Shown: one piece after another, positions 1-37,223 of the stretch
Layout: the number at the start of each line of letters is the position of its first letter
Numbering within the stretch: the stretch's first letter is position 1
Assembly: GCA_002753615.1 (NCBI GenBank)
Contig: PEAO01000018.1
Location: forward strand, 1 to 37,223
DNA length: 37,223 bases
Direction of reading: 5' to 3'
Source of the DNA: Magnetococcales bacterium DCbin2
Lineage (GTDB): Bacteria > Pseudomonadota > Magnetococcia > Magnetococcales > UBA8363
Notes under the pieces: model-generated
Seen by the model: only the letters and a program-made list of their open reading frames with translations
What the model was told of the DNA's origin: nothing
Databases searched by the model: none
Position numbers and translations under genes: made by a program

Positions 1-58
1 TTCTTTTAATATTTTTTTATGGGGCGAAAAAATTATCAAATGTCAACACGGCCTAGAA

Positions 59-148
59 GAAGGTTCAGTTATTCGAAAATTTCGAATAACTGCCGCCGAT
101 GGCAAGAACTACCACACCCAGCACTACAAGCTGCCCGCCATCAAATAG
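59..148 (+). pseudogene. RhuM-family gene remnant
   Basis: This frame ends in a stop at 146-148 and reads EGSVIRKFRITAADGKNY followed by HTQHYKLPAIK. From memory it resembles the conserved stretch of the RhuM virulence/Fic-associated family, where an EGEL..NSV..F.TTA.DGK.Y...HYNL segment precedes 'IISVGYRV'. Here the frame stops just where that continuation should begin, and there is no plausible start upstream within the window. I read it as a decayed fragment. RhuM genes commonly travel with mobile elements and restriction-modification loci, and one such locus lies 3 kb to the right. The match covers only about 29 residues, so the family name is tentative. Confidence 0.4.
68..90. repeat. 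Perfect 23-bp palindrome (11-bp arms, 1-nt centre)
   Basis: The arm GTTATTCGAAA (68-78) and its exact reverse complement TTTCGAATAAC (80-90) flank a single A at 79. It lies inside the RhuM-like remnant. It could be a dyad protein-binding site or a recombination scar. With a one-base centre it is a poor RNA hairpin. No function can be assigned. Confidence 0.5.
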
Positions 149-216
149 GGGTGGTATTCCAAAATAGTTAATTTTCAAACAACCAAACCAAATTCATAAT
201 GAGAAAAAGGTTGAAC

Positions 217-2208
217 ATGAAATCGGGGAACGTACTCGATGGGGGGGGCATGAAAAAGCGGCTGCTGTTCTCTGTTGTGATCGTTTTAGTCTCTTTTTTC
301 CTATCCTGGCTTGGGGTTCGGCATCTGGCGGTATTGGGGATCATGGAACATTGGTTGGCGGATATCCGCATCGCCAACTTGCGCCCCCCCGAACCGCAAC
401 ATCCCGATATCATCATCCTGAGCATCACCGAAGAGACCCTGGCTTTATTTCCCTACCGCTCGCCCGTTGATCGCGCCTTTTTGGCCGATACCCTGGAACG
501 TCTGGAAACCATAGGGGTCCGGGGCATTCTCATGGACCTCCTCCTGGACCAACCCACGGAACCAGAAAAGGACGCCCGTCTTCGGGAGACCTTAAAGCAT
601 CTGACCATCCCCCTGATGATTAGCTATGGGGATACCGATGCCGCGCTGACACCGGCGCAGATCGCCTTCCAAGAGATGTTCATCCCCCCAAACAGCCGCG
701 GCCTTGCCAATCTGCTCAAAGATTCACGAGATCAAATGGTCCGTTGGGTCCATATCGGTGAAACCATGCCCGATGGGAACACCATACCGGCGGTGGCAGA
801 GGGGTTGGCCATGAAACTGGGTGTCCCCTCCCCCGGCAAAACCATCCCCATGGTGTGGCATGGTTCCCCAGATGATGAAACCGAAGCATTCCGTTCTTTC
901 CCCATCCATATGCTTTCGGTACTGCCACCCGCATGGTTCAAAGACAAAATCATCCTGATCGGTGCCGATTTACCCATGACCGATCGCCACCGCAGCCCTT
1001 TGGCACTCAAAACCGGAAAAAATACCCAATCCAACCCCTCTGGAACAGCGGGGGTTGTCCTCCATGCCCACGCCCTGGCGCAAATCCTTGACCACCGGCA
1101 GACGCCACAAATTGCGGATCACTGGCAATGGGTATGGATCGTGGGAGCAGCCATGTTGGGGGTCTTCATGGCACGGATCAATGGTTGGACGGTATTCCGC
1201 CTGCTGATGGTTACCACCATTGTGTTGCTCTACTGGGGAGGCAGCTTCATTCTGTTTCAAAAAGCAAACGTACTGCTACCCCTTCTGGCACCAACCATCT
1301 CTTTTCTTCTGGCATTTGCCATCCGTGAAATTCATGAGCGGCAACAGGATCGCCAACAAAAGAAATTTCTCAAAGAGGCCTTTTCCAAATATCTGTCGCC
1401 CCAATTTGTGGACCATCTGGTCAATAATCGGGAGTTTTTGCGTCGTCGGGCGGAACGGCGGGAATTGACCTTTTTATTCACCGATATCGAAGGGTTCACC
1501 ACGATGTCGGAAAAAAACGATCCCGCAATCATGGCCGACCAAATGAACCACTATCTGGATGGGGTATGCAATATTTGCCTTGGAAACGGTGGCATGGTGG
1601 TCGACCTCATCGGAGATGCGGTGTTTTCCATGTTCAATGCCCCGGTGGACCTCCCCGACCACGCCCAAAGAGCGGTAAAATCAGCCCAGGAGATTCAAGC
1701 ATTTACCCAAAATTTCCAGCAGTCGCCACCCGCCCTGGCCTTGGAATTTGGCCGAACCCGCATCGGTTTACACACCGGTGTGGCGCAGGTGGGTAACTTT
1801 GGCTCTACCCAACAGTTCAAATATACCCCCCTGGGTGATGCCGTCAACATCGCCGCCCGGATCGAAGGATTGAACAAATTTTTTGGTACCGACATCGCCC
1901 TTTCGGAGGCGACTGTCCAAGCCAGCGGTTTCACCCAGGGACGCCCGTTAGGTCATTTCATCCTCAAAGGCAAAGGGAAAGCCCTGATGATCCATGAAAT
2001 TCCCCCCCCAGGGGTCTATGACGCCGACTACCTGGAACGGTATCGCACAGCTTTCCCCTGGCTTGCAGACAGCCAACATCATGCGGAAGCGTTGGCCGCC
2101 TTTGAAGCACTGGCTCAAGAAAATCCATCGGACCCATGCGTCGCCTGGTATTTGGCACGATTGCGCCAGGGATTGGATTGTTCGTGCGTGGTGATGACAA
2201 GCAAATAA
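217..2208 (+). CDS. CHASE2-domain class III adenylate/guanylate cyclase
   Basis: This is a membrane nucleotidyl cyclase that probably makes cAMP in response to a periplasmic signal. A transmembrane segment near the N-terminus (LLFSVVIVLVSFFLSWLG) is followed by about 280 residues of CHASE2-type sensor (AVLGIMEHWLADIRI, ILSITEETLALFPY), then two or three hydrophobic helices (about residues 305-375). The C-terminal catalytic domain has FTDIEGF and LIGDAVFSMF, which supply the two metal-binding aspartates (about residues 423 and 466), and QQFKYTPLGDAVNIAARIE. In the last motif the lysine and aspartate are the pair usually linked to adenine specificity. The start at 217 has AAGG six bases upstream. 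In-frame ATGs at 199 (no visible ribosome binding site) and 250 (preceded by a run of G) are alternatives. The gene stands alone. Confidence 0.9.
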   Translation: MKSGNVLDGGGMKKRLLFSVVIVLVSFFLSWLGVRHLAVLGIMEHWLADIRIANLRPPEPQHPDIIILSITEETLALFPYRSPVDRAFLADTLERLETIGVRGILMDLLLDQPTEPEKDARLRETLKHLTIPLMISYGDTDAALTPAQIAFQEMFIPPNSRGLANLLKDSRDQMVRWVHIGETMPDGNTIPAVAEGLAMKLGVPSPGKTIPMVWHGSPDDETEAFRSFPIHMLSVLPPAWFKDKIILIGADLPMTDRHRSPLALKTGKNTQSNPSGTAGVVLHAHALAQILDHRQTPQIADHWQWVWIVGAAMLGVFMARINGWTVFRLLMVTTIVLLYWGGSFILFQKANVLLPLLAPTISFLLAFAIREIHERQQDRQQKKFLKEAFSKYLSPQFVDHLVNNREFLRRRAERRELTFLFTDIEGFTTMSEKNDPAIMADQMNHYLDGVCNICLGNGGMVVDLIGDAVFSMFNAPVDLPDHAQRAVKSAQEIQAFTQNFQQSPPALALEFGRTRIGLHTGVAQVGNFGSTQQFKYTPLGDAVNIAARIEGLNKFFGTDIALSEATVQASGFTQGRPLGHFILKGKGKALMIHEIPPPGVYDADYLERYRTAFPWLADSQHHAEALAAFEALAQENPSDPCVAWYLARLRQGLDCSCVVMTSK

Positions 2209-2383
2209 GTGAATGTTTGTAAATCCTGGCAAATCATCGCCATTGGAATTATTCTAAGCGACTCTACTGCTCAAGAGAGGTGAATAATTATCGAAAGGGT
2301 TTTATTTTCCGCTTAACTTTGAGTAGGGGATAATGTAGGCTATTCGCACGAATGATTCAACATTGCGGGGGGAGTGATCGGGC

Positions 2384-3199
2384 GTGGAAAATAAATTTTC
2401 TTTGAATTCTGACTATCTGGTCTTTACGATCCATGGAACGCCTTATGGGGTCACATCTCAGGATATCGTTTCTGTCGTCGATATGGTGGAATGTACACAC
2501 GTCCCCGATAGCCCGCCGGAAATGCGCGGAGTGATACCCTTTCGGGATGGCAATCTACCGCTTTTTGATCTGCGTGTTTTCCTCGGATTCAAGGGGCGCA
2601 ACCTGGAGATCCGCGAACTGGTGGAAACCATGGGGATGCGTAAGCAGGATCACATCAACTGGGTCAATAAGCTCAAAGATGAAGTTTTCAACGACAAGCC
2701 CATCACCGTCCAGACCAATCCGCACCTATGCGCCTTTGGCAAATGGTATGACCAGTTTCAGTCCGATAACAGCAATTTGAACAATTATATGGCCCGCTTC
2801 GATGCCCCCCACAAGGCGATCCATAGCATCGGCATTCAGGCGACCAATCTGGTCAAGGCTGGAAACAAGGATGAGGCGGTAAAACTATTGCAAGCGACGG
2901 AAAATGGACTTTTGGTCTCCCTGATCGATCTGTTCAATGGGATCGGGGGGTTGGTGCAACGTTACCTGTTGGAATATATCGTCGTTTTCAATTCTGGGGA
3001 GACGCAGTTTGCCATGGCGGTTGATGATATTCGATTTTTCAGCCGCTTAGATCACATTGAATATCCCCTACAATCCAATATCACCGGGGGCGGTGCCGAT
3101 GTGGTTCAGGCCATCGGTCGTTACCGTATGGAAAACAGCCAGGAACTCACCGATGTCCTGCTCATGGATATTTCCCGGTTTTTGGATCATTTTAGTTAA
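2384..3199 (+). CDS. CheW-like coupling protein with inserted CZB zinc-binding domain
   Basis: A predicted chemotaxis scaffold protein that may also sense zinc or an oxidant. Residues 11-70 look like the first half of CheW (YLVFTIHGTPYGV, VECTHVPDSPPEMRGVIPFRDGNLPLFDLRVFLG). Residues about 85-190 form a chemoreceptor zinc-binding (CZB) helical bundle with the expected 3-His/1-Cys ligands: H90 (HINW), C116 (CAFGKWY), H143 and H147 (HKAIH). Residues about 195-270 return to CheW-like sequence (YIVVFNSGETQFAMAVDDI, VVQAIGRYRM, LLMDISRFL). The CZB thus appears to sit between the two CheW barrels. The start is GTG with GGAG nine bases upstream at 2371-2374. No other chemotaxis gene is adjacent. A tandem non-split arrangement is possible, but the N-terminal half alone is too short to be a full CheW. 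Confidence 0.85.
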   Translation: MENKFSLNSDYLVFTIHGTPYGVTSQDIVSVVDMVECTHVPDSPPEMRGVIPFRDGNLPLFDLRVFLGFKGRNLEIRELVETMGMRKQDHINWVNKLKDEVFNDKPITVQTNPHLCAFGKWYDQFQSDNSNLNNYMARFDAPHKAIHSIGIQATNLVKAGNKDEAVKLLQATENGLLVSLIDLFNGIGGLVQRYLLEYIVVFNSGETQFAMAVDDIRFFSRLDHIEYPLQSNITGGGADVVQAIGRYRMENSQELTDVLLMDISRFLDHFS

Positions 3200-3254
3200 A
3201 TGATCCAATAATGCAAGACCTGACCTCGTTCTTGCATCCTGACCCCATTATTGC
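3184..3254. repeat. Hairpin cluster after the CheW-CZB gene (REP-like)
   Basis: A 9-bp perfect stem, GGATCATTT/AAATGATCC with loop TAGTT (3184-3206), covers the stop codon. It is followed by a second inverted arrangement in which CAATAATG...TGCAAG pairs with CTTGCA...CATTATTG (about 3205-3254). TGCAAGACCTGACC-like strings occur in REP-type intergenic repeats. No T-run follows, so terminator function is doubtful on the plus strand. Confidence 0.35.
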
Positions 3255-3324
3255 AACAGATGGGATATTTTTATTGAATATTGCCGATGAACAGGCCGCG
3301 TGGCTAAGGTCTGGCGGATATAGG

Positions 3325-4458
3325 CTAATCTCCGCTTTCTGCTGCTTGGCGCAATGCAAGAAAAGCCTCTTTCAATGCGCTACTGACAGCAGAATCTGGC
3401 TCAGCCAGCAATAAAGACTGGTAATTTTTCAAATAATATTCCCGCGTTCTATGAAAAAAATGCAAGAAGTGGCGCAAAAAACCGATACAGTCGAGAATAG
3501 CAATCTCGATCCCTCCTATTTCTTCATAGAACTTTGATGCGTATTCTGTAACCGGTTGGTCAATACCGTCTGTTGTGATGAATATATAATTGTGAACAGA
3601 ATGTCCGCCACGTATTATCTTGGTGACGGCTGCGTCGATATCCTCGATAGTTACACGTTTCATTTTCATTTCATACGCAGTAACAACGGCATTATCTCCG
3701 CGCAGGTAAACCTCAACGTCACCAACTGATTTTGTTTGCAGGTCAGCAGCATTATGAGATAAAAGCGGACGTGAAAATTCGCCAAGCCTTTCACCGACAA
3801 CCTGATAAGCCGCTGCGACAACTAAAACCGGAAGGCGACTCGCACCCTTGCAAGCGAGATGCTGGCTTATGAGGGTAACAATTTGTTCGGATGATAAGGG
3901 AAGTGCATCTTCTGTCCGCTTCAATGAGTCCATAAGTGACTGCATACGCGCCATCTTTTCATCGCGCATGATAAGCAAAACTCTCACAGTTTCTACAAAC
4001 AGATTTTCTGCATCCATGCGTCCAGAAGCAACCTCGTCCAGCAATTGCAATGTTTTGACATAGAGTTCTCGTGGCCGACCGACAAGATCGACATCAGGCA
4101 TCAATGGCCGATTGATATTGCGCAACGTTGGGGTCAGAAAAGCCGTGGTCACGTTACAAGGTAAGTGATATTTGGTGATGAAGGCGGTAAGGTAACGTTC
4201 ATCCAGGGTGCGCCCTGAAAAGCTGTCATGAGTCCCAATTTCTGTATATGGCTTGCGCGGGTCGATCGATGGGTTTTCTATCTTACCTAATAGGCACGAC
4301 ATAAGCAGACGCACGCACGCCCTATTCGATAAATTGCGACACACATAATCGACCATATCACGAATAGATTGGTCCATAATGACGCTATCGGAGATATTCT
4401 CCCATGCCTGATCGTAGATAGATTGCAATCTATGATCTAATGGTTGGTGTACCGTCAT
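3325..4458 (-). CDS. Putative type II restriction endonuclease
   Basis: A 377-residue protein encoded directly after a DNA methyltransferase; the two genes overlap by ATGA (start 4458, methyltransferase stop 4455-4457). The likely nuclease core is near residues 245-265, where VGDVEVYLRGDNAVV is followed by AYEMKMK. This gives the D-x(n)-E-x-K spacing of a PD-(D/E)XK nuclease (D about 247, E about 262, K about 264). The N-terminal half has a distinctive run (SGRTLDERYLTAFITKYHLPCN, then TAFLTPTLRNINRPLMPD) that probably helps in DNA recognition. I could not place it firmly in a family; a SacI-like or DUF4928-like enzyme is my best guess. Its role as the cutting partner is inferred from the coupled methyltransferase. 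Confidence 0.65.
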   Translation of the reverse strand: MTVHQPLDHRLQSIYDQAWENISDSVIMDQSIRDMVDYVCRNLSNRACVRLLMSCLLGKIENPSIDPRKPYTEIGTHDSFSGRTLDERYLTAFITKYHLPCNVTTAFLTPTLRNINRPLMPDVDLVGRPRELYVKTLQLLDEVASGRMDAENLFVETVRVLLIMRDEKMARMQSLMDSLKRTEDALPLSSEQIVTLISQHLACKGASRLPVLVVAAAYQVVGERLGEFSRPLLSHNAADLQTKSVGDVEVYLRGDNAVVTAYEMKMKRVTIEDIDAAVTKIIRGGHSVHNYIFITTDGIDQPVTEYASKFYEEIGGIEIAILDCIGFLRHFLHFFHRTREYYLKNYQSLLLAEPDSAVSSALKEAFLALRQAAESGD

Positions 4459-5441
4459 TCTGTAAACAAGTCCTTTGTGATTTTTGGCGTGTAATTTGTC
4501 CAGAGGACTTCTTGTCGTTTGTCTTTTGTGGAATGAATAGTTTTGTCAGAACCAAGCGTTTTTAACCATTTAGCGGACGGAAACAGTTCATCCATAAAGG
4601 GATGTTCGTATCCAGACACCGCCACCTTACTGCGGCACTCATTGACCACCTTGGCGAACTCGCGGTGCTGGCCCTCGTCCATCTCAAATCCATACGCTTT
4701 TGAATCGCCTCGCGTGGCGTGGAGATAAGGTGGATCACAATAAAAAAGAGTGTCTTGTCCATCATAAAGATGGATGATATCAATAGCGGGGCGGTTTTCA
4801 ATCTGAACGCGAAGAAGACGCTGTGCTATATCGTCAAGGGCTTCAACGCCACCAAGCCACCGTGATACCACTCCAGACATTCCTGCACGACTGGTATCCT
4901 TACAATTGGCCCAACGCCCAAGAGATGCGGTTTGCGCAAGGCCAGTGCGTGTCTGTCTCGCCTTAATATAGAAATGCCGCGCTCTCTCAACCGCGCTGAC
5001 CTCACTGGTAGAGGCATTGATTGCATGATAGTATTCCTCACGGGAAAAAGGGGTCAATGCAATTAATCTAATCAATTCCTCATGTTGGTCGCGCAATACA
5101 CGGAAAAAATTGGTGACTTCACCATCTATATCATTGTATGTCTCTACGGGTGATGGCGCACGATTGAGCAACACGGCTCCAGAACCTGCAAAGGGTTCAC
5201 AATAGTGGTGACATTTTGGGAGCAAGGGAAGCAACCAATCCAGGTGGGAGAATTTTCCTCCGTACCATCCAAAAACGATTTTCCGCCGCCCACTGCGCCG
5301 TAGATGCACAATGTTAGCTTTTTTGTTTGCCTCTTCCCCGTCCAGATAAATCGGGGACAGTCCACGATTCCCGTTACTGCCTCCCAACTTGTTTTCCGCT
5401 ACGACGGTCATTAAAACGCCCCTTTGATCACATTCATCCAT
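4455..5441 (-). CDS. Dam-like DNA adenine N6-methyltransferase (D12 class)
   Basis: Predicted to transfer a methyl group from S-adenosylmethionine to adenine in a short DNA site, protecting it from the nuclease encoded downstream. The order of motifs is that of the Dam/D12 (alpha) class: FGWYGGKFSHLDWLLPLLP (about residues 57-75), the SAM-binding YCEPFAGSGAVLLNR (about 80-94), FYNDID-like ETYNDIDGEVTNFFRVLR, and the catalytic FYCDPPYLH (about 233-241). The start at 5441 has AGGGG seven bases upstream. ATG at 5411 (preceded by AAAGGGG) is equally good, and the longest frame begins at 5486, inside the end of the upstream gene. The pair lies downstream of the zur operon on the same strand and is probably a separate acquisition. 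Confidence 0.88.
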   Translation of the reverse strand: MDECDQRGVLMTVVAENKLGGSNGNRGLSPIYLDGEEANKKANIVHLRRSGRRKIVFGWYGGKFSHLDWLLPLLPKCHHYCEPFAGSGAVLLNRAPSPVETYNDIDGEVTNFFRVLRDQHEELIRLIALTPFSREEYYHAINASTSEVSAVERARHFYIKARQTRTGLAQTASLGRWANCKDTSRAGMSGVVSRWLGGVEALDDIAQRLLRVQIENRPAIDIIHLYDGQDTLFYCDPPYLHATRGDSKAYGFEMDEGQHREFAKVVNECRSKVAVSGYEHPFMDELFPSAKWLKTLGSDKTIHSTKDKRQEVLWTNYTPKITKDLFTE

Positions 5442-5475
5442 CACAACCCCTAGGTTCAAAGATTTGATGGAGAGA

Positions 5476-6261
5476 TTACGACGCATCCAGCCAGCTTAAG
5501 TAAGGACGTTTCGGCTGGGGGATGATTTTCATCGTCTCAATCCGTAACGCCAGAATCTTGGGTTCACCCGGCAACAGATGGGTAACGCCCTGCACCGTCA
5601 ACCATTCCCCTTCTTTCGGCATGTTCTCCGATGGTAGATTTTCCAGAACTACGGCCAACGGCGTCGCGTCGGCGGCGCAACAGGCGATGGCAAACCGATA
5701 AAGGACAAACACCCCCCCATCCCCCCTTTCTGGAAACCGTTTCCGAACCTCTTCGCCGGTCATGTGGGTGATACGTCCAGTCAATTCAACGCGGGCGTCT
5801 GTTTCTAAATCAGGATTGCTGTACAGGTCTATCAAAGTGACGGTGAAAAATTCCCCCGGTCCCAGGCGGGAGGGGTCATGCTGGACCGCCCCCGTTTGCC
5901 GCGCAGGATCATACACCCGCATCTGGATCCCGTTGCGCAGGCTGGCAGCGTCCATATTCAACGTCGTCACACCCATCAACAAGGCCAAAATCAAGGGTAC
6001 CCAGTGTCCCGACGTTTCCACGGCCAGTGCCAAGCGATGACGCCACGGCAACCTATAACCACCATCCGTCGCTTTTTCAGTCGATTTTTGGGTCAAATCC
6101 GCCAGCAAAACCACAATCAACAAACCTGTCCCCGCCAACAAAACATCGCCTTGCAGATCGGCCAGATAGGAACTCTCCCGTCCCAAAAGGATCATATAAA
6201 GGAAAAAAGCCAGCCAGCCATAAAGTTGCAGGTTTTTCCACAATCCAAACCGGGACATCAC
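5476..6261 (-). CDS. DUF1980/TIGR03943-type membrane protein, permease partner (YcgQ-like)
   Basis: A 261-residue membrane-anchored protein. Hydrophobic segments lie near residues 12-27, 38-55 and 85-103. They are followed by a soluble domain with the family's hallmark RFAIACCAADATPLAV (about residues 190-205) and an OB-like C-terminal part (GEWLTVQGV). In this family the protein is encoded beside a DUF318/ArsP-type permease; in Bacillus the equivalent pair ycgQ-ycgR is controlled by Zur. Here its start overlaps the permease stop by ATGA, and zur is the first gene of the operon. A role in zinc or metal-chaperone handling is inferred from that context. Confidence 0.82.
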   Translation of the reverse strand: MMSRFGLWKNLQLYGWLAFFLYMILLGRESSYLADLQGDVLLAGTGLLIVVLLADLTQKSTEKATDGGYRLPWRHRLALAVETSGHWVPLILALLMGVTTLNMDAASLRNGIQMRVYDPARQTGAVQHDPSRLGPGEFFTVTLIDLYSNPDLETDARVELTGRITHMTGEEVRKRFPERGDGGVFVLYRFAIACCAADATPLAVVLENLPSENMPKEGEWLTVQGVTHLLPGEPKILALRIETMKIIPQPKRPYLSWLDAS

Positions 6262-7475
6262 ATCATTCCTCCCATCCCATAAACCAGATCATACCATAAA
6301 TCATACCACCCATCATACCACCCCTGAGGGATCATCCGCAGCAGCAGGATGTAACACGAGACACACAGAGGAATCAGGATGGCCAAGCGAACAATGAATC
6401 TTGTCTGGAAGAGCGTCCGATACATCAGCAACAGTTTGATATCCAGCATCGGCCCCAGCACCAGGAACGCCACATGGGCATAACGATCAAATTCGGCAAA
6501 ACTCGCCGCCACAAAGGCGTCGGCCTCGGAACAAAGGGAAAGGACGAAGGAGAGACCCATCATCGCCGCCGGGCCACTGACATCTCCATTTCCCACCTGA
6601 AAGAGAGACTCTGGAGCGATAAAAGTTTTCATCAAGCTGGCCAGAAAAACGCCAAACAAAAAATAGGTTCCCATTTCGAGGAAATCATGGCGCACATGAA
6701 GCAAAGCATGGCGCAACCGTCCGCCCCATGCACCGCCGACGCCGTGGTGATGGTCACAACCGTCCCCAGGCACACACACAGGCTGGACGATAGGAGGGAT
6801 GGGAGCCTCCCCCCCTAAACGGGGAAGGGTCCGTTCCAACGCCGGGATAATCGCCTGTTTCCGTGAGACCCCCAGCAACAAAAATCCGATGACCATGGCC
6901 ACCAGGATGCCACCGAGTCCCCGCAACAGGGGATACAGGGAATCCTGATAAAACGCCAGCCAAGTACCCACCAACACCACCGGATTAAAAATAGGGGCCG
7001 CCAACATCCACGCCACCGCATGGGGCAAAGGGAGTCCCTTGGCCAACAACCGGCGCACCACCAAGACGACACCGCATTCACAGGATGGAAACAAAGGGGC
7101 CGACAAAATAACCACCGGAATTCCCCACAAACCCAGACGTTGGGCCATACGGGGGAGCAACGCCTGGGGAACGAACACCTCGATCATCGCCGCAATAAAC
7201 GCACCCAAAATCATATAGGGCGTTGCTTCCAAGGTGATGGAGACAAAATAGGTCGTAAAATTTTCCCGCCATCGCACTTCGGGGGGGCGATTGATGGTAT
7301 CCAGATAAGGGACCATATCGCTGCCCAATTGCCATATGGCGGGGAATAAAAAAATCATGGAAAATCCAAGTATGGTCCATGAAATCATCCATTTTTCATG
7401 ATCGATGGCGGGTATCATGGCCTCCGGCAGCCGGGAGCTGTTTGGCCCATCGGTCCTGTTTTCATGATCCTTCAT
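6258..7475 (-). CDS. DUF318/ArsP-type permease (YcgR-like), zinc-regulon associated
   Basis: A polytopic inner-membrane protein of 405 residues with about eight to ten hydrophobic helices. Family signatures are PYMILGAFIAAMIEVFVP, the cysteine-bearing LSAPLFPSCECGVVLVVRRLL, and SLCSEADAFVAASF (about residues 310-325). A histidine-rich cytoplasmic loop, GDGCDHHHGVGGAWGG (about residues 242-257), would suit a metal ligand. It starts 7 bp after zur stops and overlaps the DUF1980 partner gene by 4 bp, so the three genes form one transcription unit. Transport of zinc is inferred from the Zur neighbour and the histidine loop. The family as a whole has no single established substrate. Confidence 0.82.
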   Translation of the reverse strand: MKDHENRTDGPNSSRLPEAMIPAIDHEKWMISWTILGFSMIFLFPAIWQLGSDMVPYLDTINRPPEVRWRENFTTYFVSITLEATPYMILGAFIAAMIEVFVPQALLPRMAQRLGLWGIPVVILSAPLFPSCECGVVLVVRRLLAKGLPLPHAVAWMLAAPIFNPVVLVGTWLAFYQDSLYPLLRGLGGILVAMVIGFLLLGVSRKQAIIPALERTLPRLGGEAPIPPIVQPVCVPGDGCDHHHGVGGAWGGRLRHALLHVRHDFLEMGTYFLFGVFLASLMKTFIAPESLFQVGNGDVSGPAAMMGLSFVLSLCSEADAFVAASFAEFDRYAHVAFLVLGPMLDIKLLLMYRTLFQTRFIVRLAILIPLCVSCYILLLRMIPQGWYDGWYDLWYDLVYGMGGMM

Positions 7476-7482
7476 GACTGGC

Positions 7483-7992
7483 TCAACCTTTTATTTGAAG
7501 CTGGCACCCTCGGCACTCCCCCTCGATTTCAATGCTCACCCTATCCAGGCGAAACGCCATACTCAGGGCCAATTCCGGCAGGATTTGGGCAATTTCTTCC
7601 GATTCGGTCTCTCCCACAACGCCACAGTTGGCGCAAATCCAATACTGGGAGCGGCCCCGATGTTCTCCGGGACGGGAGCAGGCAAACCAAGAATTTCGAC
7701 TTCCCAAGCGGTGAACCAACCCCAGTCCAGATAAAAATTCCAACGCTCGGTAGACGGCGGCGGGGCCTGGACGCCGCCCGGCACCGGCATCCATCCGTTC
7801 CAAAATATCATAAGCCCCCAAGCTATGATGACTCTCCGAAAGAATATCCAGAACGGCCCGGCGATTGGCGGTCAGGCTCGTTCCCGACTCCCGGCAGAGC
7901 GATTCCGCAGCCGAAAGAAGCCGCTCACGACAACCGGAATGATAATCGCAACGGGCGGGAAAGGCTTGGCCTGGATCAATGGATTGCACCAT
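7483..7992 (-). CDS. zur: Fur-family zinc uptake regulator Zur
   Basis: A DNA-binding repressor that senses zinc. The winged-helix part reads NRRAVLDILSESHHSLGAYDILERM followed by PAAVYRALEFLSGLGLVHRL, which is typical of Zur rather than Fur. Two CXXC structural zinc sites are present, WICANCG and the C-terminal CRGCQ, and SWFACSRPGEHRG precedes the first. The start chosen at 7992 has a perfect AGGAGGA (8001-8007) eight bases upstream; the longer frame from 8031 has no such site. It leads the operon zur-permease-DUF1980. A dyad at 8077-8091 lies upstream and probably mediates autoregulation. A damaged copy of the first codons of zur is found at 8960-9009. Confidence 0.9.
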   Translation of the reverse strand: MVQSIDPGQAFPARCDYHSGCRERLLSAAESLCRESGTSLTANRRAVLDILSESHHSLGAYDILERMDAGAGRRPGPAAVYRALEFLSGLGLVHRLGSRNSWFACSRPGEHRGRSQYWICANCGVVGETESEEIAQILPELALSMAFRLDRVSIEIEGECRGCQLQIKG

Positions 7993-8019
7993 ATCGTCCA
8001 TCCTCCTGTATGGTCCGGT

Positions 8020-8142
8020 TGAGGTGATCATCGCTTAACGGAGGTAACGATAAAACATACCATCCCAATCGGCAAGTGCTATAATATATCATTCCACGAT
8101 CCAACGGGAGATCCCTTCCAAATGCGAAAGCGCGAACCGTTT
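8020..8142. repeat. zur-znu intergenic region, copy 1 of a 122-bp direct repeat
   Basis: This 123-bp segment matches 15583-15704 at roughly 90 percent by eye and in the same orientation. It covers the intergenic region, the operator dyad, and the first few codons of the small membrane peptide gene that precedes znuC. The similarity stops abruptly after the CCGTT at 8142. Confidence 0.85.
8077..8091. promoter_or_regulatory. Probable Zur operator, copy 1
   Basis: TGCTATAATATATCA is a near-perfect dyad (one mismatch between TGCTATA and TATATCA). It resembles AT-rich Zur boxes with a TATAATATA core and lies 85 bp upstream of the zur start. The copy at 15640-15654 before znuC is a perfect dyad apart from its central base. 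Binding by Zur is inferred. Confidence 0.6.
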
Positions 8143-8205
8143 TTGCCATTTTTGTGGCTGAGTTATTCTAATTCTTGCCGCAGCCCTAAAAATCGACTAG
8201 AATGA
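8122..8205 (+). pseudogene. Truncated duplicate of the znu leader peptide gene
   Basis: The frame begins MRKREPF, matching the first residues (MRKRKPL) of the 48-residue peptide encoded at 15685-15831. It then diverges completely and stops after 27 codons, because the duplication ends at about 8142. It is probably a non-functional relic of the zur-znu duplication. Confidence 0.55.
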
Positions 8206-8239
8206 AGTATTTAATTTTGTCTTGATTACGAGGCACATC

Positions 8240-8560
8240 ATGGAACAGGTTCTCGCATCCCGCTCTGTCGGCATTACCGAACTCAAACGCAGTCCATCTG
8301 CCGTTCTTGAACAGACAGGGTCGGAACCGGTGGCCATACTGAACCATAACCGGCCTACCGCCTACCTCTTGCCCCCACAGGTCTATGAGGCCATGCTGGA
8401 ACGGCTCAACGCTGATTTACATATGGCGATTCAGGAAGGCATCGACAGCGGCCCGGCTATTTCCGCCGATGACGTATTCGCAGAACTCAATGCCCGCTAC
8501 GCCGAACCCAATGGCAGTAGCCAGTCCACCACCAAGACCAGCAGCAAATACCCAACTTAA
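8240..8560 (+). CDS. Phd/YefM-type antitoxin
   Basis: A small antitoxin of 106 residues. The N-terminus ASRSVGITELKRSPSAVLEQTGSEPVAILNHNRPTAYLLPPQVYEAML is the DNA-binding fold shared by Phd, YefM and StbD, which also autorepresses the operon. The C-terminal tail is expected to wrap the toxin; its end (GSSQSTTKTSSKYPT) is low in complexity. The start at 8240 has GAGG six bases upstream; a TTG at 8222 is an unlikely alternative. The stop overlaps the toxin start (TAATG). The pair lies between two copies of the zur-znu intergenic sequence, which suggests later insertion. Confidence 0.85.
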   Translation: MEQVLASRSVGITELKRSPSAVLEQTGSEPVAILNHNRPTAYLLPPQVYEAMLERLNADLHMAIQEGIDSGPAISADDVFAELNARYAEPNGSSQSTTKTSSKYPT

Positions 8561-8889
8561 TGGCCGAAGTCACCTTTTCCCCGAAGTCTCGGAAAGACCT
8601 TCTCGACATCGGTGACTCTATTGCCAAGGACAGCCGTTCCAATGCCCGGAGGTTTGTGGGCAAACTCATGGCGCAATGCCAACGCATCGGCACCTCCCCC
8701 ATGGGCTATGTCGGCAGAGATGACTTGGCACCCGGACTGCGGATGGCAGCCTTGGACCGTTATGTGATTTTCTTCCGCATGTTCGATGGCGAAGTTCGTA
8801 TTGAGCGTGTGCTACACGGTGCCAGAAACCTGCCCATCGTGCTGCACCATGACAGCGCACAGGTTGCGGATGATTCTGCCTTTGATTGA
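8560..8889 (+). CDS. ParE/RelE-superfamily toxin
   Basis: A 109-residue toxin of the ParE/RelE fold, encoded with a one-base overlap after the antitoxin. Typical features are VTFSPKSRKDLLDIGDSIAKDS at the start, GTSPMGYVGRDDLAPGLRMAALDRYVIFF in the middle, and VRIERVLHGARNL at the end, which matches the ParE-style 'I.RVLHGARD' C-terminus. Known members inhibit either gyrase (ParE) or translation (RelE); the sequence looks more like ParE. The length is normal and no damage is visible. Confidence 0.85.
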   Translation: MAEVTFSPKSRKDLLDIGDSIAKDSRSNARRFVGKLMAQCQRIGTSPMGYVGRDDLAPGLRMAALDRYVIFFRMFDGEVRIERVLHGARNLPIVLHHDSAQVADDSAFD

Positions 8890-8959
8890 AACGTCATAAA
8901 CACAAACATGGTCAAAATAAGCAAGAGGAACAAGGCTCAGGTCTTGGAACATTACGCTA

Positions 8960-9009
8960 CGGTCGGGAAAGGCTTGGCCCAGATCGATGGGTTGCATCAT
9001 GTCGTCAAT
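8960..9009 (-). pseudogene. Relic of a second zur gene (first 13 codons)
   Basis: On the minus strand this reads MQPIDLGQAFPDR, against MVQSIDPGQAFPAR in zur. The AGGAGG ribosome binding site (9007-9012) and the leader further upstream are also conserved. After about 13 codons the similarity ends and the frame runs on into unrelated sequence at the end of the toxin gene. It is the 5' stub of a duplicated zur and marks the far edge of the duplicated zur-znu region. Confidence 0.7.
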
Positions 9010-9023
9010 CCTCCTGTGTGGCC

Positions 9024-9033
9024 ACGGTGAGGT
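9024..9033. repeat. Left target-site duplication ACGGTGAGGT
   Basis: These ten bases immediately precede the CAGGGCAAT end of the element. They are repeated exactly at 15579-15588, just after the right end. Duplications of 8 to 10 bp are usual for ISAs1-type elements. Confidence 0.8.
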
Positions 9034-9117
9034 CAGGGCAATAGCATTTGAATTTCGTTAATTTTCTCATAAAAGTTTGCATCCACCAAGCACAGCGGCG
9101 GCTAGACAGCAGTAGAC

Positions 9118-9410
9118 ATGGCTGAGTTTGGAATCGCAGAAGAAGTTTTTCTTCGTGATTTCATGATGTTGAAGAACGGTATCCCCAGCCATGATACGTT
9201 CAGCCGAGTATTCCGGCAGCTTAACCCGAAACATTTCCAAGCCTGTTTCCTGACCTTCATGGCGCATTTCGCCGAGACGTGCAAAGGCGTCATAGCCATC
9301 GACGGCAAGACACTGCGCCGTTCCCTTGATACGATGAGTGGCCAGTCCCCGCTCCACATGGTTAGTGCTTGGGGCCATGAGCAACGGCTCGTATTGGAAT
9401 TGGTCAGGTT
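9118..9410 (+). pseudogene. ISAs1-family transposase fragment
   Basis: About 97 residues match the N-terminal half of ISAs1-type (H-repeat-associated) DDE transposases: NGIPSHDTFSRVFRQLNP, then VIAIDGKTLRRSLD with the first catalytic aspartate, and HMVSAWGHEQRLVL. The usual N-terminal segment is degenerate, with in-frame stops upstream. The match ends abruptly near 9405, exactly where the radical SAM gene of the cargo ends on the opposite strand. The remaining two thirds of the transposase are missing. Confidence 0.85.
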
Positions 9411-12220
9411 CCCTCTGAATTCTGGGAATTAAAAAGAGGCTTGTAGTGACACCTGCCGATGAAATTAGAACGAATTTCTTTGCAGATGCTATGATCTTTC
9501 CATACTGAAGAGATGTCGCTATCTCGAATATTTCCGAGTGGTTGGCGCACTACGCCTTTATGATTCATCGATTGAATTTTTGCAACGCACGGCCAAATGT
9601 TGCCTTTAATATCAACATAAAGACCTAACTGTTGAACGCAAGGGGATCCACAATAATACGCTGCTTCATATTTACTGCGCTTCATACCCATACTTACATC
9701 AATTTCTTTCAGATCTTGAAATAACTTTTCTCTTTGGGCAGGAGAGGGCCCGCGCAATGATACATCGTCGGAGTCAACAGTTCCTGGTGCAAGACCGTTA
9801 CTTGTACGTCCAGCAGGAATATAGTCAGCTGTAATCGGAAAAATATTATTATTACGGCACCACCGGTGTATATCTGGCAGTTCATTAATATTTCCCTGGA
9901 ATGCTATTGTATCCAACCCGAGCCGCGTAGGCTTCCCTTTCCGACCAATAGTGAATCCAGTACCAATTAACTGTTCAAGTACCTTGTCACGCATCGAAGA
10001 ATAACCTTCATGTCCTACGACGGAATCCTGAATAGTTTTATTACCGGAGTTATACTTAAGAACAATGGTGGCTCCCTTTTCAAAAAGAAAAAGGCCCATC
10101 CCATCGCCTTCTAGCAACCTTGTACCATTAGTAAATATGACTGGCACCATTCCTTGTTCAGAAATAAAACTTACAACATCTTTGAAGGCCGGATCCAACA
10201 TAGGTTCCCCTGCGCCTACTATGTTCACGGTCTTGGCACCTCCTGTACGGAAATTTCTAATAATTTCCAAGTATTCTTGCTTGCTCAGTTCATCTTTTTT
10301 CCCATGCTTATTGTCTTCATCTCCCAGGAAACAGTAGGAGCAGTTGAGGTTACAAGCACTAGTCAAGTCGAGAGATGGACATATTAATATACCGTCTCTG
10401 CAGGCAAACTGGATCTCAGAATCACTAAAACACCACCCCGCCAGGAACTCGCCGTTTGGTTTCTCCCCAAACACATGATCAACTTCTTCAAGTCTACGAA
10501 TCCGTATTGTATTTTTATCTTCCCAAACATTAATGAACCATTGTTGTAATCGTGCAATCCTGTCAGAAAGAAGCAAATTGTCATAACTAATTTTACTTGG
10601 ATTGAATTGTTCCGAAGCCATTTCAAATCCAAATGCTTCACAACTCTGCCTTAGTGTATTATTGCAAGAATCGCCCACAATGATAAAGTCAGAACCAAAC
10701 ACGGGCAAAGCAGCCGGAGTTCTAATAGCTCCTGTCGTACCTGTTCCCCGAACATTCCATAAATTCGCATGAGTGATGAGACCTACCTGGACCCCATTTT
10801 TTACATGTTCCCGAATAAATCCAACCGCATCTGATGGTAAGAGAGCAATATCTCCATCATTAACAACAAAAAGGCGGCGTTTATCCCTGGCTTTACTAAT
10901 TTCAGTGGCATTACAGAATTCTTTATAAACTTTATTCTCCTGCCATTCATCCCAAAAGCGTCTTGGTTTTGACTTGATATCAGCTTGGTCCATAGCCCAA
11001 ATTATTTGCTCTTCCAGCTTGATAAAATCGTCTGCAAAGCATTTGATGACTTCTGCGCCGGTCATCGTTCTCTTAATAAATTCTCCGTAGCGTTCATTCT
11101 TAACAGCATTGTCAGTCATATTCTGAATAATTTCTCCTAAAGATGAAAGCACGTCTCGGAAATCGTTTTCAAAATTGCGAAGCACTCGTCCATTGAACTC
11201 AGCGTTCAGAATATCAAGTGCTTGTCGCATTCCACTCCAAATAGGATCGAAATGACTGGCTATAGCAACTTTCTCAGCGAGTTTAAATATCTCAAAAGAC
11301 TCATCCCAAAGGGTTTTGAATGCAATTTCATATTGATTGATTGTAGATGTGTCGATTGTTTGACGTAGCGTTACAGCTTCCTCATTTGAGACATCAGAGA
11401 CGACTTTTGCCAAACTATATGGGTACTCACGCCCATAAACCGATGATGAATCAACAATCATGAAATCAGAAACCACGAACTCAGTTGCAGGCAAGAGTGA
11501 TTTTAACCGTTTAAAAAAATTTTCGTAGTTGTCATTTTGGGCGATCAGCAGCACCCGTACAGGGCATACTCCTCCACTAGGTCCCCATTGGAGGTGAAGA
11601 CGGACAAGACGTTCAGCGTTAACAGGATTGCCAACAAGATCTCGAATGAAATCGGTCCAGGTACATACAAATATGCGAGCTTTTGATGGAATGCCGTCAA
11701 AGGAACTACCGTCAGAAGACAGGTTCTGCATGACGCTCAAGTAATCATCGTTGCGCTCGCCAAACCGATGCCAACCATCAAGTGTCGTAGCCCAAAACCT
11801 TTTCCGATGGGACAAGAAGAAATATTTCGCAAGTATCATCTGTGTTCGGTAAGGGACTGATTGTACACTTTCTCCACCAATAAGTCTAATCATAACACCT
11901 TGATGGCATAAAAAATCCTTAAGCATTTCTTTATGGATATTTTTTGCTAAACCACCTTTGCTAGCATTAATTTTAGCAAAAAGCAATTCATCGTCATCCA
12001 CAATTTTATGCAACTTTCGATATCGGATGTGTTGGTCCAGGGCATAGACGCCAGCTGTCGCGAACGCGCCAGCCACTGCAGCAAATATCAATGAACTCGT
12101 ATTGATTAAAAGCCACCCTTGTAGCAACCAAGTGAGAATTGTAGTCAAAACCCACGAAGAGATCACACCGAATTTGACACGCTTATACCAACTGCGTTCA
12201 CTTTTACGTGGCTGTTGCAT
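9404..12220 (-). CDS. Membrane-anchored radical SAM/SPASM-like protein with large unknown N-terminal region
   Basis: A 938-residue protein, last gene of the importer operon, starting 25 bp after the binding-protein gene. Two transmembrane helices (about residues 17-37 and 42-60) anchor it. Residues 140-300 and 420-570 look like two diverged copies of one module. Each has an RFW motif, then an ARIFV/RRLFV strand, then SDFMIVDSSS or SDFIIVGDSC, then an aromatic LWDES/VWEDK helix. The radical SAM core begins with CNLNCSYC (C623, C627, C630, the CX3CX2C iron-sulfur ligands) and contains VNIVGAGEPMLDP. The C-terminus has further cysteines (YYCGSPC, GNIWPC, GRCHYKP, about residues 855-925) like a SPASM or twitch domain. 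The last codons lie at the junction with the IS, so the natural C-terminus may be altered. I cannot name its substrate. Confidence 0.8.
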   Translation of the reverse strand: MQQPRKSERSWYKRVKFGVISSWVLTTILTWLLQGWLLINTSSLIFAAVAGAFATAGVYALDQHIRYRKLHKIVDDDELLFAKINASKGGLAKNIHKEMLKDFLCHQGVMIRLIGGESVQSVPYRTQMILAKYFFLSHRKRFWATTLDGWHRFGERNDDYLSVMQNLSSDGSSFDGIPSKARIFVCTWTDFIRDLVGNPVNAERLVRLHLQWGPSGGVCPVRVLLIAQNDNYENFFKRLKSLLPATEFVVSDFMIVDSSSVYGREYPYSLAKVVSDVSNEEAVTLRQTIDTSTINQYEIAFKTLWDESFEIFKLAEKVAIASHFDPIWSGMRQALDILNAEFNGRVLRNFENDFRDVLSSLGEIIQNMTDNAVKNERYGEFIKRTMTGAEVIKCFADDFIKLEEQIIWAMDQADIKSKPRRFWDEWQENKVYKEFCNATEISKARDKRRLFVVNDGDIALLPSDAVGFIREHVKNGVQVGLITHANLWNVRGTGTTGAIRTPAALPVFGSDFIIVGDSCNNTLRQSCEAFGFEMASEQFNPSKISYDNLLLSDRIARLQQWFINVWEDKNTIRIRRLEEVDHVFGEKPNGEFLAGWCFSDSEIQFACRDGILICPSLDLTSACNLNCSYCFLGDEDNKHGKKDELSKQEYLEIIRNFRTGGAKTVNIVGAGEPMLDPAFKDVVSFISEQGMVPVIFTNGTRLLEGDGMGLFLFEKGATIVLKYNSGNKTIQDSVVGHEGYSSMRDKVLEQLIGTGFTIGRKGKPTRLGLDTIAFQGNINELPDIHRWCRNNNIFPITADYIPAGRTSNGLAPGTVDSDDVSLRGPSPAQREKLFQDLKEIDVSMGMKRSKYEAAYYCGSPCVQQLGLYVDIKGNIWPCVAKIQSMNHKGVVRQPLGNIRDSDISSVWKDHSICKEIRSNFIGRCHYKPLFNSQNSEGT

Positions 12221-12244
12221 TTTAGGCTATCCGTCAGGCAAAGG

Positions 12245-13231
12245 TTACTTGGTACGGGCGGCATACCAATTTCTGAGCTTAGAGACATCTATATTTACTT
12301 CGCGAGCACGTTTCTCATCAATCATCAACAATGGATGGTCAGAAACTCCGACAGAAATGTCACCAACTGGTTTTCCATGGAAAATAGATCCAATCTGGGT
12401 GGCATTGACTACACCGAGATCTCGGTAGCTGACTCCTAGACCTATGGCAGCACCGGCATCGAACGTCCCCGGATCACCAGCTATTACAGTTATTCCGTGG
12501 CGCTTAGCCGCAGTGATGATTCCTTTGGCTGCGGCCATTGCGGTGTTGTCAGCTGGAATGTAGACCACACGGCTTCGACCAACCATGGATTCTACACTTT
12601 GAAGTGCCTCAGACGGACTGTTGATGGGGACTTCTAGCAGCTTAAGACCGACTGCTTTTGCTCCTTCTCGGGTCTTTTCCATGGCGTAGCGGGTATTCGC
12701 CTCACCGGGATTGAAGGGAACTCCTACGACAGTTCCTTTTCCCCACACGGTGGCAATCATTTCCATTTGTAAGGCATAGGGCCATTGATCGCTTGTTCCA
12801 GTTAAATTACCGCCAGGTCGCTCGAAATTCGACACCAAATTGGCTGAGATTGGATCGGTAATGGCTCCAAAAACAACCGGTTTTTTACCGCAACTTTGTT
12901 TGACGCTCTGCGACATCGGAGTGGCAAGAGAATATACAACCACGCAATTTTTGTCTCCGCAAAATTGATCCGCTAGGGAGCGAGCAGCAACTGCATCGCC
13001 CGCAACATTTGCGAAACGAATCCTATCTGCCTTGATTCCTGACTTGAACACGGTTTCCAGAAATCCCTCATAAACAGCATCCAGAGCAGGGTGTGAAACA
13101 TATTGTGCAACACAAATCTGATTCGATGCGGCTTTTTCGCTAGGGGTCAGTTCTTGGCAAAGTCCTGATGATGCGATAAAACAAAGTACACCAGAAAATA
13201 AAGCGGAAATTTTTATTTCTCTATATTTCAT
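12245..13231 (-). CDS. ABC transporter substrate-binding protein (ABC_sub_bind/TrpX-like)
   Basis: A 328-residue periplasmic binding protein. A signal peptide covers about residues 1-26 (hydrophobic run then SGLCQ). A cysteine just before the mature start could be a lipobox, but the SGLC context is only approximate. The two-lobed fold shows ICVAQYVSHPALDAVYEGFLE, VVYSLATPMSQSV, VFGAITDPISANLV, and GTSDQWPYALQMEMIATV, characteristic of the PF04392 family. Characterised members bind aromatic amino acids (TrpX), but substrates vary. It overlaps the ATPase gene by 4 bp and is followed by the radical SAM gene. Confidence 0.88.
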   Translation of the reverse strand: MKYREIKISALFSGVLCFIASSGLCQELTPSEKAASNQICVAQYVSHPALDAVYEGFLETVFKSGIKADRIRFANVAGDAVAARSLADQFCGDKNCVVVYSLATPMSQSVKQSCGKKPVVFGAITDPISANLVSNFERPGGNLTGTSDQWPYALQMEMIATVWGKGTVVGVPFNPGEANTRYAMEKTREGAKAVGLKLLEVPINSPSEALQSVESMVGRSRVVYIPADNTAMAAAKGIITAAKRHGITVIAGDPGTFDAGAAIGLGVSYRDLGVVNATQIGSIFHGKPVGDISVGVSDHPLLMIDEKRAREVNIDVSKLRNWYAARTK

Positions 13232-14001
13232 TTTCTTTCCCCTAAATAATCTCTATGTGGTTGGCTGTACATTTGATAAAACTGGCTGACTGTCGGAAAA
13301 AAACCTCTGTCCCACTGGCCGATAATTTTCCCACTATGAAGAAAAATTATTTTGGAAGCTAAATCGATCGCCTCTTCTACACGATGACTGATGTAAACAA
13401 GCCCGCGATCTGAACCTGGACGGATAGCATCTTTGAGAATCGATACGAATAATTCTGTATGCGCGAAGTCCAGGGAGGAAGTTGGCTCGTCCAAAAGCAT
13501 AAGATTCGGTTCTCGGGACAAGACAAGACGAAGAGCTAGTAACTGTTGTTGCCCACCCGACAAATCGCCGATCCTCTGGGTATGACTCATGCCTGCGTTA
13601 CGCATCTCTTCCTTTAATTGTTTTACAGCGGAAGAAAATATTCGGTTAGAATGATAGAGATTAATCATCTCGTCGAGGGTGAATGTTGAGCAAAGATTAT
13701 CTTGTGGCCTTTGTGAGAGACGCCCAAGAATTTTGGTCCGATGACTCCAAGGTAATCGATGCAGCGATTGTCCAACCATCTGAACTTGCCCTTTTCTGCA
13801 GACTATCTCCCCGGCGAGTGCCTTCATAAGAGTGGTCTTCCCAGAACCATTAGTCCCTAATACGAAGACCGCATCTCCCGGCATGACGGTGAGGGCAACG
13901 TCCGATAATGCGCGGATCAAGCCACCGAATACTATAAAGTCATGCGTCAAGCCAATAGCTTGAATAAGGGGCGTAGAATCAACCGATGAGCGGGATGGCA
14001 T
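13228..14001 (-). CDS. ABC transporter ATP-binding protein (importer, TrpZ-like)
   Basis: The ATPase of the importer. It shows Walker A GTNGSGKTT, a Q-loop region (LGRLSQRPQDN), signature LSGGQQQ, Walker B LMLLDEP and the switch histidine in YISHR. At 257 residues it is a single complete nucleotide-binding domain. The start at 14001 has AAGGGG upstream (minus strand) and overlaps the permease gene by 23 bp; a longer frame begins at 14040 deeper in the permease gene. It would act as a dimer beneath the permease. Confidence 0.88.
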   Translation of the reverse strand: MPSRSSVDSTPLIQAIGLTHDFIVFGGLIRALSDVALTVMPGDAVFVLGTNGSGKTTLMKALAGEIVCRKGQVQMVGQSLHRLPWSHRTKILGRLSQRPQDNLCSTFTLDEMINLYHSNRIFSSAVKQLKEEMRNAGMSHTQRIGDLSGGQQQLLALRLVLSREPNLMLLDEPTSSLDFAHTELFVSILKDAIRPGSDRGLVYISHRVEEAIDLASKIIFLHSGKIIGQWDRGFFPTVSQFYQMYSQPHRDYLGERK

Positions 14002-14845
14002 CTCGGCCCCTTGATGATAGACGGGCAAACCAAGCAGCACCGATTACCAGAGTAGCTGTCAAGAATTTGATATCGCCGGGGAACACGCCCATGCGAAGGG
14101 CAAGTGCAGTTAGTAGGGCAAAGATCAAAGTTCCTAGAGCTGTTACTAATGGACCAAAGCATGGTCGATCTTTAAAGGGCAACGACATACCTATTAAGAC
14201 TCCAGCCAGTCCAATGAAAAGGGTCCCTACGCCTTGGTTTATGTCAAAAAAACCTTGGTTTTGCGCTAGCATTCCACCACCAAAGCCGACCAGTGCATTT
14301 GCAAACGCCAAACCAGCAAACCGGTAGAACGCTGGAACACCTCCCAATTGAGAAACTAGGCCAGAATTTTCTCCTACCGCTCGCAAGACTAACCCCAACC
14401 TTGTTTTTAAAAGTAGTGTGACGATGGTAAGAACGAAGATACAAATCACACATGAAATTACGATATCGTTAACCAAGTAAGAATATATTGTATCCGTACT
14501 ATCAGTAATGGCAACATTCCCTCTTCCTAGTACACGAAGTGCCACAGTATAAGCGGCCATGGATGTGCCTAACCCAGCCAGCACACGGTCAACCCCCCCG
14601 TATTCACTAAGCAAACCCGTAACACATCCTGTCGCAGCTCCAGCTACTGCTCCCCCGAACAAAGCACACCAGGGAGTACATCCGCTCTGGAGTAAAACGA
14701 CACATGCCGAACCGCCAATCAGAATACTGCCATCTGGGGTAAGATCAGCAAAGCGTAAAATTCGAAATGAAAGATAAACCCCTACTGCAATAGGTATCAG
14801 CAAGAGCCCTTGGCGCAAGGCAGCCTCTGCAATGACCATAAACAT
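13979..14845 (-). CDS. ABC transporter permease (branched-chain/TrpY-like)
   Basis: A 288-residue inner-membrane permease with about eight hydrophobic helices, of the BPD_transp_2 type used by binding proteins of the PF04392 family. Recognisable segments are YLSFRILRFADLTPDGSILIG near the N-terminus, VGENSGLVSQLGG (the coupling loop, about residues 175-190) and a C-terminal GPLVTALGTLIFALLTAL. It is the first gene of the operon, with AGGGA six bases before the ATG at 14845, and a strong hairpin lies 20-45 bp upstream in its leader. Confidence 0.88.
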   Translation of the reverse strand: MFMVIAEAALRQGLLLIPIAVGVYLSFRILRFADLTPDGSILIGGSACVVLLQSGCTPWCALFGGAVAGAATGCVTGLLSEYGGVDRVLAGLGTSMAAYTVALRVLGRGNVAITDSTDTIYSYLVNDIVISCVICIFVLTIVTLLLKTRLGLVLRAVGENSGLVSQLGGVPAFYRFAGLAFANALVGFGGGMLAQNQGFFDINQGVGTLFIGLAGVLIGMSLPFKDRPCFGPLVTALGTLIFALLTALALRMGVFPGDIKFLTATLVIGAAWFARLSSRGRDAIPLIG

Positions 14846-14859
14846 TGTTTTTCCCTAAC

Positions 14860-14889
14860 CCGACTTTTGCGTCGGCAAGCGACGCAAAA
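14860..14889 (-). promoter_or_regulatory. Alternative hairpins in the leader of the importer operon
   Basis: TTTTGCGTCG (14865-14874) and CGACGCAAAA (14880-14889) form a perfect 10-bp stem with a 5-base loop. A competing stem, CCGAC (14860-14864) with GTCGG (14871-14875), uses part of the same bases. The second lies closer to the ribosome binding site of the permease gene. Such mutually exclusive pairs can act as a translational or attenuation switch. No known riboswitch class is recognised. Confidence 0.45.
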
Positions 14890-15363
14890 ATCCTCAATTC
14901 GTTCACTTCCTTGAAGTCTTACCAACCATCTTCTCTGTCGAACCGATGTCACTTTAAAAAACCCTGTTAAACATTGAATTTGAAAAATTTTAAGTGAGTC
15001 CAACTCGTTTGAAAAATGTCGGCGGAGAAAGAATAAAAACCCCGATTTCAACTCCCGTCTCTCCAACCACCAACCAAGTTCAATTTCAAACCCTGTCCGC
15101 TAACTATTAAAATATCGAAGCTGTTTCGCAAACAAAAACCGCCACAGTGGACAGCCTAAATACAGAGAAAACCTTCGTCAAAAAAACTGGTGGAGCGTAA
15201 TGCTCGTCGTTGGCAATTATCAAGTCCGCCCTATTACGGTGGTGCGATACCGGGACGCCTCCAAAAGCCTTTCCATACCCCGTCGAAACCGTGACACCCC
15301 CAATCAAACGATCAGCCAGGATCGCAGTCTCCACTAAATACAGGCGCAATGTCAATATAAAAT
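14890..15363. other. Intergenic stretch upstream of the importer operon
   Basis: About 470 bp with no convincing gene. The open frames here lack ribosome binding sites and do not resemble known proteins. On the minus strand, TTGGAC near 15000 could be the -35 region of the operon's promoter, with an AT-rich stretch after it, but the call is weak. The sequence is more AT-rich than the zinc genes on either side. Confidence 0.4.
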
Positions 15364-15578
15364 CAGGGCAATTGCATTTGAAATCCCTTGACAGCCAAAA
15401 GTAAAATTTGCCGGTCTTTATTTGCACTCCAGCCCATTTTCCCGTGGGTTTTGGGGATTCTGCCCGCATTTTCACCATTGAGAAAGGTCAAAATATGGGA
15501 TCGCCCTTGGAAAAATGAGGCAAATGATAGCGCAAAAGTACCTTTTTCAAAGTTCCCTTTTCAAGGGCGATTGCCCTG
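15364..15578. mobile_element. 215-bp internally deleted IS copy (MITE-like)
   Basis: It begins CAGGGCAATTGCATTTGAAAT, nearly identical to the left end of the element at 9034 (CAGGGCAATAGCATTTGAAT), and finishes with the right end ATTGCCCTG at 15570-15578. No transposase sequence is left inside. The flanks of this short unit alone do not match each other, whereas the flanks of 9034-15578 do. It therefore looks like the second IS arm of a composite element. Confidence 0.6.
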
Positions 15579-15588
15579 ACGGTGAGGT
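15579..15588. repeat. Right target-site duplication ACGGTGAGGT
   Basis: An exact copy of 9024-9033, directly after the right inverted end. Joining the left flank to this point restores a zur-leader sequence equivalent to the one at 8008-8030. Confidence 0.8.
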
Positions 15589-15597
15589 GATCATCGC

Positions 15598-15626
15598 TTG
15601 ACAGGCGCAACGATAAAACATACCAT
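15598..15626 (+). promoter_or_regulatory. Candidate sigma-70 promoter of the znu operon
   Basis: A perfect -35 hexamer TTGACA (15598-15603) is followed after 17 bases by TACCAT (15621-15626), a 4/6 match to the -10 consensus. The Zur dyad starts 14 bases further on, a sensible place for repression. In copy 1 the -35 has decayed to TTAACG. Confidence 0.5.
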
Positions 15627-15639
15627 CCCAATCGGCAAG

Positions 15640-15654
15640 TGATATAATATATCA
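15640..15654. promoter_or_regulatory. Probable Zur operator, copy 2
   Basis: TGATATAATATATCA is a dyad with 7-bp perfect arms around one base. It lies just downstream of the candidate znu promoter and 31 bp before the leader peptide start. AT-rich dyads with a TATAATATA core are typical of proteobacterial Zur boxes, and a zur gene lies in the same locus. Binding itself is inferred. Confidence 0.65.
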
Positions 15655-15684
15655 TCTCATGACCCAACGGGAGATCCCTTCCAA

Positions 15685-15831
15685 ATGCGAAAGCGCAAAC
15701 CGTTATCCGTCCCCCACCGGAATGATGATCCCCCCTTCTCCCTGCTCCGCACCGGAATCTGGACACGGTTGCTGATTGCTGGCCTGGGGGTGTCAATTTT
15801 GTGGGGTGCCGTGGCATGGGCGTTGTCATGA
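15685..15831 (+). CDS. 48-residue membrane peptide translationally coupled to znuC
   Basis: The frame reads MRKRKPLSVPHRNDDPPF, a linker, then one transmembrane helix (about residues 30-47, LLIAGLGVSILWGAVAWAL) and stops at 15829-15831. The stop overlaps the ATGATG that starts znuC, so the two are probably translated together. GGGAG lies about 10 bases before the start. The basic N-terminus and single helix suggest an inner-membrane miniprotein oriented N-in. It belongs to the zinc-controlled unit by position. Its function is unknown; it could assist the ZnuBC complex or simply couple translation. Confidence 0.6.
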   Translation: MRKRKPLSVPHRNDDPPFSLLRTGIWTRLLIAGLGVSILWGAVAWALS

Positions 15832-16595
15832 TGCCGAACATGAATGGGCCGAAGACGAATGGTGAGATACTGCGTTGTGAAAACCTGACCCTGGGATATG
15901 ACCGCCATCCCGCAATCCACCATCTGGATTATGGAATCCGACGCGGGGCACTGGTGGCGGTGGCTGGACCCAATGGGGCCGGCAAGTCCACCCTGCTCAA
16001 AGGGATCATGGGGACCATCGCCCCCCTGGGCGGGACGATCCACCTGACGGGCATCTCCCGCCAGGATATCGCCTACCTGCCGCAACGGTCGGAGTTCGAC
16101 AGCCGTTTTCCCATCTCCGTTTTCGATATGATCGCCATGGGGATGTGGAAAAAGGTGGGAGCGACCGGCGGATTGGGAACATTCGGTAATCACTTGGTAA
16201 AAGAAGCCATTCACGCCGTCAAAATGCGAGGATTTGAACGGCGTCCCATCGGAACCCTCTCAGGTGGTCAGATGCAGCGCGCCCTCTTCGCCCGCTTATA
16301 TCTGCAAAATGCCCCCCTGATCCTCCTCGATGAACCATTCAATGCCATTGATTCCGCCACGGTACGGGATCTTATGGATTTGATCCGGTGCTGGCACGAA
16401 GATGGAAAAACAATCCTGGCCGTTTTGCACGACCAGGAGCAAATCCGCGCCACCTTTCCAGAAACGCTTTTACTGGCCCGCGAACGGATTGCATCCGGGC
16501 CGACCAGCGCGGTTCTGACACCAGAAAATCTGCGTCTGGCGCAAAGCATCGCCGAAGCGTTCGATGCCGCAGCACCCTACTGCACCAAAGGATAA
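15828..16595 (+). CDS. znuC: Zinc ABC transporter ATPase ZnuC
   Basis: The ATPase that powers high-affinity zinc import. About 255 residues with Walker A GPNGAGKST, signature LSGGQMQRALFARL, Walker B LILLDEPFNAID and switch histidine in VLHD. The region SRQDIAYLPQRSEFDSRFPISVFDMIAMG (Q-loop and coupling helix contact) matches the metal-importer subgroup. Several in-frame starts exist (GTG 15801, ATG 15816, 15828, 15831, 15840). ATG 15828 is chosen because it overlaps the stop of the leader peptide. Zinc rather than manganese is supported by the neighbouring Zur gene and operators and the histidine-rich ZnuA. Confidence 0.9.
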   Translation: MMPNMNGPKTNGEILRCENLTLGYDRHPAIHHLDYGIRRGALVAVAGPNGAGKSTLLKGIMGTIAPLGGTIHLTGISRQDIAYLPQRSEFDSRFPISVFDMIAMGMWKKVGATGGLGTFGNHLVKEAIHAVKMRGFERRPIGTLSGGQMQRALFARLYLQNAPLILLDEPFNAIDSATVRDLMDLIRCWHEDGKTILAVLHDQEQIRATFPETLLLARERIASGPTSAVLTPENLRLAQSIAEAFDAAAPYCTKG

Positions 16596-16602
16596 CGACG
16601 CC

Positions 16603-17469
16603 ATGGATGATTTCCTCATCAGCCCCTTCGTGGAATTCGCCTTCATGCGCCGTGCCTTGGTGGGTTGTCTGGCACTCTCCCTGGGGGCGACCCCCATGGG
16701 GGTCTTCCTGACGTTGCGCCGGATGAGCCTAACCGGAGACGCCATGTCCCACGCCATTCTGCCGGGGGCGGCCCTGGGATACCTGACGGCGGGTCTTTCC
16801 CTGGAGGCGATGACCATCGGGGGTGTCCTCGCCGGATTCACGGTCGCCATGCTTTCGGGGCTGGTAGCCCGCACCACCGTGGCTCAGGAAGATTCAAGCT
16901 TGGCCGCCTTCTATCTGATTTCGCTGGCGGGTGGCGTGTTGCTCATCTCCATGCGGGGGAGCAACGTTGACCTGCTACATATCCTTTTCGGGACCGTCTT
17001 GGCTTTGAACGATGCCGCCCTCTATCTGATCGCCACCATCAGCTCCGTAACACTCATCGGGCTGGCAATCCTCTATCGTCCTTTGGTCATGGAGTGCCTT
17101 GATCCCGGATTCTTGCGCTCGGTCAGCTCTCTCAGCCCCGTGGCCCACTATGGATTTTTGGCCCTGGTGGTTCTCAATCTGGTGGGTGGATTTCACGCCC
17201 TCGGCACCTTGATGGCCGTGGGGATCATGATCCTCCCCGCAGCGGCAGCACGGTTCTGGTCGCGAGATGTCATGGGGTTGCTGGCGGTCAGCACCTTGGG
17301 TGCTTTACTGAGCAGCTACGGTGGATTACTGCTCTCCTACCACGCCAGCCTGCCATCCGGTCCCGCCATCATTCTGACCGCCGGAACCTTCTATATTGTC
17401 TCCCTGGCATTGGGTACGGATGGTGTTCTCCGCACCCGGATCCGTTCCCAACGCCATTTCCAGGCATAA
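16603..17469 (+). CDS. znuB: Zinc ABC transporter permease ZnuB
   Basis: A 288-residue ABC-3 type permease with about eight helices. Family segments include FMRRALVGCLALSLGATPMGVFLTLRRMSLTGDAMSHAILPGAALGYL, where SHAILPG matches the conserved 'SHA..PG' motif, then GSNVDLLHILFGTVLAL and LGTLMAVGIMILPAAAARF. The start at 16603 lies 8 bp after znuC; an upstream ATG at 16564 would overlap znuC by 32 bp. It forms the membrane channel of ZnuABC. Confidence 0.9.
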   Translation: MDDFLISPFVEFAFMRRALVGCLALSLGATPMGVFLTLRRMSLTGDAMSHAILPGAALGYLTAGLSLEAMTIGGVLAGFTVAMLSGLVARTTVAQEDSSLAAFYLISLAGGVLLISMRGSNVDLLHILFGTVLALNDAALYLIATISSVTLIGLAILYRPLVMECLDPGFLRSVSSLSPVAHYGFLALVVLNLVGGFHALGTLMAVGIMILPAAAARFWSRDVMGLLAVSTLGALLSSYGGLLLSYHASLPSGPAIILTAGTFYIVSLALGTDGVLRTRIRSQRHFQA

Positions 17470-17502
17470 ACTTTGCCCCATGAACCACCTGGAGGAATCC
17501 CC

Positions 17503-18435
17503 ATGATCAGCAGACGTTCCATTCTCCGTTTTTTTATCGTAACCGGCATCACCATGGCCACCCCGATTGCGCTACATGCCGCACCACCGCTCGATGTCAT
17601 CGCCTCATTCAGCATTCTGGGTGATATGGTCCATCAGGTGGGCGGGAGCCGGGTTCGCGTCACAACCCTGGTAGGGCCAGACGGCGATGGCCATGTCTAC
17701 CAACCCACCCCAGCAGACGCCCGCGCTGTGGCCAATGCCCGCTTGCTGGTGGTCAATGGATTGGGATTCGAGGGATGGATGGAACGCCTCATCGAGGCAT
17801 CGGGATACCATGGTACGGTCGTCACGGCATCGGACGGCATTCAACCACGAAACATGGCGGAACCGGAAGCCGAACACGATGCGCATGATGCGGATCATCA
17901 CCATCATGGCGACCTGGACCCCCATGCTTGGCAAAGTCTGGCCAACGCTCGGATCTATACACGCAACATCGTTCAGGGGCTTTCTCTAGCCGATCCGGCG
18001 GGGGCCGAGACCTATCGCACCAACGCCACACGCTATCTGGAACAGATCAACGCCGTGGAGGCCGAGGTGAATGCCGCCATCGCCGCCATCACCCCGCAAC
18101 GACGCAAAGTGGTCACCTCCCATGATGCTTTCGGCTACTTTGCTGCCGCCTACGGTATCCAATTTCTCGCCCCGAGTGGCGTCAGCACCGAGTCCGAAGC
18201 TTCAGCGGCGGATGTCGCCCGGTTGATTCATCAGATCCAACAAGAGAAAATTCCGGCGGTATTCGTCGAAAACATCTCCGACCCCCGCCTACTGGAGCAG
18301 ATCACCCATGAAACCGATGCCCGAATCGGCGGCACCCTCTATTCCGACGCACTTTCCGCCGCCAACGGCCCGGCGGCAACCTACCTGGACCTGTTCCGGC
18401 ACAACATCCGCACCTTGGCAGACGCATTGAGATGA
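17503..18435 (+). CDS. znuA: Periplasmic zinc-binding protein ZnuA
   Basis: The cluster A-I binding protein that captures zinc for ZnuBC. A signal peptide covers about residues 1-27 (MISRRSILRFFIVTGITMAT..ALHA); the twin arginine SRRSILRFF resembles a Tat signal. The mature protein begins DVIASFSILGDMVHQVGG. Metal-site histidines are in GHVYQP and DPHAW, followed by SHDAFGYFAAAYG, then FVENISDPRLLEQIT. A histidine- and aspartate-rich loop (EHDAHDADHHHHGD, about residues 125-138) is the hallmark of zinc-specific members. The ribosome binding site GGAGG lies seven bases upstream. The operon ends at a hairpin at 18480-18514. Confidence 0.92.
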   Translation: MISRRSILRFFIVTGITMATPIALHAAPPLDVIASFSILGDMVHQVGGSRVRVTTLVGPDGDGHVYQPTPADARAVANARLLVVNGLGFEGWMERLIEASGYHGTVVTASDGIQPRNMAEPEAEHDAHDADHHHHGDLDPHAWQSLANARIYTRNIVQGLSLADPAGAETYRTNATRYLEQINAVEAEVNAAIAAITPQRRKVVTSHDAFGYFAAAYGIQFLAPSGVSTESEASAADVARLIHQIQQEKIPAVFVENISDPRLLEQITHETDARIGGTLYSDALSAANGPAATYLDLFRHNIRTLADALR

Positions 18436-18479
18436 TGTCCTGACAAGCCCCAGAAAGCCACCACCAACTAAAGCAATAC

Positions 18480-18514
18480 AAATGCGGCCCGAAGTCCTCC
18501 GACGGGCCGCATTT
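18480..18514. terminator. Bidirectional terminator after znuA
   Basis: A perfect 12-bp stem, AAATGCGGCCCG (18480-18491) with CGGGCCGCATTT (18503-18514), has an 11-base loop. It lies between the convergent znuA and DUF1640-like genes. The A/T ends give a short U-tract in each direction. Confidence 0.8.
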
Positions 18515-18556
18515 GCACCTGATGTCATTCTACCTCAAGGTGGTACACATTTCAGG

Positions 18557-18814
18557 TCAATGCGGAAAGAAGGATTTCAAGATCAGCGCAATGATACCAC
18601 CCACAGCAATCGCCATACCCCATTTGAGTGGAGCCAGTTCAGTGGCTATGCGGAGTTCGAGTTCTTTGAGATCATGCTTGGTGGCAAGATCATCTAAGTT
18701 TTTATCAAGCACATCGGCCTGCACCGCAGCCAAAGCTTCTGCCTGTCGTTCATCAAAGCCAGCTACCTTGAGGGTCTTGACATATTTGAGCGTATCAAAG
18801 GTGACGGCGGACAT
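18557..18814 (-). CDS. DUF1640-like coiled-coil membrane protein
   Basis: An 85-residue protein with VTFDTLKYVKTLKVAGFDERQAEALAAVQADVL, the recognisable start of DUF1640 (CCDC90-like) proteins. An amphipathic coiled-coil region (LDKNLDDLATKHDLKELELRIATELAPLK) and a C-terminal transmembrane helix (WGMAIAVGGIIALILKSFF) follow. The start at 18814 has GGAGAG six bases upstream. Bacterial members are small anchored coiled coils of unknown role; distant eukaryotic relatives regulate the mitochondrial calcium uniporter. It is monocistronic and converges on znuA. Confidence 0.75.
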   Translation of the reverse strand: MSAVTFDTLKYVKTLKVAGFDERQAEALAAVQADVLDKNLDDLATKHDLKELELRIATELAPLKWGMAIAVGGIIALILKSFFPH

Positions 18815-18971
18815 GTGTGGCTCTCCGGGTAGAATTGACGCTGCTGGCAGCATACCACAACCCAATCCAGATTTGAAAAGAAAATCGGACTGGTAACCTC
18901 ACACTGCCCTGCAATCCAATACCACCGGGGACGATGCGATGGACCCATCACGCAAACATCGCACGATACGA

Positions 18972-21900
18972 CTATGGGAAAAATTGTTTGATCGTACCAA
19001 TCAAAAGTTGTTTCCGAATGGGTTTGGACAGGTGAAGGTTGCATCCAGCCTGACGAGTCCTATCAATATCCTCTTTCATGGCATTGGCCGTCAGGGCTAA
19101 AATCGGAACCGGGGTCAAGCGATTATTCTGCTCCCAAGCACGGATCTCCTTGGTCGCCTCATAACCATCCATCCCTGGCATTTGGACATCCATCAACACA
19201 AGATCAAATTTTCCATTTTTGTATTCCTCCACCGCCTGGAGACCATTTTTCACGATGGTTAACCGATGATGGGTATCCTTGAGAAAGGCTTCGATCACCA
19301 TACCGTTTTCCTCGGCATCATCCGCTAGCAAAATGGCAAGGCCTTCCTGAACGACCAATGATCCATGGGAAACCTGGGAATCAGCCGACGACGGCCTCTC
19401 CGCAACAGATTGCGCCTCTTGAAAAGGGATTTCGACGTGAAAAACACTCCCTTGCCCCTGCCGACTCACCACCCAGATTTTACCGCCCATCCGCTCAACC
19501 AATTTCTGACAAATGGAGAGACCCAAACCTGTTCCACCAAAACGGCGGGTCGTAGACGTATCAGCCTGTTTGAAAGGCTCGAAAATTATTTTCTGTCGAT
19601 CCTCAGGAATCCCGATTCCCGTATCGGAAACCGAAAAACGGAGTGAGCTTTGCCCGGTTTTGGTAACGGCGATGGTAATTTTACCCTTCTGAGTAAATTT
19701 GATCGCATTGGAGAGAAGGTTGATCAGAACTTGTTGGATTCTTTGCGGATCACCAACGACCTGCCGAAACATACCAGTGTCGATCTCAAGGGTGATGCCG
19801 GTCCCCTCCTCCAACGCTTTTATTTTGAGCATATCGACGATATCCTGAACCAATTCCACCGGATTGAATGGAATCGCCTCAAGCTCCAATTGCCCTGCTT
19901 CAATCTTTGACAAATCCAGGATGTCGTTGATCAGTGCCAATAACCCTTCACCCGCCCGATTGATCACGTTGATATAGCGTCTCTGTTCATCATCCAGACG
20001 ACTCTCCATTAATATTTCACTCATACCCAGGATGGCATTCATGGGGGTACGAATATCATGACTCATGGAGGCCAGAAACTGACTTTTGACATTGGTAGCC
20101 CTCTCGGCCAGCTCCTTGGCGGTATGGAGTTCCAACTCAGTCATTTTGAGTTGGGTAATATCGGTATGGGTGCCGATCATGCGTAACGGTATCCCCTCGG
20201 GCGTGCGACTGACAACCATGCCACGATCCAAAATCCACTTCCATTGCCCATCCTTGCATCTAACCCGATGTTCGCTATGATAAATATTTGTTTTTCCATC
20301 CAGATACGCCTTCACCGTAGCCATGGTATGCGCCAAATCCCCTGGATGAACACGCTTTTCCCACTCGTCCAGCCCATTGCCCATCTCCTCTTCGGAAAAA
20401 CCTAACATCTCCTTCCACCGTTTGGAGTAAAAAACAGTCCCCGATGGAATATCCCAGTCCCATAATCCGTCTTTGGCACCTTCAACGGCAAATTTCCAGC
20501 GAAATTTGCTCTCTCGCAATTCAAGAGTCATCTCATGCGCCAGTTTAAGTGCCCGCCTTCTTCCAGACACCAGAAGAACCAGGAATAAAGAGAAAAATCC
20601 ACTCAATAACGAACCGGCAAAAAAAATCATGATGGATCGTTGCGCATACCACTTCGAATCCAAGGAAGGCTTGGAACGAAAAACAATATTCCAATGATGG
20701 CCTGCAATATCGAGGCGCATGCTGGTTTCATAGACTGATGGAACGTCACCCCCCCTGACCAGAGAATTATCGGAGTTATACATCAACGCATCAGGTGCTA
20801 CGCAGTCGCAGTCGAAAATCTCCAGATCCAAATCGGTCATGTGCGTCCCCAGAATACCCAACATCAGATCATCCATACGGAATGGCGAATAGGCCCACCC
20901 GACAAGATTGGCTCTCCTCTCTTCCAGGGTTTCATGCGGAAGGTTATTTTTATAGATCGGAATATAAATCAAAAATCCCGCTTGCACACGACCACGAATT
21001 TCCTGAACCAGGGTGACTTTGCCAGACATGACCGCCGAATCGGAATCCCTTGAACGCTCCATCGCCGCCCGGCGGACATCGTTGGTGTACATGTCGTAGC
21101 CAAAAGCCTTTAAATTACGATCAGAAAACGGCTCCAGAAAGATGATGGAAGTATACACTTCCCGTTCCCCCTCAGGGCGTATGGTATAATCTGGAAAACC
21201 TTCCTGGCGAATGGCGGCGATATGCGCCTCTCTCTCCCCGTGTGGGATGGCAAGGGCAAATCCAATTCCCTGAATGCCTGGGTAGTGCTTCGACAGTTGC
21301 AACGCATCCGAAAATATCTGAAATTCATGACGTTCAATACTGTGGGAAGCATTGAACAGGGCACGCACCCCGCGCAACATCTGGATATAGGTTTCCATCC
21401 GCTCCTGAATGCGGTTGATCATCTCATGGGTTTGAAAATGGAACGCGGTTTGAATCCCTTCCACTTCATCGCTATTGGATTTATGATAAAACACTAAAGT
21501 TATAGATAAACCCAGAATTAACACTAATACTGGGGATTTTTCAAATAAATATTTATAATAACTCGTTCCCAGATCATTATCCGCGAGGAATTGATCGTCT
21601 GGAACATCTTGGTTCAACGCCATGGTGTGACGCAAAACCCGTCGATTTAAATGCCATGCCCGAAATGACAAACCAATCAACAGGATAATTAGGATTCCAC
21701 CCGCCAGAATCCACCAAAAACGTGGCCAATCATCCTCACCCGCCTCTTCCATGGAAAACCATTGAGACTGTAATTTATTCAGTTCTTTCGCCCCGATTTC
21801 CTCCATCGCCTTGTCCATGGCACTTTGGAGAAGCGGCCAATCCTTGCGGACAGCGAAGCTTAAACGATAGGTAAAAGAGGTCTCACCGGCATTGCGCAGA

Positions 21901-22556
21901 TTGGTGATTTTAAGACGTTGCGTCCAATATCCAGCCGTGGCCCGGTTCAATAGGACTCCATCCACCTCGCCCAGAGAAACGGCGGTCAGTGCGTCCCCGA
22001 CACCGGCGACCCAGCGAAACTGTATTTCTGGATACTTCCCATGAACCACTTCGTGGGAGGCCCATCCCTTGATGCCCGCCAAAGTTTTCCCCGACAATCG
22101 GCTCAGGGTATAGTCTCCTACCACATCCTGACGCATAATCAATAAATCTGGAAAAACTGCATAATGTTCTGTGAAAAAAAGAAAATTCTCCCGTTCCGGT
22201 GTTGATGTAGCAACCGTAACCAGATCGGCTTCGTGGTTTTTCACCTTGGCCAGGGATTCGTCCCAGGAACCCGAGGGAATGGTCACGACCCTTACCCCAA
22301 GAGTCTGTGCCACTCGGTTCAGCGTATCTGGGGCGATCCCCTCGATACCACCTTCAGGGTTACGAAATTCAAAAGGGGCATAATCGGGATCCGGGGCATG
22401 ACGCAAAATCGGGTGTTTAACAAGCCAAGCCTGTTCTTCTGCGGTCAAATGGAGTTCAGCAAAGGCCTGGGTGTTCCCAAAGATCAGAAGAGAAAAAAAA
22501 CACAGAAACAGGGTGCCAAACGGTCTGACACACTTTTGTTGCCGTTCATTGGCCAT
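18972..22556 (-). CDS. Hybrid sensor histidine kinase with SBP_bac_3, CHASE and PAS domains
   Basis: A 1194-residue two-component sensor. In order: signal peptide (about 1-32); a periplasmic binding-protein domain of the amino-acid type (about 36-270: [45 protein letters not shown]); a transmembrane helix (about 283-301); a second helix (about 345-362); a CHASE domain (about 380-600: [36 protein letters not shown]); a third helix (about 650-673); a PAS domain with PAC tail; HisKA with [18 protein letters not shown] (phospho-acceptor histidine about 832); HATPase_c ([36 protein letters not shown]); and a receiver with the phospho-aspartate in [13 protein letters not shown] (about 1121). The start at 22556 has AAGGA eight bases upstream. 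No response regulator is adjacent. Confidence 0.92.
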
Positions 22557-22704
22557 GGGCCACATCCTTCGATTCCAAACTGGGTGCCGTCCCCCGTCCC
22601 CCACGAGACAACGACGATTCCGGGCAATATATCCACTAATCCAGGGATAAATATATGCTATAACAGGGGCGTTAGGTCAATAGTAGACGCCATATTTTCT
22701 CCCT

Positions 22705-22718
22705 GGACACCTTTTTGC
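22705..22718 (+). promoter_or_regulatory. Possible sigma-54 promoter upstream of flhA
   Basis: CTGGACACCTTTTTGCG places the invariant GG (22705-22706) and GC (22717-22718) exactly ten bases apart, as in -24/-12 promoters. The flanking match to TGGCAC...TTGC is imperfect (TGGACA). It lies 140 bp before the flhA start, in a 300-bp gap that otherwise shows no gene. Sigma-54 control of flagellar operons is common in proteobacteria, but no sigma-54 activator gene is seen here. Confidence 0.35.
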
Positions 22719-22857
22719 GTGTCAACAGACACTAACGATAACGAGGAGGCATAGTTCTTGCGTGCCGGTCGTTTGTCCCTGGGTTACGGTTCCCTGGTTC
22801 ATAACGCATTCCAAGCGTTCCACGGTGTGATTTGTCGCGAGTGAAGCGGAGGAAACA

Positions 22858-24942
22858 TTGGCTGCAATTCCCATGTCCTTAAGGCGGATCAAAGGTCTCA
22901 GCGACCTTCTGATGGCTGGCGGCATCATCGTAGTCTTGATGGTCATGATCATACCATTGCCGCCCATGGTGCTGGATCTGTTTCTTTCCGTCAACATTTC
23001 CATGGGAATCGTCATACTTCTGACGACCGTTTATATCCACAAGCCCTTGGAGTTTTCATCGTTTCCAAGCATCTTGCTCATCACCACCATGTTTCGCCTC
23101 GCCCTCAACATCGCCACCACCCGGTTGATTCTGCTGCACGGTTCCAATGGAGAGGCGGCAGCGGGTGAGGTGATCCGCTCCTTTGGCCAGTTTGTCGTCG
23201 GCGGCAACACTGTGGTCGGGGTCATTATCTTCACCATTCTCGTCATTATCAACTTTGTGGTCATCACCAAAGGTGCCGGGCGCATCGCCGAAGTCGCGGC
23301 CCGTTTTACCTTGGATAAAATGCCGGGTAAACAGATGGCGGTCGATGCCGATTTAAACTCCGGGTTGATCTCGGAATCGGAGGCCAAAGCACGCCGTCGG
23401 GAAATTGAATCGGAATCGGAATTCTTCGGGGCCATGGATGGTGCTTCCAAGTTTGTCCGCGGAGACGCCGTCGCGGGAATCATCATCACGCTCATCAATA
23501 TCGTCGGTGGTTTCGTCATCGGTATCGTCTCCCAGGGGATGACTGCGGCGGAAGCGGCCCATGTCTATACCCTCCTGACGGTAGGCGATGGTTTGGTCAA
23601 CCAAATCCCGGCATTGGTCATCTCCACAGCCGCCGGTTTTCTGGTCACCCGCGCCTCCACCGATCAAAATCTAGGGGATCACGTCGGAGGTCAGATCACC
23701 GCCAATCCCAGAGTCATTCTATTGAGTTCCGGGGTATTGGGTCTGTTTGCCATCATTCCCGGAATGCCAACGATTCCGTTTGCGCTGTTGGCCATTCTGC
23801 TGGGTATCAGTGCCTATTTTCTGTTTCAACGACGCGAGGCCAAGGAACAGGCGGTCAGCCGTGAAGAGGCGGTCCATGCCCAGGAAGAATCGCAACAAGA
23901 AGAACCCATCGAATCCTTTCTGGCGTTGGACCTGTTACGGCTGGATGTCGGTTATGGACTCATCTCCCTGGTGGATGAAAGTCAAAACGGAACTTTGCTC
24001 GATAAAATCCGCTCCATCCGCAAACAGTTTGCCGTAGACATGGGTTTTGTCGTCCCACCCATTCACATCAAGGATAACTTGCAGTTTCGGCCTGGGGAGT
24101 ATGCCTTTTACATCAAAGGTGTCGAGGTGGGCCGTGGCGAATTGAAAGCGGGACATTTCCTGGCCATGGAGGGGGGAGCGGTCACCGGACAGATTGAAGG
24201 GACGCCAACCAAGGAGCCTGCCTTTGGACTTCCGGCGATCTGGATCACCGCCCATGATCGGGAACGGGCAGAAATGTTGGGCTACACGGTGGTAGACGCC
24301 TCGACGGTGCTGGCAACCCATATTACCGAGCTGATACACGGCCATGCCCATGAAATGCTCAACCGTCAGGAAGTACAAACCTTGTTGGATATGGTATCCA
24401 AAACCCAGCCTAAGTTGGTGGATGAGTTGATTCCCAACGTGCTGAATCTGGGCGGGGTGCAGAAAGTACTTCAAGGATTGCTGCGGGAACGGGTATCGAT
24501 TCGGGATATGACGACAATCCTGGAAACTATGGCCGATTTTGCCAAAGTGGTCAAACAACCGCAGCAATTGGTGGAATTGGTTCGGCAATCGCTGTCGCGT
24601 TCGTTGGTGACCCGTTACCTGGAAGAAGATGGCTCGCTGAGGGCGTTGGTCTTGGGGGCGGATGCGGAAAACATGATCAATGAGGCGATCGTGGATGGCG
24701 AATATGGATCGTATCTTTCACTGGCTCCCAGGTCGGCGGGTTTGTTTTTAAACCAGTTGCGTAGCCAGGTGGAAAAAGTGGCAACACAGGTGGTACAACC
24801 GGTCATCATCACGGGAGCGCGTGCGCGTCCCTTCGTCAAGCAGGCCACGGAACCGACTATTCCTCACTTGGTGGTGTTATCTCAAAATGAAATTCCCTCC
24901 AATATACAGATTTACTCATTGGGGACAGTGGCTTTTTCCTGA
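22858..24942 (+). CDS. flhA: Flagellar type III export protein FlhA
   Basis: The large membrane component of the flagellar export gate, 694 residues, of normal length. The N-terminal half has about eight helices with the family signatures FSSFPSILLITTMFRLALNIATTRLIL, FVVITKGAGRIAEVAARFTLDKMPGKQMAVDADL and GAMDGASKFVRGDAVAGIIITLINIVGG. The C-terminal half is the cytosolic substrate- and chaperone-docking ring (LLDMVSKTQPKLVDELIPNVL, IRDMTTILETMADF). The start is TTG at 22858, supported by GGAGG seven bases upstream; an ATG at 22873 is the alternative. It is the first gene of the flagellar operon. Confidence 0.96.
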   Translation: MAAIPMSLRRIKGLSDLLMAGGIIVVLMVMIIPLPPMVLDLFLSVNISMGIVILLTTVYIHKPLEFSSFPSILLITTMFRLALNIATTRLILLHGSNGEAAAGEVIRSFGQFVVGGNTVVGVIIFTILVIINFVVITKGAGRIAEVAARFTLDKMPGKQMAVDADLNSGLISESEAKARRREIESESEFFGAMDGASKFVRGDAVAGIIITLINIVGGFVIGIVSQGMTAAEAAHVYTLLTVGDGLVNQIPALVISTAAGFLVTRASTDQNLGDHVGGQITANPRVILLSSGVLGLFAIIPGMPTIPFALLAILLGISAYFLFQRREAKEQAVSREEAVHAQEESQQEEPIESFLALDLLRLDVGYGLISLVDESQNGTLLDKIRSIRKQFAVDMGFVVPPIHIKDNLQFRPGEYAFYIKGVEVGRGELKAGHFLAMEGGAVTGQIEGTPTKEPAFGLPAIWITAHDRERAEMLGYTVVDASTVLATHITELIHGHAHEMLNRQEVQTLLDMVSKTQPKLVDELIPNVLNLGGVQKVLQGLLRERVSIRDMTTILETMADFAKVVKQPQQLVELVRQSLSRSLVTRYLEEDGSLRALVLGADAENMINEAIVDGEYGSYLSLAPRSAGLFLNQLRSQVEKVATQVVQPVIITGARARPFVKQATEPTIPHLVVLSQNEIPSNIQIYSLGTVAFS

Positions 24943-24977
24943 ACCAGAATAAATAATTCAACGAAAACGGAACAACA

Positions 24978-26168
24978 ATGAAAATATCGACCTTTAAAGC
25001 GCGGGATATGCGCGAGGCCTTGAACATGGTCAAGGAAGCCTTGGGAGAGGATGCGGTGATTCTTTCCACGCGCAGCGTCCGGGATAAGGTCAAAGGAGGT
25101 TCCGCCCTGGGGGAAACCTTTATCGAGGTGACCGCCTGCCCCCACTCGGCGCAAGGAGGGAGCGTTGAACCGGGATCCCGGCCCCAAAATGTGCCGCAGC
25201 CAGGCCGGTTTTCGGCTGTGGTGGATGATCAGGTGGAAATTCCCATGTCCAAAGGACGGTTGCCGGAAGGCTATGCCCAAAACACACGGGCCGCAAAAGC
25301 GGGTGGTAAAGCGAGTGTGGATGTCCACAGCATCAAGGAAGGGTTACGGAGCTTGGATCGGGGAGAACCGTCGGTCCCCATGGGGATGGGATCGGATGAG
25401 GTGGCGGGATTGGATCCCGAAAGCAAGCGTAATTATAGTTGGTTGTTGATGCATGGCGTCGAAGAACCCATTGCACGCAAAATCATCGTCAGTTCCAAAG
25501 AGTCGGGCAACAGTATGGAAAATGCCCTCAAGGTTGGATTGCAGTTTCGTGATCCGTTGAGCGGCAAAGCCCGTGTCGTGGCTTTGGTGGGACCGACGGG
25601 GGTGGGAAAAACCACCACTCTGGCGAAAATTGCCGCCGATCTGATGTTAAACCGGCAAAGATCGGTGGGCATGGTGACGCTGGATACCTTTCGTGTGGGT
25701 GCCGTCGCCCAGTTAGAGACCTACGCCAAATTGCTCCAAGTCCGTTTGGTGGTGGCCCGTTCGCTTTCGGAGGTCAAGGCGGGACTCCATTCCTTGAACC
25801 GATGTGACTTTGTTTTGGTCGATACGGTCGGTTCCAGCCCCTATAATCGGCGTCAGGTCAATTCCACGGCGGGGCTGTTGCCGGTGATGGGGGATGATCG
25901 TGAGGTGATCTTGTGCATGTCGGCCAATGTGAGAGAATCGGAACAACATGCCATTCATCGCCGTTTTTCCGTTCTCAACCCCACCGGATTGATCTTCACC
26001 AAGCTCGACGAAACGGTAACCTACGGTGGTATTCTCAACGTAGCGATGAAATCGGGGTTGGCATTGACGATGTACACGGATGGCCAAAGAGTTCCAGAAA
26101 ATCTGGGATGGATGTCGCCAAAAACGTTGGCAACATGGTTTACCCGGGAACAAAATATGATGGAATAA
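24978..26168 (+). CDS. flhF: Flagellar placement GTPase FlhF
   Basis: An SRP-type GTPase that fixes the place, and with FlhG the number, of polar flagella. The N-terminus MKISTFKARDMREALNMVKEALGEDAVILSTR is typical. A variable linker follows, then the NG domain from about residue 150 with P-loop VALVGPTGVGKTTTLAKIAADL, VTLDTFRVGAVAQLETYAK, VLVDTVGSSPYN and TGLIFTKLDETVTYGGILNV. The third motif reads DTVG where DTAG is more usual in SRP GTPases. It sits 35 bp after flhA and directly before flhG. Confidence 0.95.
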   Translation: MKISTFKARDMREALNMVKEALGEDAVILSTRSVRDKVKGGSALGETFIEVTACPHSAQGGSVEPGSRPQNVPQPGRFSAVVDDQVEIPMSKGRLPEGYAQNTRAAKAGGKASVDVHSIKEGLRSLDRGEPSVPMGMGSDEVAGLDPESKRNYSWLLMHGVEEPIARKIIVSSKESGNSMENALKVGLQFRDPLSGKARVVALVGPTGVGKTTTLAKIAADLMLNRQRSVGMVTLDTFRVGAVAQLETYAKLLQVRLVVARSLSEVKAGLHSLNRCDFVLVDTVGSSPYNRRQVNSTAGLLPVMGDDREVILCMSANVRESEQHAIHRRFSVLNPTGLIFTKLDETVTYGGILNVAMKSGLALTMYTDGQRVPENLGWMSPKTLATWFTREQNMME

Positions 26169-26240
26169 GGGTGTACCCGGATCGAGTCAAAAACATCGGG
26201 TTTGAAAAAAATGAGTGCCAACGGCGAAGGGTGCATTCTT

Positions 26241-27179
26241 ATGGAAGAAATGGACAACCAGGTAGCGACACTGCAAGAACTGGCGAGGAAGAAAAAAACA
26301 GGTTCCCGGCAAGGCGGTCCGTCCAAACGGACCTCCCTGGATCGTGCCCCATCGGAGCGCAAGGTGCCACATACGTTGGCGGTGACGAGTGGCAAAGGGG
26401 GGGTCGGTAAAACATTGGTGACGGTCAATTTGGCGATTCAATACGCCCGGCAGGGTTTCAAAGTATTGATTATCGATGCCGACATGGGGTTGGCCAATAT
26501 TGATGTGGTGTTGCGTCTGTCACCCAAACACACCATTCAGGATGTGTTGATCGGAGAGATGACCTTGGATGAGGTGGCGGTGCCAGGTCCGTTTGGGATC
26601 ACGGTGTTGCCAGCGGCATCGGGGGTGGCGGAGTTGAGTACGCTGACCGAACAGCAAAAATTATCGTTGATGGACCATATTGACAACTGGAACGCCGAAT
26701 TTGATGTCGTGTTGGTAGACACGGGGGCAGGAATATCGTCCAATGTCCGCTTCTTTGTCCTGGCGGTCGAACGGATCATGGTCGTCGCCACCCCGGATCC
26801 GGCGAGTATCGCCGATGCGTATGCATTGATGAAGGTCATGTTCAACACCCATCGGGTGACGCAGTTTGATCTGGTGGTCAATCAGGTTCGGACCGCCAGC
26901 GAAGCCAAGGAGGTCTATCGGAGGATTTCATCGGTTGCGGCGACGCATCTTAACATTGGCCTGACATTTGCAGGATATATTCCATATGACCCGTTGTTAG
27001 CCCAGTCGGTACGCAATGGAGAGCAGGTATCGGAACGATTTCCAGAAGCACCGGCCTCACAGTCGTTCAAGGAACTTTCCGAAAGCATCAACCGTCTCTG
27101 GCAGCGGCAACGTCATGATGACGGACGGATGGTATTTTTCTGGCGCCGGTTGCTCAACGAAGGGCGTCGGCAACAATAA
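26241..27179 (+). CDS. flhG: MinD-like ATPase FlhG (FleN), flagellar number regulator
   Basis: A MinD/ParA-type ATPase that limits flagellar number by antagonising FlhF. The deviant Walker A reads TSGKGGVGKTLVTVNLA, followed by IDADMGLANIDVVL, VLVDTGAGISSNVRFF and VVATPDPASIADAYALMKV. It has 312 residues from ATG 26241, which has AAGGG nine bases upstream; frames from TTG 26202 or ATG 26211 would add up to 13 residues. The N-terminal segment QVATLQELARKK fits the DQA.LR motif that stimulates FlhF in this family. It lies between flhF and fliA. Confidence 0.94.
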   Translation: MEEMDNQVATLQELARKKKTGSRQGGPSKRTSLDRAPSERKVPHTLAVTSGKGGVGKTLVTVNLAIQYARQGFKVLIIDADMGLANIDVVLRLSPKHTIQDVLIGEMTLDEVAVPGPFGITVLPAASGVAELSTLTEQQKLSLMDHIDNWNAEFDVVLVDTGAGISSNVRFFVLAVERIMVVATPDPASIADAYALMKVMFNTHRVTQFDLVVNQVRTASEAKEVYRRISSVAATHLNIGLTFAGYIPYDPLLAQSVRNGEQVSERFPEAPASQSFKELSESINRLWQRQRHDDGRMVFFWRRLLNEGRRQQ

Positions 27180-27203
27180 TTGATAATCTCAAGGAAACCA
27201 CCT

Positions 27204-27974
27204 ATGGCCATGCCCACAATGGATGCCGGCCGCATCAGGGAGAATGTGGAATCTTGGGAGGGGATGTCCCGGGACGACGTGATCATCAAATATGCTCCGA
27301 TGGTCAAATATGTCGCCAGCCGGATTTCCATGAAACTTCCGCAGTCGGTAGATTTGGATGATTTGATTCAGGTTGGCGTATTGGGACTGATCGATGCGGT
27401 AGCCAAATTCGATCCCAACCGAGGGATCAAGTTTCAGACTTATGCCGAGTTTCGGGTTCGCGGCGCGATTTTGGATGAATTACGCGCCATGGATTGGGTT
27501 CCCCGTGCCGTGCGCCAAGTATCGGGACATATTCAATCGGTCTACCAACAACTGGAAGGAAAGTTGGGGCGTCCTGCCGAAGACGGTGAAGTTGCGCAAT
27601 CGTTGGGGATCACGCTGAATGAATTTTATCAGCAACTTGATTCTGTCCGGGGAATATCGATATTGTCTTTCGAGGACATTCGGCCATCCTTGGAGGATGA
27701 TGAGTGGGACATCCTGGACGTATTGGCGGATCCTGATGTTGAAGATCCGTTGGAATCGATTGGCTTGCAGGAGATGCGTTTGGCGATGAGTGAGGCCATC
27801 GAGAGTTTGCCGGAAAAAGAGCGTTTGGTATTGACGCTGTATTATTATGAAGAATTGACTATGTGTGAAATTGGTGAGGCGTTAGGTTTGACAGAATCGC
27901 GGATCTCTCAACTTCATTCAAAAGCGGCACTCCGAATGCGGGCAAAGATGCGTCGCGTGACCGGTAAGAAATAG
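27204..27974 (+). CDS. fliA: Flagellar RNA polymerase sigma factor FliA (sigma-28)
   Basis: The alternative sigma factor for late flagellar genes, 256 residues. Region 2 reads SVDLDDLIQVGVLGLIDAVAKFDPNRGIKFQTYAEFRVRGAILDELR, then MDWVPRAVRQ, characteristic of sigma-28. Region 3 reads LGRPAEDGEVAQSLGI and region 4 reads LPEKERLVLTLYYYEELTMCEIGEALGLTESRISQLHSKA. The start at 27204 has AAGGA eight bases upstream; TTG at 27180 is less likely. No anti-sigma gene flgM is visible in the window. Confidence 0.95.
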   Translation: MAMPTMDAGRIRENVESWEGMSRDDVIIKYAPMVKYVASRISMKLPQSVDLDDLIQVGVLGLIDAVAKFDPNRGIKFQTYAEFRVRGAILDELRAMDWVPRAVRQVSGHIQSVYQQLEGKLGRPAEDGEVAQSLGITLNEFYQQLDSVRGISILSFEDIRPSLEDDEWDILDVLADPDVEDPLESIGLQEMRLAMSEAIESLPEKERLVLTLYYYEELTMCEIGEALGLTESRISQLHSKAALRMRAKMRRVTGKK

Positions 27975-27976
27975 CC

Positions 27977-28501
27977 ATGACTGTTTGGAACCTTCTGGTT
28001 ATCTTGTGTTTTTTCGTCATCTATCTGGGCATTGCCGTGATCTTCAGGCAATTGCGCGGGATACGTGAGGAAATGGTGCGACTGACCAGGGAGGTGGCCT
28101 CCCGGGGTCAGGATACGGATGATGATGATGGCAATGACCGCAATGACCGGGCGATTTTTGAATTGCGTAGCCGTTTGCAGCAACTGGGGACGGAAATGTT
28201 GGAGGCCATGGAGGCCCTTCCCAAGGTGATGCGCAACGATCTGGATGGGATTGTGGGAGAAATTCGGATGTTGCAACGTTCCATTGGCCCCATGGGGATG
28301 AACATGGGGATGGGAGTGGGAATGGGGGGGGTGCGCGATGCCAAAGATGAGGAATCTTTCAAGGCCAATGCCTATCATGAGGCACGATTGTTGTTGGCCA
28401 ATGGGGTGGATGAGGATCGGGTGATTGCAGAGACGGGGTTGACAGTCGAAGAGGTGAGCCTGTTGAAGCGGATGGGCAGCAAGGTGACGGAAGAGGTATG
28501 A
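27977..28501 (+). CDS. DUF2802-like flagellar operon protein
   Basis: A 174-residue protein starting 2 bp after fliA. It has one N-terminal transmembrane helix (LLVILCFFVIYLGIAVIF), a predicted coiled-coil region with an acidic patch (DTDDDDGNDRNDR), and a C-terminal segment YHEARLLLANGVDEDRVIAETGLTVEEVSLLKRM. The last matches the helix-turn-helix-like core of DUF2802 proteins that commonly follow fliA or motility genes. Between the two regions is an unusual glycine-methionine tract (GPMGMNMGMGVGMGGV, about residues 114-129). Function is unknown. Confidence 0.7.
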   Translation: MTVWNLLVILCFFVIYLGIAVIFRQLRGIREEMVRLTREVASRGQDTDDDDGNDRNDRAIFELRSRLQQLGTEMLEAMEALPKVMRNDLDGIVGEIRMLQRSIGPMGMNMGMGVGMGGVRDAKDEESFKANAYHEARLLLANGVDEDRVIAETGLTVEEVSLLKRMGSKVTEEV

Positions 28502-28570
28502 TGGGGTGAATATTCCAGGTTTTTTTTGAATCAAAAGCGGAGCATGTTTTTTTTGTTTACAGTCAAAACC

Positions 28571-28605
28571 CTGGGGGCAATCCCCCAGACCCCTTTTTTC
28601 TTTTA
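28571..28605 (+). terminator. Rho-independent terminator in the flagellar cluster
   Basis: CTGGGGG (28571-28577) and CCCCCAG (28582-28588) form a 7-bp stem with loop CAAT. ACCCC and then a T-rich tract follow. It lies after the DUF2802-like gene and before the fliK-like gene. The same T-rich tail (TTCTTTTAATATTT) opens the window at positions 1-14, so this may be a recurring terminator in the genome. Confidence 0.75.
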
Positions 28606-28674
28606 ATATTTCTAGATTTTTATTTTTCCAGTTGGTACCCAGAAGGTTCCACCTTCAGCCATGGACAAAACCCC

Positions 28675-29805
28675 ATGTTGATATCTGGAAATTTTGTCCA
28701 ATCCGTTGCCAAGGGGGAGGCAAAACCAAGTTCCGGTGGTATTCAACTCACCGAAGGGGCGATCCTCAGTGGCCGTATCGGTCAGGTCAACAGTCGCGGA
28801 GAAGGGGTGCTGCGCCTAGCGGACGGAAGCCGTTTTTCCTTTTCCGGGGGGCAGGCACTCAAGGAAGGGGAACAAGTCCGCATGGAGGTCGTCCGCCTCC
28901 AACCTCAGATCACCTTGCGCATGATTGCCAGTGAATCGGGCATCGCCCAACAGATGGCGGGAGACATGGAACAAAGTCTCATGCGTCTGCCCGATATTTT
29001 TTCCCGTCTGATGAACTTTTCCGGACTGGATGGGGGGATGGCTGCGGCATCGGGCAAGGGGGAAGGGTTATTTTCCCTGTTCTCCGCCATTCAACAAGCG
29101 GGCAAGTCTCCCCTGTTTGTCACCAGCAAAGGTGAAAGCATGGCGGCGGTATTGCGTCGCATTTTGCCCAATTTATCCTTGGAGTCACTACAGAAAGGTG
29201 ATTTAACCGAACTGACCCGTTTGCTGCGTAGCGGCGGTGGTGAGATCAAGGAGATGTTGCAACAATTGCGGGAAGCGGCCAATGATTTGCGACCCGCACC
29301 TGGCACCGGTGGGGGGGATCAGGATATTGGCGCAGCCCGACAAACTTTGATGCGTGTGGGTGATCTTTTGGCGATGCAGGATGTGTTGCCGCGCACGGCG
29401 ACGGGGCCGGATGGGAATCCTTTTTTAGGATACCGACTGTTTTGGTTGGATGAACGCGGCTTGGGAGAGATGATCTGGCGTCAACAATCGGGTGGGGGGT
29501 CCGGTCGCGGTGGGGATGACGAAAAAGAGGTCACGTCGGTTCTCATCACCTTGAATCTGACCCAGTTGGGGACATTGCAGACACATTTATCCTATGCCCA
29601 AAATGCGTTGCAGATTGCCATGGGTGCTGAGGACGACGAAGCGTTATCGGCCTTGCGGGGAGATATACGGCAATTGCGTCAGGCGTTGATCGCGGCGGAG
29701 TTACCGTTGCGTTCTCTGGAACTCTCCAAAATGTCCCGAGGGGATGTTCAGGAGAAACGGCTGGAAATATTAGCGTTGGGTGAAGGATTTTCCATCGAGG
29801 TGTGA
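28675..29805 (+). CDS. Flagellar hook-length control protein FliK-like
   Basis: A 376-residue protein whose C-terminal 90 residues have the shape of the FliK C-terminal domain. A strand with LITLNLTQLGTLQTHLSYAQNALQIAMGAEDDEALSALRGDIRQLRQALIAAELPLRSLELS fits the 'LxLPELG.v.v......L.....L...LR..L...G' pattern. The N-terminal part has an OB-like stretch (EGAILSGRIGQVNSRGEGVLRLADG) and glycine-rich linkers, consistent with a secreted molecular ruler. The position between fliA and an flhB-like gene supports this, since FliK and FlhB act together in switching export specificity. No strong ribosome binding site is visible before 28675. Confidence 0.72.
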   Translation: MLISGNFVQSVAKGEAKPSSGGIQLTEGAILSGRIGQVNSRGEGVLRLADGSRFSFSGGQALKEGEQVRMEVVRLQPQITLRMIASESGIAQQMAGDMEQSLMRLPDIFSRLMNFSGLDGGMAAASGKGEGLFSLFSAIQQAGKSPLFVTSKGESMAAVLRRILPNLSLESLQKGDLTELTRLLRSGGGEIKEMLQQLREAANDLRPAPGTGGGDQDIGAARQTLMRVGDLLAMQDVLPRTATGPDGNPFLGYRLFWLDERGLGEMIWRQQSGGGSGRGGDDEKEVTSVLITLNLTQLGTLQTHLSYAQNALQIAMGAEDDEALSALRGDIRQLRQALIAAELPLRSLELSKMSRGDVQEKRLEILALGEGFSIEV

Positions 29806-29812
29806 AAGGCCG

Positions 29813-30106
29813 ATGCCTGAAGAGGATCCATCAAGTCCGCCGAAAAGACGCCAGGCAGTGGCATTGCGCTACCAACGGGGCAAGGATACATCGCCGCGCG
29901 TCACGGCGTCGGGCAAAGGTCGCATTGCGGAAGTGATCATGAAAAAGGCCGAGGAGGCCGGGGTCACACTCATGGAGGATCCCGACTTGGTAGCGGTTCT
30001 GGGAAAAATTCCTGTGGGTCAGGCGATCCCCCCCCAACTCTACCGCGCTGTGGCCGAGGTATTGGCTTACGTCTATCGCATCAACAAGACATTTGAACAG
30101 CGGTAA
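29813..30106 (+). CDS. FlhB C-terminal-domain homologue (FlhB-like, EscU/YscU type)
   Basis: A 97-residue protein that resembles only the cytosolic C-terminal domain of FlhB after its autocleavage site. The family pattern is visible as AVALRYQRGKDTSPRVTASGKGRIAEVIMKKAEEAGVTLMEDPDLVAVLGKIPVGQAIPPQLYRAVAEVLAYVYRI. It begins 8 bp after the fliK-like gene stops. Small free-standing FlhB-like proteins next to fliK occur in several bacteria and can help in substrate-specificity switching. The frame can be extended back to 29780, but that overlaps fliK. Confidence 0.85.
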   Translation: MPEEDPSSPPKRRQAVALRYQRGKDTSPRVTASGKGRIAEVIMKKAEEAGVTLMEDPDLVAVLGKIPVGQAIPPQLYRAVAEVLAYVYRINKTFEQR

Positions 30107-30212
30107 TGGGAAGATATTTTTTATCTTGCCTGGTTGACTTCCTGCATATCATCGGCTACCGTTCGACCCGTTATCATCTTCCAAAAATGATTCCAGGGGA
30201 TAAGGTACTCCA

Positions 30213-31394
30213 TTGAGCAAGGCATCGTCTGATTCTTCAGAAATCACACCCGGACTAGGTAAAGAACCAGAAAGAGATCCTGGGAAGTATTGGCTAAAGC
30301 GGTTATTTTTTATATTGACTGGCACCTTTGCATTTTTAGTCTCACTGGCTGAACTCATTGAGAAATGGCCTGTATTGAGGGGATTTTTTATTGATCCAAT
30401 AAGATCTTGGACCGATCTCTTGTGGCCATCCTGGCTGGATTGGCTATCAGACATGGAGCATATTTCGCCGCATGACACAGAAAATTTTACCATATGGCAC
30501 CTTCTTCTTATTACATCTATCATATCTTCTATTATTATTTTAATTAATATCATCCGGTCACTCTCGAAGGAATTGGGTGGCAAAGCGGGGAAAATGGACA
30601 CATCCGCAGTATTGTATTTGCTTAATCCTGTAATGTACTATACCGTATTGCAAAAGATTCATGAATTTCAACACGATGTATCCAGAACTTTACTCAACAT
30701 TCACTACGGCAAAATATCGTTGGAGGATCCATCATTCCGCGAGAAAGTCAGGGAATTATTGTTCGTCTGTGGCGATATTGCACAAACTTTGATCGGAAGG
30801 CCAGTGTCCGTTAATATCAAACTTTTCAGCCTAAAGAATGATGATAACAGCTCATCGCTCTTCAAGGGAAAGTTATCCGAAGCCAAACTCAAGACCTTTG
30901 TCAGAGCCCCTTCAAAGGCAGAATATGAAGACTGCATGCGGAATGGTGAAAGTAGGCGTAACATAGAAGAATTTGAGATCGTCTTAGGTGCTGACAACAA
31001 ACCAGAACTATTAAAAAAAAGATATCCCGACAAATCGGACGCCGCCCGGGTCAATACGGCCTACAACCAAGTTCTTGGACCAAGAGATCATTTTTGGGTC
31101 AACAATAATTTGGTTGAAGCAGAAAAAGAATCGCATTTTTGGAGCAACAGCCTTGATTGGCGTAAATACTATAAAAGCATGGCAGTTTTTATAATTGCTC
31201 AGAATATCCCTCAAGGAGAACCCGTAGGGAAAACCCACAGGGCCATGGGGATTCTTATTTTTGATTCGCCCGCAACAGGCCGTTTTTCACGCAGACTAGC
31301 TGCGATTGTCTTGGGATATTTGGCGCATCGTTTGCATTCAGTATTTCGTCAAGCCGCCAAGATCCCGTCCGATTCTATAGAAACCAAGGAATGA
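30213..31394 (+). CDS. Two-helix membrane protein with GAF-like C-terminal region
   Basis: A 393-residue protein of unknown function. Two transmembrane helices (about residues 30-48 and 93-112) flank a short loop of about 45 residues. The C-terminal 260 residues are soluble. The last part (SMAVFIIAQNIPQGEPVGKTHRAMGILIFDSPATGRFSRRLAAIVLGYLAHRLHSVFRQ) resembles the closing strand and helix of a GAF sensor domain. The start is TTG with AAGG seven bases upstream, because no ATG precedes the first helix. It lies between the flagellar and magnetosome genes, and nothing ties it to either. It is more AT-rich than both. Confidence 0.6.
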   Translation: MSKASSDSSEITPGLGKEPERDPGKYWLKRLFFILTGTFAFLVSLAELIEKWPVLRGFFIDPIRSWTDLLWPSWLDWLSDMEHISPHDTENFTIWHLLLITSIISSIIILINIIRSLSKELGGKAGKMDTSAVLYLLNPVMYYTVLQKIHEFQHDVSRTLLNIHYGKISLEDPSFREKVRELLFVCGDIAQTLIGRPVSVNIKLFSLKNDDNSSSLFKGKLSEAKLKTFVRAPSKAEYEDCMRNGESRRNIEEFEIVLGADNKPELLKKRYPDKSDAARVNTAYNQVLGPRDHFWVNNNLVEAEKESHFWSNSLDWRKYYKSMAVFIIAQNIPQGEPVGKTHRAMGILIFDSPATGRFSRRLAAIVLGYLAHRLHSVFRQAAKIPSDSIETKE

Positions 31395-31404
31395 CAAAAA
31401 CACT

Positions 31405-31430
31405 TGTAAGTCATTGAAGCTGGACTTACA
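31405..31430. other. Hairpin between two small genes
   Basis: TGTAAGTC (31405-31412) and GACTTACA (31423-31430) form an 8-bp stem with a 10-base loop, 10 bp after the preceding stop codon. There is no U-tract, so it may be a weak terminator or processing site, or the operator of the small gene that follows. Confidence 0.4.
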
Positions 31431-31475
31431 CTGAAAAATGCGGGTGGTGTTTATCGCGTTAGAAAGGAGGTAACT

Positions 31476-31679
31476 ATGTCTAACAAAATGGAGTTTGCCG
31501 CACAGGACGCCGACGAGTCGGAGCCGGTTGTGTTTTTTACCCCGAGTGCCGCCTTCAGGGATGATCCTGTCCCGTATGAAAAACCTGCGAGCCTTCGTCG
31601 TGCTGACTCTCGTGGAGAAAGCCTGAACCCTCTCAGGGAACTTCTCCGTTTGGCTATGATCGGCAGTAAAATGCGGTAG
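31476..31679 (+). CDS. 67-residue hypothetical protein
   Basis: A short gene with a very strong ribosome binding site (AAAGGAGG, about seven bases before the ATG). The protein is soluble: an acidic N-terminal half (EFAAQDADESEPVVFFTP) and a basic, helical C-terminal half (SLNPLRELLRLAMIGSKMR). It resembles nothing I know. A terminator hairpin follows at 31704-31737. The strong translation signal and closed transcription unit argue that it is real. It sits tail to tail with mamT. Confidence 0.6.
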   Translation: MSNKMEFAAQDADESEPVVFFTPSAAFRDDPVPYEKPASLRRADSRGESLNPLRELLRLAMIGSKMR

Positions 31680-31703
31680 GAAATGTTTGGAAACACTGGA
31701 TAG

Positions 31704-31737
31704 CTACCAGAGTTTGACATCAGTCAGACCCTGGTAG
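31704..31737. terminator. Terminator between the small gene and mamT
   Basis: CTACCAG (31704-31710) pairs with CTGGTAG (31731-31737). The plus strand continues TGGTTGTTTCTTCTTGTTC, a broken T-tract. It lies between convergent genes and may also end the mam operon. Confidence 0.6.
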
Positions 31738-31761
31738 TGGTTGTTTCTTCTTGTTCAGTAT

Positions 31762-32280
31762 TCAAATCGGAATTTCAACAACAATGTCATGACATTTGAT
31801 GCATCGACCCGATGGGGGATGATGGCGGGTGGAATCGGGCAAAATGGGTGGGCCAACCTTCTTGAACATCGAAGCCTTCTCCCACGCCTTGCCCACCGGC
31901 GTAATCGGCTGACTCCCTGGAGGGGCACCCCCGATGATTAAATGACACTTGGTACACGGACCCCAGTAGGAATGCGGAATACGCGCACTCCTCGGAATTT
32001 GCGGAATCATCTTAACCACAATTTTCCGCGTTTTCTTCGGCGCGACAATATCCAACACCGGCTTGTCCATGGAGGGTTCCGTCGGTGCCGGCATGGAACC
32101 AAAAATCTCCCCCTTGAGTTGCCGCGATACCTTCTCCGTCGTCATCCAATCCCGAAAAAGATTATGAAACCAGGATCCATAACGCTCCTTGGCCACCAAA
32201 CCCGCCACCACAAGCACCAAAACAACCATGCCGCCCGAAAAGAGACGACGACCAAGCTCAACTTTGGTGGGTCTTTTCAT
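31762..32280 (-). CDS. mamT: Magnetosome protein MamT (two magnetochrome domains)
   Basis: A 172-residue magnetosome membrane c-type cytochrome. One helix (about residues 13-30) is followed by KERYGSWFHNLFRDWMTTEKVSRQLKGEIFGS, close to known MamT sequences. Two CXXCH haem sites then follow: CTKCH (C109, C112, H113) and CIKCH (C160, C163, H164), each in the magnetochrome setting 'PHxYWGxCxxCH' or 'HPPSGRCIKCH'. In magnetotactic bacteria MamT helps set iron redox balance during magnetite crystal growth. It starts 2 bp after mamS and ends the cluster, as in other mamAB operons. Confidence 0.92.
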   Translation of the reverse strand: MKRPTKVELGRRLFSGGMVVLVLVVAGLVAKERYGSWFHNLFRDWMTTEKVSRQLKGEIFGSMPAPTEPSMDKPVLDIVAPKKTRKIVVKMIPQIPRSARIPHSYWGPCTKCHLIIGGAPPGSQPITPVGKAWEKASMFKKVGPPILPDSTRHHPPSGRCIKCHDIVVEIPI

Positions 32281-32282
32281 CG

Positions 32283-32894
32283 CTACCGCAACTTATTGGA
32301 CCAAAGGGCAAACCCTTCATCATTTCGCAAGTGGCAAATACGACCACCGACCTCCATTTTTTTGGCATAAACCAAGGCATCCCGATTCTTGCGGTCAAAA
32401 CGAAAACCCATCCCCGAAATCACACTGTCGTGTGTCAATGGACAACTGATCAGCTTCAAATACCAATTGGGAGCCACCGAAATTTGCATCTCACCTCCCG
32501 CAGGATCATGAACCCAAACATGCACCTGACCATCGTTCTGGATGACCTCGGTAATCTGCTGCACCTGACCATAAAACGACACCCTCGGTGCCTGTTCAAA
32601 GTTCAGTACCCCACCCGGTTGCGGCACCGGGCGATCGGCAATCGCCGTGTTGGGTGCCGCGACAGGGATGGCCGTAGGGAGTGAACCGGTCCACAGACTT
32701 TGCTGATCAAACGCCCCACCCACCGGACCCTGCATGGCCACGGATACAACTTGGTTGCCACCCTGCGTCTGCGGCGATCCGATCACGCCAACGTTTTCCC
32801 CAACCGCCCAAAAGCCCTCTGGCATGACCGCAGCCGCCACAATACCCAAGACCACCACCACCGCGACCAATCCCAACCCTTCTTCGGCTTTCAT
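32283..32894 (-). CDS. mamS: Magnetosome protein MamS
   Basis: A 203-residue protein with an N-terminal helix (LGLVAVVVVLGIVAAAVMPEGFWAV), a variable linker, and a conserved C-terminal domain (FYGQVQQITEVIQNDGQVHVWVHDPAGGEMQISVAPNWYLKLISCPL..SGMGFRFDR). This matches the shared domain of MamS and MamX. It lacks CXXCH motifs, which favours MamS over MamX, and the order mamB-mamS-mamT is the canonical one. MamS affects crystal size and shape. The start at 32894 has GGAGG upstream; frames from 32909 or 32945 would lengthen it and overlap mamB slightly. Confidence 0.85.
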   Translation of the reverse strand: MKAEEGLGLVAVVVVLGIVAAAVMPEGFWAVGENVGVIGSPQTQGGNQVVSVAMQGPVGGAFDQQSLWTGSLPTAIPVAAPNTAIADRPVPQPGGVLNFEQAPRVSFYGQVQQITEVIQNDGQVHVWVHDPAGGEMQISVAPNWYLKLISCPLTHDSVISGMGFRFDRKNRDALVYAKKMEVGGRICHLRNDEGFALWSNKLR

Positions 32895-32931
32895 GGACCC
32901 CTCCGCCATGATCGATTCCAATAATAGACCA

Positions 32932-33810
32932 TCACGCCGCCTCATAAGGGGTCAAAAAGACATACACCCGACCAACATGGTCCACAGAGCTGATAATTCG
33001 CTCCTTCAAGACATCGACGATCACATCCCCTTCATACACATACAACGAGCCATCGACTTCGACACTGAGTTCCACATGCAATTCATCCCCAATGGTTCGG
33101 GCACGCATGTAGGAAATCCCCAAAACCCCGGCAACATTACGCACCACATTATAGATCTCACGCAACTCCTCCACCTCCGGTGATGAATCCATGAGACCAT
33201 TGATGGAACTCTTGATCAGTTCCAAACCAATATGAATAATCACCAAGGCGACCCCCGCCGCCGCCAACGGGTCTGCAATAGGAAACCCAAAAATAGCCAA
33301 TCCAATGCCGATCAACACCGCAATGGAAGAGATGGCATCCGAACGGTTATCCCAGGCATTGGCAATGATCGCCGGACTGTTGTTTTCTTTTCCCACACAG
33401 CTTTGATAATGATACATCAGCTCATTGGCAATGATCGACATCCCCGCACCCAACAAGGCGATGGATGAAGGGGCAGCATAATCCCCGCTGATGATCGACC
33501 TGACCGCGCCGATGATGATGAACGCCGCCCCCGTCAGGAGAATGAAACCCACAACGGCAGACGAAATGTACTGAATATTGCCATGTCCGTAAGCATGGTC
33601 CTCATCCGCCGGTTTACCGGAGATTTTCATGCTGATCATGGTCACGGTCGAAGCAATCACATCCGCCGACGAATGAAAGGCATCCGCAAACAAAGCCGAA
33701 CACCCGCTGAACATGGCCAAGGATCCCTTGAAAAATATCATGAAAACATTCATGGAAAATGCATACCAGACCACCTGATACCGGCATTCGGGGCAGTGGG
33801 GATACTTCAT
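32932..33810 (-). CDS. mamB: Magnetosome cation diffusion facilitator MamB
   Basis: The 292-residue CDF transporter needed for magnetosome vesicle formation and, by inference, iron entry. Recognition rests on strong resemblance along the whole length to known MamB: the N-terminal CPEC pair, KGSLAMFSGCSALFADAFHSSADV (site in helix 2 with D43, H46, D50), KPADEDHAYGHGNIQYISS, NELMYHYQSCVGKENNSPAIIANAWDNRSDAISS, and GLMDSSPEVEEL. The NAWDNRSD motif (D154, D158) carries aspartate where ordinary CDF proteins have histidine. A C-terminal regulatory domain (about 210-292) follows. It overlaps mamQ by ATGA. Confidence 0.96.
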   Translation of the reverse strand: MKYPHCPECRYQVVWYAFSMNVFMIFFKGSLAMFSGCSALFADAFHSSADVIASTVTMISMKISGKPADEDHAYGHGNIQYISSAVVGFILLTGAAFIIIGAVRSIISGDYAAPSSIALLGAGMSIIANELMYHYQSCVGKENNSPAIIANAWDNRSDAISSIAVLIGIGLAIFGFPIADPLAAAGVALVIIHIGLELIKSSINGLMDSSPEVEELREIYNVVRNVAGVLGISYMRARTIGDELHVELSVEVDGSLYVYEGDVIVDVLKERIISSVDHVGRVYVFLTPYEAA

Positions 33811-34760
33811 GGTGCCGTCACCCCCTTGTCGGTAGACGGTTTCCCAACATCGCCAACACCCCCATCGACCCCGCTCGGCCCGGAAACGACCGGTGGTGTC
33901 ACCGCCACACCGCCCGCCGGGGGCGAGGGCTGATGGTCGGGATCCAGCGGCAACAAACGTTTGAACAACGTGGAGGTCAGGTCTGGGAGCATCAATTTCT
34001 CATCCTGGGATAAATGTTCCATCGTGAAATAATCATACCGCTTGAAACCGGTGATATTGGCAAGAATATACCAGGGAAATGAGGTGATGATGGTATTATA
34101 GACGCGCACCTCCTCATTAAAGGTATCCCGACGCTGAATGATACGGTCTTCAATCTCCACCAACTTGTCCATCAACTGTTGATACGTCGTTGACGATTTA
34201 ATTTCTGGATATTGTTCCACAACCGCCATCAGTTTGGCCATGGATGACGGTCCATCCATACCCGCCAAGGTCTCCGCAAGACCCGTCCCCTTGGCGTCGG
34301 TACCTTCTCCTGGCACCGCCCCAGGTGTCGTTGTTGCGACCTCGCTGTTCCCCGTATCACGCCCCGTCATGGCGGCACGAACATTCGCAACATGCCGAAA
34401 AACCTCCTGTTCCAACGCCGCCTGATTCAACGTCAGGTTGATTAAGTTGGTAAACAGATTGGCACGCCTTTGGATAGCGTCCTGAATATACCCCTGGGCT
34501 GACAGAATCCGTTCTTCAAGTGTGATGAAAATATTGAAATTATACAGCGTCGTAATGCCAAACGCGAGCATGGAGACAAAAGAGAGGAATAGAATCAGCC
34601 CCTTAACCTTGATCGGCGGAACCCGCAGACGTTGGGTTTCCGACTCATCCTTATACAGTTGACCCAACAGCCGCCGCATCCGCCGCATCCGTTCGGAATT
34701 GCTCGTTTCCGGTCCCAGGCCGTTCAACTGTTCCAATGGGTCTTCTCTACGCTCGGCCAC
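33807..34760 (-). CDS. mamQ: Magnetosome protein MamQ (LemA family)
   Basis: A 317-residue LemA-type protein required for magnetosome membrane formation. A cytoplasmic N-terminus of about 50 residues precedes one helix (KGLILFLSFVSMLAFGITTLYNF). The LemA helical bundle follows with ILSAQGYIQDAIQRRANLFTNLINLTLNQAALEQEVFRHVANVRAAM, STTYQQLMDKLVEIEDRIIQRRDTFNEEVRVYNTIITSFPWYILANITGF. A low-complexity insertion (about residues 136-165) and a proline/glycine-rich tail (last 40 residues) are longer than I recall in the alphaproteobacterial proteins. The start is GTG at 34760 with only a weak ribosome binding site. It overlaps mamB by 4 bp. Confidence 0.92.
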   Translation of the reverse strand: MAERREDPLEQLNGLGPETSNSERMRRMRRLLGQLYKDESETQRLRVPPIKVKGLILFLSFVSMLAFGITTLYNFNIFITLEERILSAQGYIQDAIQRRANLFTNLINLTLNQAALEQEVFRHVANVRAAMTGRDTGNSEVATTTPGAVPGEGTDAKGTGLAETLAGMDGPSSMAKLMAVVEQYPEIKSSTTYQQLMDKLVEIEDRIIQRRDTFNEEVRVYNTIITSFPWYILANITGFKRYDYFTMEHLSQDEKLMLPDLTSTLFKRLLPLDPDHQPSPPAGGVAVTPPVVSGPSGVDGGVGDVGKPSTDKGVTAP

Positions 34761-34827
34761 AATCCATCATCTTCGTTGAAAGAGTCCCTCAGCCCTGAAA
34801 CATTCAGGGTCCAGGGTGACTCCAAAT

Positions 34828-37203
34828 TCAGTCCAGCGCAATCGCATCATCCTCCATGTCCCCTTTGGCGTCGGCCACCCGCAAATAGTGCGCCGCCTCC
34901 TGGCTTTTTCCCGCCATCTGCAAACAATAACCCAATGCCCGACTGTATTCCACCCTGCCCGGATCCAACGCCACCGCCTCCTTATAGACAGCGACCGCCT
35001 CCTCAGATCGGTTGAGATGATCCAGCACCCCCGCCAGACGAAACAGCAACGCCGCCCGATCCGAAGAACCCAAACCACCACCTTCCAAACTTTTTTGAAT
35101 CATCGCCAAAGCCAGATCATACTGTCTGGTGCCAATATAGGCTACGATCAAATCCTCGTCCAGCCATCCCCCCCCAGAACCTGCCTGTTTTCTGGCTTTT
35201 TCCAAAAATCCCAACGCCCGTGCCGAATCGCCCAGTTTGAGATAACACCGCCCCAACGCCGACAAGATCGAAACATCCTGGCCATAACTTCTCAAAGCTT
35301 TACGATAATGGAATACGGCATCATGGAACATTCCCCGTTGATAGAACCGTTTTCCGCGATCCGCATGATAATGGCCCGTGAATGATCCTCCCAGAGAAAC
35401 CACCTGGACATATTTCCTGACCGCTGTTTCGGACAACCGACCCAACCAGTTTACAACCGTATGTACCACAAAATACCATTCATCCAACACCCGGACCTGG
35501 GCAACCGCCTTGGGTGGTCGGGTAAACCGGACGGGGCTTGCATCAGCACCCAACAGTTCCTGGTCGTACATATCCACATGAAATGTCTCCGGTAATGATC
35601 GAACCGCAAAGCCTCCTCCAGCAGGGGCGGGTTCCCTGACCTCCTCGGAGGGGACCACAGGATCCAAGATTTCCATCTCAGTCGATTCAGGGACCGAAAC
35701 ACCCGCATCCACAACAGAAATTTCTTCGATCTCATCTGAGGGCAACGGATCCGCGCAAGTGACCACCGGTGCCGCAACAACCTCCTCCACGACAGAAATT
35801 TCTTCGATCTCATCTGGGGGCAATGGATCCGCGCAAGTGATCACCGGCCCCGCAGCAACCTCCTCCGCGACCCATCCCTGTTCCAAATCGTTAACCAACA
35901 CCTCTTCCACGACTTCATACTCAGATACCTCTGCCGGGTCGGTGATCCATGGCTCTTCCGCAACACCACCCACAGTTTCGTCGTCCACCGCCGTTTCCAA
36001 CACCTCTTCCACATCCTGAGCGGTCAATGCGTCTCCCTCATCGGCACCCACAATTTCTTGCACCGCAGCATCACCCCGATCCTTTTCGACAATATCTATC
36101 GGTAATAGAGCATCTTTTTCAACATCGGCACCCACCCATGGAGAAGCCAAACGCTCAGCCCCCAAAATCAGGCCCGGTACCTCCACTCCCCCTTCCTCCT
36201 CCATCACCTGGCGTTGTTGCCTGAAATCGTCCAAAAGACGCCGCAACGTGTCTCTTTGTCCCGCTTCGGGTGCGCAAACTTCCAAATCGACCGCCAGCGT
36301 TTCTTCCAGCTCTGGCTCTGGCCCCGTCTGCGCATCCAACGAAGATTCAACAGTCTCGGCATCCACCGTGAACGAATCCACACCTGCCCAATAATCTGTG
36401 GACAACACCGTCCCGTCATCCGACCGGGAAGCGGTTTCTTGAGCGATACCGCGAGATTGGCCAAGGGACGCCAACAACCTGACCACCGCATCCCGATCAG
36501 AAGCCCCCGTCCGCACCGCCAACGGTCGCATCGAAGCCGTCGCCGCCACCACCGTCCCGACCGGATCGATTTTACGACGTTCCGGCGACCTTGCAACCAG
36601 TGCCACCGGGGCAGAATCTTCGCCATATTCCTGCCACTGCGTCATCTCGCGCCGACGCAACATTGCGTTAAAAATCTCCAATGGAGTCGGCTCTGCATCG
36701 ATATTCCTGCGCCGGACGGGCATTTCCGATGAATCGCCCCCATCGGTCGCAACCAATCCCACCCCTGGATCGAATCCCCAGCGGTTCTCCGAGGAGATAA
36801 AACGGGTCTCCTTTTCCTGGTGCCGCATGGGATACCCCGTGTTCTCATCCAACGGGGGTCTACTGTAATCAGGAGTCGATAACCGCACCGCCAATCCATC
36901 CTGCGGCGACACCGGGGCATCATCCAGGTCCAACCCAATGTCGGGGTCGGCACGCGGTACGTCGTCCTCCCCCAAAGCCATCAGCGATGGTAAAATATGG
37001 AACGCAGTGTCCGCTGCACCGGCGGGTATTTCCGGCCCTGCCAATTCATCCTCAAGGACGGCATCCGATGTCTGGAAATCCTCATCTTCCGGTTCTGGGG
37101 CGACCCAATCGTCGGCCTCTGTCGGAGCAATCGGGGATTCCCTGGCCAAAATAGCCTGGCGTTTCATCATGGTCGCATTGATCATGCTGTCCATGCGACT
37201 CAT
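34828..37203 (-). CDS. mamA: MamA-type TPR protein with long acidic N-terminal extension
   Basis: The C-terminal 219 residues (about 573-791) have the length and repeat layout of MamA, the TPR scaffold that coats magnetosomes. They contain DRGKRFYQRGMFHDAVFHYRKAL, LGRCYLKLGDSARALGFLEKARK, VAYIGTRQYDLALAMIQKSLE, RLAGVLDHLNRSEEAVAVYKEAVALDPGRVEYSRALGYCLQMAGKSQEA. Its place directly before mamQ is that of mamA. Residues 1-572 are acidic, low in complexity, rich in E, D, V and P, without membrane helices, and contain a 26-residue tandem repeat. This part has the character of MamJ, which links magnetosomes to the MamK filament, but the match is in style only. The first visible ATG (37203) lacks a ribosome binding site and the frame is open to the window edge, so the true start may lie outside. 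Confidence 0.8.
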   Translation of the reverse strand: MSRMDSMINATMMKRQAILARESPIAPTEADDWVAPEPEDEDFQTSDAVLEDELAGPEIPAGAADTAFHILPSLMALGEDDVPRADPDIGLDLDDAPVSPQDGLAVRLSTPDYSRPPLDENTGYPMRHQEKETRFISSENRWGFDPGVGLVATDGGDSSEMPVRRRNIDAEPTPLEIFNAMLRRREMTQWQEYGEDSAPVALVARSPERRKIDPVGTVVAATASMRPLAVRTGASDRDAVVRLLASLGQSRGIAQETASRSDDGTVLSTDYWAGVDSFTVDAETVESSLDAQTGPEPELEETLAVDLEVCAPEAGQRDTLRRLLDDFRQQRQVMEEEGGVEVPGLILGAERLASPWVGADVEKDALLPIDIVEKDRGDAAVQEIVGADEGDALTAQDVEEVLETAVDDETVGGVAEEPWITDPAEVSEYEVVEEVLVNDLEQGWVAEEVAAGPVITCADPLPPDEIEEISVVEEVVAAPVVTCADPLPSDEIEEISVVDAGVSVPESTEMEILDPVVPSEEVREPAPAGGGFAVRSLPETFHVDMYDQELLGADASPVRFTRPPKAVAQVRVLDEWYFVVHTVVNWLGRLSETAVRKYVQVVSLGGSFTGHYHADRGKRFYQRGMFHDAVFHYRKALRSYGQDVSILSALGRCYLKLGDSARALGFLEKARKQAGSGGGWLDEDLIVAYIGTRQYDLALAMIQKSLEGGGLGSSDRAALLFRLAGVLDHLNRSEEAVAVYKEAVALDPGRVEYSRALGYCLQMAGKSQEAAHYLRVADAKGDMEDDAIALD
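35711..35866 (-). repeat. Two-copy 78-bp tandem repeat in the acidic region of the mamA-like gene
   Basis: 35711-35788 and 35789-35866 are nearly identical by eye, with a few substitutions. Each encodes 26 residues of the form VVEEV.A.PV.TCADPLP.DEIEEIS. Being in frame and of whole-codon length, the unit can expand or contract without breaking the gene. Confidence 0.85.
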
Positions 37204-37223
37204 CCGGGCTTGCCAAAGACTTT

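Follow-up and report, generated by a model that had tools for sequence, protein, structure and literature searches.

The contig end described here raises the question of what a gene does whose product joins a MamA-type TPR domain to a long, acidic, MamJ-like arm. The window, i.e., the whole analyzed stretch of 37,223 nucleotides from Magnetococcales bacterium DCbin2, is contig C18 of a 3.36-Mb genome in 201 contigs, 78% complete (G000). The preliminary description had taken the gene for a fusion of MamA with a MamJ-like region and suggested that such a protein could explain the lack of mamJ in cocci. Here we consider the gene, its arm, its distribution, and the evidence for mamJ in the same genomes.

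A long MamA-type gene next to mamQ

In the window, the long gene is followed by mamQ, mamB, mamS, and mamT, all on the minus strand:

34828..37221, minus strand: long MamA-type gene, open frame of 797 aa, 5' end cut by the contig
33807..34760, minus strand: mamQ (251.2 bits, cut-off 250), 67 bp downstream of the long gene
32932..33810, minus strand: mamB (410.6 bits, cut-off 350)
32283..32945, minus strand: mamS (187.2 bits, just below the cut-off of 200)
31762..32280, minus strand: mamT (198.0 bits, just below the cut-off of 200), magnetochrome domain
34861..35493, minus strand: C-terminal MamA-type TPR domain of the long protein, residues 571-781 (NCBIfam, AlphaFold, fold search)

Counted from its ATG, the long frame (34828-37203, minus strand) encodes 791 aa; it stays open up to 37221 at the contig end, which cuts the 5' part of the gene, and has 797 aa over this full extent. 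The long protein of the closest relative, G004, has 798 aa. Since its start lies 17 residues ahead of the window ATG, the complete window protein would probably have ~808 aa, with ~11 residues missing beyond the contig end. Elsewhere in the window, a 393-aa frame without a Pfam or NCBIfam match at E<=0.01 adjoins mamT (30213-31394), and flagellar genes (FlhA, FlhF, MinD-like, FliK) lie near the magnetosome genes (22858-29805). A plasmid search gave no match.

A sequencing or assembly error that merged two genes would be a trivial explanation of such a protein, as the contig stops within the gene and repeats break this assembly. However, G004 contains the same single frame, with 83% identity over its whole length, and orthologous frames of 649-1106 aa are intact in 13 other genomes from three families (f1, the genus of the window, f9, and f12). 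The dN/dS values for the window and G004 copies, 0.39 for the arm and 0.32 for the TPR part, indicate that both halves are under purifying selection. A frameshift joining two genes, a concern voiced in the preliminary description, is thus ruled out, and the chance of an artefactual merger is practically nil.

The repeats themselves include a palindrome with the core CCCTGGGGGCAATCCCCCAGACCCC, present in 265 copies in the genome at up to two mismatches (0 for the reversed control). Its copies are often found at contig ends, and they flank mamO-mamP-mamA:

window, 28569-28593: palindromic repeat copy
L039, 1-59 and 3521-3717: palindromic repeat copies
L040, 57-109 and 3561-3767: palindromic repeat copies

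In the same genome, mamO-mamP-mamA are oriented opposite to mamE-mamK and to a CDF gene that would be mamM by its position; a repeat copy separates the two groups (L039:99-8942). This orientation results either from inversion at the repeats or from an assembly error.

Residues 575-775 of the long protein match the NCBIfam MamA model (NF040959) at model positions 2-197 of 204, scoring 81.5 bits vs the cut-off of 200. AlphaFold predicts TPR-domain helices at residues 571-781, with pLDDT mostly near 90 for residues 607-781 and about 60 for the first helix (571-602), which corresponds to the extra N-terminal helix of MamA and is kept in the long protein. In the fold search, MamA accounts for 22 of the 26 best matches among solved structures, and the remaining four are TPR proteins, designed or other; by sequence alone, designed consensus TPR proteins outscore MamA (best E 7.8e-29 vs 4.3e-12). 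Hence, as proposed in the preliminary description, a complete MamA-type TPR module indeed stands behind a long acidic repeat-bearing arm.

The notion of a fused MamA itself did not survive. In the equivalog test, the long protein shows a TPR fold covering nearly the full model, with a score below the cut-off, a length different from the ~217 aa of MamA, and a place other than that of mamA in the order mamP-mamA-mamQ. The source genome encodes a separate, normal MamA of 220 residues on contig C116. In G004, mamO and mamP (both assigned by position) are followed by mamA (220 aa), long gene, mamQ, mamB, mamS, and mamT, i.e., the normal mamA occupies the place after mamP, ahead of the long gene. 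The short MamA of G004 passes the NF040959 cut-off (201.7 vs 200 bits). This cut-off is strict for cocci, because the short MamA of G018 scores only 186.2 bits. Among the long proteins elsewhere, one from an f9 genome reaches 155.1 bits with the same model, and the 1029-aa frame between mamA and mamQ in G018 ends in a MamA-type domain with 64.1 bits. Since the normal MamA is a separate gene, we regard the long protein, judging from its sequence, as a MamA paralogue and not as MamA itself; the normal copy on C116 rules out that it is the only MamA of the genome. The preliminary description had also stated that its reading would fail if all MamA proteins of Magnetococcales were of normal length. 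This applies in half: the examined MamA proteins are of normal length, and the long protein is encoded by an additional gene.

The acidic arm

The following features were assigned to the arm:

35494..37203, minus strand: acidic, mostly disordered arm, residues 1-570 (composition, AlphaFold)
37138..37221, minus strand: conserved N-terminal helix region SLWQARMSRMDSMINATMMKRQ... (pattern W..R[ML].R[MT]D.[ML], AlphaFold)
36625..36684, minus strand: predicted short helix, residues 174-193; the motif PTP[LM]E[LI]F (residues 172-178), seen throughout the genus, extends into it
36463..36504, minus strand: predicted short helix, residues 234-247 (ASDRDAVVRLLASL), low confidence (pLDDT about 40)
36196..36264, minus strand: predicted short helix, residues 314-336, including RRLLDDFRQQRQ (AlphaFold)
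35710..35865, minus strand: acidic repeat, two tandem copies 26 residues apart (self-comparison vs shuffles)

In the 797-aa frame, the arm comprises 574 aa with 21.8% D+E and 7.3% K+R, a net charge of -83, and pI 4.05. Its low pI, tandem repeat, and disorder (pLDDT about 30) are typical of the acidic region of MamJ, and four proteins from the mamJ position, of which two were verified with the MamJ model, have pI 4.05-4.24. Thus, the MamJ-like composition noted in the preliminary description is confirmed for the genus of the window; arms from f9 are far less acidic. The pI ranges are 4.05-4.78 in f1, 4.36-5.26 in f12, and 4.67-6.01 in f9 (four full-length arms); for the f12 frames L089 and L090, the measurement covered the entire stop-to-stop frame, and so their arms may include residues ahead of the true start.

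At a spacing of 26 residues, the window repeat has 20 of 24 identical positions, and none of 20 shuffles has more than 10. In 10 of the 15 arms, tandem repeats are stronger than in any of the 20 shuffles. The remaining five arms show no repeat beyond the shuffle level; therefore, tandem repeats are not a feature of all members. The repeat units differ between lineages, as exemplified by the VQEVES/VQEVEP array in G018 and the TEPAQELV array in G029.

The AlphaFold prediction, for which 11 of the 15 long proteins were used as sequences, has a mean pLDDT of 49, and the arm is near 30 outside short helices. For the predicted helices 2-22, 174-193, and 314-336, ten-residue block means are mostly 50-75, and two weaker helices (234-247 and 283-289) have pLDDT about 40. 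The mean identity to the window protein in these five helices is 0.39 vs 0.20 in the rest of the arm (five of the seven f1 proteins used), and 11 of 569 circular shifts reach 0.39. The single helices have identities of 0.60, 0.36, 0.32, 0.07, and 0.36, with 0.60 for the N-terminal helix and 0.07 for residues 283-289.

The pattern of the N-terminal helix, W..R[ML].R[MT]D.[ML], which was derived from the long proteins themselves, occurs in 20 of 14,549 frames, every one of them a long protein. After merging of duplicates, it is present in six of seven f1 proteins and in all five f9 genomes, the other nine matches being duplicate contigs; it was not found in the f12 long proteins. A single pattern suggests a shared origin of the helix in f1 and f9, but the f1-only and f9-only HMMs do not find each other significantly, and this candidate was not retained. 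Similarly, the profile of the fourth helix has the other three main helices as its three best other hits in the window arm. However, the best other hit is above the 95% shuffle level in only two of four proteins (four of the seven f1 proteins used), and therefore we do not claim that the four main helices are copies of one docking motif.

Distribution of the long gene and of the MamJ-type signature

Based on profile matches in 48 Magnetococcales genomes and reading of the mamA-mamQ interval, the long gene is present in 15 of them: seven of eight in f1, five of five in f9, and three of three in f12. Its place is beside mamA, in most cases within the mamA-mamQ interval. In 14 cases the MamA-type domain is recognized by HMM. 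The fifteenth protein, from G025 (f12), has a weak MamA match (E 0.005) and was recognized mainly by position; it matches the G018 long protein with E 0.003 over 45 residues. In 25 genomes the mamA and mamQ matches end within 300 bp of each other, and these were counted as lacking the long gene; eight genomes, with genes missing or on different contigs, were not judged. The neighborhood of the long gene is split over contigs in the source genome and in G032. In the non-Magnetococcales loci with both genes, the mamA-mamQ distance is at most 470 bp, except for L185 from Zetaproteobacterium PCbin4, where four frames occupy 5.3 kb.

Several clusters deviate from the common arrangement. In G002 (DCbin4), mamQ is missing after the long gene and mamB comes next. 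Additional short mamA genes (C119 and C28) and mamQ genes (C28 and C1), two of each, occur elsewhere (loci L042, L056, L057, L106); therefore, this genome has more than one magnetosome cluster. In G007, mamA is separated from the long gene by three other genes (355, 832, and 242 aa; L041:9857-14232). A second mamQ occurs elsewhere in the source genome (L100, G000:C145) and in its f1 relatives (L101, L105, L107), with no MamA match within the fetched stretches. The genome of G018 (f12) is a single contig of 4,719,581 bases, a size that we take to agree with that of M. marinus MC-1.

In the phylogenetic tree, the TPR domains of the f1 and f9 long proteins group together (100/100), separate from every short MamA included, and the f12 domains stand apart on very long branches. 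The tree left out the short MamA of 24 listed loci and duplicate contigs of genomes already present, and included one f12 domain (G025) cut by hand. A single clade of all 15 long proteins is not rejected (p-AU 0.43), a weak result given the long branches, and f12 would join the long-protein clade with correspondingly weak support.

The position of the long gene has already been published. The accessible text of PMC3934378 lists 'mamP, mamA, HP, mamQ' for MC-1 and IT-1, and the gene order in G018 agrees with that given there for M. marinus MC-1. The accessible text of PMC6783814 refers to a 'mamA-like gene located inside the mamAB cluster', which UR-1 and its related strains lack; this is perhaps the same gene.

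According to the accessible part of PMC6783814, mamJ was not found in this group. To describe MamJ-type proteins, we built a narrow HMM of the C-terminal signature only, using as seeds the genes that separate mamE from mamK in nine alphaproteobacterial loci; two of the seed genes (L164, L165) were checked against the MamJ model NF040987, and both were confirmed. Among 14,549 frames, 33 beyond the seeds matched this HMM (E 1.6e-9 to 0.032, duplicate contigs included), and most of their loci belong to cocci. Twenty-seven of these frames lie directly upstream of mamK, two are one gene further up, two come from loci without mamK, and two are elsewhere. The narrow HMM did not hit the f9 genes, and its matches in G029 (0.24), G006 (0.33), and G011 (0.66) are not significant.

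A wider alignment, A2, has ten of its 14 rows from Magnetococcales, and hence its matches in cocci are partly by construction; with it, 44 of 48 cocci show the signature, including all 27 good-quality genomes. Outside the order, A2 matches four of 152 genomes (E 6e-4 to 0.007), this number resulting from a phylum draw of 200 genomes that contains the 48 cocci. Among the 46 cocci with mamK, 44 carry the signature; the other two, G000 and G001, are 75-78% complete and have a single mamK each. Examples of the genes matched by the signature HMM are:

L132:3-917, L090:1747-5193, L058:15805-18000, L223:7342-11106, L102:17828-19000, and others: MamJ-signature genes
L219:4017-4343, L222:10093-10413, L221:1771-2226, L228:8877-9224, L057:2067-2405: small MamJ-signature frames

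In cocci, the signature VPVESLGxGIFNALGDMVGGVV occurs in the gene preceding mamK or in the mamE-mamK interval; the small frames (107-152 aa) that also carry it lie beside a second mamK or in a second cluster.

The location of the signature gene depends on the lineage. In f1 it adjoins a second mamK, as in all four f1 genomes with the long gene that are at least 90% complete (G002, G004, G005, G007). In the four f1 main clusters where the mamE-mamK gap was readable, it spans 80-135 bp and contains no gene. In f9 and f12, the long protein coexists with a MamJ-signature gene, which is located in the mamE-mamK interval or immediately ahead of mamK; in the f9 genome G015, the main-cluster gene at the mamJ place is not matched by A2. 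In G018, a 1255-aa frame with the signature is located just downstream of mamE, ~8.6 kb from mamK. In UR-1, the gene directly upstream of mamK, at the place of maq1 in the original paper, carries the signature as well (narrow HMM, E 0.0027). The accessible text of PMC9938234 reports that in another bacterium the gene at this place restores the chain-like arrangement in a mamJ mutant, and that reciprocal blast did not recognize an orthologue of it.

Because 44 of 48 cocci have the signature, and the gene at the maq1 place of UR-1 carries it, both the statement on mamJ in PMC6783814 and the premise that cocci have no mamJ need revision. The suggestion that the long protein explains this lack falls with the premise, as the families carrying the long protein are among those with the signature. 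In the accessible open-licence literature, i.e., outside subscription papers and figures, we found no description of a MamJ signature in cocci.

A candidate adaptor on the magnetosome surface

We propose that the long protein is a second MamA-family protein acting as a magnetosome-surface adaptor, and give this reading an even chance of being correct. It is encoded by a single selected frame, its TPR fold is best matched by solved MamA structures, and it occupies the same place in 15 of 48 genomes; its arm is predicted to be disordered except for short helices, of which the N-terminal one is the most conserved. The arms of f9, which are far less acidic, the f12 proteins lacking the N-terminal pattern, and the five of 15 arms without a repeat fit the proposal less well.

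According to the accessible text of PMC3905215, MamA self-assembles through its N-terminal part, and Arg50 is a salt-bridge arginine. The TPR module of the adaptor could stay on the vesicle by assembling together with the MamA coat or by docking onto it; co-assembly would be the simplest anchor, because the TPR half keeps the extra N-terminal helix and MamA assembles via its N-terminal part. By eye, Arg50 (AMB-1 numbering) seems not kept in most long proteins, nor in the short MamA of f1 and f9. The arm would reach into the cytoplasm, where its N-terminal helix, perhaps together with other helices, would grip a second partner, and the acidic repeats would set reach and spacing and might change freely, like the central repeats of MamJ. 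The conserved first helix argues for one specific partner, and the repeats suggest that sequence is less important in their part of the arm than length and charge. The first candidate for this partner would be the main-cluster MamK, which in f1 has no adjoining MamJ-like gene, followed by the MamA grooves, or it could be another protein. In f9 and f12 a filament linker is not obviously missing, because a MamJ-signature gene lies near mamK.

The known phenotypes provide a thin hint. Strains MC-1 and IT-1, in which the place of the long gene is occupied, form chains (accessible text of PMC10653835 and PMC3934378), whereas UR-1 clusters its magnetosomes (accessible text of PMC6783814), and in its locus L132 mamA adjoins mamQ with no long gene between them. 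These are two lineages that also differ in other genes.

Another scenario is that the acidic arm, with its net charge of -83, binds the basic concave grooves of neighboring MamA molecules and thus crosslinks or regulates the coat, in which case a filament partner would not be required. In G004 and other genomes, the long gene directly adjoins mamA in the same orientation, MamA self-assembles (PMC3905215), and the accessible text of PMC4482739 describes its concave surface as mainly to extremely positive. The lower acidity of the f9 arms and the dedicated conserved N-terminal helix, which suggests a specific partner and not charge alone, make this scenario possible but rather unlikely. High net charge, disorder, and variable repeats are also what would be expected of an arm that spaces vesicles or binds iron by charge and bulk, as a surface brush or a mineral-side acidic protein; given that the short helices are conserved and that no signal peptide or membrane segment taking the arm into the vesicle was noticed by eye, we consider such a role very improbable.

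The long protein is not a member of the MamJ family: it has no match to NF040987 at E<=0.01, no long protein is among the listed matches of the signature HMM (VPVE-[DS]-L..G) in 14,549 frames, and the gene adjoins mamQ in the window and lies between mamA and mamQ in G004, not between mamE and mamK. It could nevertheless substitute for MamJ in f1 by linking magnetosomes to the main-cluster MamK, as four f1 main clusters have no gene between mamE and mamK, and the arm resembles MamJ in its composition and in repeats that differ between lineages. According to the accessible text of PMC10653835, MamK of DCbin4 (G002) restores the magnetic response in the M. gryphiswaldense mamK mutant much like native MamK, and thus it can work with an acidic linker. 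Still, G002, G004, G005, and G007 have a MamJ-signature gene beside the second mamK, and the long protein lacks the signature and is also present in f9 and f12, where MamJ-like genes sit. Such a substitution thus appears quite unlikely.

An extension of the adaptor reading, which we consider speculative and unlikely to hold, is that two tethering systems operate in parallel: the MamJ-signature protein with the second MamK, and the coat-anchored adaptor with the main-cluster MamK. If so, a duplicate of a coat protein would have become a long multivalent arm through the gain of short helical docking motifs and disposable acidic repeats. Whatever its partner, the long coat-type protein is a testable tether candidate in cocci, and the MamJ-signature gene, found in nearly every coccus genome searched and at the maq1 place of UR-1, is the second one. 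Foreign linkers have been tested in M. gryphiswaldense mutants (accessible text of PMC10653835 and PMC9938234).

In comparison with known systems, the published 'HP' between mamA and mamQ (PMC3934378) has the same place as the long gene, and the G018 frame there ends in a MamA-type domain. The accessible 'HP' and 'mamA-like gene' accounts give the position only and describe neither the arm with its repeats and N-terminal helix nor the paralogy. In the open-licence literature, again in its accessible text and outside subscription papers and figures, we likewise found no description of the arm or its N-terminal helix; the helix W..R[ML].R[MT]D, the further short helices, and the lineage-specific acidic repeats are new here. 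The long protein shares with MamA (NF040959; PDB 3AS4, 3ASF, 3VTY, 4XI0) a complete TPR domain with the extra N-terminal helix and a common gene cluster, and MamA is the best-scoring natural family in its fold search. However, MamA has ~220 aa and no arm, whereas the long protein has at least 791 aa, scores 81.5 bits, and is encoded in addition to a separate MamA. With MamJ (NF040987) it shares a long, low-pI, mostly disordered region whose acidic repeats vary between relatives. MamJ differs by its C-terminal signature and its place between mamE and mamK; the long protein, with neither of these, carries a TPR domain instead.
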